A stretch of 64,000 bases of DNA. Origin: Saprospiraceae bacterium (GTDB lineage: Bacteria; Bacteroidota; Bacteroidia; Chitinophagales; Saprospiraceae). The notes under the pieces were generated by a model. That model saw nothing but the letters and a program-made list of their open reading frames with translations, did no database searches and was not told the origin of the DNA. Where the stretch lies: the NCBI GenBank assembly GCA_016787345.1, contig JAEUUU010000159.1, positions 49,538-113,537 on the forward strand, written 5' to 3'. Below are positions 1 to 64,000 of this stretch, in pieces; within the stretch, counting starts at the first letter, position 1; every line of letters begins with the position of its first letter. Both the position numbers and the translations under genes were made by a program.

Positions 1-385
1 CGCGTTACCCGGGCAACGCCGAGTTTTGATGTTCAAATCGGGCAGTTCCTACGAAGATGACGTTTGGATGACACGAAGGGTGAAATTTTTTTTGCCGAAA
101 AAGTGACTAAAACAACCCGAAATGCGTCAAAAAGGGTCCTTTTAAGGAAGTGAACAAAACTTTTTTGGCCTACCCCCTTGCGCACAGGGTTAAGAAAATC
201 TTAAATTGCGTTGTTTTTCCAACGTTTTAATCCAACCATGAACATTCGCCCGCGACTAAATTTATCCTGACCTGTCGCCGGTTATTGTGCCATACAACTG
301 ATGCTCCACACCAGGTTTTAATCCTTCGATTGCTCCCGAAATTCCCAGATTACAGAAGGTACGAACTTGAACAATTTGCAGTCAG
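1..385. other. Left edge, no supportable gene
   Basis: The first about 60 bases can be read in more than one frame and may be the end of a gene lying outside the window (for example a + frame that stops at about base 60), but no frame is long enough to name. The rest is a fairly AT-rich spacer in front of the gene at 386. I see no convincing TAnnTTTG box, hairpin with T-tract, or RNA gene here. Confidence 0.4.
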
Positions 386-814
386 ATGTCTAATTACACT
401 TTGCGAATGAGTGATTTACACACCAACCTGACATTACCATCCGACCCTAAAAACGTTGAAAGAGTTGAGCCGTTTGTCGACGAGGTAGTTACCCGGTACG
501 GGCTTTCGCCCGATCTCCATGGCAGCATCCTCGTCAGCCTGACAGAAGCCGTCACCAACGCCATTTTGCATGGCAACAGCTGCGACCGGAGCAAAGTCGT
601 CAATATTTCGCTCCGCCGCCAGAAAGACGCGCTCTCGATCTCCGTCTCTGACGAAGGCCCCGGTTTCAACCCCTGCGAAGTGCCAGACCCTACCACACCG
701 GAATGTCTGGACAAATGCGGCGGACGCGGTCTTTACCTGATGCGACAGCTCAGCGATGATTGCCGCTTCACCCGCGGCGGAAGTACGGTCGAAATGCGGT
801 TCAAATTAGGTTGA
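386..814 (+). CDS. RsbW-like ATP-binding protein (anti-sigma regulatory kinase family)
   Basis: A 142-residue stand-alone HATPase_c_2 domain. The N box (EAVTNAILHGN, about residues 52-62), the G1 box (DEGPGFNP, about 90-97) and the G2 box (GGRGLYLMRQL, about 112-122) are all intact, so ATP binding is expected. Family members are small cytosolic serine kinases that bind sigma factors or anti-anti-sigma factors in partner-switching. No sigma factor or STAS-domain partner lies next to it, so its target is unknown. The gene stands alone and ends about 40 bases before a strong palindromic terminator. The start at 386 is the first ATG; an in-frame ATG at 407 is an alternative. Confidence 0.85.
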   Translation: MSNYTLRMSDLHTNLTLPSDPKNVERVEPFVDEVVTRYGLSPDLHGSILVSLTEAVTNAILHGNSCDRSKVVNISLRRQKDALSISVSDEGPGFNPCEVPDPTTPECLDKCGGRGLYLMRQLSDDCRFTRGGSTVEMRFKLG

Positions 815-851
815 TTAACATGTTTTTTTCTTTCCCGGCGCAGCCGGCAGC

Positions 852-891
852 AACGACGGGGCGGTTTTAAAACCGCCCCGTCGTTATTTTT
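852..891 (+). terminator. Perfect palindromic intrinsic terminator
   Basis: Bases 852-868 and 869-885 are a perfect 17+17 base palindrome with a GC-rich arm (ACGACGGGGCGG), followed by ATTTTT. It should end transcription of the RsbW-like gene. Its T-tract is at the same time the -7 box of ybeY. Confidence 0.85.
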
Positions 892-892
892 G
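885..892 (+). promoter_or_regulatory. TAnnTTTG -7 box of ybeY, overlapping a terminator
   Basis: TATTTTTG matches the Bacteroidota -7 consensus exactly. Only four bases (CCCC) separate it from the ATG, so transcription would start at or next to the start codon. No clear -33 TTG is visible because the upstream 34 bases are the terminator palindrome. Confidence 0.6.
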
Positions 893-896
893 CCCC

Positions 897-1361
897 ATGC
901 AATTTCCTCCTCTTCCGCCCGATGCCCAGGAAACGCCCGAACAGGCCGTCCATTTCCATTTTGAAGACGTTGAATTCGATCTGCCCGATACCGAAGGCCT
1001 GACCGCCTGGCTGTTGGGCATTGCCCGCAACGAAGGCAAACCCTTTTTCGAAGTCAATTATATTTTTTGCTCCGACGAATACCTCCGGAAAGTCAATGTC
1101 GAATACCTCGACCACGATTATTACACCGATATCATCACGTTTCCCTACGGCGAACCAGGTGACATCCACGGCGATCTCTTTATCAGCAGTGAACGTGTGG
1201 CCGAGAATGCCCAAACCCTGGGCGTACCTTTTTTACAGGAACTCTGCCGGGTAATGGCGCACGGCGTGTTGCACCTGGCCGGCTATGGCGACAAAGCGCC
1301 AGAAGAAGAAACCCTGATGCGGCAAAAAGAGGATTTTTATTTGCAGCAACTGCCCCGCTGA
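897..1361 (+). CDS. ybeY: Endoribonuclease YbeY (rRNA maturation)
   Basis: A 154-residue UPF0054 protein, full length for the family. YbeY is a zinc-dependent endoribonuclease acting in 16S rRNA 3'-end maturation and ribosome quality control. The metal-binding motif HGVLHLAGYGD (about residues 122-132) keeps the first two His ligands; the position of the third His in E. coli YbeY holds Asp, which can also bind metal. The upstream 'FCSDEYLRKVN' segment is the usual family signature region. The start is fixed by the -7 box four bases upstream, which leaves no room for an earlier start. Confidence 0.93.
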   Translation: MQFPPLPPDAQETPEQAVHFHFEDVEFDLPDTEGLTAWLLGIARNEGKPFFEVNYIFCSDEYLRKVNVEYLDHDYYTDIITFPYGEPGDIHGDLFISSERVAENAQTLGVPFLQELCRVMAHGVLHLAGYGDKAPEEETLMRQKEDFYLQQLPR

Positions 1362-1372
1362 TTCTACACCCT

Positions 1373-1380
1373 TATTTTTG
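1373..1380 (+). promoter_or_regulatory. TAnnTTTG -7 box of the DUF1963 gene
   Basis: TATTTTTG is followed by TCCC and then the ATG at 1385, the same spacing as in front of ybeY. It predicts a leaderless transcript. No well-spaced -33 TTG is seen. Confidence 0.5.
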
Positions 1381-1384
1381 TCCC

Positions 1385-2173
1385 ATGTCACATTCACTTT
1401 CGCTTCCGCCCGAACTCGAATCCTATCGCGAGCAACTGCTTGCCACCCGCAGCGCTTTTATCCGCGTCGAGGCGCTACCCTCCGGCGCCACGAAACAATG
1501 GGAGAGCAAAGTGGGCGGATTGCCATACTTGCCCAAAGGCGCCGTTTGGCCCACTGCGCCCGACGGCCGCAACCTGTTTTTCCTGGCGCAACTCAACTTT
1601 GGAGAAATGCCCCGGCTGGCGCCATTCCCTGAAAAAGGCATCGTCCAGTTCTATATTTACGACGACGACCTGTACGGCATGGACTTCGACGAGGGCGAAA
1701 ACCCCGATACGTTTCGCGTGTTGTATTTCCCCGACGTAATTGAGAACGAGGCGGAACTGCAAACCAATTTTCCGCCGCTGCGCGACTACGACCTGCTGCC
1801 GCACCATCCTGATGTATCGCACCCGCTGCGTTTCAGGCTGGAAGAAGAATATATGCCTTCCACCGACTACCAGTTCTGGCAGCGCTTCGGGGCCGATTTT
1901 TTCCAGCAATTCGGCGCGCAGGAGTGGTCGCTGACCGATACCTTCAACAAAACCGTGCGCGCCGACGGCCATAAAGTGGGCGGTTATGCCTATTTCACCC
2001 AGGACGATCCGCGCCGCGCCGACGACCCCATGCTGTTGCTCTTTCAACTCGATTCGGACGAACAAATGGACCTCATGTGGGGCGATATGGGCGTCGGACA
2101 CTTTTTTATCAGGGAAAAGGACCTGCTGAATGGCGATTTTTCGAAGGTGTTGTATGATTGGGATTGCTTGTAG
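1385..2173 (+). CDS. DUF1963 (YwqG-like) protein
   Basis: A 262-residue cytosolic protein with the DUF1963/YwqG fold features: an N-terminal segment 'SKVGGLPYLPKGAVWP' (about residues 40-55), a central 'LFFLAQLNF' strand, and the C-terminal 'LLFQLDSDEQMDLMWGDMG' region (about 221-239). These proteins are common in bacteria, have a known structure (YwqG of Bacillus subtilis) and no established biochemical role. No signal peptide or membrane segment. It lies between ybeY and the DUF547 gene in the same direction and has its own -7 box, so it may be a single-gene unit or read through into the next gene 33 bases on. Confidence 0.85.
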   Translation: MSHSLSLPPELESYREQLLATRSAFIRVEALPSGATKQWESKVGGLPYLPKGAVWPTAPDGRNLFFLAQLNFGEMPRLAPFPEKGIVQFYIYDDDLYGMDFDEGENPDTFRVLYFPDVIENEAELQTNFPPLRDYDLLPHHPDVSHPLRFRLEEEYMPSTDYQFWQRFGADFFQQFGAQEWSLTDTFNKTVRADGHKVGGYAYFTQDDPRRADDPMLLLFQLDSDEQMDLMWGDMGVGHFFIREKDLLNGDFSKVLYDWDCL

Positions 2174-2206
2174 CGCACATCGTGCAACGGTCCAAAATCA
2201 CAGGCT

Positions 2207-2980
2207 ATGAAATTCAAAATCCTGCCAATCCTGCTCCTCACGCTGTTGTTTTACAGCCTTTGGGCGCTCCCGAAGCCGGCCCCTGTTGCCGGTTTTTCTC
2301 CGCCCGTCAGCCATGAGATATGGGACCGCCTTTTGCACCGCCACGTCAAACAAAACGGATTTGTCGACTACAAAGGCATGGTTCGCGACAGTGCCGAGCT
2401 CGGGCAGTACCTCTCGCTGCTCTCCGCTGCTGATCCGAAGGCCGAAAACTGGTCGAGGGAAGAGAAAATGGCCTTCTGGATCAATGCGTACAATGCATTT
2501 ACCGTCCAGTTGATTGTAGATCATTATCCTGTGGAAAGCATCAAGGACATCAAGCGGGGCATTCCTTTCGTCAATACCGTTTGGGATATAAAATTCATTC
2601 GTATCGGCGGCGAGACCTACGATTTAAACAACATCGAGCATGGCATTTTGCGCCCGGTGTTCAAGGATGCGCGTATTCATGCGGCCGTCAATTGCGCCTC
2701 TTATTCCTGTCCGCCGCTGCGCGAAGAGGCTTACGTGGCCGAACGCCTGGATGCGCAGCTCAGCGACGCCATGCGCCGGTTTGTCAACGACCCGCTGCGC
2801 AATCGCGTGGGCGCGAAGCGGGCAGAAGTGTCGGAAATTTTCAAATGGTACCGGGGCGACTTCGTGCGCGAAACGGGATCGCTGCGCGCCTGGCTCAACC
2901 GCTATGCCGACCAAAAACTGGACGCAAACGGGCGCATTTCCTATCTGGAATACCAATGGAGCCTTAACGATGTGAAATGA
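2207..2980 (+). CDS. Exported DUF547 protein
   Basis: 257 residues. An N-terminal hydrophobic segment (about residues 5-20, ILPILLLTLLFYSLWAL) looks like a signal peptide or membrane anchor. The DUF547 core has 'KMAFWINAYNAFTVQLIV' (about 90-107), 'LNNIEHGILR' (about 141-150) and 'HAAVNCASYSCPP' (about 158-170), all typical. DUF547 has no defined reaction. Its stop codon overlaps the ATG of the FAD oxidoreductase by four bases (ATGA), and a polyferredoxin follows, so it is the first gene of a translationally coupled trio. The link to electron transfer is inferred from this context only. Confidence 0.85.
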   Translation: MKFKILPILLLTLLFYSLWALPKPAPVAGFSPPVSHEIWDRLLHRHVKQNGFVDYKGMVRDSAELGQYLSLLSAADPKAENWSREEKMAFWINAYNAFTVQLIVDHYPVESIKDIKRGIPFVNTVWDIKFIRIGGETYDLNNIEHGILRPVFKDARIHAAVNCASYSCPPLREEAYVAERLDAQLSDAMRRFVNDPLRNRVGAKRAEVSEIFKWYRGDFVRETGSLRAWLNRYADQKLDANGRISYLEYQWSLNDVK

Positions 2981-4335
2981 AAATAGTCATTCTCGGCAAC
3001 GGTATCAGCGGAATTACGGCAGCCCGTCACATCCGCAAACGGAGCGATCACGCCATCACGGTCATCTCCGAAGAATCCGACTATTTTTTTAGCCGTACGG
3101 CATTGATGTATGTCTACATGGGGCACATGCGACAGCAGGACGTGCAGCCTTACGAAAACTGGTTTTGGGCTAAAAACCGCATCGAACTTGTCCGCGCGCA
3201 GGTCCAAAGTGTTGATTTTGACGCTAAAACTTTGCATACGTCGGATCGCCGGGTCATTCCATACGACCGCCTCGTGCTGGCCACCGGCTCACGATCCAAC
3301 AAATTCGGATGGCCCGGAGAGACCCTCAACGGCGTTCACGGCTTGTACCACTGGCAAGACCTGGAAGCGATGGAGCGGCACAGTGCCGGATTGCAACGGG
3401 CTGTCGTTGTGGGCGGCGGACTCATCGGTATCGAGATGGCGGAGATGTTTCACGCGCGGCACATTCCGGTGAGCTTTCTGGTGCGCGAAAAGAGTTTTTG
3501 GGACACCGTGTTGCCCCCCGAAGAATCGCAGATGGTCAACCGTCACTTGCACGAGCATGGCATCGATCTGCGGCTTGAAACCGAATTGAAAGAAATTTTG
3601 CCCGATGACAAGGGGACGTGCCGGGCCGTACGGACCCATTCGGGCGAAGAAATAGCCTGCGGATTTGTCGGACTGACCGTTGGCGTCAGTCCGAACATTG
3701 GTTTTTTGAAAAACACGGCGCTGGAAACCAACCGGGGCATTTTGGTCAACGAGTTTTTGGAAACCAACCAGCCCGGCGTGTACGCCATCGGCGACTGCAC
3801 CGAAATGCGCCAGGCGCGCGCCGGCCGCCGTCCTATCGAGGCCGTTTGGTACACCGGCCGTATGATGGGCGAGCTTGTCGCGCAAAATATTTGCGGAAAA
3901 AAGACGGCTTATGATCCGGGTATCTGGTTCAATTCCGCCAAATTTCTGGACATCGAATACCAGGTGTACGGCGACATACGAGCCAAATTGCCCGAAAACC
4001 AGGCCACGGTGTACTGGGAGCATCCCGGGGGCAAAAAAAGCATCCGCCTGAATTACGACAAAGCCTCGGGCGCGATAGCCGGTTTTAATCTCATGGGGGT
4101 GCGCTACCGCCACGAGGTGTGTGAAAAATGGCTGCGCGAAGGCGCGCATATCGAAACGGTACTCTCCAACCTGGGTTTGGCCAATTTCGATCCCGAGTTT
4201 TCGGATCAATACGAATCCGAAGTCGTAAAGGTGTATAACCGGCAAACAGGTAAAAGCCTGTCGCTCCGGCAAAGGCGCGGGCTGCCTGGCGTTTTGCGTT
4301 TTTTACAACATTTGTCCACCTCTTCTCAACGATAA
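2977..4335 (+). CDS. FAD/NAD(P)-dependent oxidoreductase (pyridine nucleotide-disulfide family)
   Basis: 452 residues with two dinucleotide-binding folds: an N-terminal FAD motif (ILGNGISGITAARHI, residues 4-18), a central NAD(P)H motif (VVVGGGLIGIEMAEMF, about 144-159) and the second FAD contact 'YAIGDCTE' (about 268-275). This is the nitrite-reductase/rubredoxin-reductase-like branch without an attached redox domain. The extra C-terminal about 150 residues replace the usual dimerisation domain and are not recognised. It begins inside the end of the DUF547 gene and is followed after 3 bases by a polyferredoxin gene. A path from NAD(P)H to membrane Fe-S clusters is a reasonable inference, not shown. 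Confidence 0.88.
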   Translation: MKIVILGNGISGITAARHIRKRSDHAITVISEESDYFFSRTALMYVYMGHMRQQDVQPYENWFWAKNRIELVRAQVQSVDFDAKTLHTSDRRVIPYDRLVLATGSRSNKFGWPGETLNGVHGLYHWQDLEAMERHSAGLQRAVVVGGGLIGIEMAEMFHARHIPVSFLVREKSFWDTVLPPEESQMVNRHLHEHGIDLRLETELKEILPDDKGTCRAVRTHSGEEIACGFVGLTVGVSPNIGFLKNTALETNRGILVNEFLETNQPGVYAIGDCTEMRQARAGRRPIEAVWYTGRMMGELVAQNICGKKTAYDPGIWFNSAKFLDIEYQVYGDIRAKLPENQATVYWEHPGGKKSIRLNYDKASGAIAGFNLMGVRYRHEVCEKWLREGAHIETVLSNLGLANFDPEFSDQYESEVVKVYNRQTGKSLSLRQRRGLPGVLRFLQHLSTSSQR

Positions 4336-4338
4336 ACC

Positions 4339-5655
4339 ATGCGCGACGCTTCCGTTTCCATCGCCAATCCGGCCCCGATGATGACCACTGTGCGGCAAAA
4401 ACTGGCGCTCGTCGTAGCGGGCGTCGGCATTTTGCTGTTGCTCGTCGTTTGGGCTGCCGGCCGCGCCATTGCGCCGCTTCCGACTTTTGGGGCTGCCCTT
4501 ATACTGGTTGCGGCGGGCATTCTGTTGTTTGTCCGGGAAGAATATCTGCAGCGCCCCGAAGGCATCAAAAACAACGGCGTATGGTTTCGCAGCCTGACGG
4601 CGCGCGGCGTTTGGGGCTGGCTCGCCGGCGTTTTGATCACCGGGTTTTATGTTTGTTTGTACTGGTTTCCGCAGTACCTGGCGGGTTTGATCCAGTTATT
4701 CGACCCTGTGAGCCAGGCCTTGCGCGGCCAGGCGGCCGACCAGTGGTTTGTGTACGGCAGTTTGTACACGGCGGCAGTGCTGCTGATGGGGATTAAATTT
4801 GCGTACAAGTACCGCCACAACCCGTACCAGCGCCTGCGCACCCTGTCGGTCGTGTTTTTCCAATTGGGTTTTGCCTGGCTGATTCCCGGACTTTTAATGC
4901 GTTTGCAGCAACCCGAAATCTATTTTACCTATTTCTGGCCGCTGTCGTATTACCAGGGTACCCCGATGGCTTATGAAGGGTATGCGGGTTCGGGGCTCGG
5001 TACGTTTTTTTTCTTTTTCGGGCTGGCGATGTTTTTTGTCGGAACGCCTGTTCTGACCTGGTTTTTTGGAAAAAGATGGTACTGCTCCTGGGTTTGCGGT
5101 TGTGGCGGACTGGCCGAGACCGCCGGCGATCCGTTTCGCCATCTTTCGGATAAACGCCTGATTGCCTGGAAGGTAGAGCGATGGCTGATTTACAGCATCC
5201 TGATTTTGGTTGTATTGATGACGCTGTTGCTTTGGGCCAACGTGGCGACCGGGCGCAGCATGCTGCAAGGTATTTCCGAGCCGTTTTATAAAACTTATTC
5301 CTTTCTGATCGGCTCGGCGTTTTCCGGCGTGGTCGGCGTGGGTTTTTATCCGATACTGGGCAGCCGCGTGTGGTGCCGTTTCGGGTGTCCGATGGCAGCC
5401 TGGCTTGGCATCTGGCAAAAAAAACGCTCAAAATTTCGCATCACGACAAATGGCGGGCAGTGTATTTCCTGCGGCAATTGTTCCACTTTTTGTGAAATGG
5501 GCATCGATGTCCGTGCCTATGCACAAAAGGGGCAGGATATCGTTCGCGCGTCGTGTGTGGGCTGCGGCATTTGTTCGGCAGTGTGCCCGCGCGGGGTGCT
5601 GCGGCTGGAAGGCGCTTCGGAGCTTGCAGGCGACAGGGAAAGGCCGTTCAAATAA
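4339..5655 (+). CDS. Membrane 4Fe-4S polyferredoxin (NosR/NapH/CcoG-like)
   Basis: 438 residues. Six or so hydrophobic segments precede a cytosolic-type ferredoxin tail. Visible Cys motifs: 'WYCSWVCGCGG' (about 249-259), 'WCRFGCPMAAW' (about 342-352), and two 4Fe-4S motifs, CISCGNCSTFCEMG (about 375-388) and CVGCGICSAVCPRG (about 404-417). This arrangement is known from NosR, NapH and CcoG, which pass electrons across or along the membrane. No nos, nap or cco gene is nearby, so the acceptor is unknown. It is the last gene of the trio with the FAD oxidoreductase and overlaps the convergent HAD gene by 8 bases, leaving no room for a terminator. Confidence 0.88.
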   Translation: MRDASVSIANPAPMMTTVRQKLALVVAGVGILLLLVVWAAGRAIAPLPTFGAALILVAAGILLFVREEYLQRPEGIKNNGVWFRSLTARGVWGWLAGVLITGFYVCLYWFPQYLAGLIQLFDPVSQALRGQAADQWFVYGSLYTAAVLLMGIKFAYKYRHNPYQRLRTLSVVFFQLGFAWLIPGLLMRLQQPEIYFTYFWPLSYYQGTPMAYEGYAGSGLGTFFFFFGLAMFFVGTPVLTWFFGKRWYCSWVCGCGGLAETAGDPFRHLSDKRLIAWKVERWLIYSILILVVLMTLLLWANVATGRSMLQGISEPFYKTYSFLIGSAFSGVVGVGFYPILGSRVWCRFGCPMAAWLGIWQKKRSKFRITTNGGQCISCGNCSTFCEMGIDVRAYAQKGQDIVRASCVGCGICSAVCPRGVLRLEGASELAGDRERPFK

Positions 5656-6274
5656 TCAAACCTTCCGCTTCCAGTGCCTTCAAAATGTCCGTTTCCGCCG
5701 GTTTCAGCACCCCTTTGATGCCTAGCGCCCGGGCGGCGGCCACGTTTTCCTCCATATCGTCGAAGAAGATCGTCTCTTCGGGCGCCAGTTCGGCGTCGGC
5801 GAGCACGTATTCATAAATCTCGCGATCCGGTTTGCGCAGGCGGATGAGGTGAGAGTAGTACACCGCGTCGAAAAACTGCGTCTGGAAATCGGAGAAGCCG
5901 TGTTCGCGCAGCATATAGTCGTCGATCCAGCGCGCATGCAGGTCGTTGATGTTGCTGAGCAGAAAGACGTTGTAGCGCTCGCGCAGGTGGCTGAGCAAGT
6001 CGAAGCGTGCGCGGGGCATACCCAGGAAAATGGAATTCCAGGCCGCGACGACCTGTTCTTCGCTCAGTACCGGCGTGGCGGCGAAGCGGAGGGCGTCGAC
6101 AAATTCGGCGGTGCTCAGTCCGCCGGTTTCGTAAAGCGTGAAAATTTGCTGTGCCATCAGGCGGTCGCGGGCGGCGGCAGCCTGATCGCCCCAGTAGCGT
6201 TGAAAATGGCGGGGGATTTGGGAGAGGTCGAGATCGAAAAGGACGTTGCCGAAGTCGAAGATGATATTTTTCAT
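5648..6274 (-). CDS. HAD-family hydrolase (HAD-IA, YihX-like)
   Basis: 208 residues from ATG 6274, which begins MKNIIFDFGNVLFDLDL: the HAD motif I is 'DFGNVLFDLD', with a substitution of the first Asp-x-Asp typical for YihX-like phosphatases. Motif II is 'VFLLSNINDLH' and motif III/IV is 'KPDREIYEYVL...IFFDDMEENV', where DD are the Mg ligands. These enzymes dephosphorylate small sugar phosphates; the substrate here is unknown. A longer reading to 6319 would add 15 residues with no family match and uses a weaker start. A near-consensus -7 box (TCATTTTG) lies at 6319-6326. Confidence 0.88.
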   Translation of the reverse strand: MKNIIFDFGNVLFDLDLSQIPRHFQRYWGDQAAAARDRLMAQQIFTLYETGGLSTAEFVDALRFAATPVLSEEQVVAAWNSIFLGMPRARFDLLSHLRERYNVFLLSNINDLHARWIDDYMLREHGFSDFQTQFFDAVYYSHLIRLRKPDREIYEYVLADAELAPEETIFFDDMEENVAAARALGIKGVLKPAETDILKALEAEGLII

Positions 6275-6370
6275 AAAAAAGCCGGTGCAGCAGGCTGCAA
6301 GTTGAGAAGAAGTTGGCAAAATGAAATTCTAAATCCGGTGCTTTTTCGCGCCTTTTCATTCGCAGGCTCG

Positions 6371-6378
6371 TACCTTTG
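6371..6378 (+). promoter_or_regulatory. TAnnTTTG -7 box of the E2 gene
   Basis: TACCTTTG is an exact consensus match; transcription would start near 6382-6384, giving a leader of about 30 bases. A T-rich stretch at 6342-6348 (TTTTTCG) could serve as the -33 element at about 22 bases spacing. The box also shows that translation from the TTG at 6376 is unlikely. Confidence 0.6.
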
Positions 6379-6411
6379 TGGCGCTCTAACCAAATTTATT
6401 ATAAATTCTGT

Positions 6412-7719
6412 ATGGCTCGCGTAGAACTCGTCATGCCCAAAATGGGCGAAAGCATCATGGAAGCCACCATTTTGAAGTGGCGTAAAAAACCAGGCGACAG
6501 CGTCGAACTCGACGAACCCGTGCTCGACATCGCCACCGACAAGGTCGATTCCGAAGTGCCCTCACCCGTGGCCGGCACCATCGTTGAAATCCTGTATCAG
6601 GAAAACGACGTGGTGGCGATCAACAAACCCATCGCGATTATCGAAACCGAGGCCGGCGCTGCCCAGCCCGCCGCGTCTCCTGCCGTCCAGCAGCCCTCGG
6701 CGCCTGCCACCAATGGCCGCCAGGAAGCCGCCGCCGTGCCCTACGTGCCTGCCGCCACCGCTGCCGCTGCGCCGGTCGCCTCCGACCGCTTCTACTCCCC
6801 GCTGGTGCGTACCATCGCCAAACAGGAAGGCATCAGTCAGGCCGAACTTGACACGCTGCCGGGCAGCGGACAAGACGGCCGCGTGACCAAAAAGGACATC
6901 CTGGCCTACGTCGCCAACCGCACCGCCCCGGCTCCCGTCGCTCCGGCGTCGGCCCCGGTGTCGGCCCCGGCTGCCGCCCCTGCCCCTGCGCCCGCCGTTT
7001 CGATCTCCGGCAACGTTGAAATCGTGGAGATGGACCGTATGCGCAAACTCATCGCCGACCACATGGTGATGAGCAAACAAACCAGCCCGCACGTCACCTC
7101 CTTCGTGGAAGCCGACGTGACCAACCTGGTCAACTGGCGCAACCGCATCAAAGACGAATTCAAGAAAAAATACGGCGAAAACATCACGTTTACGCCCATC
7201 TTCATCGAAGCGGTGGCCCGCGCCATCCGCGATTACCCGATGATCAACGTGTCGGTCGACGGCACCCGACTCATTGTCAAAAAAGACATCAACGTGGGTA
7301 TGGCCGCCGCCCTGCCCAGCGGCAACCTCATCGTGCCGGTGATCCGCAACGCCGACTTCCTCAACCTCGTCGGCCTCACCAAACAGGTGAACGACCTGGC
7401 CAGCCGCGCCCGTCAGAACCAGCTCAAACCCGAAGAAATCCAGGGCGGCACCTTTACGCTGACCAACGTGGGCACCTTCGGCAACGTGATGGGCACGCCC
7501 ATCATCAACCAGCCGCAGGTCGCCATCATGGCCACGGGCGCCATCCGCAAAAAGCCGGCCGTGCTCGAAACCGAATACGGCGACGTGATTGCCGTGCGGC
7601 AAATGATGTTCCTCTCGCTTTCGTACGACCACCGCGTCGTCGACGGCAGCCTGGGCGGCTCTTTCCTGCGCCGGGTAGCGGATTATCTCGAGCAGTTCGA
7701 CGAGAAAAGAAGCGTGTGA
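6412..7719 (+). CDS. 2-oxo acid dehydrogenase complex E2 (dihydrolipoyl acyltransferase)
   Basis: 435 residues from ATG 6412. Domain order: one lipoyl domain (about 1-78) with the lipoylated Lys44 in DIATDKVDSEV; an Ala/Pro linker; an E3/E1-binding domain (about 125-160, 'PLVRTIAKQEGIS...GRVTKKDILAY'); a second Ala/Pro-rich linker; and the acyltransferase domain (about 200-435) ending in the active-site motif 'LSYDHRVVDG'. It moves the acyl group from E1-bound thiamin to CoA. Whether it serves pyruvate, 2-oxoglutarate or branched-chain substrates cannot be settled; the sequence is closest in style to the branched-chain/pyruvate E2 of Bacteroidota. E1 and E3 genes are not in the window. It has its own promoter and terminator. 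Confidence 0.92.
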   Translation: MARVELVMPKMGESIMEATILKWRKKPGDSVELDEPVLDIATDKVDSEVPSPVAGTIVEILYQENDVVAINKPIAIIETEAGAAQPAASPAVQQPSAPATNGRQEAAAVPYVPAATAAAAPVASDRFYSPLVRTIAKQEGISQAELDTLPGSGQDGRVTKKDILAYVANRTAPAPVAPASAPVSAPAAAPAPAPAVSISGNVEIVEMDRMRKLIADHMVMSKQTSPHVTSFVEADVTNLVNWRNRIKDEFKKKYGENITFTPIFIEAVARAIRDYPMINVSVDGTRLIVKKDINVGMAAALPSGNLIVPVIRNADFLNLVGLTKQVNDLASRARQNQLKPEEIQGGTFTLTNVGTFGNVMGTPIINQPQVAIMATGAIRKKPAVLETEYGDVIAVRQMMFLSLSYDHRVVDGSLGGSFLRRVADYLEQFDEKRSV

Positions 7720-7738
7720 GTTTTTGAGTGAACCGGTG

Positions 7739-7780
7739 ATTGCCCCGGCGCGTCTGTTGGCGTGTCGGGGCAATTTTTTT
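7739..7780 (+). terminator. Intrinsic terminator after the E2 gene
   Basis: ATTGCCCCG (7739-7747) pairs with CGGGGCAAT (7766-7774) and is followed by seven T (through 7780). The loop is about 18 bases and can pair further inside. Confidence 0.85.
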
Positions 7781-7883
7781 ACCGGTTTTGCGTCTTGTTA
7801 TTCTTAACTATCCTCAATTGAAAGTGGGTTTTCTTAATCCGCTTATCATCGGGGATAAATCGGAATAGCGGTATTTGCTCAAA

Positions 7884-8276
7884 ATGAAAAAATTAATACT
7901 TATACTTTTTACACTTACGTCATGTACTTCTACTCCCGAAGCCACAATCTCGAAAAAAGATATTGCCTTGTTGGATTTTTACTATATAAACAGGGATAAA
8001 TACATAATTAACTGCCAAACAAAAGACACTATCCCTTTTTTGTTGACAGAAATCAGCATTGACTCATCTTTAAATGGTGAAGGTGTAAATTATTCCTTTC
8101 TTATACCTGTGTCAAACTGTTTGGAAACAGAACGATATTTCAATGTTTCATTAATTAATTGCATCGCATATAAAAATAATGGCAAGGCATCATTGATTAG
8201 CGGCACACTTATGTTTACGGAAATTGATTCTTTTTTTTTTCTGAAAATTATCAACCCTGTTTCATCGATTCACTGA
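7884..8276 (+). CDS. Small lipoprotein, no known family
   Basis: 130 residues from ATG 7884 (MKKLILILFTLTSC). A signal peptide with lipobox LTSC predicts lipidation at Cys12. The rest is short, rich in Ile, Asn and Ser, and not recognised. A Phe-rich hydrophobic patch lies near the C-terminus. It is the first gene of an AT-rich island whose base composition and codon use differ sharply from the flanking GC-rich genes, which suggests transfer. No TAnnTTTG box is seen upstream. A start at TTG 7875 is possible but less likely. Confidence 0.6.
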   Translation: MKKLILILFTLTSCTSTPEATISKKDIALLDFYYINRDKYIINCQTKDTIPFLLTEISIDSSLNGEGVNYSFLIPVSNCLETERYFNVSLINCIAYKNNGKASLISGTLMFTEIDSFFFLKIINPVSSIH

Positions 8277-8552
8277 CCAGATGTAATACACCTATTTCGA
8301 AGACACTTTCAAATGTAATTTATGAATTTAATAAAAATAGATAGTTTAAAAAATATCGTTTTTGTTACTTAACGAAGATTAAGCAAGCGCGGCTGTAAAT
8401 ACAAACTTTGATGAAAATGAGAATTAATTAAGCGGTTTTAAAGTTTACGATGATGAATATTAGAACGTAATTCATGTATCGCAAACAAAATAGCCCGTTA
8501 TAATAAATAATTTAAGTAAAGAAACTCAAAAATTAATTGAAAAAATACGAAA

Positions 8553-9167
8553 ATGAAAATCATTGCATTGGTGCTGGTTTTAATTTGTTCAACTTCTTGC
8601 TATCAAAAGTATTACGTTGCGGTGGCACCTGCGCAATTCAATATATTATATAACAATTTAACCAACTCAATATTAATTGGAATAACTGGCTTAAAAAAAC
8701 CAAACTTCACTTTGTCTGTAGATAACGGTAAGGTTTACCAAATTGAAGATCGTTACTTTATAGAACCCGACAGAGTCGGGTTATGTACATTAAGCATTGT
8801 TATCAATCGAAAATATACACTTCATTATATTTTCAATGTTCAACAGCCTCAAAACCCGGAGGCTGGCTTAGTGCTTAGTAAGCACAACAGGAATATAAAA
8901 AGTGTAACAGAGGCTACCGGAGTTTATGCCGCCTCTAATTCGGGCTATGCTACTGATCTAAAAGTAATCAACTTTGATGTTGATGTAATAAGAGATGGAA
9001 ATATAATTTTTTGTCATGAGAATAATGGGCCATTGTTTGACATCAACTTAAGAAAATATTTTACCACCTTGCAAAAAGGTGATGTCGTAAAATTCTATAA
9101 TGTTATTGTTCTTTATAAAAATGGTAATACGCAAGATGGAATACCGTTTTTATTTATTGAAAAATAA
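8553..9167 (+). CDS. Orphan GldM C-terminal-like lipoprotein
   Basis: 204 residues. The signal peptide ends in a lipobox (CSTSC, Cys16). The remainder resembles the last two domains of GldM, the T9SS/gliding motor component: 'FNILYNNLTNSILIGITGL' (about 28-46) matches the third-domain start, with 'LSVDNGKVYQI', then a Pro-containing hinge 'VQQPQNPEAGLVL', and a final domain with 'VINFDVDVIRDGNI' and 'LQKGDVVKFYNVIVLYKNG'. The N-terminal membrane helix and first two GldM domains are absent. Real GldM is an inner-membrane protein; this one would be a lipidated periplasmic or surface protein. AT-rich, with no gld genes nearby. The family call rests on pattern recognition and needs a profile search. 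Confidence 0.55.
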   Translation: MKIIALVLVLICSTSCYQKYYVAVAPAQFNILYNNLTNSILIGITGLKKPNFTLSVDNGKVYQIEDRYFIEPDRVGLCTLSIVINRKYTLHYIFNVQQPQNPEAGLVLSKHNRNIKSVTEATGVYAASNSGYATDLKVINFDVDVIRDGNIIFCHENNGPLFDINLRKYFTTLQKGDVVKFYNVIVLYKNGNTQDGIPFLFIEK

Positions 9168-9251
9168 GAGTTTATGGTCAGTTATTATGGTGTGTCTGAA
9201 AAACAGTGATTAAGAATGATGCAACCGGCGATTTTACCGTACTTATAAAAT

Positions 9252-9851
9252 ATGAGATATCTTATTTTGAGTTTTTTTGCCCTCATGGCTTTTTGCAAAT
9301 CAGCTAAAAGAGAACTATCAACTCCTCCCTTCTTGAATTTGCCTGATACAACTTTTTTATGTACTAGTCAAGATTCTAGATATAATGTATATTTAAAAAA
9401 TATCACGTTTGATATATCGAAAAGACATGAAAAGGATAGTAGATCGATACATGTAAAAATAACAAATAGTTATAAATTTCCAATTTATATGGGGATTACT
9501 TCATTAAACTGCAACACAAGAGACAGTAGTATTAACTGTATTATTTTCCCCGACTTCAATCTACACGAAATCATTGTACTTGAGAGGATATTTAGAGAGC
9601 AGCACATTATTTTACCATTTACGGAAGATGCAGATTATAAATTTATGAATTTTTCTTTTTATATAATACGAGATTTGGATTTATTTAACAAATGTACAGA
9701 CGAGAAAATAAAGACTTCCACTTCGAAGAATAGGTTATTTATACACCCGGATAGGATGCCAGAAACAGGTCTCTACATGATTTCATTTTATAACATCCCT
9801 CTTAGCAATGAGAATATTCAACCTATTATGTTTAAGATACAAGCCTACTGA
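9252..9851 (+). CDS. Putative lipoprotein, no known family
   Basis: 199 residues. N-terminal signal peptide MRYLILSFFALMAFC with a plausible lipobox (MAFC, Cys15). The body has four or five Cys (for example in 'TSLNCNTRDSSINCII') and a predicted beta-rich pattern but nothing I recognise. It lies 84 bases after the GldM-like gene in the same direction and shares the AT-rich composition, so it is probably part of the same acquired block. No promoter box seen. Confidence 0.55.
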   Translation: MRYLILSFFALMAFCKSAKRELSTPPFLNLPDTTFLCTSQDSRYNVYLKNITFDISKRHEKDSRSIHVKITNSYKFPIYMGITSLNCNTRDSSINCIIFPDFNLHEIIVLERIFREQHIILPFTEDADYKFMNFSFYIIRDLDLFNKCTDEKIKTSTSKNRLFIHPDRMPETGLYMISFYNIPLSNENIQPIMFKIQAY

Positions 9852-9951
9852 AATATACCCAACGGAAAGTGGTTTGTGAAATGCCCCTATAATCCGACAA
9901 TATGAAAATTGAGCGTCAGGAGAGATTCCAACGCTTGTTTATGTTCTTTGA

Positions 9952-9959
9952 TATTTTTG
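9952..9959 (+). promoter_or_regulatory. TAnnTTTG -7 box of the small membrane protein gene
   Basis: TATTTTTG matches the consensus; the ATG at 9991 would have a leader of about 27 bases. The leader contains a 20-base segment (9964-9983) that recurs, with 3 mismatches, at 12208-12227 in front of the truncated copy of this gene. Confidence 0.45.
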
Positions 9960-9990
9960 GGGTTCGGTATATGTGTTATAATTTCCCCGC

Positions 9991-10335
9991 ATGAAAACAG
10001 CCGACCTCACCTTTCGCCTGCTGCGCAACCTGCTGTACCTGCTGCTTGCCCTCGGCGGCGCGGCGCTGGCCAGTTGGCTGGTTGTATTGTACTACGAGCA
10101 TTTTCCATCCTACTCCTCCGAAGGGAGCGCCTGGGGAAGTCTGGATGATGCGCTTTCCATCGCTTTTGCCGTATTGGTTTTTCTACTCGCAGCCCTCATC
10201 TGGTGGTCGCGGCGAATGATTGCCGACGTAGCGCGGCTCAAAAGTTATACGGGTTTTGTCGCGGCGCAGCTGCTTATGCTGCTGATTCCCTGGGCTGTGC
10301 TGGGTTGGCTGTGGTACAGGTTCGTGGCGTCGTAG
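9991..10335 (+). CDS. Small membrane protein (intact copy)
   Basis: 114 residues with three hydrophobic helices: about 9-33 (LLYLLLALGGAALASWLVVL), 55-70 and 90-110 (LLMLLIPWAVLGWLWY), separated by a short charged loop 'WWSRRMIADVARLKSY'. No family recognised. GC-rich like the chromosome core, unlike the lipoprotein genes on both sides. Its 3' two thirds, from 10086, is repeated at 12225 as a broken copy. Ancestrally it probably faced the beta-helix gene at 12484-14124, and the second AT-rich block was inserted between them. Confidence 0.7.
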   Translation: MKTADLTFRLLRNLLYLLLALGGAALASWLVVLYYEHFPSYSSEGSAWGSLDDALSIAFAVLVFLLAALIWWSRRMIADVARLKSYTGFVAAQLLMLLIPWAVLGWLWYRFVAS

Positions 10336-10430
10336 CGAATTGGGTTACCCGTTTGTTTTTACCCACGGCAGCATTTGTCCGGCTATTTGAATAAAAAATA
10401 CACCTGCCGGGAAGGTCGATACGGGCAGGG
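10086..10430. repeat. 345-bp direct repeat, copy 1
   Basis: Identical in extent to 12225-12569 with a constant offset of 2139 bases and roughly a dozen scattered substitutions, no indels noticed. It covers the 3' part of the membrane protein gene and the last 86 bases of the convergent T9SS gene. Confidence 0.9.
10345..10430 (-). pseudogene. 3' fragment of the T9SS beta-helix gene
   Basis: This stretch matches 12484-12569, the last 28 codons and stop of the secreted beta-helix protein, with at least two amino-acid changes (a Thr to Pro and a Glu to Gly). It has no upstream coding sequence here and is a relic of the duplication. Confidence 0.8.
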
Positions 10431-10696
10431 GTTTTATCCGGATGTTACACCATTTTGAGTGTCTTGCCCTTATACCCGGTCTGATCACTCCTGCTACCGC
10501 CTTTTTGCAAACTGTCAATTATGGATTGACGCTCGCTTTGGCTAATAGTACTTTTCCGCATGGGTACTTCGTTTAAAGTATAAAAGTTACGGTGAGGGAT
10601 TTTCTCTACTTATTTCTGGTATCGCGATTGAGAGGTCAGGGCAATCTCAAAAGGCCATTTTGAGATGACTTCTAAGTATCTGAATAATATTAGTAT
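10431..10696. other. Spacer at the insertion boundary
   Basis: Begins exactly where the 345-bp repeat ends. It holds a 38-codon reading frame on the minus strand (10561 to 10445, starting MRKSTISQSERQS) of unknown reality, and a hairpin with 9-base arms ATCTCAAAA / TTTTGAGAT at 10644-10666, about 30 bases before the next lipoprotein gene. No TAnnTTTG box is seen. Confidence 0.4.
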
Positions 10697-11308
10697 ATGA
10701 AAAATTCATTGGTTGCAATAACGCTTGTTTGTTTTACTTCATGCATATCGAGAGACCTTTCTGTTATTAAATTTTCCTTATTTGAAGATTGTTTCTCGTT
10801 TCATAAGGTTAATTATTGTATAAATTTTGAAATTGATAGCACATATACAAGAATCGATCAGTCCTTGGGGTTTACTTCGGGGTCCATAAAATCTTATAAT
10901 TTTTTCAATGATTTTGATACAATATCCATAGGAATATACTTGGAGCCATTAGGCGCAAATTCACAAGTAGATACTTTGTTAAGTGATCGTTTAAAGAAGG
11001 AAGTAAAAGACAAGTTTACATCAATATATTCTTGTGAGGTATCTTCATACTCCAGAGAGAAATATTATTTTGATGGAATACTCACTGTCGGGTCTGACCC
11101 TAGGTTTAATGTTATACAATATAGTGGATATAATTATAATCATAACACGAATGCCATTGGTGTTTTCGTGAATTCTATAAGTAAACCTGGCTCAAAAGCG
11201 CCACTTATTAATATTAATAAAATTATCCAAACAATTAAGGTCTCCCGGAGTAAGTCTTATCGCCCTCTACCTCGGCAGGACAAGCAGTGCAGAATAAAAG
11301 TTTTCTAA
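10697..11308 (+). CDS. Lipoprotein, no known family
   Basis: 203 residues. Signal peptide MKNSLVAITLVCFTSC with lipobox FTSC (Cys16). Rich in Ser, Tyr, Ile and Asn; the C-terminal 25 residues turn basic (SRSKSYRPLPRQDKQCR). Not recognised. AT-rich, first gene of the block between the two 345-bp repeats, followed after 44 bases by another lipoprotein gene. Confidence 0.6.
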   Translation: MKNSLVAITLVCFTSCISRDLSVIKFSLFEDCFSFHKVNYCINFEIDSTYTRIDQSLGFTSGSIKSYNFFNDFDTISIGIYLEPLGANSQVDTLLSDRLKKEVKDKFTSIYSCEVSSYSREKYYFDGILTVGSDPRFNVIQYSGYNYNHNTNAIGVFVNSISKPGSKAPLININKIIQTIKVSRSKSYRPLPRQDKQCRIKVF

Positions 11309-11352
11309 GAGGCTAATAAATTATAACGATATTCATTTGCGTCAACTAAAAT

Positions 11353-12138
11353 ATGAAAGATAATAGCATTCTCTGGTTGTTGTTTTTATCATTTTGTTTG
11401 AGCCTGAATTGTACTCCTATTGCGACGCAAAAGAGCGAGAATGATTTGGTAGTGCAATTTTTAGACTCCCTAAATATAGACTGGTATTGGTGCTTGAATC
11501 CTCATCCAAAAGATTCCTCAGAAACAGAATATAGGAAATATTACCTTCAAAAAGTAAAAGATAAACAAGCGTTTAACCTAAGCCTTTGGACTGTAAAATC
11601 TTTTTGCAGAGAGAGGAGCGATATGATTCTTTTGGTAGATAGTAACAATAACAATGTAACGCAAGTGCAAATATTACCCCCGGCAAAGTGTTCTTTTAGT
11701 CCCGAAGATCTACTATTAATGGACAGGGAATTTGGTTTTTATCCAGATACTGCTTTCGAAAACCTCTCAAAATTATTGGTGAACAAAAATATAAACATTG
11801 ATATTTTATCTAGCGAGGATTTAAATACGCTTTTTACGCTTTACTTAAGTTTAAGATACCAAACCGAGTATGAAGAAATTACCCCGTTTAAAATTGATAA
11901 CTTGGAGGATTTAGTTGAAATTATGGATACACTGGGTGTTCGTGATTATGAATCAATTGATAAATACAAAAAAATATTTTCCAGGAACCAAGGTCACCTT
12001 TCTCGAAATGATAAAATCTCTTTTGTGTATTGGGGGCCAGGAAAAACTGGAGTCGAGATTTTTTTTATATACTTAAAAGAGGGGTCAATTAAATTCAAAC
12101 ACTGTTCTTATGACTTTCTTATAAAGGATAGTGAATGA
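11353..12138 (+). CDS. Lipoprotein, no known family
   Basis: 261 residues. Hydrophobic start with lipobox SLNC (Cys20 in LSLNCTP). The body contains 'DWYWCLNPHPKDSSETEYRK', an acidic-aromatic middle and no motif I can name. Same AT-rich composition and direction as its neighbour, with which it probably forms a two-gene cassette. It ends 58 bases before a short palindrome and 87 bases before the second 345-bp repeat. Confidence 0.6.
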   Translation: MKDNSILWLLFLSFCLSLNCTPIATQKSENDLVVQFLDSLNIDWYWCLNPHPKDSSETEYRKYYLQKVKDKQAFNLSLWTVKSFCRERSDMILLVDSNNNNVTQVQILPPAKCSFSPEDLLLMDREFGFYPDTAFENLSKLLVNKNINIDILSSEDLNTLFTLYLSLRYQTEYEEITPFKIDNLEDLVEIMDTLGVRDYESIDKYKKIFSRNQGHLSRNDKISFVYWGPGKTGVEIFFIYLKEGSIKFKHCSYDFLIKDSE

Positions 12139-12195
12139 TACTCAGGAAGCCTCTGCGAGTAATATATATACTTGTAGAGGTATTATAGTCTCTAA

Positions 12196-12227
12196 ACTCC
12201 GGCGGAGTCGGCATATGTTCTATAATT
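12196..12227. repeat. REP-like palindrome and 20-base repeat
   Basis: ACTCC-GGC-GGAGT (12196-12208) is a short palindrome. The adjoining 12208-12227 matches 9964-9983 at 17 of 20 bases. It marks the left edge of the truncated membrane-protein copy. Confidence 0.5.
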
Positions 12228-12474
12228 GTACTACGAGCATTTTCCATCCTACTCCTCCGAAGGGAGCGCCTGGGGAAGTCTGGATGATGCGCTTTCCATC
12301 GCTTTTGCCTCACTGGTTTTTCTGCTCGCCGCCCTCATCTGGTGGTCGCGGCGAATGATTGCCGACGTAGCGCGGCTCAAAAGTTATACGGGTTTTGTCG
12401 CGGCGCAGCTGCTTCTGCTGCTGATTCCCTGGGCTGTGTTGGGTTGGCTGTGGTACCGGTTCGTAGCGTCGTAG
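12225..12474 (+). pseudogene. Truncated copy of the small membrane protein gene
   Basis: Matches the intact gene from 10086 onward with substitutions but lacks the first helix and the normal start codon. Compared with the intact locus, 105 bases (9984-10088) are missing between two ATT trinucleotides, so the 20-base leader repeat is joined directly to the middle of the gene. The remaining frame encodes the loop and last two helices and could only be expressed from an internal start. Confidence 0.75.
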
Positions 12475-12569
12475 CGAATTGGGTTACCCGTTTGTTTTTA
12501 CCCACGTCAGCATTTGTTCGGCTATTTGAATAAAAAATACACCTGCCGGAAAGGTCGATACGGGCAGGG
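12225..12569. repeat. 345-bp direct repeat, copy 2
   Basis: Second copy of 10086-10430. Here the T9SS gene end is part of the intact gene and the membrane protein gene is the broken one, the mirror of copy 1. The 1794 bases between the copies carry the two AT-rich lipoprotein genes. Confidence 0.9.
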
Positions 12570-14124
12570 TGATGGCCGACATGCCCGCCGGCAGGCGCAG
12601 CCGTTCGTGGTAATACATTTGGCCGCCGGCGCCCAGGATCAGGAGATCTGTTTCAATCGTTTGGTTGGCATGGATGTTTAGCCGCAATTCGTCGCTGACG
12701 GGATTGCCCAGTATCTGCACGGAAAGGTTGCTTGCCGGCGGGGCTGTAAACGCACCGGAAACCGACCCGAATTCGTCGGCGCCGATATCGGTCCCCCCGT
12801 CGCTGCGCGGGTGGCCGTCGGCATCGCGGACGACTTCGGGCAGATTGGCGCCGGCGCCGATGCAGGGGCTGCCGGCGAGCAGGTGAAAGGTTTCGTCGAG
12901 CAACGGATCGGCAGTTAAACTGTGTGCGTCGCGGGCGGTTTGGGCGGTCCATTGCGACAAAGACCATTCCTGCCAGTCAAGGTTGTCGTCGAGAAATACC
13001 GCGCTGTTGGGGTCGTAGTACAGGTTGTTGTCGAGGAGGTTGTTGTTGCCGATCAGGGCATTTTCGCGCACCCGGACCATGGCATTGGTCAGGAAATTGG
13101 CCTGCACGAACAGGTTGTTCTGGATACGAATGTTTTGGCTGCCGGTTTGGGCGGAGAAATTGTCGCTGACCCACACGTCGGTGACGTTGAAAAACAGGGC
13201 GGCGTGTTCGGTCATACCCCCGTTGATCACCGTATTGTTGAATACGCGGGCATTTTTCGCCCCCCAAAGACCGATCCCGGCATGCTGGGTATTCAGCACG
13301 ATATTGTTCAACACGAGGCCGTCGATGTTTTCAAAATACTGCGGGTTGAAATCGGTGTCGAACCATTCGGCGTCGGTATAAAAGCCGAGGTAAATGCCGC
13401 CTTCGCCGCAGTTTTCGATGCGATTGGCTTCGATCACGCAGTCGCGGCCGCCGCCTTTGACGTAGATGCCGGTGGTGGCAATGTCGTGAAAATGGCAGCC
13501 GCGCACGGTCAGGCCGGGTGCATTGACGTTGTCGATGCCTTCGGCGTTGAAATCGAGCAGGGCGCCGGGGCCCGTTCCGGTATGGTGAATTTCGCAGTCG
13601 AGAATCGAAATATTGGCGCAGGCTGGGGTAAGTTTGACGGCATCACGGCCGCTGTGGTGGATGTTGCAATTCCGGATGCTGACGTTGCTGACGCCCCGTC
13701 GCTGGTTGAACGGCACAGAATTGTCCCAATCCCAGTTGGTTTCGAACTTGACCGCGTAATAGTAGCCGCCCACGATTTCGAGGCGTTCGAGCGTGCCGCC
13801 GCTGGTTTCGGGGTCGTTGTACCAGATGCAGGCGCTGACGTCTTCCACGTTGGTCGGGGCGCTGATGACGGCCCATTCGCCGGGGTAGGACTTGATGTGC
13901 AGGTTGTTTTTACCGATGCGGATTTCCTGACTGACGTAATTGCCGCCGCGCAGCAGGATTTCGTCGCCGGGGTTGGCGGCATCGATGGCCGCGGGCAGGG
14001 TTTTGAACGGGCTGGCGAGGGTGCCGGCGTTGTTGTCGTTGCCATTGGTGGCGACGTACCAGGTGTTGGCCGGCGCCTGGGCGGCCAGCAGCAGGAGTAG
14101 CGCGGTGCTGAAAAAAGTGTTCAT
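12484..14124 (-). CDS. Secreted right-handed beta-helix protein with T9SS sorting domain
   Basis: 546 residues. A signal peptide (MNTFFSTALLLLLAAQAPA) is followed by 'WYVATNGNDNNAGTLASPFKTL', the usual entry of DUF1565/parallel beta-helix proteins, and repeated 'N-x-I-x-x-C/N-x-I-x-x' rungs through about residue 440. The last about 80 residues are a type A T9SS C-terminal sorting domain ('NPVSDELRLNI' ... 'FPAGVFFIQI'). It should cross the outer membrane by T9SS and be attached or released at the surface. Such folds often bind or cut polysaccharides; no catalytic set was identified. It starts 3 bases after the stop of the upstream glycine-zipper gene, so the two are co-transcribed. Its 3' end was duplicated at 10345. 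Confidence 0.87.
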   Translation of the reverse strand: MNTFFSTALLLLLAAQAPANTWYVATNGNDNNAGTLASPFKTLPAAIDAANPGDEILLRGGNYVSQEIRIGKNNLHIKSYPGEWAVISAPTNVEDVSACIWYNDPETSGGTLERLEIVGGYYYAVKFETNWDWDNSVPFNQRRGVSNVSIRNCNIHHSGRDAVKLTPACANISILDCEIHHTGTGPGALLDFNAEGIDNVNAPGLTVRGCHFHDIATTGIYVKGGGRDCVIEANRIENCGEGGIYLGFYTDAEWFDTDFNPQYFENIDGLVLNNIVLNTQHAGIGLWGAKNARVFNNTVINGGMTEHAALFFNVTDVWVSDNFSAQTGSQNIRIQNNLFVQANFLTNAMVRVRENALIGNNNLLDNNLYYDPNSAVFLDDNLDWQEWSLSQWTAQTARDAHSLTADPLLDETFHLLAGSPCIGAGANLPEVVRDADGHPRSDGGTDIGADEFGSVSGAFTAPPASNLSVQILGNPVSDELRLNIHANQTIETDLLILGAGGQMYYHERLRLPAGMSAITLPVSTFPAGVFFIQIAEQMLTWVKTNG

Positions 14125-14127
14125 GGA

Positions 14128-15555
14128 TCAGATGGTGCTGCGCATCATGTTATTGAGCAGTTCGGATTTGGCTTTCGGGTGGATAAAATCTTCGCCGCTG
14201 GCTTTGGATTCCACTTCCATACCCCGGAGTTTGCGGCGGAGATCTTCCATGGCGGCTTGTTCGTCGGCGGCATCACCGTGGCCGGTTTGGGCGAAGGGGT
14301 CGAGTACGAGGATCATGCCGGCCAGCACGTCGCGGTAGTCGGGCGCTTGTTCGCCCTGCCACTCGCCGTTGTCTTTTTTCCAGCTGCCGGGCGCCGCGAT
14401 TTCGTCGAAGGGGTGTCCGGGGCGGCCTTTGCCCATTTCACCGGGTCGGAAGGGCGGCCGCTCCGAGCCTTGTCCCTCGGGGTTGTCGCGACTGCTGCCG
14501 TCGCCGGGCGGCGGTTCGGGCGGTTGGTTGGGATGGCCCTTGCTGTCGTGGCTTTCGGTTTTTGTTTCCGAATGGCCTTTGCTGTCGGTTGTGGTGGTGA
14601 CGGTGGTGGTATTTCCTTTGTCGTCGGTAGTGGTCGAGCTGGAATTTTGGCTTGTCGTGTTGCCGTCCTTGTCTTTTTCGGTGGTAGTGGTATGGGTGGT
14701 GGTTGTTCCGTTGTCGTTGCGCTGCGGGGGGCTGGTATGGGTTTCCTTGCTGCTGCCGTCGCTGTAAAACCAAATGTCGCTTTTAGCGCCGTTGGAGCCC
14801 TGGGTGCTGACGTGTTTGCCGTCTTTGCCGTTGCTTTTATCGGTATCGTGGTTGCTGGCGGCGCCCCAGGCGGCGCCGCTGTCGTCGCTATTGTAATTGT
14901 GATACACCCCTGCGCGATCGACGGCTTCGAAATGGCTATTGCCTTTGCCATCGTCGTGAAAATGAGAACGATAGCCCGCATGCGCGCCTTTCCCGACGAT
15001 CGTTTGGGTAAATGCGCCGCCCGTCATCGATTCGAATACGTCGAAATCGCGCCCGTGCTCCACGCGTTCCCAGTCGCCGTTGGGGTGGTCGGTCCGGTTC
15101 CAGGTGCCGCCGCCCGGTGTCGTACCGTGCGTGTGGAAGTCGATGCCCAGCATTTTGGCCAGTGCCCGGCCTGCCGACTCGATTGCTCCTGTAACGAAAT
15201 TGCCGATTGCGCCGCCCACTGCGCCGGCCAGGCCGCTGACGACCCAGGCGCCCAGGGCCGCCCCGATTGGTCCGCCGATCAGGCCGCCCAGCGCTGCACC
15301 GGCCGCCAGGATCAGGCCCCCGGTGGCTGCTCCGACGGCTTTTCCGCCCCAGTCGGCGCCCCGGTGGACGCCCTCCGAGTAGGTTTCGCCGGCTTTCCCG
15401 TGCACCGCTTGTTCGGCGCCGGTGATAATCTCGCGGCCAGTCCGTTCGTATTCCTTTGCCTTGCTGATGTAATCGTCGGCAAAAATGTGAACGGCCAGGT
15501 GGCCATTGGGGGAGCTTTCCCTGAGTTTTTTGTCGAGCTCGTCGATGTAGGGCAT
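14128..15555 (-). CDS. Glycine-zipper, Thr-rich multidomain protein of unknown function
   Basis: 475 residues, no signal peptide. Residues 1-65 are mixed and charged. Residues 70-130 are a long glycine zipper (for example GGLIGGPIGAALGAWVVSG), a pattern seen in membrane-inserting or pore-forming segments. Residues 140-265 are His/Asp/Asn-rich with Trp and Phe ('HFHDDGKGNSHFEAVDRAG'). Residues 281-345 are a Thr/Asp/Lys low-complexity tract with repeated 'DxxGNTT' units, 345-380 are Pro/Gly-rich, and a helical tail follows. The layout recalls effector or surface proteins but no toxin domain can be named. It is the first gene of an apparent two-gene unit with the T9SS beta-helix gene. Confidence 0.75.
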   Translation of the reverse strand: MPYIDELDKKLRESSPNGHLAVHIFADDYISKAKEYERTGREIITGAEQAVHGKAGETYSEGVHRGADWGGKAVGAATGGLILAAGAALGGLIGGPIGAALGAWVVSGLAGAVGGAIGNFVTGAIESAGRALAKMLGIDFHTHGTTPGGGTWNRTDHPNGDWERVEHGRDFDVFESMTGGAFTQTIVGKGAHAGYRSHFHDDGKGNSHFEAVDRAGVYHNYNSDDSGAAWGAASNHDTDKSNGKDGKHVSTQGSNGAKSDIWFYSDGSSKETHTSPPQRNDNGTTTTHTTTTEKDKDGNTTSQNSSSTTTDDKGNTTTVTTTTDSKGHSETKTESHDSKGHPNQPPEPPPGDGSSRDNPEGQGSERPPFRPGEMGKGRPGHPFDEIAAPGSWKKDNGEWQGEQAPDYRDVLAGMILVLDPFAQTGHGDAADEQAAMEDLRRKLRGMEVESKASGEDFIHPKAKSELLNNMMRSTI

Positions 15556-15808
15556 GTTTGTTTATTGTTTGTGTGGATGAAAAATGGCGCTGGAGGCACG
15601 CTGATCTCCTGCAAGGTGATACCGCGGCGGCGGGGGGTGGCGCTGATTTTAACCAATGGCGAAAAATGGCTGGTGAATGGAGGAAAATACCGGTTGTTCA
15701 ATTGGACAAAGGACAGAATGCCCCGGACAGGCGCTTTTTTCAACCATTCATTAGAAAAACAGGGGGCGTAAACGGGCGACTGTTAATTTCACGGCATATT
15801 TCCTCTCC

Positions 15809-17629
15809 ATGCGGCTGCTCCTTTTTCTCCTTTTCCTCTACTGTGCCCCGCTGCCCCGCCTCTGGGCGCAAACAAGCCGTCTCGACTCCTTGCTGACGGC
15901 CCTGAACGCGCTCCCGGAAAACAGCGACACCGCCCGCCTCAACGCCCGCTCGGCGCTCCAGTTCAAGATTGGCAGCCAGTATTACAAGCAAAAACAATAC
16001 CCCGAAAGCCGCCGCTACTACCGCGAAGGGCTCCGCAGCGAAGAGCGGCTGAACAGCCCGCGCGGCATCGCCCAGGGTTTGTCGAACATCGCGTATACCT
16101 ATCAGGTGGAAGGCCGTTTTGCCGAGGCGCTGGATACCTTTTTGCTCGCCTACCGCCATTGGGAAACCGTGCCGGATACAGGGAAAATGTCCAATACTGC
16201 CGTCAGCATCTCCAATATTTACGCGGAAATACCCGGCCAGACCCGCAATGAACTCGAGTACGCCCGGCTGTGCCTCCAACTGGCCGAACAAGCCCGGCGC
16301 TGGCACGGGGTATGCGCCTGCGCGCACCTGGTCGGCGATGTTTACGACAAGCTCGGGCAGCCCGACAGCAGCGTCTTTTTTTTACAAAAAAGCCTGACCC
16401 TGCTGGAAAAAACACCCGACCCCTACGGCCTCCACTCCCTTTACCTGAGCCTGGCCCGGGTAGAAGCACGGCGGCAAAACCCGGCCCGCGAACTCGAATG
16501 GCTGCTGAAAGCCGATGCCTTGCTTCAACAAGGACAGATTCAGTTGCAGCCCGACCAATTGGCCAATCACAAACTGCACCTGGCCGACGCCTACCTGCGC
16601 CAGGGCGATACCGGCAAAGCCGCGCCCTTGTTGACCGAGGTGCAGAACCGGCTGATCGGCGGCATCTCCGACCCGACCTACCGCGACCGCCTGTACGAAC
16701 ACCTCGGTCGCCTGGCGGAAGCGCAAAACCGGCCGGCCGATGCGCTGCGTTTTTACAAAATGCACATTGCCGCCCGCGACAGCGTTCAAAGCCTCGACAA
16801 TGCGCGCCGCATCACCCGTATTCAGATGACCCATGATTTTGAACGGAAGCAGAGCGCGCTGGCGGCGCAACAATCCAGCGAACTGGCCCTGCGCGACGCC
16901 CGTTCCCGGCAAAACAACCTGATTTTTCTGCTCGTCACACTCGGCCTTTTGGGCGGCGGCGCACTGGGTTTTTATACCTACCGGCAACGCCAGGAACGCC
17001 GGCGCAGCGAACTCGAACTGGCCAGCCTGCGCGCCCAGATCAACCCGCATTTTATATTCAATTGCCTCAATTCCATTTACCGATACACCAAAGAACGCGA
17101 CACGGATACCGCCGGCAAATACCTGCAAAAATTCAGCAGCCTGCTCCGCCTGGTACTCGAAAACAGCCGGGTTGAGAAGATTACCCTCGCCCGCGACCTC
17201 GAAGCGCTTCAATTGTATGTCGATATCGAAAGTCTGCGCTTTAAGGACAAATTGCAATTCACCCTTCACCTCGATCCGGAGATCGATCCCGGTTTTGTGC
17301 AAATACCCGGTATGCTGATACAGCCGCACGTCGAAAACGCGATTTGGCACGGCCTGCTGCACCGCCCCGAAGGCGGCCGGCTGGCGGTGCGCATCACGCA
17401 ACCAACGGAAACATTGTTGCGCGTCGAGGTCGAAGACGAGGGCATTGGGCGGCGGGCCGCCGGAGAACTCGCCAGCCGAAGCGCCCTCCATAAAAAAAGC
17501 CTGGGCCAGAAGATCACGACCGAACGCCTGCTCGCCCTGGGCAAACTGGCGCATTGCGATACCATCGACCTGAGCGATGCGCAGGGCAACCCGGCCGGCA
17601 CCCGGGTAATACTCGATATTCCTTTATAA
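15809..17629 (+). CDS. LytS/YehU-type sensor histidine kinase with periplasmic TPRs
   Basis: 606 residues. A signal peptide or N-terminal helix (MRLLLFLLFLYCAPLPRLWA) precedes tetratricopeptide repeats (about 35-330), a transmembrane helix at about 371-391 (LIFLLVTLGLLGGGALGFYTY) and a His_kinase domain whose phospho-acceptor His414 lies in 'QINPHFIFNCLNS'. The HATPase part ends with 'NAIWHGLLHRPEGG' and 'VEDEGIGRRAAGE'. The kinase should phosphorylate the LytTR regulator encoded 15 bases downstream. The signal sensed by the TPR region is unknown. The 250-base divergent spacer upstream shows no clear promoter box. Confidence 0.9.
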   Translation: MRLLLFLLFLYCAPLPRLWAQTSRLDSLLTALNALPENSDTARLNARSALQFKIGSQYYKQKQYPESRRYYREGLRSEERLNSPRGIAQGLSNIAYTYQVEGRFAEALDTFLLAYRHWETVPDTGKMSNTAVSISNIYAEIPGQTRNELEYARLCLQLAEQARRWHGVCACAHLVGDVYDKLGQPDSSVFFLQKSLTLLEKTPDPYGLHSLYLSLARVEARRQNPARELEWLLKADALLQQGQIQLQPDQLANHKLHLADAYLRQGDTGKAAPLLTEVQNRLIGGISDPTYRDRLYEHLGRLAEAQNRPADALRFYKMHIAARDSVQSLDNARRITRIQMTHDFERKQSALAAQQSSELALRDARSRQNNLIFLLVTLGLLGGGALGFYTYRQRQERRRSELELASLRAQINPHFIFNCLNSIYRYTKERDTDTAGKYLQKFSSLLRLVLENSRVEKITLARDLEALQLYVDIESLRFKDKLQFTLHLDPEIDPGFVQIPGMLIQPHVENAIWHGLLHRPEGGRLAVRITQPTETLLRVEVEDEGIGRRAAGELASRSALHKKSLGQKITTERLLALGKLAHCDTIDLSDAQGNPAGTRVILDIPL

Positions 17630-17644
17630 AAAACTTCGGAAAAC

Positions 17645-18388
17645 ATGAAAGCCCTGCTCATCGACGACGAAACCGACGCCCTGGAAGCCCTGCACCTGAG
17701 CCTGCTGGAAACTTGTCCGGAAGTAGCCGTGGCGGGCAAATTCGCCGATCCGGTCAAGGGCCTTGCCGCTATCCGGACATTGAAGCCCGATCTGGTGTTT
17801 CTCGACATCGAAATGCCGGTTATGAATGGCTTTCAATTGCTCGAAGAACTGGGAGAATTGCCCTTTTCGCTCATCTTTTCCACGGCCTACGACCGCTTTG
17901 CCGTCAAAGCATTCCGATACAGCGCCATCGATTATTTACTCAAACCCGTCAATCCGGAAGAGTTGCGCAAGGCGGTCGACAAAGTGGTGGAAAAACACCG
18001 GGTGGAAAAGGCGCAGATCGAACTGTTGCGCCAGCAGTTGTACCATCCTGATACGCGTCGCTTCGACAAAATTGCCCTGCCGTACGCCCACGGCTACACC
18101 TTCGTCGAACTGGCCGATCTGATGTATTGCGAATCGGACAGCAGTTACACCAAATTCTACCTGAGCACCGGCGAAATGTACCTGATTACCAAAACCCTGG
18201 GCGATGTGGAGGATATGCTGCAAGGCGGCGATTTTTTCCGTATCCACAAACAGTATCTGGTCAACATGCGCCATATCCGGAACTACATCCGGGGCGACGG
18301 CGGGTACGTCGTCATGCCCAACAAGGTGAATATCCCCGTCTCAAGGATCAAAAAGGACGAGTTTACGGAGCGGTTTACGCGCTTTTAA
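17645..18388 (+). CDS. LytTR-family response regulator
   Basis: 247 residues. Receiver domain 1-120 with phospho-acceptor Asp54 (VFLDIEMPVMNG), conserved Thr/Ser ('IFSTAYDRFAVKAF') and Lys ('DYLLKPV'). A LytTR DNA-binding domain follows (about 145-247: 'YTFVELADLMYCESDSSYTK', 'FFRIHKQYLVNMRHI', 'GGYVVMPNKVNIPVSR'). It forms a two-component pair with the preceding kinase. LytTR regulators bind paired short repeats; no target site was identified here. Confidence 0.93.
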   Translation: MKALLIDDETDALEALHLSLLETCPEVAVAGKFADPVKGLAAIRTLKPDLVFLDIEMPVMNGFQLLEELGELPFSLIFSTAYDRFAVKAFRYSAIDYLLKPVNPEELRKAVDKVVEKHRVEKAQIELLRQQLYHPDTRRFDKIALPYAHGYTFVELADLMYCESDSSYTKFYLSTGEMYLITKTLGDVEDMLQGGDFFRIHKQYLVNMRHIRNYIRGDGGYVVMPNKVNIPVSRIKKDEFTERFTRF

Positions 18389-18460
18389 CAAGCGCCCGGC
18401 GAACAAATACAACGCTCCCCTGTTCAGATTTGCCGCTGCCATAAAGCAGCCGCTACGCTT

Positions 18461-18769
18461 ATGTTCGAACTATTACAAACCCAGATCGGCCGGCTCCGCG
18501 TCCTGGCTTTTGCCGAGGGCGTGTCGTTTTTGGTGATCCTGTTTGTCACCATGCCCCTCAAATACCTGTACCATATGCCCGACCCGAACAAATTCTTCGG
18601 GCTGGTGCACGGCCTGCTTTTTGTGCTCTACGTGTTGGCAGTGATGCAAATCAAGGTGGAGCAGGACTGGCCGGCGAAAAAAACCTTTTGGGCGCTGCTG
18701 GCTTCCATCATTCCTTTCGGCACCTTTTGGGCGGATAAAAAACTCTTTCAGACGACACAGGAGGCTTGA
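18461..18769 (+). CDS. DUF3817 small membrane protein
   Basis: 102 residues with three predicted helices (about 14-34, 45-66, 76-92). The signature 'RVLAFAEGVSFLVILFVTMPLKY' followed by 'GLVHGLLFVLYVLA' is the YdzA/DUF3817 pattern. These proteins are widespread in Bacteroidota and Actinobacteria and have no assigned role. It lies 72 bases after the LytTR regulator and could be part of the same unit or separately read; no consensus promoter is visible. Confidence 0.88.
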   Translation: MFELLQTQIGRLRVLAFAEGVSFLVILFVTMPLKYLYHMPDPNKFFGLVHGLLFVLYVLAVMQIKVEQDWPAKKTFWALLASIIPFGTFWADKKLFQTTQEA

Positions 18770-18808
18770 CGCGGCATTTTCTATCTTTCCCGCTCAAAAT
18801 CTCCGTGT

Positions 18809-20479
18809 ATGAAGCGTTTTTTTCTCTTTTTTGCCCTGTTTTTGGGCCTGATCACTGCGTGTAAAGGCCCCAAAGCCGTTACGAGCGTTCCTGCCACACC
18901 CGCGCCGTTTTACTGGGGCAATGCGACGGTCTATTTTCTGCTCACCGACCGGTTCCAAAACGGCAATCCGGGCAACGACGTCAATTTTGGACGGAACCAA
19001 CCCAGCGCCCCTGCCCGCGGATTCATGGGCGGCGACATTGCGGGGATCACCCAATACATCCGATCGGGTTATTTCGACAGTCTGGGCGTCAATGCCATCT
19101 GGCTCACGCCGGTGGTGGAGCAAATTCACGATCAGGTCGACGAAGGTTCCGGCAAAACCTACGGCTTTCACGGGTATTGGGCCAAAGACTGGACCGCCCT
19201 CGATCCCAATTTCGGTTCGGAAAAAGACTTCGCCGACATGGTCGAAGCCGCCCACAGCCGGGGCATCCGCGTCGTGCTCGACGTGGTGATCAACCACACC
19301 GGTCCGGCCACGGAGAAAGACCCGCTCTGGCCCGCCGACTGGGTGCGCAGCGGGCCCAAATGCACGTACACAGACTATGCGACCACAACGGCCTGCACCC
19401 TGGTCGACAACCTGCCCGACATCAAAACCGAAAGCACGACGGCCGTCGGGCTGCCGCCGCAACTCACGGAAAAATGGCGCTCGGAGGGCCGCCTCGAACG
19501 CGAAACCGCCGAACTCGACGCCTTTTTTGCCCGCACCGGCTATCCGCGCACGCCCCACCGCTACATCATCAAGTGGCTGACCGATTTTATCCGCAAATAC
19601 GGCATCGACGGGTTCCGCTGCGATACGGCCAAACACCTCGAAGAGGGCGTGTGGGCCGAACTTCGCAAGGAAGCCGATCTCGCCTTTGCCGACTGGAAAC
19701 GCGCCAACCCCACAAAAAAACTCGACGACCAGCCCTTCTACATGGTGGCAGAGGTGTACGGCTACAATATCGCCGGCGGCCGTGATTACGACTTCGGCGA
19801 CCGCAAGGTGGACTACTTTGCCAACGGCTTCACGAGCCTGATCAATTTCGGCGCGAAATACGATGCCAAACTGCCTTACGAGCAAATGTTCGCCCGCTAC
19901 GATACCCTGCTCCGCGGACCGCTCAAAGGCTTTACCGTGCTCAACTACCTCGCTTCGCACGACGACGGCAGCCCCTACGATCCCACCCGCGAAATGGCCC
20001 TCGAAGCCGGTACCCGCCTGCTGCTTTGCCCCGGGCAGGCCCAGATCTATTACGGCGACGAAACAGCGCGCACACTCACGTTCCCCGACGCACAGGGCGA
20101 TGCCAACCTGCGGGCATTTATGAATTGGGACGAACTCGCCGGCAACCAGGCGCGTGGCGGACATTATATTCAGGACGTCCTGCTGCACTGGCGCCAGCTC
20201 GGCGTGTTTCGCAGCAAACACCCCGCCGTGGGCATGGGAGTGCACCAAATGCTGAGCGAAAAGCCTTACGTGTTCAAGCGGAGTTTCAAAAGCGGTGTTT
20301 ATCAGGACGCCGTGGTCGTCGGGCTTGATTTGCCCAAGGGGCGCAAATCTCTCCCGGTCGGCAACGCTTTTCCCGAAGGCGCTGTTTTGAAGGACTATTA
20401 TTCAGGACAAACCGTTGTGGTAAGCGGCGGAAACGTGTCCTTCGAGTCCGAATACACCCTCGCATTGCTGGGTAAATAA
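18809..20479 (+). CDS. Lipoprotein alpha-amylase family enzyme (GH13)
   Basis: 556 residues. Signal peptide with lipobox (LITAC, Cys18), so an envelope-anchored enzyme. GH13 regions: 'DVVINHTGPATEKD' (region I, about 155-168), 'GFRCDTAKHLE' (region II, nucleophile Asp at about 273), 'MVAEVYG' (region III, acid/base Glu at about 315) and 'YLASHDDGSPYD' (region IV, Asp at about 388). It should hydrolyse alpha-1,4-glucans such as starch or maltodextrin outside the cytoplasm. No SusC/SusD genes are adjacent, so it is not in a typical utilisation locus. A near-consensus -7 box (TATCTTTC) lies at 18782-18789, 19 bases before the ATG. Confidence 0.92.
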   Translation: MKRFFLFFALFLGLITACKGPKAVTSVPATPAPFYWGNATVYFLLTDRFQNGNPGNDVNFGRNQPSAPARGFMGGDIAGITQYIRSGYFDSLGVNAIWLTPVVEQIHDQVDEGSGKTYGFHGYWAKDWTALDPNFGSEKDFADMVEAAHSRGIRVVLDVVINHTGPATEKDPLWPADWVRSGPKCTYTDYATTTACTLVDNLPDIKTESTTAVGLPPQLTEKWRSEGRLERETAELDAFFARTGYPRTPHRYIIKWLTDFIRKYGIDGFRCDTAKHLEEGVWAELRKEADLAFADWKRANPTKKLDDQPFYMVAEVYGYNIAGGRDYDFGDRKVDYFANGFTSLINFGAKYDAKLPYEQMFARYDTLLRGPLKGFTVLNYLASHDDGSPYDPTREMALEAGTRLLLCPGQAQIYYGDETARTLTFPDAQGDANLRAFMNWDELAGNQARGGHYIQDVLLHWRQLGVFRSKHPAVGMGVHQMLSEKPYVFKRSFKSGVYQDAVVVGLDLPKGRKSLPVGNAFPEGAVLKDYYSGQTVVVSGGNVSFESEYTLALLGK

Positions 20480-20636
20480 GCTGTTCCCGATTTTTCGTCG
20501 GCCTAAAATCCCTCCTTCATCTGCAAGTAAGGGCAGTTCCTCTATTGTCTGTAACACACATTGTCTTTGAGGGGTCATATTAGCCTGTCCATATTTTCCC
20601 AAAAGGGCAAAAAACAATCTAATAAAAAACGGAAAC

Positions 20637-21506
20637 ATGCAGCTAACCATCCGCAACCTCTCCAAAACCTATTCCAACGGCGTAAAAGCCCTGCAGGACG
20701 TATCGCTCGATATCCCCACCGGTATGTACGGCCTCCTGGGGCCCAACGGCGCGGGTAAAAGTACCTTGATGCGCACCCTCGCGACTTTGCAGGACGCCGA
20801 CGCGGGTACCGCGACCCTGGGCGAGATCGACGTGTTGAAAGACAAAGACGCCGTGCGCCGCACCCTGGGCTACCTGCCGCAGGAATTCGGCGTATACCCG
20901 CGCATCAAAGCCGTAGAAATGCTCGATCACCTTGCCGTACTCAAAGGCATCCCTTCGGGCCAGCGCAAAGAGGTGGTCAACGCCCTGCTTCAGCGCGTCA
21001 ACCTCTGGGAGCACCGCAAAAAATCGGTGTCCTCCTACTCCGGCGGTATGCGCCAGCGCTTCGGCATCGCCCAGGCCCTGCTCGGCGACCCCAAACTCAT
21101 CATCGTCGACGAACCGACGGCCGGCCTCGACCCCGGCGAGCGCAACCGTTTTTACAACCTGCTCTCCGAAATTGGTGAAAACGTGATCGTTATCCTCTCC
21201 ACCCACATCGTGGAAGACGTAAAGGAACTCTGCTCTAACATGGCCGTTATCAACGACGGCCGCGTACTCTACGCCGGCGCCCCCGAGGCGGCTTTGCTGC
21301 AGCTGCAGGGCAAAATCTGGGAAAAAGCCATCCAGAAAACCGAGATGGAAGCGTACCAGCAGCGCTACCAGATCATCTCCAGCAAACTGGTGGCCGGCAA
21401 GCCGATTATCCATATTTTCAGCGAAAACGACCCGGCCGAAGGCTTCAAACGCGCAGAAGCGGGGCTGGAAGACGTGTTTTTTGCCAGGATCAACGGGGTG
21501 GCTTGA
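20637..21506 (+). CDS. ABC transporter ATP-binding protein
   Basis: 289 residues. Walker A 'GPNGAGKST' (about 37-45), Q-loop 'YLPQEFG', signature 'SSYSGGMRQRFGIAQALL' (about 134-151), Walker B 'LIIVDEPTAGLDP' and switch His 'ILSTHIVED'. Its natural partner is the permease/M1-peptidase fusion at 22803, from which it is separated by the inserted-looking AAA/DUF4143 gene. In related genomes the two are expected to be adjacent. The substrate is unknown. The upstream spacer has a near-consensus TGTCTTTG (about 20570). Confidence 0.93.
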   Translation: MQLTIRNLSKTYSNGVKALQDVSLDIPTGMYGLLGPNGAGKSTLMRTLATLQDADAGTATLGEIDVLKDKDAVRRTLGYLPQEFGVYPRIKAVEMLDHLAVLKGIPSGQRKEVVNALLQRVNLWEHRKKSVSSYSGGMRQRFGIAQALLGDPKLIIVDEPTAGLDPGERNRFYNLLSEIGENVIVILSTHIVEDVKELCSNMAVINDGRVLYAGAPEAALLQLQGKIWEKAIQKTEMEAYQQRYQIISSKLVAGKPIIHIFSENDPAEGFKRAEAGLEDVFFARINGVA

Positions 21507-21507
21507 T

Positions 21508-21572
21508 TTTACTCAGTGTGTTGAGTGAATTTACTCAGCATATTGAGTAAATTTGTAAAAATTTTGAGTAAA
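21508..21572 (+). promoter_or_regulatory. Array of TTTACTCA/TGAGTAAA half-sites over a promoter
   Basis: Five half-sites: TTTACTCA 21508-21515, TGAGTGAA 21522-21529, TTTACTCA 21530-21537, TGAGTAAA 21544-21551, TGAGTAAA 21565-21572. The third and fourth form a perfect 8+6+8 palindrome. An exact -7 box TAAATTTG (21548-21555) overlaps the fourth, and the last A of the fifth is the A of the ATG. This looks like an operator controlling the AAA/DUF4143 gene. Confidence 0.7.
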
Positions 21573-22765
21573 TGACATTTCAGCGAACCCATTTGCAGCG
21601 ATTAGAAAGCCGGATGCGTGAAAAGCGCCGCTTTATACAGGTACTTGCCGGTCCGCGGCAGGTCGGTAAAACGACGCTTGCGCAACAACTGATGCAGCAA
21701 TTGGGCGACATCCCGACCTACTATACCGCTGCCGACGCCGTGGCCAACGCCGGAATAACCTGGATCGAGCAACAATGGGAAACCGCGCGACTGACTCTGC
21801 AACAATCGGGTGCACCGGAATTGGTGCTGGTGATCGACGAGGTGCAAAAAATCGCCAACTGGAGCGAAATCGTCAAACGCCTGTGGGACGAAGACACCCG
21901 ACTGGCACGGCCGATCAAGGTCGTTCTGCTGGGCTCCTCCCGACTGCTGCTGCAACAGGGGCTTACGGAGTCGCTCGCAGGGCGCTTTGAACTGAGCTAC
22001 GTCGGGCACTGGTCGCTGTCGGAAATGCAGGAAGCTTTTGGCTGGACGCCCGAGCAATTTGCCTGGTTTGGCGGCTTTCCGGGCGCTGCCGATCTGATTG
22101 CCGACGAGCCGCGCTGGAAGCAATACGTCACCGATGCGTTGATTGAAACCAGCATTTCTAAAGACATACTCATGCTCACCCGGGTCGACAAGCCGGCGCT
22201 GATGCGGAATTTGTTTGAGCTGGGCTGCGCCTATTCCGGCCAGTTGTTGTCGTACAATAAAATACTTGGTCAGTTGCAGGACGCAGGGAACACCACCACG
22301 CTGGCCACTTACCTGGGTTTGCTGGGCCAGGCGGGCTTGCTCTCGGGTCTGGATAAGTACACCGGCAACCGGATTACACAGCGCGGATCGAGCCCTAAAT
22401 TTCAGGTGCACAATACCGCTTTGCTGAGCGCCCAAAGCGCCGACAGTTTTTCGACCATCCGGCTTCAACCCGACAAATGGGGGCGGCTGGTTGAATCGAC
22501 AGTGGGCGCCTACCTCATCAATGAAGGCCTCGCCGACGACTTCCGGGTGTTATACTGGCGTGAGGGAGGCCATGAAATTGATTTTGTACTGGAAAAACGC
22601 GGCAAAATCATCGGCCTCGAAGTCAAAAGCGGCCCCGGCCCGGCCAAAACTTCCGGTATGGCCGCTTTTCAAAAAAACTTCCGGCCCGACCGGGTTTTGC
22701 TGGTCGGCGACGGCGGCCTGCCCTGGCCGGAGTTTCTGCGCATACGCCCCAACGAACTATTCTGA
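21572..22765 (+). CDS. AAA ATPase with DUF4143 domain
   Basis: 397 residues. AAA_14 domain: Walker A 'GPRQVGKTTLAQQ' (about 28-40), Walker B 'LVLVIDEVQKI' (about 87-97), then 'SSRLLLQQG' sensor. The C-terminal DUF4143 domain keeps the nuclease-like pattern 'GGHEIDFVLEKRGKIIGLEVKSG' in part (Glu-x-Asp ... Glu-Val-Lys), as in PD-(D/E)XK folds. The family is very common, patchily distributed and of unknown function. It sits between an ABC ATPase and its permease with its own operator-like promoter, which suggests insertion. It could also act as a regulator of its own half-sites, but no DNA-binding domain is evident. Confidence 0.88.
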   Translation: MTFQRTHLQRLESRMREKRRFIQVLAGPRQVGKTTLAQQLMQQLGDIPTYYTAADAVANAGITWIEQQWETARLTLQQSGAPELVLVIDEVQKIANWSEIVKRLWDEDTRLARPIKVVLLGSSRLLLQQGLTESLAGRFELSYVGHWSLSEMQEAFGWTPEQFAWFGGFPGAADLIADEPRWKQYVTDALIETSISKDILMLTRVDKPALMRNLFELGCAYSGQLLSYNKILGQLQDAGNTTTLATYLGLLGQAGLLSGLDKYTGNRITQRGSSPKFQVHNTALLSAQSADSFSTIRLQPDKWGRLVESTVGAYLINEGLADDFRVLYWREGGHEIDFVLEKRGKIIGLEVKSGPGPAKTSGMAAFQKNFRPDRVLLVGDGGLPWPEFLRIRPNELF

Positions 22766-22802
22766 TCACTACAACATTCGAAGAATTCTACTTACCCATA
22801 CC

Positions 22803-25800
22803 ATGTTCAAAACATTCTTTCAATTCGAACTCCGCTCCTGGCTGCGTTCGCCCATGCCCTGGATTTTCCTCTTCATCATTGCCTTGTTGTCGTTTTTCGG
22901 CACCATCTCCGACGAAGTGACCATCGGGGGCAGCTTCGGCAACGTGTGGAAAAACGCGCCTTTCGTTGCGCAAAACTGGTATGGGGTCTTTTCCCTTCTG
23001 TGCATCCTGCTCACCACGGCTTTCCTCAATTCGGCGGCTATCCGCGATTTCGAGCGCCAGACGAGCCAGATCATCTTTTCCAAACCCATCGGCAAAGCGG
23101 GTTATTACTTCGGCCACTTCGCCGCCGCCTTGCTGGTGTCGATCATTCCCATGCTGGGGGTTAGCCTGGGCATGTGGACGGGCGCTGGTCTCAACAGCGT
23201 GTTCAACTGGCTCGAGCCCAACCGTTTCGGCCCCTTCGAAGCCAACGGCCACCTCATGGGCATCCTGATTTTTGCCTTGCCCAACAGTCTTTTCGTCGGC
23301 GGTGTGTTGTACGCCGTGGCGATCAATACCCGCTCCACGCTTTATTCCTTCGTAGCGGCGACTGCCCTGCTCGTTGGCTACATCGTGGCCGGCAACCTGC
23401 TGCGCGACCTCGACAACGAGCAACTGGCCATGCTGCTCGATCCCTTTGGGTTCCGGGCATTCAGCATCGAAACCAAATACTGGACGGTGGATGAAAAGAA
23501 CCACCAGGCCCTGGGGCTTGCCGGCGGCCTGTTGCTCAATCGCCTGCTTTGGTCGGCGGTGGGCCTGGCCATCCTCTTTTTGGGTTACCGGCTGTTTGAT
23601 TTTTCTGAAAAAAAATCGGGCGGCAAAAAGGCGGCAAAGGCCGACGAGGGCGAAGAAGGAATAGCCCTCAAATCGCTGGGTGACTTGCCGCGCGTGGCTG
23701 TATCGGGCAGTACAGGCACCATATTCAGTCAGTTGTGGAGCCAGTTTAAAACCGAATGGCTCGGCATCGTGCGCAGCACGGCGTTTATCCTGTTAGCCAT
23801 TCTCGGACTGCTCAACTGCGTGCCCAACCTGTTCAGCGCCAACGACGGCTACGGTACCCACGAACTGCCGGTGACCTATACCATGGTCAACCTGATCCGC
23901 GGCTCGTTTTACATGTTCTCCATCATCATCATGGTCTATTTCAGCGGCATGGTGATCTGGAAAGAGCGCAGCAACCGCATCAGCGAGATCACCGACGCCC
24001 TGCCGACCAAAAACTGGACGGCCTGGGCGGGCAAATTCAAGGCGGTGCTCGGCGTCATGCTCGTTTTGCAGATATTGGTCATGCTGGCGGCCATGCTGGC
24101 GCAAAAAATGCTGGGTTTCAACGACCTGAATCTCTGGGTGTACATCCGCGAGATGCTGATCGTCGACATGCTCGGCTTCGCTTTTATGCTGGCCCTGGCC
24201 TTCTTCGTACAGGCTTTGTCGCCCAACATGTACCTCGGCTTTTTTATCACGATCATGTTCATCATTGTGAACAGTTTCGTGTGGTCGACGGTCAAAATCG
24301 AATCGAACATGGTGGAATTTGCCGCTACGCCGAGTTATATCCTGTCCGACTTTTACGGGTATCAGCCTTTCGGTAAAGGATTGTTCTGGTTCAATGCCTA
24401 CTGGGGCTTGTTTTGTGCCCTGCTGGCGCTGGCGGCCATCCTGATGTGGCCGCGCGGCAAGGAAAGCGGCTGGAAAAAACGTTTCAAGATCGCCCGCATG
24501 GAGTGGGCGCAATACCGCGTATTCGGGTACAGCGCCATCGTCCTGTTTTTGCTTACCGGCGGCTGGACGTATTACAACACCCAGATACTGAACAAATACG
24601 TGAATTCGGGCAAACAGGAGCGCTACCAGTTTGATTACGAGATTAAATACAAAAAATTCGAGGGGCGGCCTCAGCCCCGGGTGTACGACGTGAAATACGA
24701 CATCGACCTGCGCCCAGAGACGCGTTCGCTGTTTGTAACCGGACAATTCAAAGCGCGCAATATTTCGGGGAAAAGTATCGACACCCTGTACGTCAACACC
24801 CCGCAGTACGGCAAATTCGACATCAAAAACGAGCGGCTTTCCCTCCTGCACAACGACTCTGCCCTGCACTGGCGCATGTACAAATTCGAGCCCGCTCTGC
24901 AACCCGGCGATTCGCTGACGCTCGAATTTACCACTCGTTTCGAGCCTAAAGGTTTTGAAAACGAAGTGACCTGGAGCCGCATCGTACAAAACGGTTCGTT
25001 CTTTGACAACACCGACATCATGCCCATTTTCGGGTATCAGGAAGGCAACGAAATGGGCGACAAAAACCGCCGCCAGCACTACGGCCTGCCCGAAAAGTCG
25101 CGCCGCCCGGCCCTCAATCACCAGGATACCCTGCACCGCATGGACGCCTACATCGGGCTCAACAGCGACTGGGTGAACGTGGAAACCGTCATCCGAACGG
25201 CGCCCGACCAGATCGCCATCGGTCCGGGCTCGCTCCTGCGCGAATGGGAGGAAAACGGCCGCCGCTGCTTCCAGTACAAACTCGACCACGCTTCTTTCAA
25301 CTTTTACTCCTTCCTCTCGGCCCGCTACGAAGTGGCCCGCCGCGACTGGAACGGCGTCAAACTGGAAGTGTATTACCAGCCGGGCCACGATTTCAACGTC
25401 GAACGCATGCTCGGCGCCATGGAGAAATCGCTCGATTATTTTACCAAAAACTTCGGTCCGTACTACCACAAGCAGTGCCGAATCATCGAGTTTCCGCGCT
25501 TCTCCGACTTTGCGCAGTCGTTCCCCGGCACCATGCCCTATTCGGAAGGCGTGGGTTTTATCCAGGATTTCCGGCCCGAAGACGACGATATCGACCTGAT
25601 GTTCTACGTCGCGGCCCACGAGATCGGGCACCAGTACTGGGGCCACCAGGAATGCGGCGCCCAGATGCAGGGCGGCGAAATGCTGGTCGAAACCTTCGCC
25701 CAATGGAGCGCCCTCATGGTGATGGAGCACGAATATGGCCGCGACCAGATGCGCAAATTCCTGCGCTACGAGATGGACCGCTACCTGCGCGCCCGCGGCC

Positions 25801-26393
25801 GCGAAACCCAGCGCGAACTGCCGCTGGCCCGCTGCGAAGGCCAGGGCTACATTCACTACAACAAGGGCAGCGCCTCGATGTATTATTTGAAGGAAATGAT
25901 CGGTGAAGACCAGGTCAATGCCGCCCTGCGCGCTTTTCTTGAAAAATATCGCTATGCCCCGCCGCCCTACCCGGTCAGCCTCGATGCCATCGACGAGTTT
26001 TACGCCCACACACCCGATTCGCTCGATTACGTGGTCAAAGACCTGTTTGAAGACATCACCTTGTTTGAAAACCGCTGCAAGGAAGGCACGGCCAAAGACC
26101 TCGGGAACGGCAAATGGGAAGTTACCATCCGGGTCGATTGCCAAAAACTGAAAGCCGACGACCTGGGCAAGGAAACCGAGGCCGCGCTGAACGACTACAT
26201 CGAGATCGGCGCCTTTGCCAAGCCAGAAGGCGACAGGAAGTACGGCAAAACCCTTTACCGGCAACGGGTGAAAATCACGCAGCCGACCTCGTACTTCACC
26301 TTCACTGTGGATGAAAAACCGGACAAAGCCGGTGTCGATCCCTTCTCTTTACTGGTGGATCGCAACCCGGAGGACAATTTGAAAGAGTTGTAA
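22803..26393 (+). CDS. ABC transporter permease fused to M1-family aminopeptidase
   Basis: 1196 residues from ATG 22803. The N-terminal half (about 1-620) holds two sets of about six membrane helices of an ABC-2-type permease ('FELRSWLRSPMPWIFLFI' at the start). After a last helix near 575-600 comes a periplasm-side M1 gluzincin domain: zinc motif 'AAHEIGHQYWGHQ' (HEXXH at about 938-942) with the second Glu in 'GGEMLVETFAQW' about 20 residues later. The fusion is a known Bacteroidota architecture, probably coupling export to peptide cleavage. Its ATPase is most likely the product of 20637-21506. Its stop codon abuts the stop of the convergent gene at 26394. Confidence 0.9.
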   Translation: MFKTFFQFELRSWLRSPMPWIFLFIIALLSFFGTISDEVTIGGSFGNVWKNAPFVAQNWYGVFSLLCILLTTAFLNSAAIRDFERQTSQIIFSKPIGKAGYYFGHFAAALLVSIIPMLGVSLGMWTGAGLNSVFNWLEPNRFGPFEANGHLMGILIFALPNSLFVGGVLYAVAINTRSTLYSFVAATALLVGYIVAGNLLRDLDNEQLAMLLDPFGFRAFSIETKYWTVDEKNHQALGLAGGLLLNRLLWSAVGLAILFLGYRLFDFSEKKSGGKKAAKADEGEEGIALKSLGDLPRVAVSGSTGTIFSQLWSQFKTEWLGIVRSTAFILLAILGLLNCVPNLFSANDGYGTHELPVTYTMVNLIRGSFYMFSIIIMVYFSGMVIWKERSNRISEITDALPTKNWTAWAGKFKAVLGVMLVLQILVMLAAMLAQKMLGFNDLNLWVYIREMLIVDMLGFAFMLALAFFVQALSPNMYLGFFITIMFIIVNSFVWSTVKIESNMVEFAATPSYILSDFYGYQPFGKGLFWFNAYWGLFCALLALAAILMWPRGKESGWKKRFKIARMEWAQYRVFGYSAIVLFLLTGGWTYYNTQILNKYVNSGKQERYQFDYEIKYKKFEGRPQPRVYDVKYDIDLRPETRSLFVTGQFKARNISGKSIDTLYVNTPQYGKFDIKNERLSLLHNDSALHWRMYKFEPALQPGDSLTLEFTTRFEPKGFENEVTWSRIVQNGSFFDNTDIMPIFGYQEGNEMGDKNRRQHYGLPEKSRRPALNHQDTLHRMDAYIGLNSDWVNVETVIRTAPDQIAIGPGSLLREWEENGRRCFQYKLDHASFNFYSFLSARYEVARRDWNGVKLEVYYQPGHDFNVERMLGAMEKSLDYFTKNFGPYYHKQCRIIEFPRFSDFAQSFPGTMPYSEGVGFIQDFRPEDDDIDLMFYVAAHEIGHQYWGHQECGAQMQGGEMLVETFAQWSALMVMEHEYGRDQMRKFLRYEMDRYLRARGRETQRELPLARCEGQGYIHYNKGSASMYYLKEMIGEDQVNAALRAFLEKYRYAPPPYPVSLDAIDEFYAHTPDSLDYVVKDLFEDITLFENRCKEGTAKDLGNGKWEVTIRVDCQKLKADDLGKETEAALNDYIEIGAFAKPEGDRKYGKTLYRQRVKITQPTSYFTFTVDEKPDKAGVDPFSLLVDRNPEDNLKEL

Positions 26394-27161
26394 TCAATCG
26401 CTGTTTTTCAGTTTCTCCGGTATTTCGACCGGCCGCAGTTCGGCCAGGTTGAACAGCTCGGTTTTGCCCTCTTTTTTCAACAGTTCGACGAGGTGGCGGC
26501 AGTTTTCAAAAAAGACTTCCGCCTCGTCGGGGTTGAGTTTTTTGCGGGGTTTGTAGGCGAGAAAATAGTAATTGTTGCCTTCGAGGTGCGACGGCGGGCG
26601 TTCGGTGAGGAACTCGCGCACGGCGCCCGAAAACTTGTCGCGCACCAGCTCGCTCAATTCGCCGTTGAGGCGGAAGCGTTCGGAAAACTCGGGGTGTTCC
26701 TCGAAATTGATATCGCTGGAGAGCCCCAGGCGGTCGAGCACTTTGTGGTACCAGGTTTCGGGCTTGAGTTTAAAATTGGGCAAAAACCAGTCTTTGTCGT
26801 TGGCGAAAAAAACGGTTTGTACGATCCGGCGCCGGCTGTTGTTGGATGAGACGTAGTAGGTGTAATCGAAGAGGTGCACTTCGGTATCGCCGATTTTACC
26901 GGAGAGTACGTTGGTGATTTTGCCGCTGTGCCACCAGCGCCGCATGCGATGGAAGAGGTCGAAGGATTTCAACTGCTGAAGCAGTCCGAAGTCGTCTTTT
27001 TCCCGAAACTGAAGACCCAGTCTTTGGGCCATGGCGGACAACTGTATGCGGCGTTTGCGGTCCGTTTCGCGGCGGTGGTAAAGCCGGCCGGCGGCAAAGG
27101 CGCCCGCGGCGAAAAGAAACACGAGGGGAATGACAAATGGGGCAATCACCAGAAAGAGCAT
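26394..27161 (-). CDS. Membrane-anchored protein of unknown function
   Basis: 255 residues from ATG 27161. One N-terminal helix (about 3-25, LVIAPFVIPLVFLFAAGAFA) followed by a basic stop-transfer segment (YHRRETDRKRR) and a soluble cytosolic-side domain. Features such as 'LGLQFREKDDFGLLQQLKSFDLF', 'NVLSGKIGDTEVHLFDYTYY' and 'QTVFFANDKDW' resemble the DUF3137/DUF3592-like 'membrane test' proteins in layout, but I cannot assign a family firmly. Single-gene unit converging on the permease-peptidase gene with no spacer between the stop codons. Confidence 0.65.
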   Translation of the reverse strand: MLFLVIAPFVIPLVFLFAAGAFAAGRLYHRRETDRKRRIQLSAMAQRLGLQFREKDDFGLLQQLKSFDLFHRMRRWWHSGKITNVLSGKIGDTEVHLFDYTYYVSSNNSRRRIVQTVFFANDKDWFLPNFKLKPETWYHKVLDRLGLSSDINFEEHPEFSERFRLNGELSELVRDKFSGAVREFLTERPPSHLEGNNYYFLAYKPRKKLNPDEAEVFFENCRHLVELLKKEGKTELFNLAELRPVEIPEKLKNSD

Positions 27162-27216
27162 ATTTGAAGGACATTTGGATTTGTCCCGGCAAGTTGGGCG
27201 ACGCCGCGCATTTTTC

Positions 27217-27254
27217 CAAAAAAAAGAGACCTGAACCGACAAAATATCGGTCAG
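27217..27254 (-). terminator. Intrinsic terminator of the cytochrome c gene
   Basis: On the minus strand CCTGACCGA (27254-27246) pairs with TCGGTTCAGG (27238-27229) with one bulged base, and is followed by TCTC and eight T (27224-27217). Confidence 0.75.
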
Positions 27255-27286
27255 GCCTCCATGTTTTCAGAAAGATTGAAGCGTGC

Positions 27287-27898
27287 TTAACTTTTAGCGG
27301 CGTCGGGCGGGATGGGCGCCGGCACGATGTTTTTCACCGGCGGCAGGCTTTTCAGGAAAGCGAACAGGGCTTTCAGTTCGTCGTCGGTCATCTGGGCATA
27401 ATTGGGCCAGGGCATAGGCGGAAGCAGAGGGCGGGAGCTTTCCATGCCTTTGTACTTGCCTTTGCGGATGGCGGTCATGAACTGTTCTTCCGTCCAGGCG
27501 CCCAGGCCGGTATCGTCGGGCGTCAGGTTGGAGGAGAAGGAGGTGCCCCATGCGCCTTGCCAGGCAGAGAGGTGTTCGTTGGTGATCGTCCAGCCCATTT
27601 GCTGAGGCGATGCGGGTTTGAAAGAGGGCAACGAACCGTCGGCCGGGTGCCCCGAGAGGCGGCGCGACATGTCGGGCGCGGGGCCCTGTGCCGTCATGAT
27701 TTTTGGGGTGTGGCAGTCGTCGCAGCCGGAGATGGTCGCCAGGTGTTTGCCCCATTCCACTTGCGAGGCATAGCCGCCAAAACTGGCAGCGGGCGTGGCG
27801 TTGGCTTCGGGTTTGGGAGAAGCGGCCTGATCGCAAGCCGCGGCAAAAAACAACAGGATCAGGGACAGGAAGACAGAGAACGATAGGGTAGTTTTCAT
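27287..27898 (-). CDS. Lipoprotein c-type cytochrome
   Basis: 203 residues from ATG 27898. Signal peptide with lipobox (FFAAAC, Cys22), so anchored on the outside. One haem c motif, CDDCH (about 59-63), and a C-terminal 'KYKGMESSRPLLPPMPWPNYAQM' in which a Met can be the sixth haem ligand. The length and the 'MTDDELKALFAFLKSLP' end are typical of class I cytochromes that act as electron carriers to oxidases or dehydrogenases. Isolated, with its own terminator. A candidate -7 box with one mismatch (GACCTTTG) lies about 98 bases upstream. Confidence 0.88.
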   Translation of the reverse strand: MKTTLSFSVFLSLILLFFAAACDQAASPKPEANATPAASFGGYASQVEWGKHLATISGCDDCHTPKIMTAQGPAPDMSRRLSGHPADGSLPSFKPASPQQMGWTITNEHLSAWQGAWGTSFSSNLTPDDTGLGAWTEEQFMTAIRKGKYKGMESSRPLLPPMPWPNYAQMTDDELKALFAFLKSLPPVKNIVPAPIPPDAAKS

Positions 27899-28139
27899 CT
27901 TTGATAAGCTAGTGATAAAATTGAATGAATTGGCGTTAGACAGGGTTCCTTTCGCACCGGGTTGCAAGGCTGCAAGTATATTTCTTTCCGGCGAAACAAA
28001 GGTCCGGCCTTGTCCAGGTATTCCCAATCGCATAAAAGGAGGAAAGTCGGCGGTAATGTGCGGCATTTGTCGCATAAAAATGTGAGTGCCGTATTTCGTC
28101 CGTTTTTTTGCAACTTGCAGCGCTCTACTACTCCCTGTC

Positions 28140-31100
28140 GTGCTGATCGTTCACTCCCTGACGAAAAGGTTTCTTTGGTTGTGCCTGTCAATTTTGGCGC
28201 ATAGTCATCTGGTATTCGCCCAGTTGCCGGGTATCGCTTTTTTCCATTACAATTCTGAAGACGGGTTGCCCAACGACAATATCAGCGCGCTGACGCTCGA
28301 TCGCGAGGGGTTTCTGTGGGTGGGTACAACCGACGGACTGGCGCGTTTCGACGGGCGGCGTTTTGAAGTGTTCCGGCATACCGATAACGATCCGAAAACC
28401 ATCCCGAACAACATCATTTACGGGTTGGGCGCCGATGACAGGGGGCGTATCTGGGTGTCGACCGAAAGAGGGCTTTGCTGGTACGACGCTTACAACCGCG
28501 CCTTTCGCCAGTTTCCGCTGCACAAACTCGGCGCCGAAAATGACCCTCATTTAGGCTGGCTTTCCAACCTCTCGGTGGGCAGCGACGGGTATGGCTGGAT
28601 TGCGGCGAGCAATTTTCTCCTGCGCATCGATCTGAACACACTGGACACACTCTATTACCCGTATCCCGACAACCTGAACGGCGCCAGCACCTTTTTTGAA
28701 GACAGCGATCAGCGCATCTGGCTCAATATTATGGGGCGTACGTATCGCTTTTACCGCGAAACCGGCCAGTTCAAATATTACCTCGGCCATATCGACGGCC
28801 ATCCATCCACCGGCGGGTTCGGTGAAGATTCGCAGGGCAGGGTCTGGTCGAGCAGCTGGGGCAACGGTTTTTACCATTACGACGCGGCAGCCGATCGTTT
28901 TGTCGACTTTCCCGACCGGCATGCGATCGCTTCCTGTTTTCTTTTCGACGACCTGCCCGGTTATGGTCCTTCTATCTGGGTTGGCGGCGGCGTCTACGGC
29001 ATTTACATCCTGACCTTGCGCGATACGGTTGCCCATGAGTTTCCAAACAGGCATCTGGAGCCGTATTCTCACAACAGAACGCGGGTAATGGCCATGGTGC
29101 GCGATTCAACGACCGGCATCGTATGGCTCGGCACAGAAGGCGGTTTGGAAAAATACGACCCCAGAGATCTGAAATGCAGCCGAAACTATTTGCCCGAAGC
29201 GGAGTCGTCGGGGCAGTTTGTGGCTTTTTCACAAATGCTTCAAGACCCGCTCGACCAGGACCGGTACTGGATCGCCGTGTGGGGGAGCGGCCTTTTTGAG
29301 TGGCATCGAAAAGAAAACCGCTACAAATACTACGGTACCGCTGCGGGTTTGCATGACCTGGAGCCCTTCGGTATGGTGCTGAGCCGAAACGGTACCTTAT
29401 GGCTGGCCCAGGTCAACGGCGTGCAGGAAGTGGATACGCGGACCGGACGCTCGCTCCGGGTGCTGGGTCCCGGTTTCCTGAAAACGCCGCGCATCAACCA
29501 CAAAATACTGAGCATAGAGGAAGGCGCCGACGGCAGTATCTGGATCGGTGCAAACTATGAAGGCTTGTTCCGCCTCAACCCGACCACTAACCGGGTGGTG
29601 AAGATCGAACTTCCGGGCATTCTAGATCGCTCCAAAACGCAAAGAATCAACAGTTTGCTCAAAGACAGCCGCCATCATGTGTACATCGGTTCCGACGACG
29701 GCCTCTACCGCTGCAGCGAAAATGAAACCCGGGCCGAACTGATCTGGAGAAAGCCGGAATGGCAACTTGGCTTTGGCGATATGACCTTCGACAGCCTGGG
29801 CCGTCTGTGGGCCGCCACGCGCGACGGCGCCTTGTGTTTTAACGAAAATGGCGTGCTGGTCGACAGCCTCAACTCCCGAAACGGGCTACCCAACCGCCTC
29901 GTCTTTTACCTCACCACCGACCGCCAGGGGCAACTGTGGGTGGGCACCGGCAACGGCCTGTTTCGCTACGACCCGCAAAAACGGGTGGTAACCTCCTCCT
30001 TTACCAAAAAAGACGGCTTGTTCAGCAACTCCATCGAAAACATGCTGGTGACCCTTCCTACGGGCGAAGTGTGCGTGGGGCACATGTACAGTTTCAACCT
30101 GTTTGATCCGGAATACCTGCCTCAAAATACCATTGCTCCCAAAGTCGTACTCTCGGGGTTAAAAGTGTTGAACAGACCGCGTTGGCCCGGCCCCGAACAA
30201 ATGCTGGTGCTGAATCCGGGCGAAAATGTGGTGAGTTTTGATTTTTCGGTGTTGAATTTTACCCAACCCGAAGCAACCATCCTGTCGTACCGCCTGATCG
30301 GGTTCTCGGAAGAGTGGGATACCTCGCATCCCGGCGTGCCGATTACCTACACCAATCTCGACGGCGGAGAATACGTCCTGCAAGTCAAGGCGATCAACGG
30401 CGACGGCATGGAAAGCGCCTGGCCGTACGAATTGCGCATCGAGGTCATTCCGCCCTATTACAAAACCGGCTGGTTCCGGATGCTCATCTCGCTGGCGATC
30501 GTGGGACTGGTATCGCTGGCGTTCTGGTATCGCGAACAGCAGCAGCGCCGGCTCGATGCCATCCGTCGGCGTATTGCCCGCGACCTGCACGACGACATGG
30601 GCAGCACCCTGAGCAGTATCCGTTTTTTTAGCGAAGTAGCCCAAAACCGGCTGGCCGGCGCCGAACACACCGATGCCCGCTCCCTGCTCCACCGCATCGC
30701 CGATAGCGCCGGAACCTTGTCGGACGCCGTTCGCGAGATCGTGTGGGCCATCGGCGGGAAAAATGACCAACTCGACGACCTCGTGACCCGTATGCGGGAG
30801 TTCGGACTGCGTATTTGCGAAGCAAAAAATATCAGTTTCAAAACCGATCTGCCCGATCCGATGCCGCAGCGCACCTTGCGCCCCGATCAGTTGCGCAATA
30901 TTTACCTGATTTTCAAAGAAGCCGTCAATAACGCCGCCAAATACGCCGATTGTACTGAAATACAACTTCGCCTGCGAATGCGCCGACAGTTTCTCACCCT
31001 CGAAATAAGCGACAATGGCCGAGGCTTCGACCCCGAGGCCGTCTCATCTCAAGGCGGCAATGGTTTGCCCAATCTCCGGCAACGCGCCGCTGAAATCGGC

Positions 31101-31166
31101 GGTAAACTTAGTCTGGAAACCGCCCCCGGCCAGGGCGTCCGGGTGGTGCTGACGGCAAAGGTTTGA
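28140..31166 (+). CDS. Two-component propeller sensor histidine kinase
   Basis: About 1008 residues from GTG 28140 (a GTG at 28086 in the same frame would add 18). A signal peptide (about 13-30, ending LVFAQ) leads into two seven-bladed propellers built from Reg_prop repeats ('GFLWVGTTDGLARFD', 'GRIWVSTERGLCWYD'), a Y_Y_Y domain ('SYRLIGFSEEWD'), one membrane helix (about 780-800), then a HisKA_3 box ('IARDLHDDMGSTLSSIRFF', His at about 817) and an HATPase domain ('EISDNGRGFDPE'). Such kinases usually pair with a NarL-type regulator, but none is next to it, so it is an orphan here. In Bacteroidota the family often senses oligosaccharides. Neither start choice is ATG; I prefer 28140 because the signal peptide then has a normal length. 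Confidence 0.87.
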   Translation: MLIVHSLTKRFLWLCLSILAHSHLVFAQLPGIAFFHYNSEDGLPNDNISALTLDREGFLWVGTTDGLARFDGRRFEVFRHTDNDPKTIPNNIIYGLGADDRGRIWVSTERGLCWYDAYNRAFRQFPLHKLGAENDPHLGWLSNLSVGSDGYGWIAASNFLLRIDLNTLDTLYYPYPDNLNGASTFFEDSDQRIWLNIMGRTYRFYRETGQFKYYLGHIDGHPSTGGFGEDSQGRVWSSSWGNGFYHYDAAADRFVDFPDRHAIASCFLFDDLPGYGPSIWVGGGVYGIYILTLRDTVAHEFPNRHLEPYSHNRTRVMAMVRDSTTGIVWLGTEGGLEKYDPRDLKCSRNYLPEAESSGQFVAFSQMLQDPLDQDRYWIAVWGSGLFEWHRKENRYKYYGTAAGLHDLEPFGMVLSRNGTLWLAQVNGVQEVDTRTGRSLRVLGPGFLKTPRINHKILSIEEGADGSIWIGANYEGLFRLNPTTNRVVKIELPGILDRSKTQRINSLLKDSRHHVYIGSDDGLYRCSENETRAELIWRKPEWQLGFGDMTFDSLGRLWAATRDGALCFNENGVLVDSLNSRNGLPNRLVFYLTTDRQGQLWVGTGNGLFRYDPQKRVVTSSFTKKDGLFSNSIENMLVTLPTGEVCVGHMYSFNLFDPEYLPQNTIAPKVVLSGLKVLNRPRWPGPEQMLVLNPGENVVSFDFSVLNFTQPEATILSYRLIGFSEEWDTSHPGVPITYTNLDGGEYVLQVKAINGDGMESAWPYELRIEVIPPYYKTGWFRMLISLAIVGLVSLAFWYREQQQRRLDAIRRRIARDLHDDMGSTLSSIRFFSEVAQNRLAGAEHTDARSLLHRIADSAGTLSDAVREIVWAIGGKNDQLDDLVTRMREFGLRICEAKNISFKTDLPDPMPQRTLRPDQLRNIYLIFKEAVNNAAKYADCTEIQLRLRMRRQFLTLEISDNGRGFDPEAVSSQGGNGLPNLRQRAAEIGGKLSLETAPGQGVRVVLTAKV

Positions 31167-32387
31167 TCAATTGTGGCCTTCCAATCCGCCGACCCAACCC
31201 GCCATCGCCATGCTCCATACCAGCGCTGCCATGCGGGCATCGTGCAGGAAATTATTGACCAGGCCATGCAGGAAAAAACTACTCAAACCCAGCAGCAGGA
31301 ATAAAGCCAGCCGGCGTTGCCCGGGAGTAGCTGCCCGGAAATAGTTTTGAGCGCCTTGTCTCAGGGCAGCCACAACGACCAGCAGCCACAACGCCAGTCC
31401 GGGCCAACCCGTTTCCGCCAGCGCCTGGGCGTATTCCGAATGCGCGCCGCCGCCCCGGCCGTAATTGCTCGGGTGGCGCCGGGTAATCGGCTCCACGACG
31501 CTGATGCGGGTCATTTCTTCCGGCTTTTGATACGGCAAATATTGGAAGGCGAATGTGCCGGGTCCGAAACCCGTCCAGGGCCGGTCGAACGACATGCGCC
31601 AGGCACACGACCAGCGGTTGAGGCGTTCGCGGGAGGAGACGTCGCCAGCCAGTTTGCCGGATAAATACGGCTGCCAGTAGGCCAGCGCCGCCAGGCAAGT
31701 CACGGTGAAAGCCAGCAGGACTTTTTTTTGCCAGTGCCGTTTCAACAAAAACCAGCAAGCCAGGTAAGCAGTGGTGAAAAGACTCAATGCCGCCGCCCGT
31801 GAAGCGGTAAGCAGAAGCGCGGCAACAAGCAACGCGATTGCGAGGCCTTTGTAGCGGGTCAATTTTTCTACAGTGCTTGTCGCCCCCCAAATCGCCATCA
31901 CCGTCACGGCGCCAAACACTGTGTGGTCGGCAAAAAAAGGCATGGGCGCCAGATTGGCCTGGACGCTTCGAAATTGATAAAAAAAGCCGTGGTGAATAAT
32001 CGTATACAGCGCCACTCCCGCCATCGACCAAAAGAAACCGGGCCATACTTTGCGCCAAAGACCCGGAAAAAGGGTCACTCCGACCCCGAACACCCACAAG
32101 TGTCCGATGCTCACCAGTACATATTTCCACGACACAATGGGCATGGAAGAGCTGAACGCCGTTGCACACAACCATACCGACCAAATCAAAATAGCGGTGT
32201 GAAATACCCTGAGTTTGGGCAGGGGAAAACCTGCCTGCCGCCAGGCCAGTAACAGCCCTATACCCGAAATGGCCAAAAGCGGTTCGGCAGGCAGTTCAAT
32301 TGCCCAATTCCCGAACGAATATTCCACCGACCAGGGAAGCATGGCAAACAGCACTTGATACAGGCGGACGAGCCAGACAGGCGGCAT
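31167..32387 (-). CDS. O-antigen ligase family membrane protein
   Basis: 406 residues with about ten to eleven hydrophobic helices and a large periplasmic loop near residues 260-335 that contains 'RPWTGFGPGTFAFQYLPY' and 'HPSNYGRGGGAHSEYAQALAETGW', the Wzy_C (O-antigen ligase/polymerase) signature with the conserved His and Glu. The enzyme would transfer or polymerise an undecaprenyl-linked glycan; O-antigen, exopolysaccharide and protein glycosylation are all possible. No other glycan genes flank it. The ATG at 32387 faces the radical SAM gene across a 66-base AT-rich divergent spacer; at the other end its stop abuts that of the propeller kinase. Confidence 0.85.
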   Translation of the reverse strand: MPPVWLVRLYQVLFAMLPWSVEYSFGNWAIELPAEPLLAISGIGLLLAWRQAGFPLPKLRVFHTAILIWSVWLCATAFSSSMPIVSWKYVLVSIGHLWVFGVGVTLFPGLWRKVWPGFFWSMAGVALYTIIHHGFFYQFRSVQANLAPMPFFADHTVFGAVTVMAIWGATSTVEKLTRYKGLAIALLVAALLLTASRAAALSLFTTAYLACWFLLKRHWQKKVLLAFTVTCLAALAYWQPYLSGKLAGDVSSRERLNRWSCAWRMSFDRPWTGFGPGTFAFQYLPYQKPEEMTRISVVEPITRRHPSNYGRGGGAHSEYAQALAETGWPGLALWLLVVVAALRQGAQNYFRAATPGQRRLALFLLLGLSSFFLHGLVNNFLHDARMAALVWSMAMAGWVGGLEGHN

Positions 32388-32453
32388 TTATAAATTTTTT
32401 GTTTTTAAAAATTAAATCAATTTGTTTAATTTGCATCCAAAATAAACACCCAC

Positions 32454-33551
32454 GTGGCAAAAAAACAACAGGATACCCATTCCCCGGCGACGCCCTACCT
32501 CAAAGGCCGGGGGGCGCAGATTAATCCGGGTACCCGCTTCGATCAGCACTTGCACGACGGTCAGCCGGTCGACTGGGCTTTGGTGGAAGCCGATTGGGAG
32601 ACGCCCGACCTGCCCACCGAATACCTCGAAACGCATCCGAAAACCATCCTCAACAAGGTCGAAAGTAGCGATATTCCGATGGAGTGGAGCCTGAATCCTT
32701 ACCAGGGCTGCGAACACGGCTGCATTTATTGCTACGCCCGCAACACACATCCTTACTGGGGCTTTTCGGCCGGCCTCGATTTTGAGCGCAAGATCCTGAT
32801 CAAACGCAATGCCGCCGAGTTGCTCGAAAAGGAATTGAAAAAAAAGACCTGGAAAGCCTCACCGGTCATGTTTGCCGGCAATACTGACGTGTATCAGCCC
32901 GCCGAGCGCAAATTCGGCATCACCCGCGCCTGTCTCGAAGTATTCTGGAAATACCGCCATCCCGTGGGCATTATCACCAAAAACAGCCTCGTGCTGCGTG
33001 ATCTCGATCTGCTCACCCGGCTGGCGTCCGAAAACCTGGTCAGCGTAGCCCTCAGTATCACGACCCTGAGCGACGAGCTCTGCCGTTTCCTCGAACCCCG
33101 CACCGCCACACCCCGGCAGCGTCTGCGCACCCTCGAAACGCTGGTGGGGCGCGGTATCCCGGTGTTCGTCATGATGGCGCCCATTATCCCCGGTCTCAAC
33201 GACCACGAAATACTGCCGCTCGCCAAAAAAGCAGCCGAACTGGGCGCCTCGGGTATCGGTCACGGCATGGTGCGGCTCAACGGCGACGTGGGCCTCATTT
33301 TTGAAGACTGGATTCGAAAAACCATGCCCGACCGCGCCGACAAGGTGCTCAACAAGATCCGCTCCACCCACAACGGCGAACTGTTCGATCACCGCCCCGG
33401 TCTGCGGATGCGCGGCGAAGGCAAAATCGCCGAGATCGTGTCGGCGCAGTTCAAACTGGCGCGGGAGCGTTATTTCAAGGACCGGAAAATGCCGAAACTG
33501 AATTGCGAACTGCATGAGCAGTTCAAGACGGGGCAGATGCGGTTGTTTTGA
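32454..33551 (+). CDS. PA0069-family radical SAM protein
   Basis: 365 residues from GTG 32454. The radical SAM cluster motif is CEHGCIYCYARNTHPYWG (Cys at about 87, 91 and 94; CxxxCxxC). The N-terminal 'GRGAQINPGTRFDQH' and 'LNPYQGCEHGC' segments are characteristic of the PA0069 group. The C-terminus has 'FKLARERYFKDRKMPKLN'. The family shares its core with spore photoproduct lyase, but its substrate is not established. The start is inferred from the family start and a near-consensus -7 box (TTAATTTG, 32426-32433) just upstream; no ATG is available. Confidence 0.9.
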   Translation: MAKKQQDTHSPATPYLKGRGAQINPGTRFDQHLHDGQPVDWALVEADWETPDLPTEYLETHPKTILNKVESSDIPMEWSLNPYQGCEHGCIYCYARNTHPYWGFSAGLDFERKILIKRNAAELLEKELKKKTWKASPVMFAGNTDVYQPAERKFGITRACLEVFWKYRHPVGIITKNSLVLRDLDLLTRLASENLVSVALSITTLSDELCRFLEPRTATPRQRLRTLETLVGRGIPVFVMMAPIIPGLNDHEILPLAKKAAELGASGIGHGMVRLNGDVGLIFEDWIRKTMPDRADKVLNKIRSTHNGELFDHRPGLRMRGEGKIAEIVSAQFKLARERYFKDRKMPKLNCELHEQFKTGQMRLF

Positions 33552-33560
33552 GAAAGGTTG

Positions 33561-33898
33561 TTACCTCTCAGATAACAGGCTCGCTACCTCATTTTTGAGG
33601 ATCGGTAAATGGTTTTTGATGACTGCCCAAACCTGTACGTCATCAATGCCGTCATATCCGTGTATAAGAAGGTTGCGAAAATCGATGATTCTGCGCTTTG
33701 ACGAAATTTGAACTTCTGATTGTAATTTGGTTAGGCGGGTGAGCGCTCTCCAATAATTTCAAATTCCCTTTCAACTGCTCTTTTAACCGTGTAATTACGT
33801 TCGTAATCATTATACGATACACAGGAAGACAAATGATGGTCAATGCCGCGTATGGCTTCCTGGATATGAGACAGCAACATGAGTTCTTCTCTAAGCAT
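33561..33898 (-). pseudogene. hepT: HepT-like HEPN toxin gene with one-base frameshift
   Basis: From ATG 33898 the frame reads MLREELMLLSHIQEAIRGI ... EREFEIIGE and then meets a stop at 33731. The normal HepT continuation is present in the next frame: ALTRLTKLQ ... RNLLIHGY ... ending at a stop at 33561. Total length is 338 bases, one short of 113 codons, so a single base is missing at about 33744-33748, inside the conserved 'EIIGEA' region. The HEPN ribonuclease motif R-N-x3-H (RNLLIHGY) lies after the break. Its start overlaps the end of mntA by 8 bases. It may be an inactivated toxin, a site of programmed frameshifting, or an assembly error. Confidence 0.8.
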
Positions 33899-34205
33899 AC
33901 ACCAGTTTGCTTTTTTCAGCGAGTTCAGCTTTGAAGTATGGGTTTTTGACAGATCGTTCAATCACTAAATCCACTTTCCTGCTATACAATTCTTGAATTG
34001 CATACCAAAGTGACCACCACAGTTCCCCGTTTTCGACGGGATCCAGATTATCTTCGAATGTGATCAGAAGGTCTATATCGCTATCCTCGTTAAAATTATG
34101 GGTCAAAACCGATCCAAAAGCATATGCGCTGACCACCTTGTGCGTTTTTAACAAACGAATCAGGTCAGGCATTTTTTGAGCAAAATATGGGTGGAATTGC
34201 GCCAT
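33891..34205 (-). CDS. mntA: MntA-like nucleotidyltransferase antitoxin
   Basis: 104 residues from ATG 34205. The minimal nucleotidyltransferase motif G-S-x10-D-x-D is complete: 'AFGSVLTHNFNEDSDIDLLI' (about 33-52), with the third Asp in 'RKVDLVIERSV' (about 82-92). MntA antitoxins adenylylate their HEPN toxin HepT on a Tyr near the RNase motif. The partner gene directly follows with an 8-base overlap but is frameshifted. The gene has its own strong promoter in the 43-base gap after murA. Retention of an intact antitoxin beside a broken toxin is a common decay pattern. Confidence 0.88.
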   Translation of the reverse strand: MAQFHPYFAQKMPDLIRLLKTHKVVSAYAFGSVLTHNFNEDSDIDLLITFEDNLDPVENGELWWSLWYAIQELYSRKVDLVIERSVKNPYFKAELAEKSKLVYA

Positions 34206-34213
34206 GATTGAAG

Positions 34214-34244
34214 CAAAAATAGTAGTTTTTGACCAGAAAGCAAA
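34214..34244 (-). promoter_or_regulatory. Promoter of mntA-hepT (TTTG-N19-TATTTTTG)
   Basis: On the minus strand TTTG (34244-34241), 19 bases, then TATTTTTG (34221-34214): both Bacteroidota elements exact, spacing typical. Only eight bases separate the -7 box from the ATG at 34205, so the leader would be about four bases. Confidence 0.8.
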
Positions 34245-34248
34245 CCAC

Positions 34249-35565
34249 TCACACCCTCGTAATCTTCGCCCCGATCGCATTCAAACGCTGATCGATGTAC
34301 TGATACCCGCGATCGATCTGGTGCACGTTGTGGATGCGGCTGGTGCCTTTGGCCGACAAGGCGGCGATCAGCAGGGCCTGGCCCGCGCGGATGTCGGGCG
34401 AGGTCATGTCGATGCCCCGCAGCGGATAGCGGCGGTCAAGGCCGATCACCGTGGCGCGGTGCGGGTCGCAGAGGATGATCTGGGCGCCCATGTCGATCAG
34501 TTTGTCCACGAAAAACAGGCGGCTTTCAAACATTTTTTGGTGGATTAGTACGCTGCCCCGGGCCTGTGTGGCCACTACGAGCACGATCGACATGAGGTCG
34601 GGGGTGAAACCCGGCCAGGGTGCGTCGTAGATGGTCAGGATGGAGCCGTCGATAAAGGTGCTGATTTCGTAGCGTTCCTGTGCCGGGATGTGCAGGTCGT
34701 CGCCTTTCTGATCGATCCGGATACCCAGTCGTTCGAACGTGTGCGGGATGATGCCCAGGTGCGGGATGCCCGCGTTTTTGATCGTTATGTCCGACTGCGT
34801 CATGGCGGCCAGTCCGATAAAGGAGCCGATTTCGATCATGTCGGGCAGACAGCGGTGTTCGGTGCCGCCGAGGTGTTCCACGCCTTCGATTTCGAGCAGG
34901 TTGGAGCCGATGCCGCTGATGCGGGCGCCCATGCGGTTGAGCATGCGGCAGAGTTGCTGCACGTAGGGCTCGCAGGCGGCGTTGTAAATGGTGGTTTTGC
35001 CTTTGGATAGCACGGCAGCCATGACGACGTTGGCGGTACCGGTGACGGAGATTTCGTCCATGTGCAGGTACGTGCCTTGCAGTCCTTCTTTGGGTTGCTG
35101 TACGTAGTAAATATCCTTTTCGTCGTCGTATTTGAACTCGGCGCCCAGTTTCTGAAAACCCAGGAAGTGGGTATCGAGGCGGCGGCGGCCGATTTTGTCG
35201 CCGCCGGGTTTGGGCAGGGTAGCGCGCCCGAAGCGGGCCAGTAGCGGACCAATGAGCATGACCGAACCGCGCAGGCGCTGGGCGTCTTTCATAAAGGCTT
35301 CGGAGCGCAGGTAGCTGATGTCGATGGTGCCCGCACAAAAGCGCCAGGTATCGGCCGATTGTTGCTCGACGGTGACGCCGAGGCCGTGCAGCAGCTCGAT
35401 CAGTTTGTTGACGTCGAGAATGTTCGGGACATTGGATATGGTGACGGCGTCGTCGGTGAGCAGTACGGCGCTGATGACCTGAAGCGCTTCGTTTTTGGCG
35501 CCCTGGGGCAGGAGTTCGCCATGCAGCGGCTGGCCGCCGATGACTTCGAAAGTGTCGAGTTGCAT
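34249..35565 (-). CDS. murA: UDP-N-acetylglucosamine 1-carboxyvinyltransferase MurA
   Basis: 438 residues, full length. MurA transfers enolpyruvate from PEP to UDP-GlcNAc, the first committed step of peptidoglycan synthesis, in the cytoplasm. The conserved Lys is in 'QGAKNEALQ' (Lys24). The flexible loop reads PKPGGDKIGRRRLDTH: the residue equivalent to the catalytic Cys115 of E. coli is Asp123 (codon at 35197-35199). Enzymes with Asp here keep activity and resist fosfomycin, as known for mycobacterial and chlamydial MurA. 'RAGQALLIAALSAKG' near the C-terminus is also conserved. A -7 box with one mismatch (TACTTTCG) lies at 35609-35616. Confidence 0.95.
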   Translation of the reverse strand: MQLDTFEVIGGQPLHGELLPQGAKNEALQVISAVLLTDDAVTISNVPNILDVNKLIELLHGLGVTVEQQSADTWRFCAGTIDISYLRSEAFMKDAQRLRGSVMLIGPLLARFGRATLPKPGGDKIGRRRLDTHFLGFQKLGAEFKYDDEKDIYYVQQPKEGLQGTYLHMDEISVTGTANVVMAAVLSKGKTTIYNAACEPYVQQLCRMLNRMGARISGIGSNLLEIEGVEHLGGTEHRCLPDMIEIGSFIGLAAMTQSDITIKNAGIPHLGIIPHTFERLGIRIDQKGDDLHIPAQERYEISTFIDGSILTIYDAPWPGFTPDLMSIVLVVATQARGSVLIHQKMFESRLFFVDKLIDMGAQIILCDPHRATVIGLDRRYPLRGIDMTSPDIRAGQALLIAALSAKGTSRIHNVHQIDRGYQYIDQRLNAIGAKITRV

Positions 35566-35681
35566 GTCTGGGACGAAGGGTTTTGGGCTTTACACGGTTT
35601 GGCGGGGGCGAAAGTAGGGAGATCGCCGCTTTTGTACGGCGGGCGGCGGGATTTTTGGGTGATTCGGCTAAAAGGGCAAAT

Positions 35682-35710
35682 AAAAAGCCCCCGGCGTGTT
35701 CGCCGGAGGC
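35682..35710 (-). terminator. Intrinsic terminator after the first cold-shock gene
   Basis: On the minus strand GCCTCCGGCG (35710-35701), loop AACA, CGCCGGGGGC (35696-35687), then TTTTTA. The stem is ten pairs with one G-T. Confidence 0.85.
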
Positions 35711-35744
35711 CCAGAAATTTTATCCAAAAAATGTCTTGTCGCGA

Positions 35745-35936
35745 TTAAACGATCTTGACATCTACTGCATTCATTCCTTTTTTACCGCGTTCGGTGCGGT
35801 AGCTGACTTTGTCGCCTTCACGAATGTTATCGATGAGGCCGCTGATGTGAACGAAGATTTCTTCGCCCGAGTTGTTGTCAACAATGAAGCCAAAGCCTTT
35901 GGTTTCATTGAAGAACTTTACTGTTCCACTGTACAT
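35745..35936 (-). CDS. Cold-shock domain protein (copy 1)
   Basis: 63 residues from ATG 35936: MYSGTVKFFNETKGFGFIV. RNP1 'KGFGFI' and RNP2-type 'EIFVHISGL' motifs are present, so it is an OB-fold RNA/ssDNA chaperone of the CspA family. It is a close paralogue of the 63-residue protein at 36333-36524, with most changes in the second half. Own promoter and terminator. Confidence 0.93.
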   Translation of the reverse strand: MYSGTVKFFNETKGFGFIVDNNSGEEIFVHISGLIDNIREGDKVSYRTERGKKGMNAVDVKIV

Positions 35937-35977
35937 TGAAAAAAAATTGTAAATGATGATGTGGCAATGTGCCGCTG

Positions 35978-35985
35978 CAAAGGTA
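35978..35985 (-). promoter_or_regulatory. TAnnTTTG -7 box of cold-shock copy 1
   Basis: TACCTTTG on the minus strand, exact consensus; it gives a leader of about 38 bases, which is AT-rich. No well-spaced TTG is seen at -33. Confidence 0.6.
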
Positions 35986-36059
35986 GGGGTATTTTTTATA
36001 AAAAACTGATTTTCAATTTTTTTTGCAAAAAGGGGCCTTAACAAGTAAAAAAGTGGCTG

Positions 36060-36250
36060 TCTCACAAGCCCGGCCGGATAAAACCTTTGTGAGATTATTT
36101 CACGCAAAGCCGCAAAGGAGCATGCCCCTTTGCGCGCTTTGCTCCTTTGCGGCCTTCGCGTGAAATACGCCTCCCTCTGTGTCTCTGCGTCTCTGCGTGC
36201 AATAAAAATCCCGCGTGAAACATAAATCGTTCTGCGGCTTTGCGTGAAAC
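36060..36250. repeat. Hairpins and CTTTGCG/TCTCTGCG repeat tract
   Basis: TCTCACAA (36060-36067) pairs with TTGTGAGA (36087-36094). Directly after it, a 25-base arm (36098-36122, TTTCACGCAAAG then CCGCAAAGGAGCA) pairs with 36140-36165, with about two mismatches, around a loop that itself contains CCTTTGCG. Further units follow to about 36250: TCTCTGCGTCTCTGCGTG, CCGCGTGAAAC, TTTGCGTGAAAC. The whole is a dispersed-repeat type sequence filling the 396 bases between the two cold-shock genes; no gene is seen in it. Confidence 0.75.
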
Positions 36251-36332
36251 TTGATTCGCCGGGGTTCCCGGGTCACCAGGTTAATGAGACAACCTCTTTA
36301 GTGTTGCTATCAAAAAGATACCGTGTCTGCGA

Positions 36333-36524
36333 TCAGGCAAGCTTGACATTTACTGCGTTCGGACCTTTTCGGCCGTCCTGGATTTCAAAGGTGACCTTGT
36401 CGTTTTCCCTGATTTTGTTGACGAGGCCGCTTACGTGTACAAAGATTTCTTTGCCCGAACCGTCCTCCTGAATGAAGCCAAAGCCTTTGGTTTCATTGAA
36501 AAATTTTACTGTTCCAGTGTACAT
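36333..36524 (-). CDS. Cold-shock domain protein (copy 2)
   Basis: 63 residues: MYTGTVKFFNETKGFGFIQ, with RNP1 KGFGFI and 'EIFVHVSGLVNKI'. Paralogue of the protein at 35745-35936. Separate promoter, so the two copies can be regulated independently even though they lie in tandem. Confidence 0.93.
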   Translation of the reverse strand: MYTGTVKFFNETKGFGFIQEDGSGKEIFVHVSGLVNKIRENDKVTFEIQDGRKGPNAVNVKLA

Positions 36525-36565
36525 TGAAAAAAAATTGAGAAGGGTGATATGGCTAAGTGCCTCCT

Positions 36566-36573
36566 CAAAGATA
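36566..36573 (-). promoter_or_regulatory. TAnnTTTG -7 box of cold-shock copy 2
   Basis: TATCTTTG on the minus strand, exact consensus, leader about 38 bases, nearly the same length as for copy 1. No clear -33 TTG. Confidence 0.6.
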
Positions 36574-36635
36574 AGGTGTTTTCGCTGTAAATTGGAATTC
36601 TGCCGAGTTCCTTGATCCGCTTGAAGAACGCGGGG

Positions 36636-37034
36636 TTATGCTCCCTTCGTCAGCCACATGCCGGCCAGCGCGGTCAGGAAATACGGCACCAGAGCGGCTG
36701 CTCCGCCGTAGTCCTGCGCCAGTCGCTGCCCGAAGAACAGGCACAACAGTGCCGCGGCAGCCACCGCCTGGCCATAAAACGCCAGCGTGGCCGTGCCGCT
36801 AAGCAACAGTTGCACTGCTCCTGCCGCCGACAATGCCCCGGCGCTTACTTCCAGCAGGGTAATGACCGGCATCATCAGCGACACCATTCCGGCCAGCGGA
36901 CTTTTTTTGAAATGCGCGCTGAAATAGGCCAGGTTGCCCCGGTAGTGAAACACCTTGTCGAGGCCCGACTGGAGAAAAAGGATGGCCATAAAAAGGGAAA
37001 CGGCGAGTTGCGGGAGCATAAATGTGCTAAACAT
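36636..37034 (-). CDS. DoxX-like small membrane protein
   Basis: 132 residues from ATG 37034 with four predicted helices (about 5-22, 45-65, 68-95, 105-128). 'LFLQSGLDKVFHYRGNLAYF' near the N-terminus is the DoxX/MauE-type start. The role is unknown; related proteins are linked to redox or thiol stress. A GTG at 37070 would overlap thiL by 16 bases; the ATG 20 bases after the thiL stop is preferred. It follows thiL in the same direction, probably in one operon. Confidence 0.75.
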   Translation of the reverse strand: MFSTFMLPQLAVSLFMAILFLQSGLDKVFHYRGNLAYFSAHFKKSPLAGMVSLMMPVITLLEVSAGALSAAGAVQLLLSGTATLAFYGQAVAAAALLCLFFGQRLAQDYGGAAALVPYFLTALAGMWLTKGA

Positions 37035-37054
37035 CTGATTTATAATTTCGTATT

Positions 37055-38077
37055 TTAAAAATGCTTCCACCCCTGCGCTTTCAGCTCGTGCAGGTTCCCG
37101 CCCTTGGTATTCAGTTTTACACCGTCTTTGGCATCCAGAATTTCCCCCGCGATATAAATATCGGGCAGGTATTTGACCTTGTCCACGTCTTTGGGGTCGA
37201 TGGTGAACAGCAGTTCGTAGTCTTCCCCGCCGCTCAGGGCGCAGGTGATCGGGTCTAGTTTGAAATGCAGGGCCTGCATCTGCGAATCGGGGTGGATCGG
37301 TACGCCGCTTTCCTCGATGAGGGCGCCCACCCGGCTTTGTTTGCAGATGTGGAAGATTTCAGAGGCCAGTCCGTCGGAAATGTCGATCATGGCCGTGGGT
37401 TGCAGATCGGCTTTCCGGAAGGCCTCGATCATATCGGTGCGGGCTTCGGGTTTGAGTTGGCGGCCGATGATGTATTGCTGGTTGTCGAATTCGGGTTGCA
37501 CGTCGGGGTTTTCCTGCCAGATGCGTTTTTCGCGTTCGAGCAACTGGAGGCCGAGGTAGGCCCCACCCAGGTCGCCTGTGATGCAGATCAGGTCGCCCGC
37601 CCTGGCGCCCGAGCGGTACACCAGGCGGTCGGGCTCCACGGCGCCGATGGCTGTGACGCTGATGATGAGTCCGCGGGGCGAGGAGGTCGTGTCGCCGCCC
37701 ACCAGATCGACGCCGTAGTGTCGGCAAGCAGTGCGGATGCCGTCGTAGAGTTCGTCAAGGGCTTCCACCGAAAACCGGTTGCTGAGCGCGATGGAGACAG
37801 TGATCTGGCGCGGGATGGCATTCATCGCACAGATGTCTGAGAGATTGACCACCACGGATTTGTAACCCAGGTGTTTGAGCGGCGTGTAAGCCAGGTCGAA
37901 ATGGATGCCTTCGACGAGCATATCGGTGCTTACCACGGTGGCCAGGGGGCCATTGAGCACCACGGCGGCATCGTCGCCCACGCCGCGCAGGGTAGAGGGC
38001 TGGCGCAGGGGGAAGTCGCGTGTGAGGTGCTCGATAAGGCCGAATTCGCCGTATTCGTTGACGTCGGTGCGGGTCAT
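37055..38077 (-). CDS. thiL: Thiamine-monophosphate kinase
   Basis: 340 residues. ThiL phosphorylates thiamine monophosphate to the active diphosphate, in the cytoplasm. Visible signatures: 'GEFGLIEHL' at the start, 'RGVGDDAAVV' (about 32-41, Mg-ATP binding Asp pair), 'HFDLAYTPLKHLGYKSVVVN', 'VDLVGGDTTSSPRGL' and 'DISDGLASEI' (about 211-220). Length is normal. It heads a likely operon with the DoxX-like gene. No other thiamine genes in the window. Confidence 0.95.
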   Translation of the reverse strand: MTRTDVNEYGEFGLIEHLTRDFPLRQPSTLRGVGDDAAVVLNGPLATVVSTDMLVEGIHFDLAYTPLKHLGYKSVVVNLSDICAMNAIPRQITVSIALSNRFSVEALDELYDGIRTACRHYGVDLVGGDTTSSPRGLIISVTAIGAVEPDRLVYRSGARAGDLICITGDLGGAYLGLQLLEREKRIWQENPDVQPEFDNQQYIIGRQLKPEARTDMIEAFRKADLQPTAMIDISDGLASEIFHICKQSRVGALIEESGVPIHPDSQMQALHFKLDPITCALSGGEDYELLFTIDPKDVDKVKYLPDIYIAGEILDAKDGVKLNTKGGNLHELKAQGWKHF

Positions 38078-38159
38078 TTTTTGGATGGTAAAAGTTGAGA
38101 TAAATATTGGATCGGGCCTGTAACGCCTGGATCGAAATCAATAAGCGCTCCGGCGCAAA

Positions 38160-39206
38160 TCAATCCTGCCGGCTGCCCAATTGTTCCAGTCGCTTTTCCA
38201 GTTCCCGCACTTTCTTCTGCAATTCCGGCAATTGTTTGAACACCACGTAAGCCCGCACGTAGTCGTTGTACGGGATGGCCGGCGAGCCGAACAGCGCCTG
38301 TCCCGGCGTTTTGATCGAAGAGCCCACACCGCTTTGCGCCTGCAACTGGGTGCCGTCGGCGATGTGCAGGTGGCCGGCCAGCCCCACCTGGCCGCCCAAC
38401 ACCACGTTTTCACCCACTTTGGTACTGCCGGCGATACCTACCTGGGCCGCCATGACGGTATTGCGGCCTACTTCTACGTTGTGAGCGACATGCACGAGGT
38501 TGTCGATTTTGGCGCCTGCCCGGATTACGGTGCTGCCGATGGCCGCGCGGTCGATGCAGGTATTGGCGCCGATTTCCACGTCGTTTTCCAGTACGACGTT
38601 GCCCACCTGCGGTACTTTTTTCCAGCTGCGGTCGGGTTGCGGTGCAAAACCGAAACCGTCGGCGCCGATCACGGCATTGGCGTGCAATACGCAGTTGTCG
38701 CCGATGACGCACTCGTGGTGAATTTTTGCCCCCGGAAAAATCCGGCAATTGCGCCCGATCCGGGTATTTTTCCCGATAAACACCTGTGCCCCGATCACGC
38801 AGCCTTCCCCGATGTCGACACCCGCTTCCACCACGGCAAAATCGCCGATGGAGACGCCGGCGCCGAGCGTAGCCGAAGCATCGATGGCCGCCCGGTCCGA
38901 TACGGCGCCCGAGTTGCTGCTTTGCACCGCCTGAAACTGGCTGAGCAAAAAGGCCAGACTTCCGCGCACGTCGGCTACCCGCAGTAGTGTGGGCTTGACG
39001 GGCTTGCTGGGTTGAAATTCCTTGTTGACCAATAAAACAGAAGCCTGGGTGGTGTACACCTGGGCTTCGTATTTGGGGTTGTCGAAAAAACTGAAATCGC
39101 CTTCGCCCGCTTCTTCGATGCGGGCCGGACGGCTGACGGTGGCTTGCGGGTCGCCTTCAAGGGTGGCGTTGAGCAGCTGGGCAAGTTCGGCGGCTGTGAT
39201 CTTCAT
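38160..39206 (-). CDS. lpxD: UDP-3-O-acylglucosamine N-acyltransferase LpxD
   Basis: 348 residues from ATG 39206 (MKITAAELAQLLNATLEG). The N-terminal uridine-binding domain has 'DFSFFDNPKY', followed by a left-handed beta-helix of hexapeptide repeats (about 105-310; 'GKNTRIGRNCRIFPGAKIHH') with the catalytic His in 'NLVHVAHNVEVG', and a C-terminal helix pair. It adds the second hydroxyacyl chain in lipid A synthesis. An earlier start at 39254 would run into the xth stop. A near-consensus -7 box (TACCTTTA, 39218-39211) lies four bases from the ATG, again implying a leaderless mRNA. Confidence 0.95.
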   Translation of the reverse strand: MKITAAELAQLLNATLEGDPQATVSRPARIEEAGEGDFSFFDNPKYEAQVYTTQASVLLVNKEFQPSKPVKPTLLRVADVRGSLAFLLSQFQAVQSSNSGAVSDRAAIDASATLGAGVSIGDFAVVEAGVDIGEGCVIGAQVFIGKNTRIGRNCRIFPGAKIHHECVIGDNCVLHANAVIGADGFGFAPQPDRSWKKVPQVGNVVLENDVEIGANTCIDRAAIGSTVIRAGAKIDNLVHVAHNVEVGRNTVMAAQVGIAGSTKVGENVVLGGQVGLAGHLHIADGTQLQAQSGVGSSIKTPGQALFGSPAIPYNDYVRAYVVFKQLPELQKKVRELEKRLEQLGSRQD

Positions 39207-39243
39207 GCCGTAAAGGTAGCCAGCAAATGCTTCGGGTTGCCTG

Positions 39244-40011
39244 TTACAGGTCAATTTCCAACAGCACCGGGCAGTGGTCGGAATGTACGACCTCGTTCAG
39301 TTGGCGGGCGCTGACGATATGCGGCGCCAGATTGTCGGTTACCGACTGGTAATCGATGCGCCAGCCTTTGTTTTTGCCGCGCGATCCGGCACGGAAACTC
39401 CACCAGCTGTATTCCACTTTTTCGGGGTTGGCATAGCGAAACGCGTCGATAAAACCGCTTTCAAACCACTTGCTCATCCAGGCGCGCTCCTCTGGCAGGA
39501 ATCCGCTGCTTTTTTTGTTGCCCTTGGGGTCGTGAATATCGATCTCCTGGTGCGCGATATTGTAGTCGCCTACAATGATGAGCCGGGGGCGCTCTCTTTT
39601 TAACTCGCCGGCCCAGGCAAAAAAGTCGTCGAGAAACTGCATTTTGAAATTTTGCCGCACATCGCCCGTGGTGCCCGAGGGGAAGTAGCAATTGAGCAGC
39701 GTCCAGTCGCCGAAATCGGTGCGCAGGATGCGCCCTTCGCGGTCGTAGGCCGCTATTCCGCAACCTGTCGATACCTTGTCCGGCCGTTTTTTACTAAACG
39801 TCGCCACTCCGCTGTACCCTTTTTTCTCCGCCGAATGCCAGTGGTGCACGTAGCCGAGGGCTTCCAGTTCGAGCATCGGCACGTCTTCGGGCATTGCTTT
39901 GGTCTCCTGAAGACACACGACGTCGGGCTGCTCGGCAGCCAGCCATTCAATAAATCCCTTTGAAATGGCAGAACGTATGCCGTTGACGTTGTAAGAGATG
40001 ATGCGAAGCAT
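39244..40011 (-). CDS. xth: Exodeoxyribonuclease III
   Basis: 255 residues from ATG 40011 (MLRIISYNVNGIRSA). Exonuclease-endonuclease-phosphatase fold: 'VCLQETKA' (metal Glu, about 32-39), 'IVGDYNIAHQEIDI' (Asp-x-Asn, about 144-157) and 'HSDHCPVLLEI' at the end. It is an AP endonuclease and 3'-5' exonuclease in base excision repair. Its start codon touches the end of a MITE-like repeat that fills the whole gap to pyrH, so its leader and promoter must lie in that element. Confidence 0.94.
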   Translation of the reverse strand: MLRIISYNVNGIRSAISKGFIEWLAAEQPDVVCLQETKAMPEDVPMLELEALGYVHHWHSAEKKGYSGVATFSKKRPDKVSTGCGIAAYDREGRILRTDFGDWTLLNCYFPSGTTGDVRQNFKMQFLDDFFAWAGELKRERPRLIIVGDYNIAHQEIDIHDPKGNKKSSGFLPEERAWMSKWFESGFIDAFRYANPEKVEYSWWSFRAGSRGKNKGWRIDYQSVTDNLAPHIVSARQLNEVVHSDHCPVLLEIDL

Positions 40012-40293
40012 TCGATTGAACGATTGGATGATTGAACGATTGGCCTCCCCCGGCCCCTCCAAAGGAGGGGAGCAGATTATGGAGGAGTTGACAATTGATT
40101 TTCAGTACTTTATGTGAAAACTGGAACGAGTTGTCACTGATTTGATATATTAAAATTTAAAACGTAGCATCAATCTACTTTAGATTCCCTGCAAAATACT
40201 GAAAACCAATCTATAATGCCTTCCGATCCGTTCCCCTCCTTTGGAGGGGCCGGGGGAGGCCAATCGTTCAATCGTTCAATCGCTCAATCGCTC
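40012..40293. mobile_element. MITE-like inverted-repeat element
   Basis: Two perfect 42-base inverted arms (40030-40071 and 40232-40273), each with an internal CCCCTCC-AAA-GGAGGGG hairpin, flanked outward by degenerate tandem GATTGAACGATT units. Inside them, a second inverted pair (ATTGATTTTCAGTACTTT near 40092 and its near-complement near 40205) surrounds an AT-rich centre. No open frame. The element reaches from the xth start codon to the pyrH stop codon. Confidence 0.75.
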
Positions 40294-41008
40294 ATCCTTC
40301 CACCAGCGTCCCCACTGCTTCGCCGGCCACGATCCGTTTCAGGTTGTCGGGCGAATTGATGTCGAAGACGATGATGGGCATGTTGTTTTCCTGGCAGAGC
40401 GTAAAGGCAGTCATATCCATCACTTCGAGGCCGAGGCTGATGACTTTGGCGAAGGTCAGTTTGTCGAATTTGACGGCGTGGGGGTCTTTTTCGGGGTCGG
40501 CGGTATAGATACCGTCGACGCGGGTGCCTTTGAGGATCACGTCGGCGCCGATTTCGTTGGCGCGGAGCGCGGCGGCGGAGTCGGTGGTGAAGTAGGGGTT
40601 GCCGGTGCCGGCGGCGGCGATCACGACGCGGCCTTTTTCCAGGTGGCGGATGGCACGGCGGCGGATGTAGGGTTCGGCCACGTTTTCCATTTTAAGAGCG
40701 GTCATCAGGCGGGTGTACACGCCGATGCTTTCAAGCGCGCTTTGCAGCGCCAGACCATTGATGACGGTGGCCAGCATACCCATGTAATCGCCCGTGACGC
40801 TTTCGATTCCGGCCCCTTCCGACTGGATGCCCCGGAAGATATTGCCGCCGCCGATAACCACGGCAATTTGCACACCCATTTCGTGTAACTCTTTGATCTG
40901 GCGGGCATAATGCTGGAGCATGTCGGCTTCGATGCCGAATTTTTGGCGACCCATGAGGCTTTCGCCCGAAAGTTTAAGCAGGATGCGACGATAGCGTAGT
41001 TTGCTCAT
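40292..41008 (-). CDS. pyrH: UMP kinase
   Basis: 238 residues from ATG 41008 ([18 protein letters not shown]). Amino-acid kinase fold: '[11 protein letters not shown]', '[10 protein letters not shown]' (about 51-60), '[16 protein letters not shown]' and '[16 protein letters not shown]'. It makes UDP from UMP in pyrimidine synthesis and is hexameric and GTP/UTP regulated in most bacteria. Its stop codon is the first base set of the MITE-like element. A -7 box with one mismatch (GACCTTTG, 41059-41066) lies upstream. Confidence 0.96.
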
Positions 41009-41134
41009 TGGAAACAAGAACTTTTGGCTGGAAAAGGAACGGGCGGGCGATTAGCCTGGCAAAGGTCTAAAAAAAATGCGGCAAGCCTTTGTCGGGCCGC
41101 CGCATTTCAGGGGACAAATTTTTTTTCGCCCTGA

Positions 41135-42169
41135 TTATTGCGCAAAGCGCGCATCGCGCAAAAACGTTTCGTCGGTCAGGGTATTTAAAAACGCGATCAA
41201 TTGCGCTTTTTCTGCCGTGCTGAGCGGAATGCCGAGCGTGCCGTCCGACTGCCGCAGGAGCGGGTCGAGTGTGGGCGAATCTTTTACGCCGCCGCCGGCA
41301 TAGTGGTCCAGTACGCTTTCCAGGGTTTTGAATTTGCCGTTGTGCATGTAGGGGGCCGTGGCCGCGACGTTGCGCAACGAAGGCACGGCAAACTTGCCGA
41401 TATCTTCACTGAACGTACTCACCTCGGCCCGCCCTTTGTCGAGACTGAAATCGTCGATGACGCCGTTGTTGCGGAACGACTGGTCGGTGAACAAATCGGT
41501 GGCGTGGCAAGCAGCGCATTTTTGCTGAAAAACTGCCAGCCCTGCCAGTTCTTCCACGCTCATTTCACCGCCCGGCTCTTTCCTGACGTAGTGGTCGTAG
41601 CGGCTGTCGGCGCTCACCAGCATGGCCATAAATTGCGACATGGCTTGCAAAAAACGCGCGGTATTCACTTCCTCCGAGCCGAAGGCCTCGCGAAACAACC
41701 CCGGGTATTCCGGGTGGTTGCGGAGTTTTTCAAGCACGACGGCCGGACTTTCATCCATTTCCACCGGATTCTGGATCGGATTCAGCGGCACCAGATCGAG
41801 ATTGGGCACGCCGCCATCCCAGAAAAAGCTCGTCCGCCAGAGCATGTTTTGCACCGGCAGCGCGTTGCGTTTGCCAAAAAGGTTGTCGATCCCGTGGCTG
41901 GTGGGGTGGTCGGGATGGGTGAATGCCGCGAACGAAATATGGCAATCGGCGCAGGCAATGGTGTTGTCGCGGGAAAGAATCGGGTCGTAAAACAGTTTTT
42001 TCCCCAATGCAAAACCGGCCTCCGTCACCGGATTAGCCGACAGGTCGTACGCCGGCTGCGGGAAGTTGGAAGGTAGTTTGGGGCCGATAAACGGCTCTTT
42101 TTTGTCTTCTTTTTCACAAGATGAAAGCAGGAGCGTCAACAGGACGCCTGTGATCAATATCTTTTTCAT
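41135..42169 (-). CDS. Diheme cytochrome c peroxidase / MauG family lipoprotein (MbnH-like by context)
   Basis: 344 residues. Lipobox SSC (Cys18). Two haem c sites: CADCH (73-77) and CAACH (218-222), with Trp111 in 'NMLWRTSFFWDGG' between them and 'TAPYMHNGKF' (about 271-280) as the usual distal segment. CcpA-type members reduce H2O2; MauG-type members oxidise protein Trp. MbnH, a MauG-like enzyme, oxidises a Trp in MbnP to kynurenine and the two are often encoded together. An MbnP-family gene lies 2.4 kb upstream in the same direction, so an MbnH-like role is possible. The sequence alone does not decide between CcpA and MbnH. Confidence 0.85.
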   Translation of the reverse strand: MKKILITGVLLTLLLSSCEKEDKKEPFIGPKLPSNFPQPAYDLSANPVTEAGFALGKKLFYDPILSRDNTIACADCHISFAAFTHPDHPTSHGIDNLFGKRNALPVQNMLWRTSFFWDGGVPNLDLVPLNPIQNPVEMDESPAVVLEKLRNHPEYPGLFREAFGSEEVNTARFLQAMSQFMAMLVSADSRYDHYVRKEPGGEMSVEELAGLAVFQQKCAACHATDLFTDQSFRNNGVIDDFSLDKGRAEVSTFSEDIGKFAVPSLRNVAATAPYMHNGKFKTLESVLDHYAGGGVKDSPTLDPLLRQSDGTLGIPLSTAEKAQLIAFLNTLTDETFLRDARFAQ

Positions 42170-42179
42170 GGTCGTTGTT

Positions 42180-44123
42180 TTAATGAATCACCACCTTACG
42201 CTCGCCGTGCCAGTCTTTGCCTTCGATGCGGACGACATAGTTGCCGGCGGAAAAATGGGCAGTGCTCAATGTGATCAGATTGACGCCGGGCGACAGGTGC
42301 TCGTCCTGTTGCAGCACGAGTTTACCGTCGGCCGACCAAAGACTGATCCGGGCCTGCTCGCCGTACAAGGTGCGCAGGCGCAAGTGCAGATCGTCGGCCG
42401 TCGGGTTGGGGGCGACGTCGAGGGTAAATTGCGGCAAGGGGCCGCCCGTATCCGAGACCTCCTGCACCAGGTTGTTACGGCTCACGAGCCAGAGATCCGG
42501 GTCAAATACAAGTTCGGTGGGGCTAAAATCGAGTTGTGCCGTAAACACCTGGCCACTGTACGTATGCGGCAGTACCAGGGTGGTGTCGTGCACGCCGTCG
42601 GTCAGCCGGACCGGCACCGGCATTTCGAAGAAAGAAACGGAGGGGTGCGAGGGCGTTTGCTCCAGTTTGATGGTGACCAGCGCCGCGGGCGATTTGGACC
42701 AGCTGACGTCGTAGGAGGGGTAACCCTGGCCGTAGAACCAGTCGGCAAAAAATTCATCGAGATTTTTACCCGAGCTGGCTTCCAGATGCGCTTTCAGATC
42801 GGCGGTGCGGGCGTAGCGGTAAGCCAGGGCCGGGTCGTCGACGTAGTTGCGCACGCCGGCAAAGAAAGCGCTGTCGCCACTTACCCAGCGAAGCATGTGG
42901 AGCAGCATGGCGCCTTTGGCATAGGAGAGGCGGCCGCTGAAAATACGCCCGACGCTGGTGGTATCATTGACCCACACCGAGCCGTCGGGCTGGCTGGTGG
43001 CCGAGCTGATCCGCGCCGATTTGAAATTATACCATTGCTGGGGCGCCAGGTTTTCGTAACAAAGGCCGCTGAGGTAGGTAGCGAAGCCCTCATTGAGCCA
43101 GATGTCTTCCCAGGAACCGCAGGTGACTTTATCGCCAAACCAGTGGTGGGCGAGTTCGTGGGCCAGTAATTCGTACCCGAAATTGCCCACAAAGGTCATG
43201 GTCTGGTGTTCCATGCCGCCGCCCCAGCCGAACTGGGCGTGGCCGTATTTTTCATCCTGAAAAGGATAGAGGCCGAACAGTTCGTTGTACAACTGCATGT
43301 GGGCGGCATTCGCCGGAATCATAGACTGTGCCACGGCCAGGTTTTCGGGGTAGATGTAGTTGACCATCAAGGTGGTATCGTTGCCGTAAGGCACCTCGAT
43401 ATTGAAGGTGGCATAATCCGTCACCGCCATACAAACGAGGTAGGCCGCGATGGGATAGCGGTGTTTCCAGTGCGCCGTGGTAAAGCCGCCGGCAGTCACT
43501 TCGCCTTGCAAAAGGCCGTTGCTGGCCGGGTGGTTGCCTTCCGGTACGGTGATGAAAATATCGATGGAGTCGATCTTGTCGGTCAGCGATTGTTTGCAGG
43601 GCCACCATTCCATGGCGCCGTAAGGTTCAGAGAGCGTCCAAAGGACGGGTGTGCCGCTGTGTTGATTCACCTCGAACGAACCGAACCCGGTGGAGGTCGG
43701 TTCGCCCTGATAGAAAAAGGTGATGGAATCGGGCAATAACGCCGGCAGCGCCTGATTGAACTCGACGGTGAGCAGATCGCCATTGTGGGCGAACGATAGC
43801 GGAGCCCCGTGATACATGATGCTGTCCATGGTCAGGGCTTCTGAAAAATCGAAGTCCAGACTGCTCAGCGTTTCCGCCGGTTCGAAAATGGTGGTGATTT
43901 CACCCTGGATATACCGCACGGCCGGATCGACCGTCCAGTGAACGCGACAATAGCGGATGTCGCTTCGGTTGTCGGCGCTGTTCAGGCCGCTGCGGGGCTG
44001 GGCATGGTGGCGCAGCCAATGCGTTTTTTCAGATTCGACGATGGGGTCGAGCGGGTCGGAAACCTGGGCTTCCAAGCTCAGCGGAAATGCGAGCAGGGCC
44101 CAGAGGAGCAGTGTGGATTTCAT
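42180..44123 (-). CDS. Secreted M1-family metallopeptidase with T9SS sorting domain
   Basis: 647 residues. Signal peptide (MKSTLLLWALLAFPLSLEAQ), an M1 N-terminal beta domain, then the gluzincin core: 'YELLAHELAHHWFGDKV' (HEXXH, about 308-324) and 'WLNEGFATYLSG' with the third zinc ligand Glu. After the helical part come a beta domain and a type A T9SS C-terminal sorting domain ('DVAPNPTADDLHLRL' ... 'FSAGNYVVRIEG'). The peptidase should act at the cell surface or outside. Its ATG overlaps the stop of the YHS gene by one base and its stop is 10 bases before the diheme peroxidase gene, so the three are one transcript. Confidence 0.9.
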   Translation of the reverse strand: MKSTLLLWALLAFPLSLEAQVSDPLDPIVESEKTHWLRHHAQPRSGLNSADNRSDIRYCRVHWTVDPAVRYIQGEITTIFEPAETLSSLDFDFSEALTMDSIMYHGAPLSFAHNGDLLTVEFNQALPALLPDSITFFYQGEPTSTGFGSFEVNQHSGTPVLWTLSEPYGAMEWWPCKQSLTDKIDSIDIFITVPEGNHPASNGLLQGEVTAGGFTTAHWKHRYPIAAYLVCMAVTDYATFNIEVPYGNDTTLMVNYIYPENLAVAQSMIPANAAHMQLYNELFGLYPFQDEKYGHAQFGWGGGMEHQTMTFVGNFGYELLAHELAHHWFGDKVTCGSWEDIWLNEGFATYLSGLCYENLAPQQWYNFKSARISSATSQPDGSVWVNDTTSVGRIFSGRLSYAKGAMLLHMLRWVSGDSAFFAGVRNYVDDPALAYRYARTADLKAHLEASSGKNLDEFFADWFYGQGYPSYDVSWSKSPAALVTIKLEQTPSHPSVSFFEMPVPVRLTDGVHDTTLVLPHTYSGQVFTAQLDFSPTELVFDPDLWLVSRNNLVQEVSDTGGPLPQFTLDVAPNPTADDLHLRLRTLYGEQARISLWSADGKLVLQQDEHLSPGVNLITLSTAHFSAGNYVVRIEGKDWHGERKVVIH

Positions 44124-44395
44124 TATTGACCGGATGAAGAGCTGAGAAATTCTTGCGGATTGGCGGCAAATTCTTCTTTGCAGGAAGGATTGCAGAAGCC
44201 ATAAATTTTTCCCTGATAATGGGCGGTGTCGGTCACGCTGGCATCAACCTTCATGCCGCACACTGGGTCGGTGTCGGAGGCCAGCGCCACGGCTTCGGCT
44301 TTGGGAGTTGAGCCCGATTGGGGCTGTGACGGTTGCTGGCAGGAGGCAAGAGCGAAGACAAGGGCAAACAGGCTCAGAAAAACACGAAATTTCAT
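44123..44395 (-). CDS. YHS-domain lipoprotein
   Basis: 90 residues from ATG 44395. Lipobox LASC (Cys19). The YHS motif is 'DPVCGMKVD' (about 43-51) followed by 'YGFCNPSCKEEFAANP' (about 65-80), with three Cys that in related domains bind copper or other soft metals (as in CopA-attached YHS and TRASH domains). A stand-alone lipidated YHS domain would hold metal in the periplasm or at the surface. It is coupled to the M1 peptidase gene and lies downstream of MbnP. Confidence 0.85.
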   Translation of the reverse strand: MKFRVFLSLFALVFALASCQQPSQPQSGSTPKAEAVALASDTDPVCGMKVDASVTDTAHYQGKIYGFCNPSCKEEFAANPQEFLSSSSGQ

Positions 44396-44607
44396 AACAA
44401 CTGTATTTAATAAGAACAATAAAAATGACGCAGATGCAGGATTGTCGGGTGGGTTGTTTTGGTGTAAAATACTGCAAAAATCGTCAATACTGCATATCCG
44501 GTCAAACTGGAGGGCAGCGTATCAAAAAAGGAATACGCCACAGCGTGGATAAAAGGCGCGGGCAGCATTGCGCCGCCCGGCCAACTTATCAAATAAAAAA
44601 TTCAACT

Positions 44608-45423
44608 TCAATGGTTGTGGACATGGTCGATGGAGAACATGTCGGCGTAGTTGTCGGCCACCGTTTTGGAATACGGACCGGCGTGCGAGGTCGGGTTGGC
44701 GGCTACGCTGATGTTGGTCGGGTTGGTGAACATTTCCAGTACATCCACATACATGTGAACGTGCGGCGCTTCGCTGTTCTCCCGTACCTCTGCTGCTTCG
44801 TGCGGTGCGTCGAGGTGTACCTCTTTGAGGTTGTTGAGCGTCGGGCTGTTGAAGCCGCCGAACAAGCCGGTGTGGTATTGGAAGATACGCTGGCCGGTGC
44901 TCGGCTCAACCGGCGCCTGCGGCGAGGTACCTTCTACTTTGACAAAAATGTAGCCGGCATTCCAGCTCCAGTACATGCCGCTGGCCGCGCCGGCGGGGTC
45001 CAGGTCGCCGGTGCGCTCGCTCACTGGGCTGACGCTTTTGGCGCTGTCGACACCAATCATAAAGTGAATGTGCGAGTAGTCGCCGGCGGGGATGTTGGTC
45101 AGCGTGATTTCGCGGGAGTCCGCGTCGTCGCCGTTGCAGAGGAAATAGCAGTCATCTTTGGGCACCACGTATTCCGTGCCATCGGTGGAGACGAGCACAA
45201 AGTTGCTGACGAAATAGTTGAACGTGCTGAAATTGACGGTTTCGCCGGCGGCATTGACATAGTCTTTGCCGAATACCAGTGTTTCGTCGCCGGCGCGGTT
45301 TTCAAATTCGATCACCACGTCGCCGAATCCGGTCGGAGTGGGATCGGGTTTAGTGTCGTCTTTACAGGCAGGCAGGGTCGTGAGCAGGAAGAGGGCCAGC
45401 AGGGGGAAAAGAAGTTTTTGCAT
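44608..45423 (-). CDS. MbnP-family metal-binding lipoprotein
   Basis: 271 residues. Lipobox LPAC (Cys20). The MbnP signature segments are present: 'FSTFNYFVSNFVLVSTDG' (about 65-82), 'IPAGDYSHIHFMIGVD' (about 111-126), 'MYWSWNAGYIFVKVEG' (about 150-165; Trp152 and Trp154 are candidates for oxidation), and 'PHVHMYVDV'. The last residues are 'DHVHNH', a possible metal site. Known MbnP binds Cu(I) after a Trp is converted to kynurenine by MbnH. Here MbnP is lipidated and lies between a Cys-motif outer-membrane protein and a YHS lipoprotein. Confidence 0.88.
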   Translation of the reverse strand: MQKLLFPLLALFLLTTLPACKDDTKPDPTPTGFGDVVIEFENRAGDETLVFGKDYVNAAGETVNFSTFNYFVSNFVLVSTDGTEYVVPKDDCYFLCNGDDADSREITLTNIPAGDYSHIHFMIGVDSAKSVSPVSERTGDLDPAGAASGMYWSWNAGYIFVKVEGTSPQAPVEPSTGQRIFQYHTGLFGGFNSPTLNNLKEVHLDAPHEAAEVRENSEAPHVHMYVDVLEMFTNPTNISVAANPTSHAGPYSKTVADNYADMFSIDHVHNH

Positions 45424-45441
45424 GATAAATAATAGAAATGG

Positions 45442-46353
45442 TTAAAAAATGTAGTTAATCGTTGCCATCCAGCGGTTTCGGGCGTCGATGGCGCCGTCGC
45501 CGAGGTTTTCGTAAACAGGTATTTGATAAGTGAATCCAATGGAGAAACGACCGGTATAGACTTCCAGGCCGCTGGTTGCGAGCGTTACGAGTCCGCCGGT
45601 GTTGTCTACCATTTCGCCTTTATCGCGATTGGGTTGCGCATAATCGCTGAATACACCCAGATTGGGTAGCAGGGTAAAGCGGCCGATTTTGTTCCAGTAG
45701 AAGATTTTGGCCGAGCCGCTCAGGCGGTTGCCAAAGCGGTATTCGTCGCTGTTGGCGGTATTAAGGCGGGCAATACCGTCGGTGCTCAAGCCCCAGGCGC
45801 CTCTGCGCAGGGTGTATGCCGCCGAAATCATAAAGTCGGTGCTGCCCGTACCGGGCTGCATATTGGGGTGTATCAATTCGCCTTCGGTGTTGTACAGGGT
45901 ATGTTTGCCGGTGGGTAATTTGAGTCCGCCGCCCAGGGTGAGCGTATGGCGCCACGACCTGTGCAGGCTGTCGCCGCTGTCGAAAACAATATAGTTGGCG
46001 AGCACGGAGACGTCGCCTATACCTTGCGTATGGATCGGGAGACCGTGTTCCGTGCGTTGAAAATCGTGGTACGGCGCCAGTGCCAGTATTTGCACGCGTT
46101 GCCAGGGATAAAAACGGGCCAGCAGGTCGATTGTGCGGAAATGTTCATCCGTCACATCGTCGCCGGCCTGCAAAGCCGCGCGGGTGTGTGAAGAATTGAA
46201 CTGTTGCTCCGACCAGCGCAAACCGATAAAATGCCGGTGAAACTGCGGGAGAATGCCAAAATAGTTGCCCCCGATTGAACACCCGCAAACGTCGCAGGCC
46301 GACATTGAAGGCATAAATGCCAACAAGGCCACTGCGATAAACAGTGTTCGCAT
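45442..46353 (-). CDS. Outer-membrane beta-barrel protein with N-terminal Cys motif
   Basis: 303 residues. After a signal peptide the mature protein would start near 'ACDVCGCSIGGNYFGILP' with a CxxCxC motif (Cys20, 23, 25). The remainder has alternating polar/aromatic strands ('FIGLRWSEQQFNSS', 'SVLANYIVFDSG', 'RNRWMATINYIF' at the C-terminus, ending in Phe), typical of porin/transporter barrels. A terminal metal-binding Cys cluster on a barrel fits metal handling, but the substrate is not known. It ends 18 bases before mbnP, so they are almost certainly co-transcribed. Confidence 0.78.
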   Translation of the reverse strand: MRTLFIAVALLAFMPSMSACDVCGCSIGGNYFGILPQFHRHFIGLRWSEQQFNSSHTRAALQAGDDVTDEHFRTIDLLARFYPWQRVQILALAPYHDFQRTEHGLPIHTQGIGDVSVLANYIVFDSGDSLHRSWRHTLTLGGGLKLPTGKHTLYNTEGELIHPNMQPGTGSTDFMISAAYTLRRGAWGLSTDGIARLNTANSDEYRFGNRLSGSAKIFYWNKIGRFTLLPNLGVFSDYAQPNRDKGEMVDNTGGLVTLATSGLEVYTGRFSIGFTYQIPVYENLGDGAIDARNRWMATINYIF

Positions 46354-46471
46354 ACAATTGAATTGTTAGTCTTGAATGGATAGCAATGACCCTCCACGTT
46401 GTCGTACAGACAACAGGATCGTCAGCAATGAAATGTGCTTTCGGAGATCGCGCTCCTTTGCCCGATGCTGA

Positions 46472-46879
46472 TCAGGGCTTGGCGATGAAATGCACTGTCT
46501 TGGTCGTCGTGTGCGCACTGTGATCTTCCACCACAACCGTAAGCGTCATCGGGGTGTCGCCCGACAAACCGGTGAAAGTGTGCAAGTGCTCGAAGTGAAA
46601 CTCGATTTCGTCGTGCACCGTCGGTTCTTCTTCAAAAACCACGGAGCCGTCGGAATCGCGGGTTACTTTGACCGACATTTCGTGCAGGCTTTCATCGGTC
46701 ACTTCCAGATGAATGTCCAGTGTACCGGTATAGCTGGCGCCTTCCGCGGGGCTGGTAATCGTCAATACCGGCGCTTCGGTATCCTGATCATCATCGTGGC
46801 TGTGTTCGTCTTTGCAGGCAGGCATGGAAAGGGCCGCAAAAAACAGGGCAGCATAAGCTGCGAAGAGATATTTTTTCAT
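46472..46879 (-). CDS. DUF4625-like lipoprotein
   Basis: 135 residues. Lipobox MPAC (Cys22), followed by 'KDEHSHDDDQDTEAP', a His/Asp-rich stretch that could bind metal, then an Ig-like beta domain ('PVLTITSPAEGASYTGTLDI' start, 'LTVVVEDHSAHTTTKTVHF' end). It matches the look of DUF4625 proteins, which in Bacteroidota often occur beside MbnP; this association is from memory. The function is unknown. It precedes the barrel gene by 118 bases in the same direction. Confidence 0.72.
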   Translation of the reverse strand: MKKYLFAAYAALFFAALSMPACKDEHSHDDDQDTEAPVLTITSPAEGASYTGTLDIHLEVTDESLHEMSVKVTRDSDGSVVFEEEPTVHDEIEFHFEHLHTFTGLSGDTPMTLTVVVEDHSAHTTTKTVHFIAKP

Positions 46880-46998
46880 GATAGAAATGGCTGTTTTGAT
46901 TGAATCTCAAATGCATGAACGGCTGTATCGGTCGGCTCCCCGAAAGAGGGCGACAATACAAACATTGATGCTACACGAATCTTGACGGTGCAGTGGAT

Positions 46999-47379
46999 TC
47001 AAACAGCCGGCGGCCGGAAAACGCCGAACAGGTGAGCAGGGGCGCAGTACGCCGTGTAAGGGTGGAATTCGGCTTTCTCGATTTGTACGGCGCCATTAAT
47101 CAGCAATGGCATGGGAGCCTCCCAGAACACTTGCAGATCTTTGCCGTTGCGAAAGCCGTCGGGCAGGATCGGGGCACTTTTGTCAGTGTCCGATTCGGAA
47201 GCCTGTACCTTTTTTTTGAGTTGGCACTTGCCGTCGCAGTGGAGCTTCGGCCGGTTTTTATTCTCGCAATGTTTCATGTAAACGGCCTTATTCCATTGAT
47301 AATGAACAACCCAAGCGGTCCGGACAAAAGCCTGGCCCAGCATGGCGAACATCAAGAATATGGCGAATAGCCGTTTCAT
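46999..47379 (-). CDS. Small exported Cys-containing protein
   Basis: 126 residues from ATG 47379. An N-terminal helix (about 3-20) then a conserved-looking block 'YQWNKAVYMKHCENKNRPKL' and 'HCDGKCQLKKK' (Cys38, 48, 52), Lys-rich spacer, and a C-terminal 'TAYCAPAHLFGVFRPPA'. I recognise the pattern as a recurring uncharacterised Bacteroidota family with Asn-Lys-Pro-Lys-Leu-x-Cys, but it has no named function. Cys and His spacing would suit metal binding. It is the first gene of the copper-themed run. The -7 box nine bases upstream rules out the in-frame start at 47391. Confidence 0.75.
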   Translation of the reverse strand: MKRLFAIFLMFAMLGQAFVRTAWVVHYQWNKAVYMKHCENKNRPKLHCDGKCQLKKKVQASESDTDKSAPILPDGFRNGKDLQVFWEAPMPLLINGAVQIEKAEFHPYTAYCAPAHLFGVFRPPAV

Positions 47380-47388
47380 AATCAAACC

Positions 47389-47396
47389 CAAAGTTA
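47389..47396 (-). promoter_or_regulatory. TAnnTTTG -7 box heading the copper-themed cluster
   Basis: TAACTTTG on the minus strand, exact match, nine bases before the ATG at 47379; leader of about five bases. No clear TTG at -33. Confidence 0.6.
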
Positions 47397-47456
47397 CGAA
47401 GTACTCCTAAGTAAGTGGCAGTGATTATTGTCAGCTTTCGACAGAATGTTCAGCAT

Positions 47457-48179
47457 TTAATCAGCGACATGAAGCTTACGGTATTGCGATGCGCCGAGGA
47501 TACGTTCGCCATCGGCTGTTATCATCTTGGTAATGACCATTTCAGCGTTGCCAGACGTCTGTCGTTCAAATACGATGTCCTGTTCGGTGATCTCAAAAGG
47601 GCTCGACAGATGAGCCGTGACCGTGTGTTCGGTAAAGGAAAAGCTGAATATCACGGGGTGTTGAAAAGGATTCAGAAAACGATAGTCTTTATAACCATAC
47701 ACCACCGTGGCATCGGCGCCCAGCGGGGCATACCGCTCTTCTTCGCGGTAGATGTCGATAGAATGCGCGTGGCGTTCGAGCACCTGCAATCCGGCACGGA
47801 GCGACAATTGGTACAGCAGCCCGGACACCTGGCACAGTCCGCCGCCGACGTCTTCACTCAGCTGCCCGCCGATGATGTTGCGGGAGGGCAAAAAGCCGCG
47901 TTTTGCCGTTGGAGGCCCCACTGCTTTCCAGTAGGAAAATATCTGTCCGGGCTGCACGACCACGCGAGAAATGCCTTCGCAGGCCAGGTGGATGTTGTGT
48001 CGTTTGTTATGCAGTGTTGGACCTGGCAGTATGGGTTGGGTGATCGACATGCGCACCGGCCATTCGGGTAAATGGCCTTTGGGTACGCGCGCCATTTTGC
48101 GTACACGGCCGTTGAAGGAGTCGTTCAGTCTCCGTTGGGTAAGCCTGATGTGGCGTTTTATGGATTTCCAAAGGCTCAT
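47457..48179 (-). CDS. VanW-family protein
   Basis: 240 residues from ATG 48179, overlapping the methyltransferase stop by four bases (ATGA). VanW core: 'ISRVVVQPGQIFSYWKAVG' (about 69-87), 'SRNIIGGQLSEDVGGGLCQV' (about 98-117), 'LSLRAGLQVLERHAHSIDI' and 'PLGADATVVYGYKDYRF'. VanW occurs in some glycopeptide-resistance loci but its activity is unknown and most homologues, like this one, are not in such loci. No signal peptide is obvious. Translational coupling to the methyltransferase suggests a shared task. Confidence 0.9.
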   Translation of the reverse strand: MSLWKSIKRHIRLTQRRLNDSFNGRVRKMARVPKGHLPEWPVRMSITQPILPGPTLHNKRHNIHLACEGISRVVVQPGQIFSYWKAVGPPTAKRGFLPSRNIIGGQLSEDVGGGLCQVSGLLYQLSLRAGLQVLERHAHSIDIYREEERYAPLGADATVVYGYKDYRFLNPFQHPVIFSFSFTEHTVTAHLSSPFEITEQDIVFERQTSGNAEMVITKMITADGERILGASQYRKLHVAD

Positions 48180-48850
48180 TTTTTGTTCAGACGGATCAAA
48201 AGGTACGATGCCCATTCCTTACAAAAGGAGCGGCAAAACAGGCGGTCGAATGGCAAAAACGCCGGTCGCAGCCAGACGGGCAGTCGGTGAACGGGCAAAA
48301 AAAGAAGGCCGCTTGCGGCATCGATCTCCCAATCGTCTCCAGCCATAGCCCGCCATTGGTCGAGGGAAAATGCGTTGGAGCCATGCCAGTTGGCGTCGTG
48401 ATGGCCGCCGGTCAGTTTTCTTCTTTTTAATGAAGGGAAATCGAGGATCAAACAACCTCCGGGACGTAAAACGCGGTGCGCTTCGTTCAGTACAGCCATG
48501 GTTTGGGCCGGGTCGAGATGCATGATAAAGTGGAGAGAGAAGACAGCATCGAAACTGGCATCGGGGAAAGGCATACTGGTAGCGTCGCCCTGGACAATAT
48601 GCCTGTCGGGGTGTTTTTTTCGGGCTTCTGCGAGCATATTGGGGCTGATGTCGAGCCCTGTACCTGCCAGATCGAGCATTCGCCCTGTACCGCAGGCCAG
48701 GTCGAGGGTATGTTCTGGCGGGTATCTGTGCAGGAAGTGTTGTAATGTCGGGCGTTCCTGGGCATGCAGGAACTGGCCGTAACTGTTGCCGAAACGGGAC
48801 TGATCGTATTGGCTGGCAAGTTGTTCGTAATAGGCAGGTATGTTTTTCAT
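48176..48850 (-). CDS. Class I SAM-dependent methyltransferase
   Basis: 224 residues. SAM site motif I 'HTLDLACGTGRMLDLAG' (about 44-60), post-I acidic 'GTGLDISPNML', motif II 'PDASFDAVFSLHFIMHL' (about 97-113) and motif III 'VLRPGGCLILDFPSLK'. UbiE/COQ5-like fold of Methyltransf_11 type; the substrate cannot be told. The N-terminal 'YYEQLASQYDQSRFG' is typical of the group. It has a strong -7 box 32 bases upstream, which is part of the preceding operon's terminator. Confidence 0.9.
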   Translation of the reverse strand: MKNIPAYYEQLASQYDQSRFGNSYGQFLHAQERPTLQHFLHRYPPEHTLDLACGTGRMLDLAGTGLDISPNMLAEARKKHPDRHIVQGDATSMPFPDASFDAVFSLHFIMHLDPAQTMAVLNEAHRVLRPGGCLILDFPSLKRRKLTGGHHDANWHGSNAFSLDQWRAMAGDDWEIDAASGLLFLPVHRLPVWLRPAFLPFDRLFCRSFCKEWASYLLIRLNKK

Positions 48851-48881
48851 TGGTACGGTTGCGAGCGGGGTATGCCGGTAG

Positions 48882-48889
48882 CAAAAGTA
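48882..48889 (-). promoter_or_regulatory. TAnnTTTG -7 box of the methyltransferase gene, inside a terminator T-tract
   Basis: TACTTTTG on the minus strand, exact consensus. It is the T-rich tail that follows the tsf terminator hairpin, so the same bases end one transcript and start the next. Leader about 28 bases. Confidence 0.65.
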
Positions 48890-48922
48890 AACGCCACCCG
48901 GGAAATTTGCTCCCGGGTGGCG
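48885..48922 (-). terminator. Intrinsic terminator of the tsf operon
   Basis: CGCCACCCGGGA (48922-48911 on the minus strand) and TCCCGGGTGGCG (48903-48892) form a perfect 12-pair stem with a 7-base loop, followed by TTTACTTTT. Confidence 0.85.
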
Positions 48923-49038
48923 CTGTAGCCGTCTGTAGCCCCAAGCTCCTGTTGGGGATAAAGAACCTTAATCTATAATAACGAACGTTTATTTGCCCGA
49001 TCCACAGTGTTTCGTGGCCCTGGACAAACGGCCGTTTT

Positions 49039-49869
49039 TTACAGTGCGACGTGTTTGAAGCCCGTGACCGTCAGGTCTTTGTTCAGGCTTTGCAGGTATT
49101 GTTGTACGGTTTGGTCGCCGTTTTTAACAAATTTCTGGCTGAGGAGGGTGCTCTCCTGGAAGAATTTGTTGAGGCGGCCGAGCGCGATTTTCTCGAGCAT
49201 GTCTTCGGCTTTGCCTTCGTTGCGGGCCAGTTCTTTGCCGATTTCGATTTCTTTCTCGATGATTTTCGGATCGACGTCGTCTTTGGAGACCGAAACCGGG
49301 TTCATGGCGGCGATTTGCATGGCCACGTTGCGGCCGGCTTCGTCCTGGCCGGTCTGGTTGAGGGCAACCAGTACCGAACGCTTGTTATTGGAGTGGTTGT
49401 AGGTCAGTACCGAAGCGCCTTCGATGTGTTCGTAGCGGCCGAGTTCGATTTTTTCACCGATTACGCCGTTTTGTTCGCCTACTTTTTCAGCGATGGTCAC
49501 ACCCGGTTCGAAGGGCAGGGCGAGCAGGGCTTCGAGCGACTCGGGGAAGTTGGCGAGTGCGATGTCGGCCATTTTCTGCGTCATGGCGATGAAGTTATCG
49601 TTGCGGGCCACGAAGTCGGTTTCGCAGTTGAGTGCCACAACGATACCGCGGGTGTTGTCGGCGTTGGTTTGGGCGATAACGACGCCTTCGCGCGCTTCGC
49701 GGTCTTCGCGTTTGGCCGCTTTGGCGATGCCTTTTTTGCGGAGCACATCAACGGCGCCTTCAAAGTCGCCGGTGGCTTCTTCGAGGGCTTTTTTGCAATC
49801 CATCATACCTGCGCCGGTCATTTCGCGCAGTTTTTGAATATCGGCGGTAGAAATTTTTACTTCGCTCAT
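49039..49869 (-). CDS. tsf: Translation elongation factor Ts
   Basis: 276 residues. EF-Ts exchanges GDP for GTP on EF-Tu. N-terminal UBA-like domain 'ADIQKLREMTGAGMMDCKKA' (about 8-27), 'ALNCETDFVARNDNFI' (about 78-93) and the C-terminal 'QKFVKNGDQTVQQYL' are characteristic. Last gene of the rplM-rpsI-rpsB-tsf operon, the usual Bacteroidota order. The 224-base gap to rpsB contains a long-stem hairpin. Confidence 0.97.
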   Translation of the reverse strand: MSEVKISTADIQKLREMTGAGMMDCKKALEEATGDFEGAVDVLRKKGIAKAAKREDREAREGVVIAQTNADNTRGIVVALNCETDFVARNDNFIAMTQKMADIALANFPESLEALLALPFEPGVTIAEKVGEQNGVIGEKIELGRYEHIEGASVLTYNHSNNKRSVLVALNQTGQDEAGRNVAMQIAAMNPVSVSKDDVDPKIIEKEIEIGKELARNEGKAEDMLEKIALGRLNKFFQESTLLSQKFVKNGDQTVQQYLQSLNKDLTVTGFKHVAL

Positions 49870-49998
49870 GTTGAATGAAAATTAGACTTTAGGGAAATCG
49901 CCGGGCAGCTTTTGCACTGTCACGACGTGTCGGAAGTTTGAAGGGGTCAAACTGCAAATTTGAAAACGCGAAAGTCGGGTCTTCAAGCGGTTTGGAAT

Positions 49999-50045
49999 GG
50001 AGGGCAAAAGTGAAGTTATGATTAAACCTTGCGCTTTTGCCCTCC
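49999..50045 (-). other. Hairpin in the rpsB-tsf spacer
   Basis: GGAGGGCAAAAG (49999-50010) pairs perfectly with CTTTTGCCCTCC (50034-50045), 12 pairs, 23-base loop. It lies just after the rpsB stop (50094) and about 130 bases before the tsf start. No T-tract follows on the minus strand, so it is not a plain terminator; it may stabilise the upstream mRNA end or regulate tsf. Confidence 0.6.
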
Positions 50046-50093
50046 GGTCGTTCGCCCGGAGCTTCCGATGGCCCGGCGGCGAACTGGAATAAA

Positions 50094-50828
50094 TTATGCT
50101 TCGGCAGCAGGCGTTTCGTCTTTCTCCGAGCCTTTGATCGCTTTGCGCTCTTCGAGGCCTTCGCGGATGGCTTCGACGAGGTAATTGGTGATATAAGCGA
50201 TGGCTTTGGATGCGTCGTCGTTGCTCGGGATGGCAAAATCGACCAGGGTCGGGTCCGAGTTGGTATCCACCATGCCGAAGGTTTTGATATTCAGTTTGCG
50301 GGCTTCGGCGAGTGCGAGGTGCTCGTGGTGAATATCGACGATGAACACGGCGGAGGGCAAGCGGTTGAGGTCGGCGATACCGCCCAGTTGCTTGTCCATT
50401 TTGTGGTGTTCGCGGCTCAGCGTGAGGCGTTCTTTTTTGGTGATGCTGGTGAGCGTGGTGTCGGCCAGCATACGTTCGATGTTATTCATCTTCTTGACCG
50501 ATTTGCGGATGGTCATGAAGTTGGTCATCATGCCGCCCAGCCAGCGTTCGGTCACAAAGGGCATGCCTACGCTTTCGGCAGCTTTCTGCACGATGTCGCG
50601 GGCTTGTTTTTTCGTGGCGACGAAGAGGATTTTCTTGCCGCTTTTGGCCATGGCTTTCATGGCGGCAGCAGAACGCTCCAGGCATTCGGCCGTGCGGTTG
50701 AGGTCGATGATGTGTACCCCTTTGTGCTCCATAAAGATATAGGGCGTCATTTTGGGGTTCCATTTTTTGCGCAGGTGTCCGAAGTGGCAGCCGGCGTCGA
50801 GAAGTTCTTTATACGTGGGCTTTTGCAT
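50094..50828 (-). CDS. rpsB: 30S ribosomal protein S2
   Basis: 244 residues. 'LLDAGCHFGHLRKKWNPKM' (about 10-28), 'GVHIIDLNRTAE', 'LFVATKKQARDIV' and 'RWLGGMMTNF' are S2 signatures. The C-terminal 20 residues are Lys/Glu-rich and variable. Third gene of the ribosomal operon. Confidence 0.97.
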   Translation of the reverse strand: MQKPTYKELLDAGCHFGHLRKKWNPKMTPYIFMEHKGVHIIDLNRTAECLERSAAAMKAMAKSGKKILFVATKKQARDIVQKAAESVGMPFVTERWLGGMMTNFMTIRKSVKKMNNIERMLADTTLTSITKKERLTLSREHHKMDKQLGGIADLNRLPSAVFIVDIHHEHLALAEARKLNIKTFGMVDTNSDPTLVDFAIPSNDDASKAIAYITNYLVEAIREGLEERKAIKGSEKDETPAAEA

Positions 50829-50934
50829 AGTTCAAAAGCAGAGTTTGAAATTTGAAAAATGAATCTGAAAACAGATTGTCAGGCGATTTTTGCGGTGTAA
50901 AAACTGAAAAAACAGACCTGAAACCGGATTTCCA

Positions 50935-51321
50935 TTAACGTTTGGAGAACTGGAAGCGCTTGCGTGCTTTCGGCTTGCCGTACTTTTTGCGTTCGACGGC
51001 GCGGCTGTCGCGCGTAAGGTATTTTTTGTCTTTCAGCGGTTTTTTGAACTCTTCGTTCAGTTTCACCAGGGCGCGGCTGACACCCATGCGGATGGCTTCG
51101 GCCTGACCTTTGAAACCGCCACCGCGGACGTTGATTTTGAGGTCGTAGATATTTTCGGTACCGACGACGGCGAAGGGGTCCACCACATTGTGCTGTACGT
51201 GCACTTGCGGGAAGTACTCGCGGTAGTCTTTGCCGTTGACGACGATATTGCCTTCCCCTTTCATCAGGTAGACGCGGGCGACGGCAGTTTTACGGCGCCC
51301 GATGGCATTGATCATTTCCAT
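50935..51321 (-). CDS. rpsI: 30S ribosomal protein S9
   Basis: 128 residues. 'INAIGRRKTAVARVYL' at the start and the invariant C-terminus 'KPKARKRFQFSKR', whose last residues reach the P-site tRNA. 40 bases after rplM. Confidence 0.97.
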   Translation of the reverse strand: MEMINAIGRRKTAVARVYLMKGEGNIVVNGKDYREYFPQVHVQHNVVDPFAVVGTENIYDLKINVRGGGFKGQAEAIRMGVSRALVKLNEEFKKPLKDKKYLTRDSRAVERKKYGKPKARKRFQFSKR

Positions 51322-51361
51322 ATTTTACTATGACGGATTGTGCGAATGAGTGAATGTGCGA

Positions 51362-51811
51362 TCAGATCGCAAGGGTTTCGGGTTTTTGAGCAGCGTGCGG
51401 GTGCTCGGCGCCGGCATACACAAACAGTTTTTTGTGCATCTGGCGGCCCAGTTTGGTCTTGGGCAACATGCCCTTCACACCGCGCTCAAGAATGCGGATC
51501 GGGTGCTTTTCCAGCATCTCTTCGGCCGTGGTCAGTTTCAGACCGCCGGGGTGCAGCGAGTAGTTTTTGTATTCCTTCTGGGCGAATTTTTTGCCCGTGA
51601 AACGCACCTTGTCGGCGTTGATCACGATCACATAGTCGCCAGTGTCGTCGTGCGGGGTGAAAGAGGGCTTGTTTTTGCCCATCAGAATGGCAGCGATCTG
51701 GGCGCACAGACGGCCGACTACCTTGTTCTCGGCGTCGATGACGTACCACTTGCGATTGCCCTGCATCTCCAGGCTGCTGACCGATTTGGTCCGGTAACTC
51801 AGCGTATTCAT
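51362..51811 (-). CDS. rplM: 50S ribosomal protein L13
   Basis: 149 residues. '[20 protein letters not shown]' (about 22-41), 'VVGRL', '[12 protein letters not shown]' (about 58-69) and '[20 protein letters not shown]' are L13 signatures. First gene of the operon; the leader carries a terminator-like hairpin, see 51842-51869. Confidence 0.97.
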
Positions 51812-51841
51812 TGTCGCGTCGGTTGTGTGTTGAAAATGGTA

Positions 51842-51869
51842 AAAAATGAAGCCCCGCTAAGGGGGCTTT
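51842..51869 (-). promoter_or_regulatory. Terminator-like hairpin in the rplM leader (candidate attenuator)
   Basis: On the minus strand AAGCCCC (51869-51863), short loop, GGGGCTT (51856-51850), then CATTTTTT. It lies between the promoter (51885-51914) and the rplM ATG (51811), about 30 bases from the latter. Full termination here would silence the operon, so it is more likely conditional. Confidence 0.6.
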
Positions 51870-51884
51870 TTCAAAAGCGGACGC

Positions 51885-51914
51885 AAAGGTAAGGCGAGTT
51901 TTTCCGGCAGACAA
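51885..51914 (-). promoter_or_regulatory. Promoter of the rplM-rpsI-rpsB-tsf operon
   Basis: TTG (51914-51912), 19 bases, TACCTTTG (51892-51885) on the minus strand: both elements exact with normal spacing. The transcript would begin near 51880, leader about 70 bases. The remaining spacer to 52130 (319 bases between genes) has no gene; I see only AT-rich sequence and a short palindrome TGATTGATAATCA-like stretch near 51955. Confidence 0.8.
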
Positions 51915-52130
51915 GGAATCGCGAAAGATTTTCGAGGCTAATTGGTCTAACTGATTGATAATCAGCTAAAATTTTGACCGGCTTTTTAAAAATAAATTTC
52001 AGCAAGGGTGAAAATTGCACTGAAAATCAGGCGATTGCGACAATTGCTCGCTTCGACCGTTCAGTGCGTCTCCGGCAAGCCGGTTTTTATTTGTCAGACT
52101 GCAACTTGCTGTTAGTCAGGGCTTTCCGGA

Positions 52131-52619
52131 TCACTGTGGCACAGTGAGCACATCGATCATGGTCTTCAGAGCAATGAAAATAGGCTCACGGCCTTCTTTG
52201 GTGACCAGCGCTTCCGGGTCGTCTTCGTCTTCCAGCACAGCTTCTTCGGCAAACGCCAGGAGTTCTTCCTGCGGATAATCTTCAAAAAACGGGGTGAGCC
52301 GGTCGCGGAATTTCTTGGCCGTACTGGCTTCCAGCACTGCGTAATTTTTCTCTTCGGCCTCCCCGATGGCTTCTTCACCCACCGGAGCTACCGGGCCATT
52401 GGTCTTGACGATGGCCGACCAGGCGATCAGCGCCAGGTATTGCAAAAAGCCTTTCTCCTCATCGTTGAGCAGGTGGAAGTTTTCGTCGTTGAACAGGTAA
52501 GCCACCAACACAGGTTGCGCGGCGGCGAAGTCTTCCATACGTTGTTCGTATTGTTCGTCGGAAAGATTTTCCAGTTCATCAATGATGGCGTCGATGGTAT
52601 TTTCAGAAACGATCTTCAT
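52131..52619 (-). CDS. Conserved acidic cytosolic protein, function unknown
   Basis: 162 residues, strongly acidic (many Glu/Asp, for example 'EAVLEDEDDPEALV'), no signal peptide or membrane helix, predicted mostly helical. 'QYEQRMEDFAAAQPVLVAYL' and 'GFLQYLALIAWSAIVK' recur in uncharacterised Bacteroidota proteins. Nothing points to a reaction. Single gene with an excellent promoter, divergent from the amidotransferase gene. Confidence 0.75.
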   Translation of the reverse strand: MKIVSENTIDAIIDELENLSDEQYEQRMEDFAAAQPVLVAYLFNDENFHLLNDEEKGFLQYLALIAWSAIVKTNGPVAPVGEEAIGEAEEKNYAVLEASTAKKFRDRLTPFFEDYPQEELLAFAEEAVLEDEDDPEALVTKEGREPIFIALKTMIDVLTVPQ

Positions 52620-52662
52620 GTTGCAAGGTATTGATAATCAATTTGTAATTAATTAATCGAGG

Positions 52663-52694
52663 CAAACCTACGCCTTAACGGGCGCATAGCCAAA
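52663..52694 (-). promoter_or_regulatory. Promoter of the acidic protein gene (TTTG-N20-TAGGTTTG)
   Basis: TTTG (52694-52691), 20 bases, TAGGTTTG (52670-52663) on the minus strand, both exact. Leader about 40 bases. Confidence 0.8.
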
Positions 52695-52891
52695 AAAACA
52701 TTCGACGAAAAAGCCGCGTTACGTCAGCTGAATACGACGTCGAAAAGCCAACTTTGCACGACCCGCTCCGATTGTTTTCCTGAACAAATACGGCTTGTCT
52801 TCTTCTCCCGAATTTCCCCGGAGAAGTGTTGGCAAGGTTTTTATTCATTCAACCACGACACTTTCGTTGCGGTCAACCCGAATTTTTGCCC

Positions 52892-53701
52892 ATGCTTCGC
52901 GCAGCTCTTCTCGATATGTACAACGGTGAAACCAACCGCGGCATCCCAATGTTGCGGGGGATGCTCGGCCGTTACGACCAGTTGCTCAGTTTTGATCATT
53001 TCGACGTGCGGGCCCGCAACGAGGTGCCCGATCTTTCGTACGATATTTATATTTTTTCAGGCGGTCCAGGTGATCCGCTGGAAGAAGGGAAACCCTGGTG
53101 CGAACCCTTTTACAACCTGATCGAGTCGCTTTGGCAATGGAACCGCCGGGAGGAAGAGACGAAGAAATACGTGTTTTTTATTTGCCATTCTTTCCAGATG
53201 GCCTGCAACCACTTTGGCCTGGGAACGGTTTCGCAACGCTACAAAATGTCGTTCGGTACCTATCCGGTACACAAAACCCACTGGGGCAAGGAAGAGCCTT
53301 TTTTTGAAAACCTGCCCGATCCGTTTTACATCGCCGATTTCAGACGCTACCAGGTCACCCATCCCGACCACGAACGTTTTCGCGCCCTGGGCGCCCATAT
53401 TCTCTGTATGGAAAAACTGCGCCCCCACGTTCATTACGAGCGGGCTGTCATGGCCATCCGATTTAGTCCCGAAATGATCGGCACCCAGTTTCACCCCGAA
53501 GCCGACCCCGCCGGCTTGCTCAATTATTTTGTGGAAGAAGAGCGGAAAATCGCGATTGTGGAAGAGCACGGCGAGGGGCGTTACGATCGAATGATCCGGG
53601 ATTTGGCTAATCCGCAGAAAATCCAGCGCACGTTCGAAACCATTATCCCCAATTTTCTCGATCATGCGCTGGAGCAATTGATCGCCGAAAGCGTTTACTG
53701 A
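52892..53701 (+). CDS. Class I glutamine amidotransferase-like protein
   Basis: 269 residues from ATG 52892 (MLRAALLDMYNGETNRGI). Catalytic triad of the GATase class I fold: nucleophile Cys in 'FFICHSFQMACNHFG' (about 92-106), His and Glu in 'IGTQFHPEADPAG' (about 195-207). 'IYIFSGGPGDPLEEG' (about 53-67) is the oxyanion strand. It resembles GMP synthase-type amidotransferase domains acting on unknown acceptors. The -7-like AATTTTTG ends three bases before the ATG, supporting this start over an upstream one at 52826. Confidence 0.87.
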   Translation: MLRAALLDMYNGETNRGIPMLRGMLGRYDQLLSFDHFDVRARNEVPDLSYDIYIFSGGPGDPLEEGKPWCEPFYNLIESLWQWNRREEETKKYVFFICHSFQMACNHFGLGTVSQRYKMSFGTYPVHKTHWGKEEPFFENLPDPFYIADFRRYQVTHPDHERFRALGAHILCMEKLRPHVHYERAVMAIRFSPEMIGTQFHPEADPAGLLNYFVEEERKIAIVEEHGEGRYDRMIRDLANPQKIQRTFETIIPNFLDHALEQLIAESVY

Positions 53702-53704
53702 ACA

Positions 53705-54508
53705 TCAATACGGAACGACCACAAGGCCCTTGCTTTGTTGTACCAACACATTGCCTGCGCCCAGCCAGGCGGGAAGCCCCTGCGCACCGCCAATGATTTT
53801 TTCAGTTTGGTTCATGGCCGGGAAAACGATCGCCAGCAAGCGGTCGTCGTTGAGGTAAACCAGCCCTTCACGGGTCAATTGGAAGGTATAGGCGCCTTTG
53901 AACGGAAGCGTTCGCACCAGTTGGGCGTATGCGTCGAAATGGTACAGGCCCTGCTCCGGGTCGGAAGCAAAAACGTCCTGGCCGTCGTCGCGCAGGCAGG
54001 TAATTTGCTGTCGGCCGGGTAGAAGCAGATTGAGCGGCTGACTTTCAAAGAGTTGTGTTCCGTCGGAGTTGAGTTTTCGCAATTGAAAAGCAATTTCGTC
54101 GTAGAGCCAGATGTTGCCGTCGGCCGCGGCCGCCACGGTGCGCACCTCGGGGAAGCCTGCGGATATGAGGTTGAGTTCGCCAAGAGGCGTCAGGCTGCGG
54201 TCGAGAAAAACCACCGTGCGAAAATCGGCAAACCACACGAGCACTTTCAAGGGGTTGCTCACGTCGACCGAATGGATCTTGCCCAGCCGATTGTTGGTGT
54301 AGCGGGTCAGCAGTCGTCCGTCGGGGGCGTATTTTTCCAGGGCATTGCCCGTCGTGACGAGGTATACCTGTCCCAAATTGTCGCTGGTGGCCCATTTGGC
54401 CTGCACGGGAATAAGAAGGCCGGCATTCAAGGTGTCGGCGTGTTGAGCCATCAGCGCGGAGTTGGCAACTAAGAGGCTGAAAATCAGGAGTCTGAGCACT
54501 GGGTGCAT
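53705..54508 (-). CDS. Exported beta-propeller-like protein
   Basis: 267 residues from ATG 54508. Signal peptide (MHPVLRLLIFSLLVANSALM) then repeated 'D-x-L-G-x-V-Y-L-V', 'ADGNIWLYDE', 'DDGQDVFASDPEQGLYHFDA', 'REGLVYLNDD' blades, suggesting a six- or seven-bladed NHL/6-bladed propeller. No catalytic residues. Such proteins in Bacteroidota are common and uncharacterised. Its start is 5 bases after the stop of the SDR gene, so they are co-transcribed. Confidence 0.75.
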   Translation of the reverse strand: MHPVLRLLIFSLLVANSALMAQHADTLNAGLLIPVQAKWATSDNLGQVYLVTTGNALEKYAPDGRLLTRYTNNRLGKIHSVDVSNPLKVLVWFADFRTVVFLDRSLTPLGELNLISAGFPEVRTVAAAADGNIWLYDEIAFQLRKLNSDGTQLFESQPLNLLLPGRQQITCLRDDGQDVFASDPEQGLYHFDAYAQLVRTLPFKGAYTFQLTREGLVYLNDDRLLAIVFPAMNQTEKIIGGAQGLPAWLGAGNVLVQQSKGLVVVPY

Positions 54509-54513
54509 GGTTG

Positions 54514-55290
54514 TTATTCGTATTTCCAGATATCGCCCCAAAGGCGCGCGCCGCCGTCGAGGTACACGGTTTCACCGGTCATATAGGCCGCGGCGGGGCT
54601 GGCCATGTACATAACGAGCGCGGCTACTTCGTCCATGGTGCCCAGCCGGCGCATCGGAATGGTGGCCTCGATACCCTCGAGCAGTTCGGGCGGGTAGTTG
54701 TCGAGTCCGCTGCTTCGGATGATGCCTGGCGCGATGCAATTGATGCGCAGGCCACGGCGCGCCCATTCTACGGCCAGCGACTGGCTGAGGTTCATCACCC
54801 CTGCCCGGGCAGCCGCCGTGTGCGACATGCCGGCAAAACCCCGGTAATTATTGACGACGATATTGATGATGTTTCCTTGTTGTTGCGGCAAAAAAAAGCG
54901 GCGGGCCATAGTTTGCGTCACCAGCCAGGTACCGTTGAGATTCGTGTTGATTACGGCCTGCCATCCTTTGGGTGTGATGTCTTCGGCGGGGCTTGGAAAC
55001 TGTCCGCCGGCGTTATTGACGAGTATATCGAGCCGGCCGTTGCCTCTTTGGGCAATAAAATCGGCGAGTTGTTCGACCTGCTCGGGTTCGCGGATGTCGG
55101 TTGCCAGGGCGTGTACAGGTCCAAGAACAGATAATTCGGGTAGGGCTTTTTCAAGGCGCTCCGGTTTTCGGGAGGCGATGAATACCGTGGCGCCCAGTTG
55201 CAGAAACTGTCGGGCGATAGCCTGCCCGATTCCACTGCCGCCACCGGTGACCAGAACATGTTGTTGCGCAAAAAGGTCGGAAACGTACAT
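54514..55290 (-). CDS. Short-chain dehydrogenase/reductase
   Basis: 258 residues from ATG 55290. NAD(P) motif 'VLVTGGGSGIGQAIAR' (TGxxxGxG, about 14-29), 'LVNNAGGQFPS' (NNAG, about 86-96), catalytic 'Ser' region and 'HTAAARAGVMNLSQSLA': the usual Y-x3-K is replaced around 'SHTAAARAG', so the Tyr position is His-Thr, as in 2,4-dienoyl-CoA reductase-like SDRs. The fit to peroxisomal-type 2,4-dienoyl-CoA reductase ('NAGGQFPSPAEDITPKGW') is good. It may act in unsaturated fatty acid oxidation. The 178-base divergent gap to hsp20 holds inverted repeats. Confidence 0.87.
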   Translation of the reverse strand: MYVSDLFAQQHVLVTGGGSGIGQAIARQFLQLGATVFIASRKPERLEKALPELSVLGPVHALATDIREPEQVEQLADFIAQRGNGRLDILVNNAGGQFPSPAEDITPKGWQAVINTNLNGTWLVTQTMARRFFLPQQQGNIINIVVNNYRGFAGMSHTAAARAGVMNLSQSLAVEWARRGLRINCIAPGIIRSSGLDNYPPELLEGIEATIPMRRLGTMDEVAALVMYMASPAAAYMTGETVYLDGGARLWGDIWKYE

Positions 55291-55315
55291 AAGGGGATGT
55301 TTTTTGAATATTGTA

Positions 55316-55384
55316 AATGCCAAAATGGCACTAGATAGCGCAATAGGTGACATTTTGGCATTGGGTCTTTTGTGCTAAATGTCA
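55316..55384. promoter_or_regulatory. Inverted-repeat operator candidates between the SDR and hsp20 genes
   Basis: AATGCCAAAATGGCA (55316-55330) and TGACATTTTGGCATT (55348-55362) are reverse complements with one mismatch, 17 bases apart. AAATGTCA (55377-55384) repeats the outer part of the second arm inverted. Located about 26 bases before the SDR ATG and 84 before the hsp20 ATG, they could control either gene. Confidence 0.55.
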
Positions 55385-55467
55385 AATTGTTCACTGTAGG
55401 GGCAATGGCATGGCAATTGAAAAGGAGCGATCAAACATTGATTTTAACAAGCAATCCTTTTTGCACC

Positions 55468-55872
55468 ATGACACTCGTAAAATTTCAGCCGGCTCATTAC
55501 CGCGGCCTGTTCGACTTCCTGTCGCCCCAATTTGACCCTTCCGCCACTCAACCGGCCGTAAATATCGTACAAACGCCGCAGGGCTTCCGTATCGAAATTG
55601 CGGCGCCAGGCCTTGAAAAATCCGATTTTAACATTCGTATTGAAGACGGTATGCTGCACGTATCGGCGCAAAAAGAGGCGCAGGCTGCCGACAATAGCGA
55701 ACAGGTTCGCCGCCGGGAGTTCTCTTTCCGCTCATTTCGCCGCAGTTTCAGGTTGCCGGATACCATCGACCCGGCGCAGATCGGCGCCACATATCAAAAC
55801 GGGATTCTGCTCCTCAATTTGAGCAACAAACCCGAAGCGCAACCGCTTACGAAAAGTATTGCTGTTGAGTAA
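55468..55872 (+). CDS. Hsp20/alpha-crystallin small heat-shock protein (copy 1)
   Basis: 134 residues from ATG 55468. Alpha-crystallin domain about 35-125 ('PAVNIVQTPQGFRIEIAAPG', 'REFSFRSFRRSFRLPDTID', 'YQNGILLLNLSNKP') with a C-terminal tail ending in SIAVE. An ATP-independent holdase. Tandem with a second Hsp20 55 bases downstream; the two share the start 'K-F-x-P-A' and the domain core but diverge elsewhere, so the duplication is old. Confidence 0.92.
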   Translation: MTLVKFQPAHYRGLFDFLSPQFDPSATQPAVNIVQTPQGFRIEIAAPGLEKSDFNIRIEDGMLHVSAQKEAQAADNSEQVRRREFSFRSFRRSFRLPDTIDPAQIGATYQNGILLLNLSNKPEAQPLTKSIAVE

Positions 55873-55927
55873 GCCTGCCTCCGATTTCTTCACAGATTTG
55901 TCAAAAAGTTTCAAAAACAGTTATATC

Positions 55928-56371
55928 ATGGCTAACATCACAAAATTTTATCCCGCAACCGCAACCAAACCCTTTTTCGGAGGGTTATTTGACGAGTTCT
56001 TCAATCAGAATCTGATCAATTTCGTCGGCGCCGACACGGTTGTAAATCAACCAGCCGTGAATGTGCTCGAAATGCCGGATGCCTTCCGCCTCGAAATTGC
56101 AGCGCCTGGTTTTGAAAAACAGGATTTTACCGTCAACGTCGAAAAGGACCGCCTCACGGTAAGTGGCAAGCGCGAAACGTCGACCGAAGACAAACAGGAA
56201 AAATTCATGCGCCGCGAATTTCACTTCACAAGTTTCCAGCGCAGCTTTAATTTGCCGGATTCCGTGAACCAGAATGAAGTGGTTGCTGTTTATAACAACG
56301 GTGTTTTGCAGGTCACCCTTCCGAAAAAAGCCGAATCAAAGGCGGTGACCAAAACCATCGTGATTGAATAA
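55928..56371 (+). CDS. Hsp20/alpha-crystallin small heat-shock protein (copy 2)
   Basis: 147 residues from ATG 55928 (MANITKFYPATATKPFFGG). Alpha-crystallin domain about 45-140: 'PAVNVLEMPDAFRLEIAAPG', 'REFHFTSFQRSFNLPDSVN', 'YNNGVLQVTLPKKAE'. Holdase chaperone, probably forming oligomers with or without copy 1. Followed by an intrinsic terminator at 56429-56459, so the pair is a two-gene operon. Confidence 0.93.
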   Translation: MANITKFYPATATKPFFGGLFDEFFNQNLINFVGADTVVNQPAVNVLEMPDAFRLEIAAPGFEKQDFTVNVEKDRLTVSGKRETSTEDKQEKFMRREFHFTSFQRSFNLPDSVNQNEVVAVYNNGVLQVTLPKKAESKAVTKTIVIE

Positions 56372-56428
56372 TGCGATTATAAAGTTGTTTTCATAAGGTT
56401 AGTTAATAGGGTTTTAGGTGTTTTCATG

Positions 56429-56459
56429 GAGCCGGGGCAGTAATGTCCTGGCTCTTTTT
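56429..56459 (+). terminator. Intrinsic terminator of the hsp20 operon
   Basis: GAGCCGGG (56429-56436) pairs with CCTGGCTC (56447-56454), one G-T, then five T. It contains the ATG at 56443 in its loop, which argues against translation from there. Confidence 0.85.
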
Positions 56460-56498
56460 GTTTGATCAACAGGGTAAGCCGCCCCGCATCGAAATGCC

Positions 56499-56506
56499 TA
56501 CCTTTG
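56499..56506 (+). promoter_or_regulatory. TAnnTTTG -7 box of the gene at 56524
   Basis: TACCTTTG, exact consensus, 17 bases before ATG 56524. It fixes that start because longer readings would begin upstream of the transcript. Confidence 0.65.
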
Positions 56507-56523
56507 CCCGATACGTGAAATTT

Positions 56524-57579
56524 ATGGAATCATCAGAAGGGGCAATGGAACCCCATGACATATTCGAAGGCTTGCGCCGCTCGGACGAACAAACGGTTCG
56601 ATACCTGTATAAAACCTGCCAGGAGCCGATCACAACGGAGCTCTGCCAAATGTTTGACATCTTGTCGCTGGATGCGAATGAGATGTTCAAAGCCGCCGTA
56701 GTAAATTTGGCGCGACAGATACAGTCCGGTGTGTGGGAGAGCAGCAAAACGCCCTATGAACTTATCCGTGAATGGGCAATCAGCGAGTATTATCTGCTCG
56801 ATAAAACCGAAAGAGATGACGAAGACGCGCCTGCTGTTGACGAAGGCAGTCAACATACGCTGTGGTTGATTCGCGATTGGCGCACGAATCCGTATGAATA
56901 TCAAAAAACCGACCGGATCGAGCCCGATGGTTACAGGGTATGGCGTATCGCCGGGGAAATCGAACGAAACTGGCAAAAAAACGCCGCACCGCAACAATCT
57001 GCCGAACCGGTTGCCAATAAAATCTGGCGTATCGGGCTGATTTTGTTGCTTTTACTGACCGGCGGGTATGCCGTGTATACGTACATCAGCCGTCCGCCCG
57101 ATTTGTTCCACGACAACTTTTCTCCTCCGGAGAGCCTTTGGGCCGATCACCGCTTGCGCTATGAAGCAGCAGCCGACTCCGCCGGTCGGCCGGATTTTGG
57201 CGAAATTTGCGCGTCGCTGCTTCAGGAGGCCGACGAGCAGTATCGGGCCGGCCGCTTCGAAGCGGCACAGGACCCGCTGTTGCTACTGGTGCTCGACACC
57301 GTCCCCAGTTGCCAGTCGGACGCCTGGTTCTACCTGGCATTGCTGCGGCTGGAGCAGAATGATCCCGTGACGGCGATCGACTGCCTGACGAAGATCGAAG
57401 ACCTGGAACATTTCAGCGAAGACATCACATGGTACATGGCTTTGTCGATGGTTATGCTGGAAAAACAGGAGCCGTCGATCCGGGAAAAAACCATTCGGGC
57501 GGTCGAAAGAGTGCTGTACTCTTCCCAGCGGGAAGACCGCAAGGCGAGCGCGGAAAAGATGCTGCGCCAAATGCGATAA
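56524..57579 (+). CDS. Membrane protein with degenerate sigma-70 region 2 domain and TPR-like tail
   Basis: 351 residues from ATG 56524. Residues about 8-95 look like a worn ECF sigma region 2: 'DIFEGLRRSDEQTVRYLYKT' matches the usual 'LRxxDExxxxxLY' start, and 'DANEMFKAAVVNLARQIQSG' matches the 'DAEDxxQ-D/E' helix. Region 4 is absent. A charged linker leads to one membrane helix (about 170-190, LILLLLLTGGYAVYTYI) and an exterior domain (about 195-351) with helix-turn-helix pairs ('YRAGRFEAAQDPLLLLVLD', 'WFYLALLRLEQNDPVTAID') like TPRs. It could be a membrane-tethered regulator derived from a sigma factor. Function is unknown. Confidence 0.65.
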   Translation: MESSEGAMEPHDIFEGLRRSDEQTVRYLYKTCQEPITTELCQMFDILSLDANEMFKAAVVNLARQIQSGVWESSKTPYELIREWAISEYYLLDKTERDDEDAPAVDEGSQHTLWLIRDWRTNPYEYQKTDRIEPDGYRVWRIAGEIERNWQKNAAPQQSAEPVANKIWRIGLILLLLLTGGYAVYTYISRPPDLFHDNFSPPESLWADHRLRYEAAADSAGRPDFGEICASLLQEADEQYRAGRFEAAQDPLLLLVLDTVPSCQSDAWFYLALLRLEQNDPVTAIDCLTKIEDLEHFSEDITWYMALSMVMLEKQEPSIREKTIRAVERVLYSSQREDRKASAEKMLRQMR

Positions 57580-57610
57580 ATTAGGCCTTAAACGATTCAA
57601 ACGCTTGTTT

Positions 57611-58258
57611 ATGAATGATATAGCGCTGCTGGAAAAATACTTTCCCGACCTCGATGCGGAGCAAAAGGAGCGCTTTGGCAGACTGCCGGGCCTTTATGAA
57701 GAATGGAATTCGAAGATCAATGTGATCTCGCGACAAGACATTGCCAATCTGGTCGAACGTCACGTGCTGCATTCACTGGCCATCGCCAAAGTCATTGCGT
57801 TCAAGGATGGCGCAACGGTGCTCGATCTGGGTACCGGCGGTGGTTTCCCCGGTATACCGATGGCGATTTTATTCCCGAAAGTCAATTTTACACTGGTAGA
57901 CGGGACCGGTAAAAAAATTCGCGTCGTGCAGGAGGTTGCCCTGGCTTTGGGGCTGACCAATGTAAAAGCCCTTCATATCCGGGTGGAGGATTTAAAGATG
58001 AATGGCGCTTTTGATTTTGTTATATCGAGGGCGGTGGCCCCGCTGTTGCAGCTGATGCAGTGGAGCCACCGCTTTTTCAAAAAGAAACATACGCACGCGT
58101 ATCCCAATGGATTGATCGCGCTGAAAGGGGGAAATTTGAGGGAAGAGATCAATGCAATGCCCGGCAGGGGTAGCGATTACACGGAGGTGTTCCCGGTTTC
58201 AAAGTTTTTTGAAGAGCCCTTTTTTGAAGAAAAAAGCGTGGTGTATGTGCAAGGTTGA
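57611..58258 (+). CDS. rsmG: 16S rRNA (guanine-527-N7) methyltransferase RsmG
   Basis: 215 residues from ATG 57611. SAM motif 'VLDLGTGGGFPGIPMAI' (about 70-86), 'LVDGTGKKIRVVQEVALALG' (about 95-114) and 'FDFVISRAVAPL' (about 133-144) are RsmG signatures. It methylates G527 in the 530 loop of 16S rRNA; loss gives low-level streptomycin resistance in other bacteria. It begins 31 bases after the preceding gene and may be co-transcribed. It converges on the glucosaminidase gene. Confidence 0.94.
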   Translation: MNDIALLEKYFPDLDAEQKERFGRLPGLYEEWNSKINVISRQDIANLVERHVLHSLAIAKVIAFKDGATVLDLGTGGGFPGIPMAILFPKVNFTLVDGTGKKIRVVQEVALALGLTNVKALHIRVEDLKMNGAFDFVISRAVAPLLQLMQWSHRFFKKKHTHAYPNGLIALKGGNLREEINAMPGRGSDYTEVFPVSKFFEEPFFEEKSVVYVQG

Positions 58259-58282
58259 GCAGGATGTGCCGCGATTGAGCAA

Positions 58283-59191
58283 TTAATTGTCATACTTGTG
58301 CAGATCATAACGTTCGATCATGCCGATCAGCTTTTCGGCGTAGGTTCGGTTGGTCGCATAGCCCAGGCGTTTGAGGCCATAGGCCCATTTGGTGTAATCC
58401 CGCCCATATTTTTTCAAACTGGCGTATCGCCCGGTGGATAACATGACGCTGTGCGCGCGCCAACTTTCCCAGGGTGAGGCGTAGATGCGGAAAAAGTCCT
58501 TGTGGCTGTCGTCGGTAAAATTGGAGCAATGCCCTTTTTTACAATTACGGGCGAAGCATTTCATCCCGAAATGGTTGTTGTTGCGCACTGCCAGTCGACT
58601 GGTGCCGGCCCGGCTTTCCACCAGCCCTTGCGCCAGGCTGATACTTGCCGGGATGCCATACTTCTGCATTTCTGTAATGGCAATATCCTTGTATTTGCGG
58701 ATGTATTCGCGTGCCTGGGTGTCGAACACTCCCTCCGGACCCACCGGAGAAGCGTCGTCTTTAATCGGTTTCTTACGCGGTTTGTTTTCGGGTATTTTAT
58801 CCTCTCCCGGACCGACATCGAGTGTGGTTTCATCTGTATAACTGACAAAATCGGTTTTGACCTGACGTGTCACGAGGCCAGATACCGGACTGTCGGCATC
58901 GAACAGCAGGTAACCTGCGAGGGCGAGCAGCAGGAGTTTGAATGCCGCCCGTTTTTGAAATGCACCCAGGGTAAGCTGATTGAATCGGTATCGCAGCGCG
59001 ATCCAGTTGCGCCGTATTCGAAATACGGTGCGGCCGAAGATTTGTCCGATCGGCTCGGCTCCCTGTTGGTGTCCTGTAAATTGACCAGGCGCCGAACTAC
59101 GGCGCCGGTTGCTGCTGTTGCCTGTTCCCGGCCGATAGTCTTTGCGCGAACGAGAAAATTCGTCGTCGTCAAACCATTTTGTTTTTCCCAT
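58283..59191 (-). CDS. Membrane-anchored glucosaminidase (peptidoglycan hydrolase)
   Basis: 302 residues. A basic cytosolic N-terminus (about 1-80), one membrane helix (about 84-101, LLLLALAGYLLFDADSPV region), a linker, and a C-terminal glucosaminidase domain (about 165-302): 'PASISLAQGLVESRAGTSRL' with the catalytic Glu, 'NNNHFGMKCFARNC' and 'YGRDYTKWAYGLKRLGYATN'. It cleaves beta-1,4-GlcNAc bonds in peptidoglycan as a type II membrane enzyme. A Cys pair (MKCFARNCKKGHCSNF) may form a disulfide. Promoter overlaps two tandem palindromes. Confidence 0.9.
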   Translation of the reverse strand: MGKTKWFDDDEFSRSRKDYRPGTGNSSNRRRSSAPGQFTGHQQGAEPIGQIFGRTVFRIRRNWIALRYRFNQLTLGAFQKRAAFKLLLLALAGYLLFDADSPVSGLVTRQVKTDFVSYTDETTLDVGPGEDKIPENKPRKKPIKDDASPVGPEGVFDTQAREYIRKYKDIAITEMQKYGIPASISLAQGLVESRAGTSRLAVRNNNHFGMKCFARNCKKGHCSNFTDDSHKDFFRIYASPWESWRAHSVMLSTGRYASLKKYGRDYTKWAYGLKRLGYATNRTYAEKLIGMIERYDLHKYDN

Positions 59192-59239
59192 GACAAGGCG
59201 ATTGATTGGCTGGATAAATAAACAAGCGGGTCAAACCCT

Positions 59240-59298
59240 GTGCAAATGTAAAACAAAATGTTTTTTAAAAACAAGTGCAAGCGGAAAACAAAATGTTT
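59240..59298. promoter_or_regulatory. Tandem 24-base direct repeats with AAACA-AAA-TGTTT palindrome
   Basis: Copy a 59240-59263 and copy b 59275-59298, offset 35 bases, share GTGCAA-N5-AAACAAAATGTTT. Each has the palindrome AAACA/TGTTT. Copy a covers the -7 box and copy b the region upstream of the -33 element of the glucosaminidase promoter, as expected for repressor sites. Confidence 0.6.
59243..59274 (-). promoter_or_regulatory. Promoter of the glucosaminidase gene (TTG-N21-TACATTTG)
   Basis: TTG (59274-59272), 21 bases, TACATTTG (59250-59243) on the minus strand. Leader about 45 bases. Confidence 0.75.
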
Positions 59299-59461
59299 GT
59301 TTTTGTCGAATTTAAACTCAGGCGACATTTTCAGGCATCCCAAACCATTGTTGTCGCGCCATTCCAAACAAAATACGTTCAACATTTGACCCAAAAACGT
59401 GGCAGCGTATGTGCGCACCTTTTCGTTAGGGAAAAGACGGCGTTTAACCCGCGCAGCCTTT
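59299..59461. other. Divergent spacer between glucosaminidase and sigma factor genes
   Basis: Part of a 318-base gene-free gap (59192-59509). Outside the two promoters and the tandem repeats I see nothing that looks like a gene or RNA; a weak GTTAGGGAAAAGACGG/… stretch shows no stem. Confidence 0.3.
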
Positions 59462-59493
59462 TTTGTCAAAACCTGAACGACTTGTTAACTTTC
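59462..59493 (+). promoter_or_regulatory. Promoter of the ECF sigma gene (TTTG-N20-TAACTTTC)
   Basis: TTTG 59462-59465, 20 bases, TAACTTTC 59486-59493 (last base off consensus). Transcription would start about 12 bases before the ATG at 59510. Confidence 0.65.
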
Positions 59494-59509
59494 CAACGGA
59501 AATCAACAC

Positions 59510-60103
59510 ATGGATTTCGCCTTAAATCTGGAACGCGCCGAACAAGATTTCATCACTGCCCTGACGCGACAGGAGCGTTGGGCCCAGCAACAGCTGTATG
59601 AACAACATTACGGCCGGATGATGGGCGTTTGTATGCGTTATGCTGGTTCGCGGGATGAAGCGCTCGATCTTTTGCACGAAGGCTTTATCAAAGTTTTTCA
59701 AAACATTGCCAAGTACAAACCTGGTACTTCCTTGCCAGCGTGGATCAGGACAATCGTGGTCAACACTTGCATCGATTATTACCGGAAAACCGTTCGGCGC
59801 CGCACCGAAGACCTCACTGAGGCCCGCTACGTAGCGCACGATGTGCCCGATGTGCTGAGCAACCTCACTGAACGCGAAATTCTGGATGCCGTGCAGGAAC
59901 TCTCCCCTGCTTACCGGGCGGTATTCAATCTCTACGTGGTGGAAGGCTATTCCCACAAAGAAATTGCCGACGCGCTCGATATTACCGAAAGTACCTCGCG
60001 CAGCAACCTGGTAAAAGCGCGAATCAAACTCCAGGAGTTTTTTGCCAACCGGCGGATGGAATTTGAAATCCGTACCGATGGCGCCAATTCGCCCCTTGAC
60101 TAA
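59510..60103 (+). CDS. ECF-type RNA polymerase sigma factor
   Basis: 197 residues. Region 2 about 25-95 ('RYAGSRDEALDLLHEGFIKV', 'SLPAWIRTIVVNTCIDYYRK') and region 4 about 125-175 ('AVQELSPAYRAVFNLYVVEG', 'SHKEIADALDITESTSRSNL') with the helix-turn-helix. The first about 25 residues are extra. Its partner, 44 bases downstream, has the layout of a membrane anti-sigma factor. Target promoters cannot be told; its own promoter is of the housekeeping type. Confidence 0.93.
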   Translation: MDFALNLERAEQDFITALTRQERWAQQQLYEQHYGRMMGVCMRYAGSRDEALDLLHEGFIKVFQNIAKYKPGTSLPAWIRTIVVNTCIDYYRKTVRRRTEDLTEARYVAHDVPDVLSNLTEREILDAVQELSPAYRAVFNLYVVEGYSHKEIADALDITESTSRSNLVKARIKLQEFFANRRMEFEIRTDGANSPLD

Positions 60104-60147
60104 CGACTTCAAAAAATCGTATCCGAACTCAAGCAGGTAACTGCCAT

Positions 60148-61515
60148 ATGAAAGAGAAAGACTTCGACAAATTATTGCGCGATCAACTCAACCGCCTGGA
60201 GGAGCCCTATACGCCGTCTGCCTGGTCCGCATTTGAGCAACGCCTGAATAGCAGCCTGGTGGAAGAGTCGCCCGCGGCCGTCGACGAGGTGGATAAAGCG
60301 GTTTATCACAAACTTCAGCAACTGGAGGCGTCGTACCAGCCTGCACACTGGAATATGCTGGCGCAAAAGATGGAGCAGCTCCGTCGTTTGCGTATCCGGA
60401 TTTGGGTGTCCAAAGCCGTCGAACTGGTCGTGTTTTTCCTGTTGATATCGCATTTTCAAAACAATGTCGCGCCGTACAACCCTGCTCCGGCGCCCAAACT
60501 GAAATACAACGGGCCGGTTGCCGGTTTAAACAAGGAGGCGGCGCCCGCTTCCGGTACGTCCCGCAACGCTGCTGGTAAGCCTTCTTCTTTATCCGCTGCC
60601 TGGACTTCGCAGGAAACAAGCGTCGCGGTAGCCAGTATGTTGCCCGAGGAACTGCTGCCCATTCAGGATGCACTTCCGCTCGTATTGCCCGCTCAATCCG
60701 GTGATACAGACGCAACCCCGATCACGCAGCAAGTACTCGCCGCGGCCATGGGTCCCCTGGCTTTGTTGAGCACTCTTCAACTTCCGTTCGACTGGTCTGC
60801 CGGGCGACCCGAATTGCCCGATAATGCCCGGATTGCACATGGCGTCAAACCACGCGCCCACCGTTTTTACTTTGCATCTTACGTTGGCTCCGATCGGAAT
60901 CGCGTCGCTGTGGATGACCAAAACGAACGTTTTCCGGGCTACAACGCAGGCATGGCGATCGGTTACCGCAAAGGGAAATGGGGCGTGGAAGCCGGCGTTG
61001 CGTACGCCCGGCGCCAGTATGTGCCTGGTAAAAAAGTCGAAATTTATGGCGGCAACCTGACCAACGGCTACCTGGGCTCTTATCTTACGGAAGTCGATGC
61101 CGACCTGGTAAGCGTGCCGGTGCACGTCAGTCGGAAAGTCGCCGGATTTGGCAAAACCAGCGTGCGCGCCGTAGCCGGCGCCACCGCCAACATGGCCGTT
61201 CAGAAATCGTATCGTTACGAAACGGTGCATTACCCCGGTTCGGCGCCACCCTCTACGCAAGGCGGGAATGCGCTCAGCGCTCAGCCGCAATTGCAGCAAG
61301 TCGGACGGGGCGTATTTGAAAATGGCCGCTTGAACGACAATTTTTACGCCTCCGCCGATCTGGGACTGCGCGTCGAACAACAATTGAATGATCGCTTTAC
61401 CGTATTCATTGAACCGGTGTACCGTCATTCGTTATCGTCGTCGCAGGGGCTGGGTCCACGCCCGGCACGCATCAACACGATGTCGATTCAGGCTGGCGTG
61501 ATGGCAGGTTTGTAA
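60148..61515 (+). CDS. Anti-sigma-like membrane protein with outer-membrane-barrel type C-terminus
   Basis: 455 residues. Two N-terminal repeats of about 40 residues ('LNRLEEPYTPSAWSAFEQRL' and 'LQQLEASYQPAHWNMLAQKM') with the pattern L-x2-L-E-x2-Y-x-P-x2-W, then one membrane helix (about 92-108), an Ala/Pro-rich linker, and from about 240 an eight-strand-like beta region ('GVEAGVAYARRQYVPG', 'RFTVFIEPVYRHSLSSS'). The layout matches the Bacteroidota genes that follow ECF sigma factors: cytoplasmic sigma-binding part, anchor, and a PorT-like periplasmic part. Which domain binds sigma is inferred. Confidence 0.72.
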   Translation: MKEKDFDKLLRDQLNRLEEPYTPSAWSAFEQRLNSSLVEESPAAVDEVDKAVYHKLQQLEASYQPAHWNMLAQKMEQLRRLRIRIWVSKAVELVVFFLLISHFQNNVAPYNPAPAPKLKYNGPVAGLNKEAAPASGTSRNAAGKPSSLSAAWTSQETSVAVASMLPEELLPIQDALPLVLPAQSGDTDATPITQQVLAAAMGPLALLSTLQLPFDWSAGRPELPDNARIAHGVKPRAHRFYFASYVGSDRNRVAVDDQNERFPGYNAGMAIGYRKGKWGVEAGVAYARRQYVPGKKVEIYGGNLTNGYLGSYLTEVDADLVSVPVHVSRKVAGFGKTSVRAVAGATANMAVQKSYRYETVHYPGSAPPSTQGGNALSAQPQLQQVGRGVFENGRLNDNFYASADLGLRVEQQLNDRFTVFIEPVYRHSLSSSQGLGPRPARINTMSIQAGVMAGL

Positions 61516-61517
61516 GA

Positions 61518-64000
61518 TCAATCTGATTTCCGTCGAATATCCTTTCTGATTCTCCGGATGTTTTCCCGCTGGGTTTTGGGGAGGTTGGGGTTGATTTTTT
61601 CCAGATCGTCAAAGTCTTTTTCAAAAAAATCACCGAACGATTTGTCTTCCGACAGCGGCTTGTCGGCATAAGACAAATATGCCTTGCGGGCTGTATCGTA
61701 TTCATTTTCGTCATCGGCCATCAGCAGGTCGGCCAGCAGTTTGTTGGATACGATTCCCTTTTGCATGCGGTAATTGCCGGGTACCTGCAGGCCTTTTTCG
61801 GCAGAAATCTTTGCGTTTTCGTAATCGCCGGTTGCGATTTGGTACCAGGATAAATACCAGTATGAATCCACCAGTCTGCTCCTGTTGGTATTGGAATTGG
61901 TATCGAGGGCAAACAGGTACTCCGCGGTTTGCAATCTGCGTTGACTGACGTACACCAGATTAAAATACTGATTGTCCTCTTCCAGTTCGCGCCGTTTGGC
62001 GTCGTACAAGCTGGCAAAATTATTCAGCAGCGCGTCATTTTTCAATTGTTCCGGCGTCAGCCTGGTGAAAATGGAATCGGCGCGTTCGAAGGCCGCAGGG
62101 TCCTGGTCTTCGTTGTATTTTTCGATGTAAAATGCAACGCATTCGATCAGCATCTCCGGCTTGTTTGGATCAAGGCAATCTTCAATTTCAGGAGGGATGT
62201 TGTAATCAATCCGTTGTTTCAGGGTGAGCGGGGCGATCACGGCATTTTCCCGGTCGAGCAGGTTCAGGCGATTGGGCAAAATGACGATCCCGCGGCGTTT
62301 GCCGAACACGACGATGCTGTCGTTGGAGATAAAATCGGCCGCCACGATCTTGTCGTTTTCGAGGGAAAGTTCGAGCAGGCAAAAGACAGCGCCGGGGTTG
62401 GCCGTGGCGTCCCAGAGCCGCACGAAGCCGCCGGCGTCGGTGCTAAGCAGGTATTTGCCGTTGGGAGAGAAGTTCAGGTTGAAGGTCGTGTCCTGCTCCA
62501 TCAGCGGATTTTGGTCGTTGACGCAGGTTTTGAGCAGCTTTCCGTTGGCAGGGTTCCAAAAGCGGATGACGCCGCCGTCGTCGCTGGTCGCCATGATTTT
62601 TTCGTCGGCAGAGAAGGCAACCGAGCGGATGGCCCAGTTGTGGTACAGAGTGTCGATAAAGCGGTCTCGTTGCCAATCCCAGATGTACACCGGATTTTTC
62701 ACCCCGACATCGCTGGACGAGGTTGTGCCGCAGGCGGCGAGGTATTGGCCGGTGAGTGGGGAGAAGTTCAGCGCGGTCAGGGGTTCGGCAAACCTGCGGT
62801 CTTTTTTCAGGCTATGGGTATGGTCGAAGATCTTGAGATTTCCTCGGTCGTCGCAGGCGGCGTAGTATTTGGCGGATGGCTTGTAAATGCTGGTGATCGC
62901 CGTGATTTTGCCCGGGAAGGTGGCGATCAGGGTATCTGTGACACTTTTGTTTTTAGCCGCATATACTTGCCTGTAAAGTCCCCCGGTTGTCTTTTTCCCT
63001 TTTATCGGGTAGACACCTTTTAAGATAACAGAACCGTTGGGTACATGAGGCCGGATAGCGGTGACCGTGTTGATGTTTTCGTGTGCAATCAGCTCGCGGT
63101 TGGTGCGTGCGTTCCAGTACTTGATCGTGGTGGTTTTATCCGTTGATCCCTGCACCTGTTCCGAGCTGGTAGTCATGAAAAAGTTCTTGTTGGGCGGCGT
63201 GACGCCAAAAGTCAGGTCGCCGACGTGCCCGCGGTACACCCGTATCAGTTTGAGTTCTTCGTTGAAGAGGCGCACCCGCCCGTCGCTGCCGGCACACAGG
63301 AACCGGCTTTCGTTGCGCAGCCAGCGGATGCTTACCACTCGTCCGGATTGAACTTTGTCGGAGACTTTTTTGGTGCTCTGGGTTTTCCCGATCGATATAA
63401 TTCTGAGCGCTCCTTTGCTGGTGCCCAGGGCCAGTGTATTGTCGTAAGAAGAAAAGTCGCCGGCAGCGATGTCTACTTCCAGCGTGTTGTAATCGAGTTT
63501 TTCCCTGAGCTTTCCTTTGAGGGTAAAAAGTTGGACGAAGCCGTATTTACCGCAAACCAAAATTTCTTTTCCGCTGTTGGAGAATCGGATATTCAACACC
63601 TCCCCGCGGGCAATGATGGGTTTGTTGACGGGTTTGGCGCTGTTCCAGGGGCAAATTTTTACGCCCTCGATAGAGCCGGATGCAACGAATGCTCCGGTGG
63701 GCGACCAGGCGACCGAGGTGACCGGACGGTTGTGTTTGACGCTGCTGATAAGCCTGGGCTGGTTGCTGCCCTGTAGTTCCCACACTTTAGCCGTTCCGTC
63801 GCGGCTGCCGGTAATGAAATATTTGCCGTCGGGTGAAAACGCAATAGAAATAATGGAAGATGCGTGCAGGCCGGTAAAGGTGCCGATCAGCAACTTGTCC
63901 TGATCGAACAGATGCACCGTGCCGTTGAACAAGCCGAGAATAAACCAGGATCCGTTGCGCGCCCAGTCGACCGCCGCAACTTCATCTTCGGCGGTAAATG
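61518..64000 (-). CDS. WD40-repeat protein, 5' part outside the window
   Basis: At least 827 residues; the frame stays open to the window edge and the bases past the first in-window start still encode a WD blade ('VAAVDWARNGSWFILG'), so the true start lies beyond 64000. About 12-14 WD40 blades ('FSPDGKYFITGSRDGTAKVW', 'VAFSADEKIMATSDDGGVIR') are followed by a helical, TPR-like C-terminus of about 240 residues rich in Glu and Asp. In Bacteroidota this tail often ends long proteins with an N-terminal STAND NTPase or caspase-like domain; whether that applies cannot be seen. It converges on the sigma partner gene with two bases between stops. Confidence 0.85.
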   Translation of the reverse strand, partial: FTAEDEVAAVDWARNGSWFILGLFNGTVHLFDQDKLLIGTFTGLHASSIISIAFSPDGKYFITGSRDGTAKVWELQGSNQPRLISSVKHNRPVTSVAWSPTGAFVASGSIEGVKICPWNSAKPVNKPIIARGEVLNIRFSNSGKEILVCGKYGFVQLFTLKGKLREKLDYNTLEVDIAAGDFSSYDNTLALGTSKGALRIISIGKTQSTKKVSDKVQSGRVVSIRWLRNESRFLCAGSDGRVRLFNEELKLIRVYRGHVGDLTFGVTPPNKNFFMTTSSEQVQGSTDKTTTIKYWNARTNRELIAHENINTVTAIRPHVPNGSVILKGVYPIKGKKTTGGLYRQVYAAKNKSVTDTLIATFPGKITAITSIYKPSAKYYAACDDRGNLKIFDHTHSLKKDRRFAEPLTALNFSPLTGQYLAACGTTSSSDVGVKNPVYIWDWQRDRFIDTLYHNWAIRSVAFSADEKIMATSDDGGVIRFWNPANGKLLKTCVNDQNPLMEQDTTFNLNFSPNGKYLLSTDAGGFVRLWDATANPGAVFCLLELSLENDKIVAADFISNDSIVVFGKRRGIVILPNRLNLLDRENAVIAPLTLKQRIDYNIPPEIEDCLDPNKPEMLIECVAFYIEKYNEDQDPAAFERADSIFTRLTPEQLKNDALLNNFASLYDAKRRELEEDNQYFNLVYVSQRRLQTAEYLFALDTNSNTNRSRLVDSYWYLSWYQIATGDYENAKISAEKGLQVPGNYRMQKGIVSNKLLADLLMADDENEYDTARKAYLSYADKPLSEDKSFGDFFEKDFDDLEKINPNLPKTQRENIRRIRKDIRRKSD

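Follow-up and report, generated by a model that had tools for sequence, protein, structure and literature searches.

How copper passes the outer membrane of Bacteroidota, which to our knowledge is little described, is the question raised by a run of seven genes in a Saprospiraceae genome (positions 41135-47396 of the 64,000-nucleotide stretch analyzed here, hereafter the window; Table 1). All seven lie on the minus strand, in agreement with the first-pass annotation, and each open reading frame (ORF) begins with ATG. The tight spacing described earlier holds for three gaps (18, -1 and 10 nt) but not for the remaining three: in gene order from CysS to MbnH the gaps measure 119, 118, 18, 212, -1 and 10 nt, and the widest contains a terminator-like hairpin, a kind of site found 11 times in the region against 8.9 expected. 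On balance, and judging from sequence, we lean towards the reading that the locus carries a copper-acquisition cassette, one of a type widespread in Bacteroidota and governed by a metal sensor that acts as a nascent chain.

Table 1. Features of the seven-gene locus, with window coordinates
Feature	Coordinates	Strand	Basis
TAACTTTG, promoter-motif match, 9 nt before the CysS ATG	47389..47396	-	fits TAnnTTTG
CysS, candidate leader ORF, 126 aa	46999..47379	-	N-terminal hydrophobic segment, Cys core, FRPPAV-stop
Stretch able to form a hairpin, within the 119 nt that follow CysS; weak candidate attenuation region	46913..46971	-	
His-rich lipoprotein, C-K-D-E after lipid Cys; accessory	46472..46879	-	ORF and family loci
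Predicted 12-strand outer-membrane channel, COG4313/FapF type	45442..46353	-	predicted structure, fold search
C20-D-V-C-G-C25, start of mature barrel	46279..46296	-	N-terminal segment
MbnP lipoprotein, C-K-D-D after lipid Cys	44608..45423	-	PF20243, E 1.1e-50
W152-S-W154 of MbnP, candidate Trp-to-kynurenine site	44962..44970	-	conserved WxW
HVHNH at the MbnP C-terminus, possible additional metal ligands	44611..44625	-	MbnP sequence
Terminator-like hairpin, MbnP/YHS gap	44559..44579	-	folding z -2.69
YHS-domain lipoprotein, C-Q-Q-P, without surface-export signal; accessory	44123..44395	-	PF04945, E 3.9e-11
M1 metallopeptidase carrying a T9SS sorting domain; added in this clade	42180..44123	-	profile match
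MbnH-type diheme enzyme with two CxxCH motifs; lipoprotein (C-E-K-E-D)	41135..42169	-	CCP_MauG, E 2e-50
Y290 of MbnH, axial-ligand column	41300..41302	-	alignment with structures

The MbnP protein was recognized correctly from the outset. It scores 172.7 bits against PF20243 (cut-off 27) and 43.3 bits against the NCBIfam MbnP_like_WxW equivalog (cut-off 140), scores that place it in the superfamily but outside that equivalog, and at E up to 0.001 a fold search yields six matches, each of them a Methylosinus MbnP chain (7l6g). Its WSW, HVH and C-terminal HVHNH motifs, like ACDVCGC in the barrel, are present as first described. MbnH enzymes are known to convert a Trp of MbnP to kynurenine, for which W152 and W154 would be the candidates here; both are invariant in 58 aligned MbnPs, and a WxW-type motif occurs in 137/139. 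The first-pass annotation was also right to see an MbnH-type partner in the diheme lipoprotein, although its label MauG/CcpA-type needs correcting. Against structures it scores 294 bits to 6e1c, which we take to be MbnH (the record itself reads Di-heme enzyme), compared with at most 228 for CcpA-type enzymes and at most 172 for MauG. The Y290 column holds Tyr in 6e1c and in 123/126 entries of an alignment that includes a few duplicates, but Met in the CcpA-type structures 3o5c and 1iqc. MauG, for comparison, has Tyr294. Against the NCBIfam MbnH equivalog the protein reaches 209 bits (cut-off 362.85), yet this is its best family. Profile score and axial-ligand column thus indicate an MbnH-type enzyme and exclude an ordinary CcpA-type peroxidase, the grouping that had been named as telling against a copper role.

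The barrel, too, has the CxxCxC motif at its mature start that had been reported. Its predicted model (pLDDT 86.9, pTM 0.82, 12 strands) assigns it to the 12-strand COG4313/FapF fold, with matches to FapF (TM 0.66) and to the COG4313 channel 4rl8 (TM 0.62). The window barrel belongs to no Pfam family, and a COG4313/Phenol_MetA_deg profile matches only 1/25 aligned members. The Cys motif is kept in 66/67 barrels of 280-370 aa and lies in the N-terminal segment, which in a COG4313 channel plugs the lumen according to the consulted portion of the literature. Counting against copper acquisition, residues 13-30 of the barrel have pLDDT <50, and COG4313 channels are thought, in the same literature, to carry hydrophobic molecules. 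This substrate link and the two best fold matches would suit a FapF-like pore that secretes MbnP or some other polypeptide, or else a COG4313 channel that admits a small hydrophobic metal chelator. We regard these options as quite improbable: MbnP is a lipoprotein with its own likely export signal, and the conserved Cys cluster is absent from the consulted description of COG4313. The C-terminal motif of MbnP seemed to co-occur with the barrel (91/110 vs. 7/29, Fisher p 5e-9), but the link did not survive an independent-pairs test on a FastTree tree (median p 0.25; motif relaxed to H-x-[HE], 137 rows after removal of identical ones) and is not claimed.

The four-gene arrangement of CysS, barrel, MbnP and MbnH is more than chance. 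The complete same-strand quartet recurs in 68/80 MbnP loci (the best 80 of 534, leaning to window-like MbnP) and, at barrel loci, in 27/40 of the phylum set and 12/26 of the family set, and of the 48 strongest barrel matches from a search of 395 genomes, 41 have an MbnP no more than 6 kb away. The 6-kb count covers the 104 strongest barrel rows (E to 3.9e-9), 124 MbnP rows, three of them below the family cut-off, and 150 CysS rows among the matches listed. The quartet members occur in two gene orders, and plasmid matches comprise only a distant barrel (Hymenobacter) and two partial MbnPs (Deinococcus). That the parts also live apart counts against the copper-acquisition reading: 14/26 family barrel loci are without MbnH, 13 of these also without MbnP, and 78/124 MbnP matches are without CysS within 6 kb, as counted against the CysS matches listed.

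Of the additions with which the first-pass annotation had widened the copper route, the barrel is thus linked in many genomes, but the YHS protein and the peptidase are mostly local. In the same-strand cassette, YHS is found in 6/80 MbnP loci and M1 in 3/80 (L134, L140 and L141; the L053 cassette also has it), and one YHS locus and one M1 locus among these are L134, a near twin of the window; neither is retained as a core part. Counted with small purpose-built profiles, as M1 was, SCO1 occurs in 10/80 and YHS in 8/80 MbnP loci. The His-rich lipoprotein is present as announced and recurs in 18/26 family, 2/40 phylum and 6/80 MbnP loci; its proposed likeness to DUF4625 holds for 5/16 aligned members (E up to 0.1) but not for the window protein itself. 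A surface location is plausible for this protein, MbnP and MbnH, in all of which the lipid Cys is followed by K-(D/E)2 (read by eye for MbnP and the His-rich protein, which the lipobox pattern missed); YHS has no such signal. In the consulted part of the literature, the optimal Bacteroidota signal is C-X-K-(D/E)2, the form that MbnH of the window has, and K at +2, as in MbnP and the His-rich protein, is less efficient in Capnocytophaga. The exact signal is found in only 29/122 MbnP and 8/91 MbnH, which counts against the acquisition reading.

The main new point of the locus would be CysS, which had been noticed as a small Cys protein but whose leader anatomy, from which more can be learned than from anything else at the locus, was missed. 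On its sequence, it looks like the copper-sensing leader ORFs CutF and CruR. The window protein, the one match in its source genome, has a Cys core C38-x9-C48-D-G-K-C52 (generally C-x9-C-x-G-x-C) and PP at 123-124, with 70 residues between C52 and this PP. With the following gene 119 nt away, it passes the filters given in the consulted portion of the CutF paper (length <150 aa, a PP no more than 15 residues from the end, a gene on the same strand no more than 1000 nt away). In 157/161 unique CysS the core is joined by a PP among the 30 C-terminal residues, the exceptions being L192 (cut by the locus end), L186 and L159 (PP, degenerate core) and L053 (truncated), whereas PP at this position is found in 0/140 MbnP, 2/138 MbnH and 4/140 barrels. 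From last Cys to PP the median is 67 residues (IQR 66-68, range 61-86, n=157), and from PP to the stop it is 3. CysS is without any Pfam family. Homology to DUF2946 was rejected: its profile matched none of 22 CysS at E up to 0.1, and none of 10 (a set overlapping the 22) when E was relaxed to 10. The best DUF2946 matches in 40 relatives, two of them over the cut-off, belong to a different leader type ending RGPP.

The position of CysS also suits a leader. TAnnTTTG is the Bacteroidota -7 promoter consensus; its 28 matches across the window are no more than chance, so it is the position of the motif that matters. Within 150 nt upstream it is found for 105/159 CysS genes, where mononucleotide shuffles predict 13; it is rare upstream of the partners (6/137 MbnP, 8/136 MbnH, 4/137 barrel). 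In relatives, the median gap is 141 nt from CysS to MbnP vs. 10-11 nt for MbnH-barrel and MbnP-MbnH, with every ORF counted from its first ATG. An RNA switch after CysS is not claimed, as the whole 119-nt gap of the window folds at -28.5 kcal/mol with a z of only -1.72 against dinucleotide shuffles and, across loci, MbnP-MbnH gaps (mean z -4.43) fold better than CysS-MbnP gaps (-2.37; mononucleotide shuffles).

Alternatively, CysS could be a working periplasmic copper-binding protein or chaperone, anchored by its N-terminal helix, with FxPP serving a structural or docking role. Its Cys core is invariant across the 22 aligned members, its N-terminus is hydrophobic by eye without an obvious consistent cleavage site, and the remaining cassette proteins bind metal, all of which would fit. 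We nonetheless find this rather unlikely, because the Cys-to-PP spacing is fixed while the linker shows an identity of 0.14 (33 CysS of equal linker length), less conservation than one would look for in a folded protein, and because PP lies mostly 2-4 residues before the stop; the head position, own promoter motif and long following gap suit a leader ORF better.

What the leader would sense can be approached through the 20 CysS loci without MbnP within 6 kb (in one of them, L227, CysS adjoins a barrel gene, and in L221 an MbnP lies 6.2 kb away). Among the 37 of 63 neighbors scanned there, 16 are TonB plug domains and 3 PepSY_TM, with one each of PCuAC, SCO1 and COX1 and one each of CusB and OEP type. 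Four of five typed TonB receptors score best as siderophore type and one as copper type, all below the cut-off, so CysS may sense metals other than copper. These siderophore-type receptors and the superoxide dismutase inside some of the operons would favor a set devoted to iron or peroxide chemistry, the copper of MbnH/MbnP being an annotation coincidence, which we deem very unlikely in view of the SCO1, PCuAC, COX1 and YHS neighbors and the MbnP fold. That the cassette removes or buffers excess copper, by export or periplasmic detoxification, is likewise unlikely. The YHS and His-rich proteins would be in keeping with it, as would the CusB- and OEP-type neighbors, which point to efflux in places and thus count against acquisition, and the copper oxidase that CutF governs in the portion of its literature consulted. 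Conversely, TonB receptors dominate the other CysS neighborhoods, SCO1 accompanies MbnP in 10/80 loci, and none of the seven genes matches a P-type ATPase or multicopper oxidase profile. Moreover, the consulted literature describes the closest characterized pairs as copper-repressed proteins proposed for acquisition. The copper system first claimed thus gains from its SCO1, YHS, PCuAC and TonB copper-type neighbors and from the role in copper published, in the part consulted, for the CorA/MopE-type pair, and import is tentatively favored over export.

The course of events under copper acquisition can then be outlined. Its observed base is the gene content, the recurrent linkage, the position of CysS at the operon head, the motif spacing, the barrel fold, the MbnP family and the MbnH-type assignment, whereas copper as the ligand, arrest, surface exposure, kynurenine, the direction of transport and every hand-over are what we infer. 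Transcription would begin at CysS, the first gene, whose small exported product would serve as a metal sensor during its own translation. With the C-terminal F-x-P-P in the ribosome active center, the Cys motif would lie about 67 residues (70 in the window) farther out. Ribosome tunnel and translocon together have roughly the length of that ruler. The motif would therefore have arrived at the periplasmic mouth by the time translation slows, and copper there would alter the pause and decide downstream expression. At the surface, the lipoprotein MbnH would oxidize a Trp of the lipoprotein MbnP to give a kynurenine/His Cu(I) site, from which copper would enter the COG4313-type channel with its CxxCxC lumen plug and, in the periplasm, pass to SCO1 and YHS chaperones and on to respiratory oxidases. 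In its boldest form, which we offer tentatively and hold possible but doubtful, this would be TonB-free copper import, in which MbnH-matured surface MbnP loads a Cys-plug channel under a new arrest-peptide family (Cys core, fixed 67-residue ruler, FxPP) reading copper, and the same leaders elsewhere control TonB-type receptors.

Among the listed titles and abstract openings, with subscription journals mostly outside the search, none names this gene set. MbnP and MbnH were called mysterious partners in the consulted part of a methanobactin survey, and the recurrent quartet gives them named partners. If the leader reading is true, a second sequence family of nascent chains that sense metal has come to light, with another C-terminal motif and a longer ruler, and the motif spacing could be tested as a reporter of the copper-sensing site, here proposed as the periplasm and, for CruR, proposed as the cytoplasm in the text consulted.

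Compared with known systems, the locus resembles the MbnP/MbnH of methanotrophs (CorA/CorB, MopE/SACCP) by profile for both proteins and by fold for MbnP, and shares the WxW, conserved His, two hemes and Tyr in the ligand column. It differs in falling below the NCBIfam equivalog cut-offs, in the absence of methanobactin genes from the seven and from the scanned neighbors, in having two Cys besides the lipid Cys where known systems have a four-Cys motif, in the usual company of CysS and a CxxCxC channel, and in the export signals of the window proteins. Like CruR (Bordetella) and CutF (Rhodobacter), CysS is a small ORF with an export-like N-terminus, a Cys metal motif and PP a few residues before the stop at conserved spacing, at the head of metal operons (TBDT-PepSY). 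Its motifs, however, are CxNx4PxxxCxGKC and FxPP where theirs are CXXC and RAPP, its spacing is ~67 vs. 45, and it has no Pfam similarity and MbnP-MbnH-channel partners; the family may be in list D of the CutF paper, which in the portion consulted counts many Bacteroidota CutF-like proteins. The barrel shares with COG4313 channels and FapF the 12-strand fold and a segment before strand 1, and is set apart by its conserved Cys cluster, lack of a Pfam match and MbnP/MbnH linkage. Finally, the cassette is akin to the CrtA-CrpH (BfrG-BP2921) copper TBDT operons in its leader ORF, outer-membrane copper entry and oxidase supply, but a non-TonB channel with MbnP/MbnH would replace the receptor.

This gene cluster is most probably a cassette for copper acquisition with a nascent-chain metal sensor at its head; its protein families and gene neighbours suggest that it would import copper and that arrest, a kynurenine and exposure at the cell surface would be involved. 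Its seven genes are transcribed in the order small Cys protein (CysS, 126 aa), His-rich lipoprotein, barrel, MbnP, YHS lipoprotein, M1 peptidase with a T9SS sorting tail and diheme enzyme, with successive intergenic gaps of 119, 118, 18, 212, -1 and 10 nt and a terminator-like hairpin between the MbnP and YHS genes. Pfam recognises MbnP, YHS, M1, Por_Secre_tail and CCP_MauG among these products, and no Pfam family at E up to 0.01 in CysS or the barrel. Profile searches of the window's genome returned four MbnP matches, two barrels and one CysS; this genome also carries eight distinct CCP_MauG genes (nine matches) and a single SCO1, located outside the cluster. The second CxxCxC barrel (L045, 39% identical) has no MbnP, MbnH or CysS match in its stretch. 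An exact 42-bp inverted repeat lies directly 3' of pyrH.

Coordinates of the cluster and of two further features of the same genome
Feature	Position	Strand	Basis
Seven-gene cluster	47379 to 41135 (window)	minus	seven ORFs, all starting with ATG
Inverted repeat, two copies	40030-40071 and 40232-40273 (window)		
Second CxxCxC barrel (L045)	G000:C115:25379-26269		

The linkage, gene order, family assignments and leader anatomy of the cassette can be read directly from the genomes. A profile search found a barrel match in 43 of 100 Saprospiraceae genomes, and thirty stretches were taken around such family matches and around the other MbnP and barrel genes of the window's genome, 26 of them from other genomes. 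A same-strand quartet of CysS, barrel, MbnP and MbnH is present in 12 of these 26, the remainder having CysS and barrel only (9/26), barrel alone (4/26) or barrel with a cut MbnP (1/26); the His-rich protein occurs in 18/26. Of 395 genomes across the phylum, 128 matched the barrel profile, 97 that of MbnP and 153 that of CysS, and the 48 strongest barrel matches have MbnP within 6 kb in 41 cases and CysS, among the matches listed, within 6 kb in 36. The full quartet was found at 27 of 40 barrel loci taken from this search, in the order CysS-MbnP-MbnH-barrel in 26 of the 27 (the window has CysS-barrel-MbnP-MbnH), and 11 of the 40 have neither MbnP nor MbnH. A second route started from MbnP in named genomes and comprised the best 80 of 534 loci, which lean to window-like MbnP: anywhere in the locus, 79 of these 80 have MbnH, 77 CysS and 69 the barrel, and 68 have the complete same-strand quartet. 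Accessory genes in the same best 80 were SCO1 (10), YHS (8), the His-rich protein (6) and M1 (4), with SCO1, YHS and M1 counted by small purpose-built profiles; the YHS and M1 genes of the window are local extras. The titles of the MbnP loci name Saprospiraceae, Chitinophagaceae, Cytophagales, Sphingobacteriales and others, with single Ignavibacteria and Kapaibacterium entries (L163, L187). The cassette is also carried by Dyadobacter fermentans and Chitinophaga ginsengisegetis (L212, L191), of which harmless strains suited to the laboratory exist. MbnP also exists outside the cassette, since 78 of 124 phylum MbnP matches have no CysS within 6 kb among the matches listed, and such copies occur in the window's own genome. 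There, three further MbnP genes (L046-L048, on contigs C123 and C104) have no CysS or barrel recognised alongside; downstream of one of them, which encodes a long MbnP (365 aa), stand two MbnH-like genes in tandem.

Individual loci vary around this arrangement. A Saprospiraceae MAG (L134) encodes an MbnP identical to the window's. In a same-genus genome (L053), a truncated CysS of 82 aa stops behind the Cys motif, lacks PP and is followed by barrel and M1, with MbnP, MbnH and YHS not recognised. Five loci of family f4 (L110, L113-L116) have an operon of CysS, YHS, SCO1, superoxide dismutase, a second CysS, MbnP, MbnH and barrel, SCO1 and superoxide dismutase having been Pfam-tested in L110 and assigned in the others by common sequence clusters. 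Distant barrel relatives (L128, L130, L131, L132) adjoin another protein cluster in place of MbnP, which is DUF3179 in the single member tested (L130). At seven loci (L168, L192-L194, L204, L206, L210) SCO1 is preceded by a lipoprotein-like ORF 145-171 aa long; the four that were read (L168, L193, L206, L210) are Met-rich, and that of L193 matches no Pfam family. DUF2911 was identified by test in L200 and is assigned to L094, L152, L172 and L205 by similarity. A contig labelled as a Comamonas MAG (L161) carries a typical Bacteroidota cassette and is probably wrongly binned.

The diheme enzyme of the window is, by its sequence, MbnH/MauG-like, an assignment based on bit scores, the Tyr ligand column and the best NCBIfam family. 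Specifically, a profile of 16 diheme relatives scored 294 bits against PDB 6e1c, which we take to be MbnH, compared with at most 228 bits for CcpA-type peroxidases and at most 172 bits for MauG. The ligand column holds Tyr in both the window enzyme (Y290) and 6e1c and Met in the two CcpA-type structures aligned; it is Tyr in 123 of 126 aligned entries (the others having Phe or Trp) and in all other CCP_MauG genes of the window's genome except one with Phe. Among NCBIfam families the MbnH model scores best, below its cut-off. In relatives, MbnP-MbnH gaps of 40-250 nt fold strongly (mean z -4.4, n=49, against mononucleotide shuffles), which could reduce enzyme output relative to substrate.

W152 and W154 are invariant across 58 aligned MbnP sequences, a WxW-type motif occurs in 137/139 MbnPs, and H184, conserved in at least 90%, aligns with a His of Methylosinus MbnP. 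The predicted structure (pLDDT 91.5) gave six fold matches at E up to 0.001, all of them Methylosinus MbnP chains (7l6g) at a TM of about 0.5. Apart from the lipid Cys, the window MbnP contains two Cys rather than the four-Cys motif given by the 7l6g record. Two His of the functionally similar copper protein CorA hold Cu(I) near a Trp-derived kynurenine (PMC3912023).

Surface location of MbnP is plausible from its N-terminus, and that of MbnH is less sure. The Capnocytophaga lipoprotein export signal is K-(D/E)2 or Q-A-(D/E)2, best C-X-K-(D/E)2, and related acidic signals are described in other Bacteroidetes (PMC5080379). In the window, the lipid Cys begins C-E-K-E-D in MbnH and, by eye, C-K-D-D in MbnP and C-K-D-E in the His-rich protein; the YHS lipoprotein has no export signal after its lipid Cys. 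In non-redundant relatives whose lipobox was recognised, the exact signal occurs in 29/122 MbnP, 8/91 MbnH, 6/22 His-rich, 0/6 YHS and 0/8 SCO proteins, and a less strictly defined acidic pair in 61, 22, 11, 0 and 0, respectively, counted with a lipobox pattern that missed the window's own MbnP and His-rich protein.

The barrel was modelled from 51 sequences (pLDDT 86.9, pTM 0.82) with 12 long strands or strand pairs, and the closest solved folds are FapF (TM 0.66) and a COG4313 channel (TM 0.62). In the latter, the lumen is occluded by the N-terminal ~14 residues folded inward (PMC4493636); the corresponding segment of the window barrel begins ACDVCGC. A CD.CG-type motif is present in 66/67 barrels of 280-370 aa, with C20 and C23 invariant in the 51 aligned sequences and C25 conserved in at least 90%. 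Residues 13-30 are modelled with pLDDT under 50, so the position of the Cys segment is not confident. A Cys cluster in the plug of such an outer-membrane channel would be well suited to relaying or gating Cu(I).

CysS shows the features of a leader. The TAnnTTTG promoter consensus occurs in the 150 nt upstream of 105/159 CysS genes, where shuffles predict 13, and of 6/137 MbnP, 8/136 MbnH and 4/137 barrel genes; in the window it is 9 nt ahead of the CysS ATG. CysS is not always the first gene, since in 21/159 an ORF of 150 aa or more on the same strand ends no further than 60 nt upstream of it. With each ORF started at its first ATG, the median gap after CysS is 141 nt to MbnP (n 85) and 73.5 nt to the barrel (n 42), and that between MbnP and MbnH is 11 nt (n 125) and between MbnH and barrel 10 nt (n 77). 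The Cys core, C-x9-C-x-G-x-C, keeps the x9 spacing in 150 of the 159 having a core; the median distance from PP to the stop is 3 residues, with F[HRKQ] in front of PP in 122/157, and the last Cys is separated from PP by a median of 67 residues (IQR 66-68, n 157) through a linker about 14% identical among 33 equal-length sequences. PP near the C-terminal end occurs in 0/140 MbnP, 2/138 MbnH and 4/140 barrels.

CysS also occurs elsewhere, 83 of 150 being near neither MbnP nor barrel among the matches listed. Twenty CysS loci lacking MbnP within 6 kb were sampled, one of them (L227) with a barrel; a neighbour of 675-804 aa is present at 16, and a purpose-built SCO profile is positive at five. A Pfam scan of 37 of their 63 neighbours found 16 TonB plug domains, 3 PepSY_TM and single PCuAC, SCO1, COX1, CusB-type, OEP and SOD proteins. 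NCBIfam typing of five CysS-linked TonB proteins gave a copper-receptor model as best for one and siderophore-type models for four, all below cut-off. In same-genus genomes (L245, L246, L247), DUF2946-type ORFs ending RGPP, two of them over the Pfam cut-off, stand directly before genes that by eye resemble TonB receptors; these ORFs are a second leader type beside CysS.

Two known leaders invite comparison. CruR is an exported DUF2946 protein with a CXXC and, three residues before its end, RAPP, the two being separated by 45 residues conserved to one or two; it is the first gene of a copper-repressed TBDT-PepSY operon, is followed by a 162-nt gap, and its signal peptide is dispensable for regulation (PMC9426467). 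The CruR-headed TBDT has been tied to copper for respiratory oxidases (2026, PMC12914433), as has the PepSY partner (PMC13038864). CutF has a signal peptide, CxxxC, C-terminal PP and periplasmic sensing, and 40% (normalised) of the CutF-like proteins counted in the same study come from Bacteroidota (PMC9973294), so that CysS may already belong to that set; the words MauG, peroxidase, CCP and MbnP are absent from the main text of that paper. Arrest of CruR or CutF is described as still to be demonstrated experimentally, and other proline-ended arrest candidates in Bacteroidota lie upstream of sec genes (PMC10987492). CysS members show no DUF2946 similarity in a Pfam profile search. The ruler of CysS is 67 residues vs 45 in CruR, as would be expected if copper were sensed on the periplasmic face of the translocon. 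CysS shares with CruR and CutF its gene position, long gap, Cys motif, terminal PP and fixed spacing, an anatomy that makes it a CutF/CruR-like leader and a candidate relative rather than an established member.
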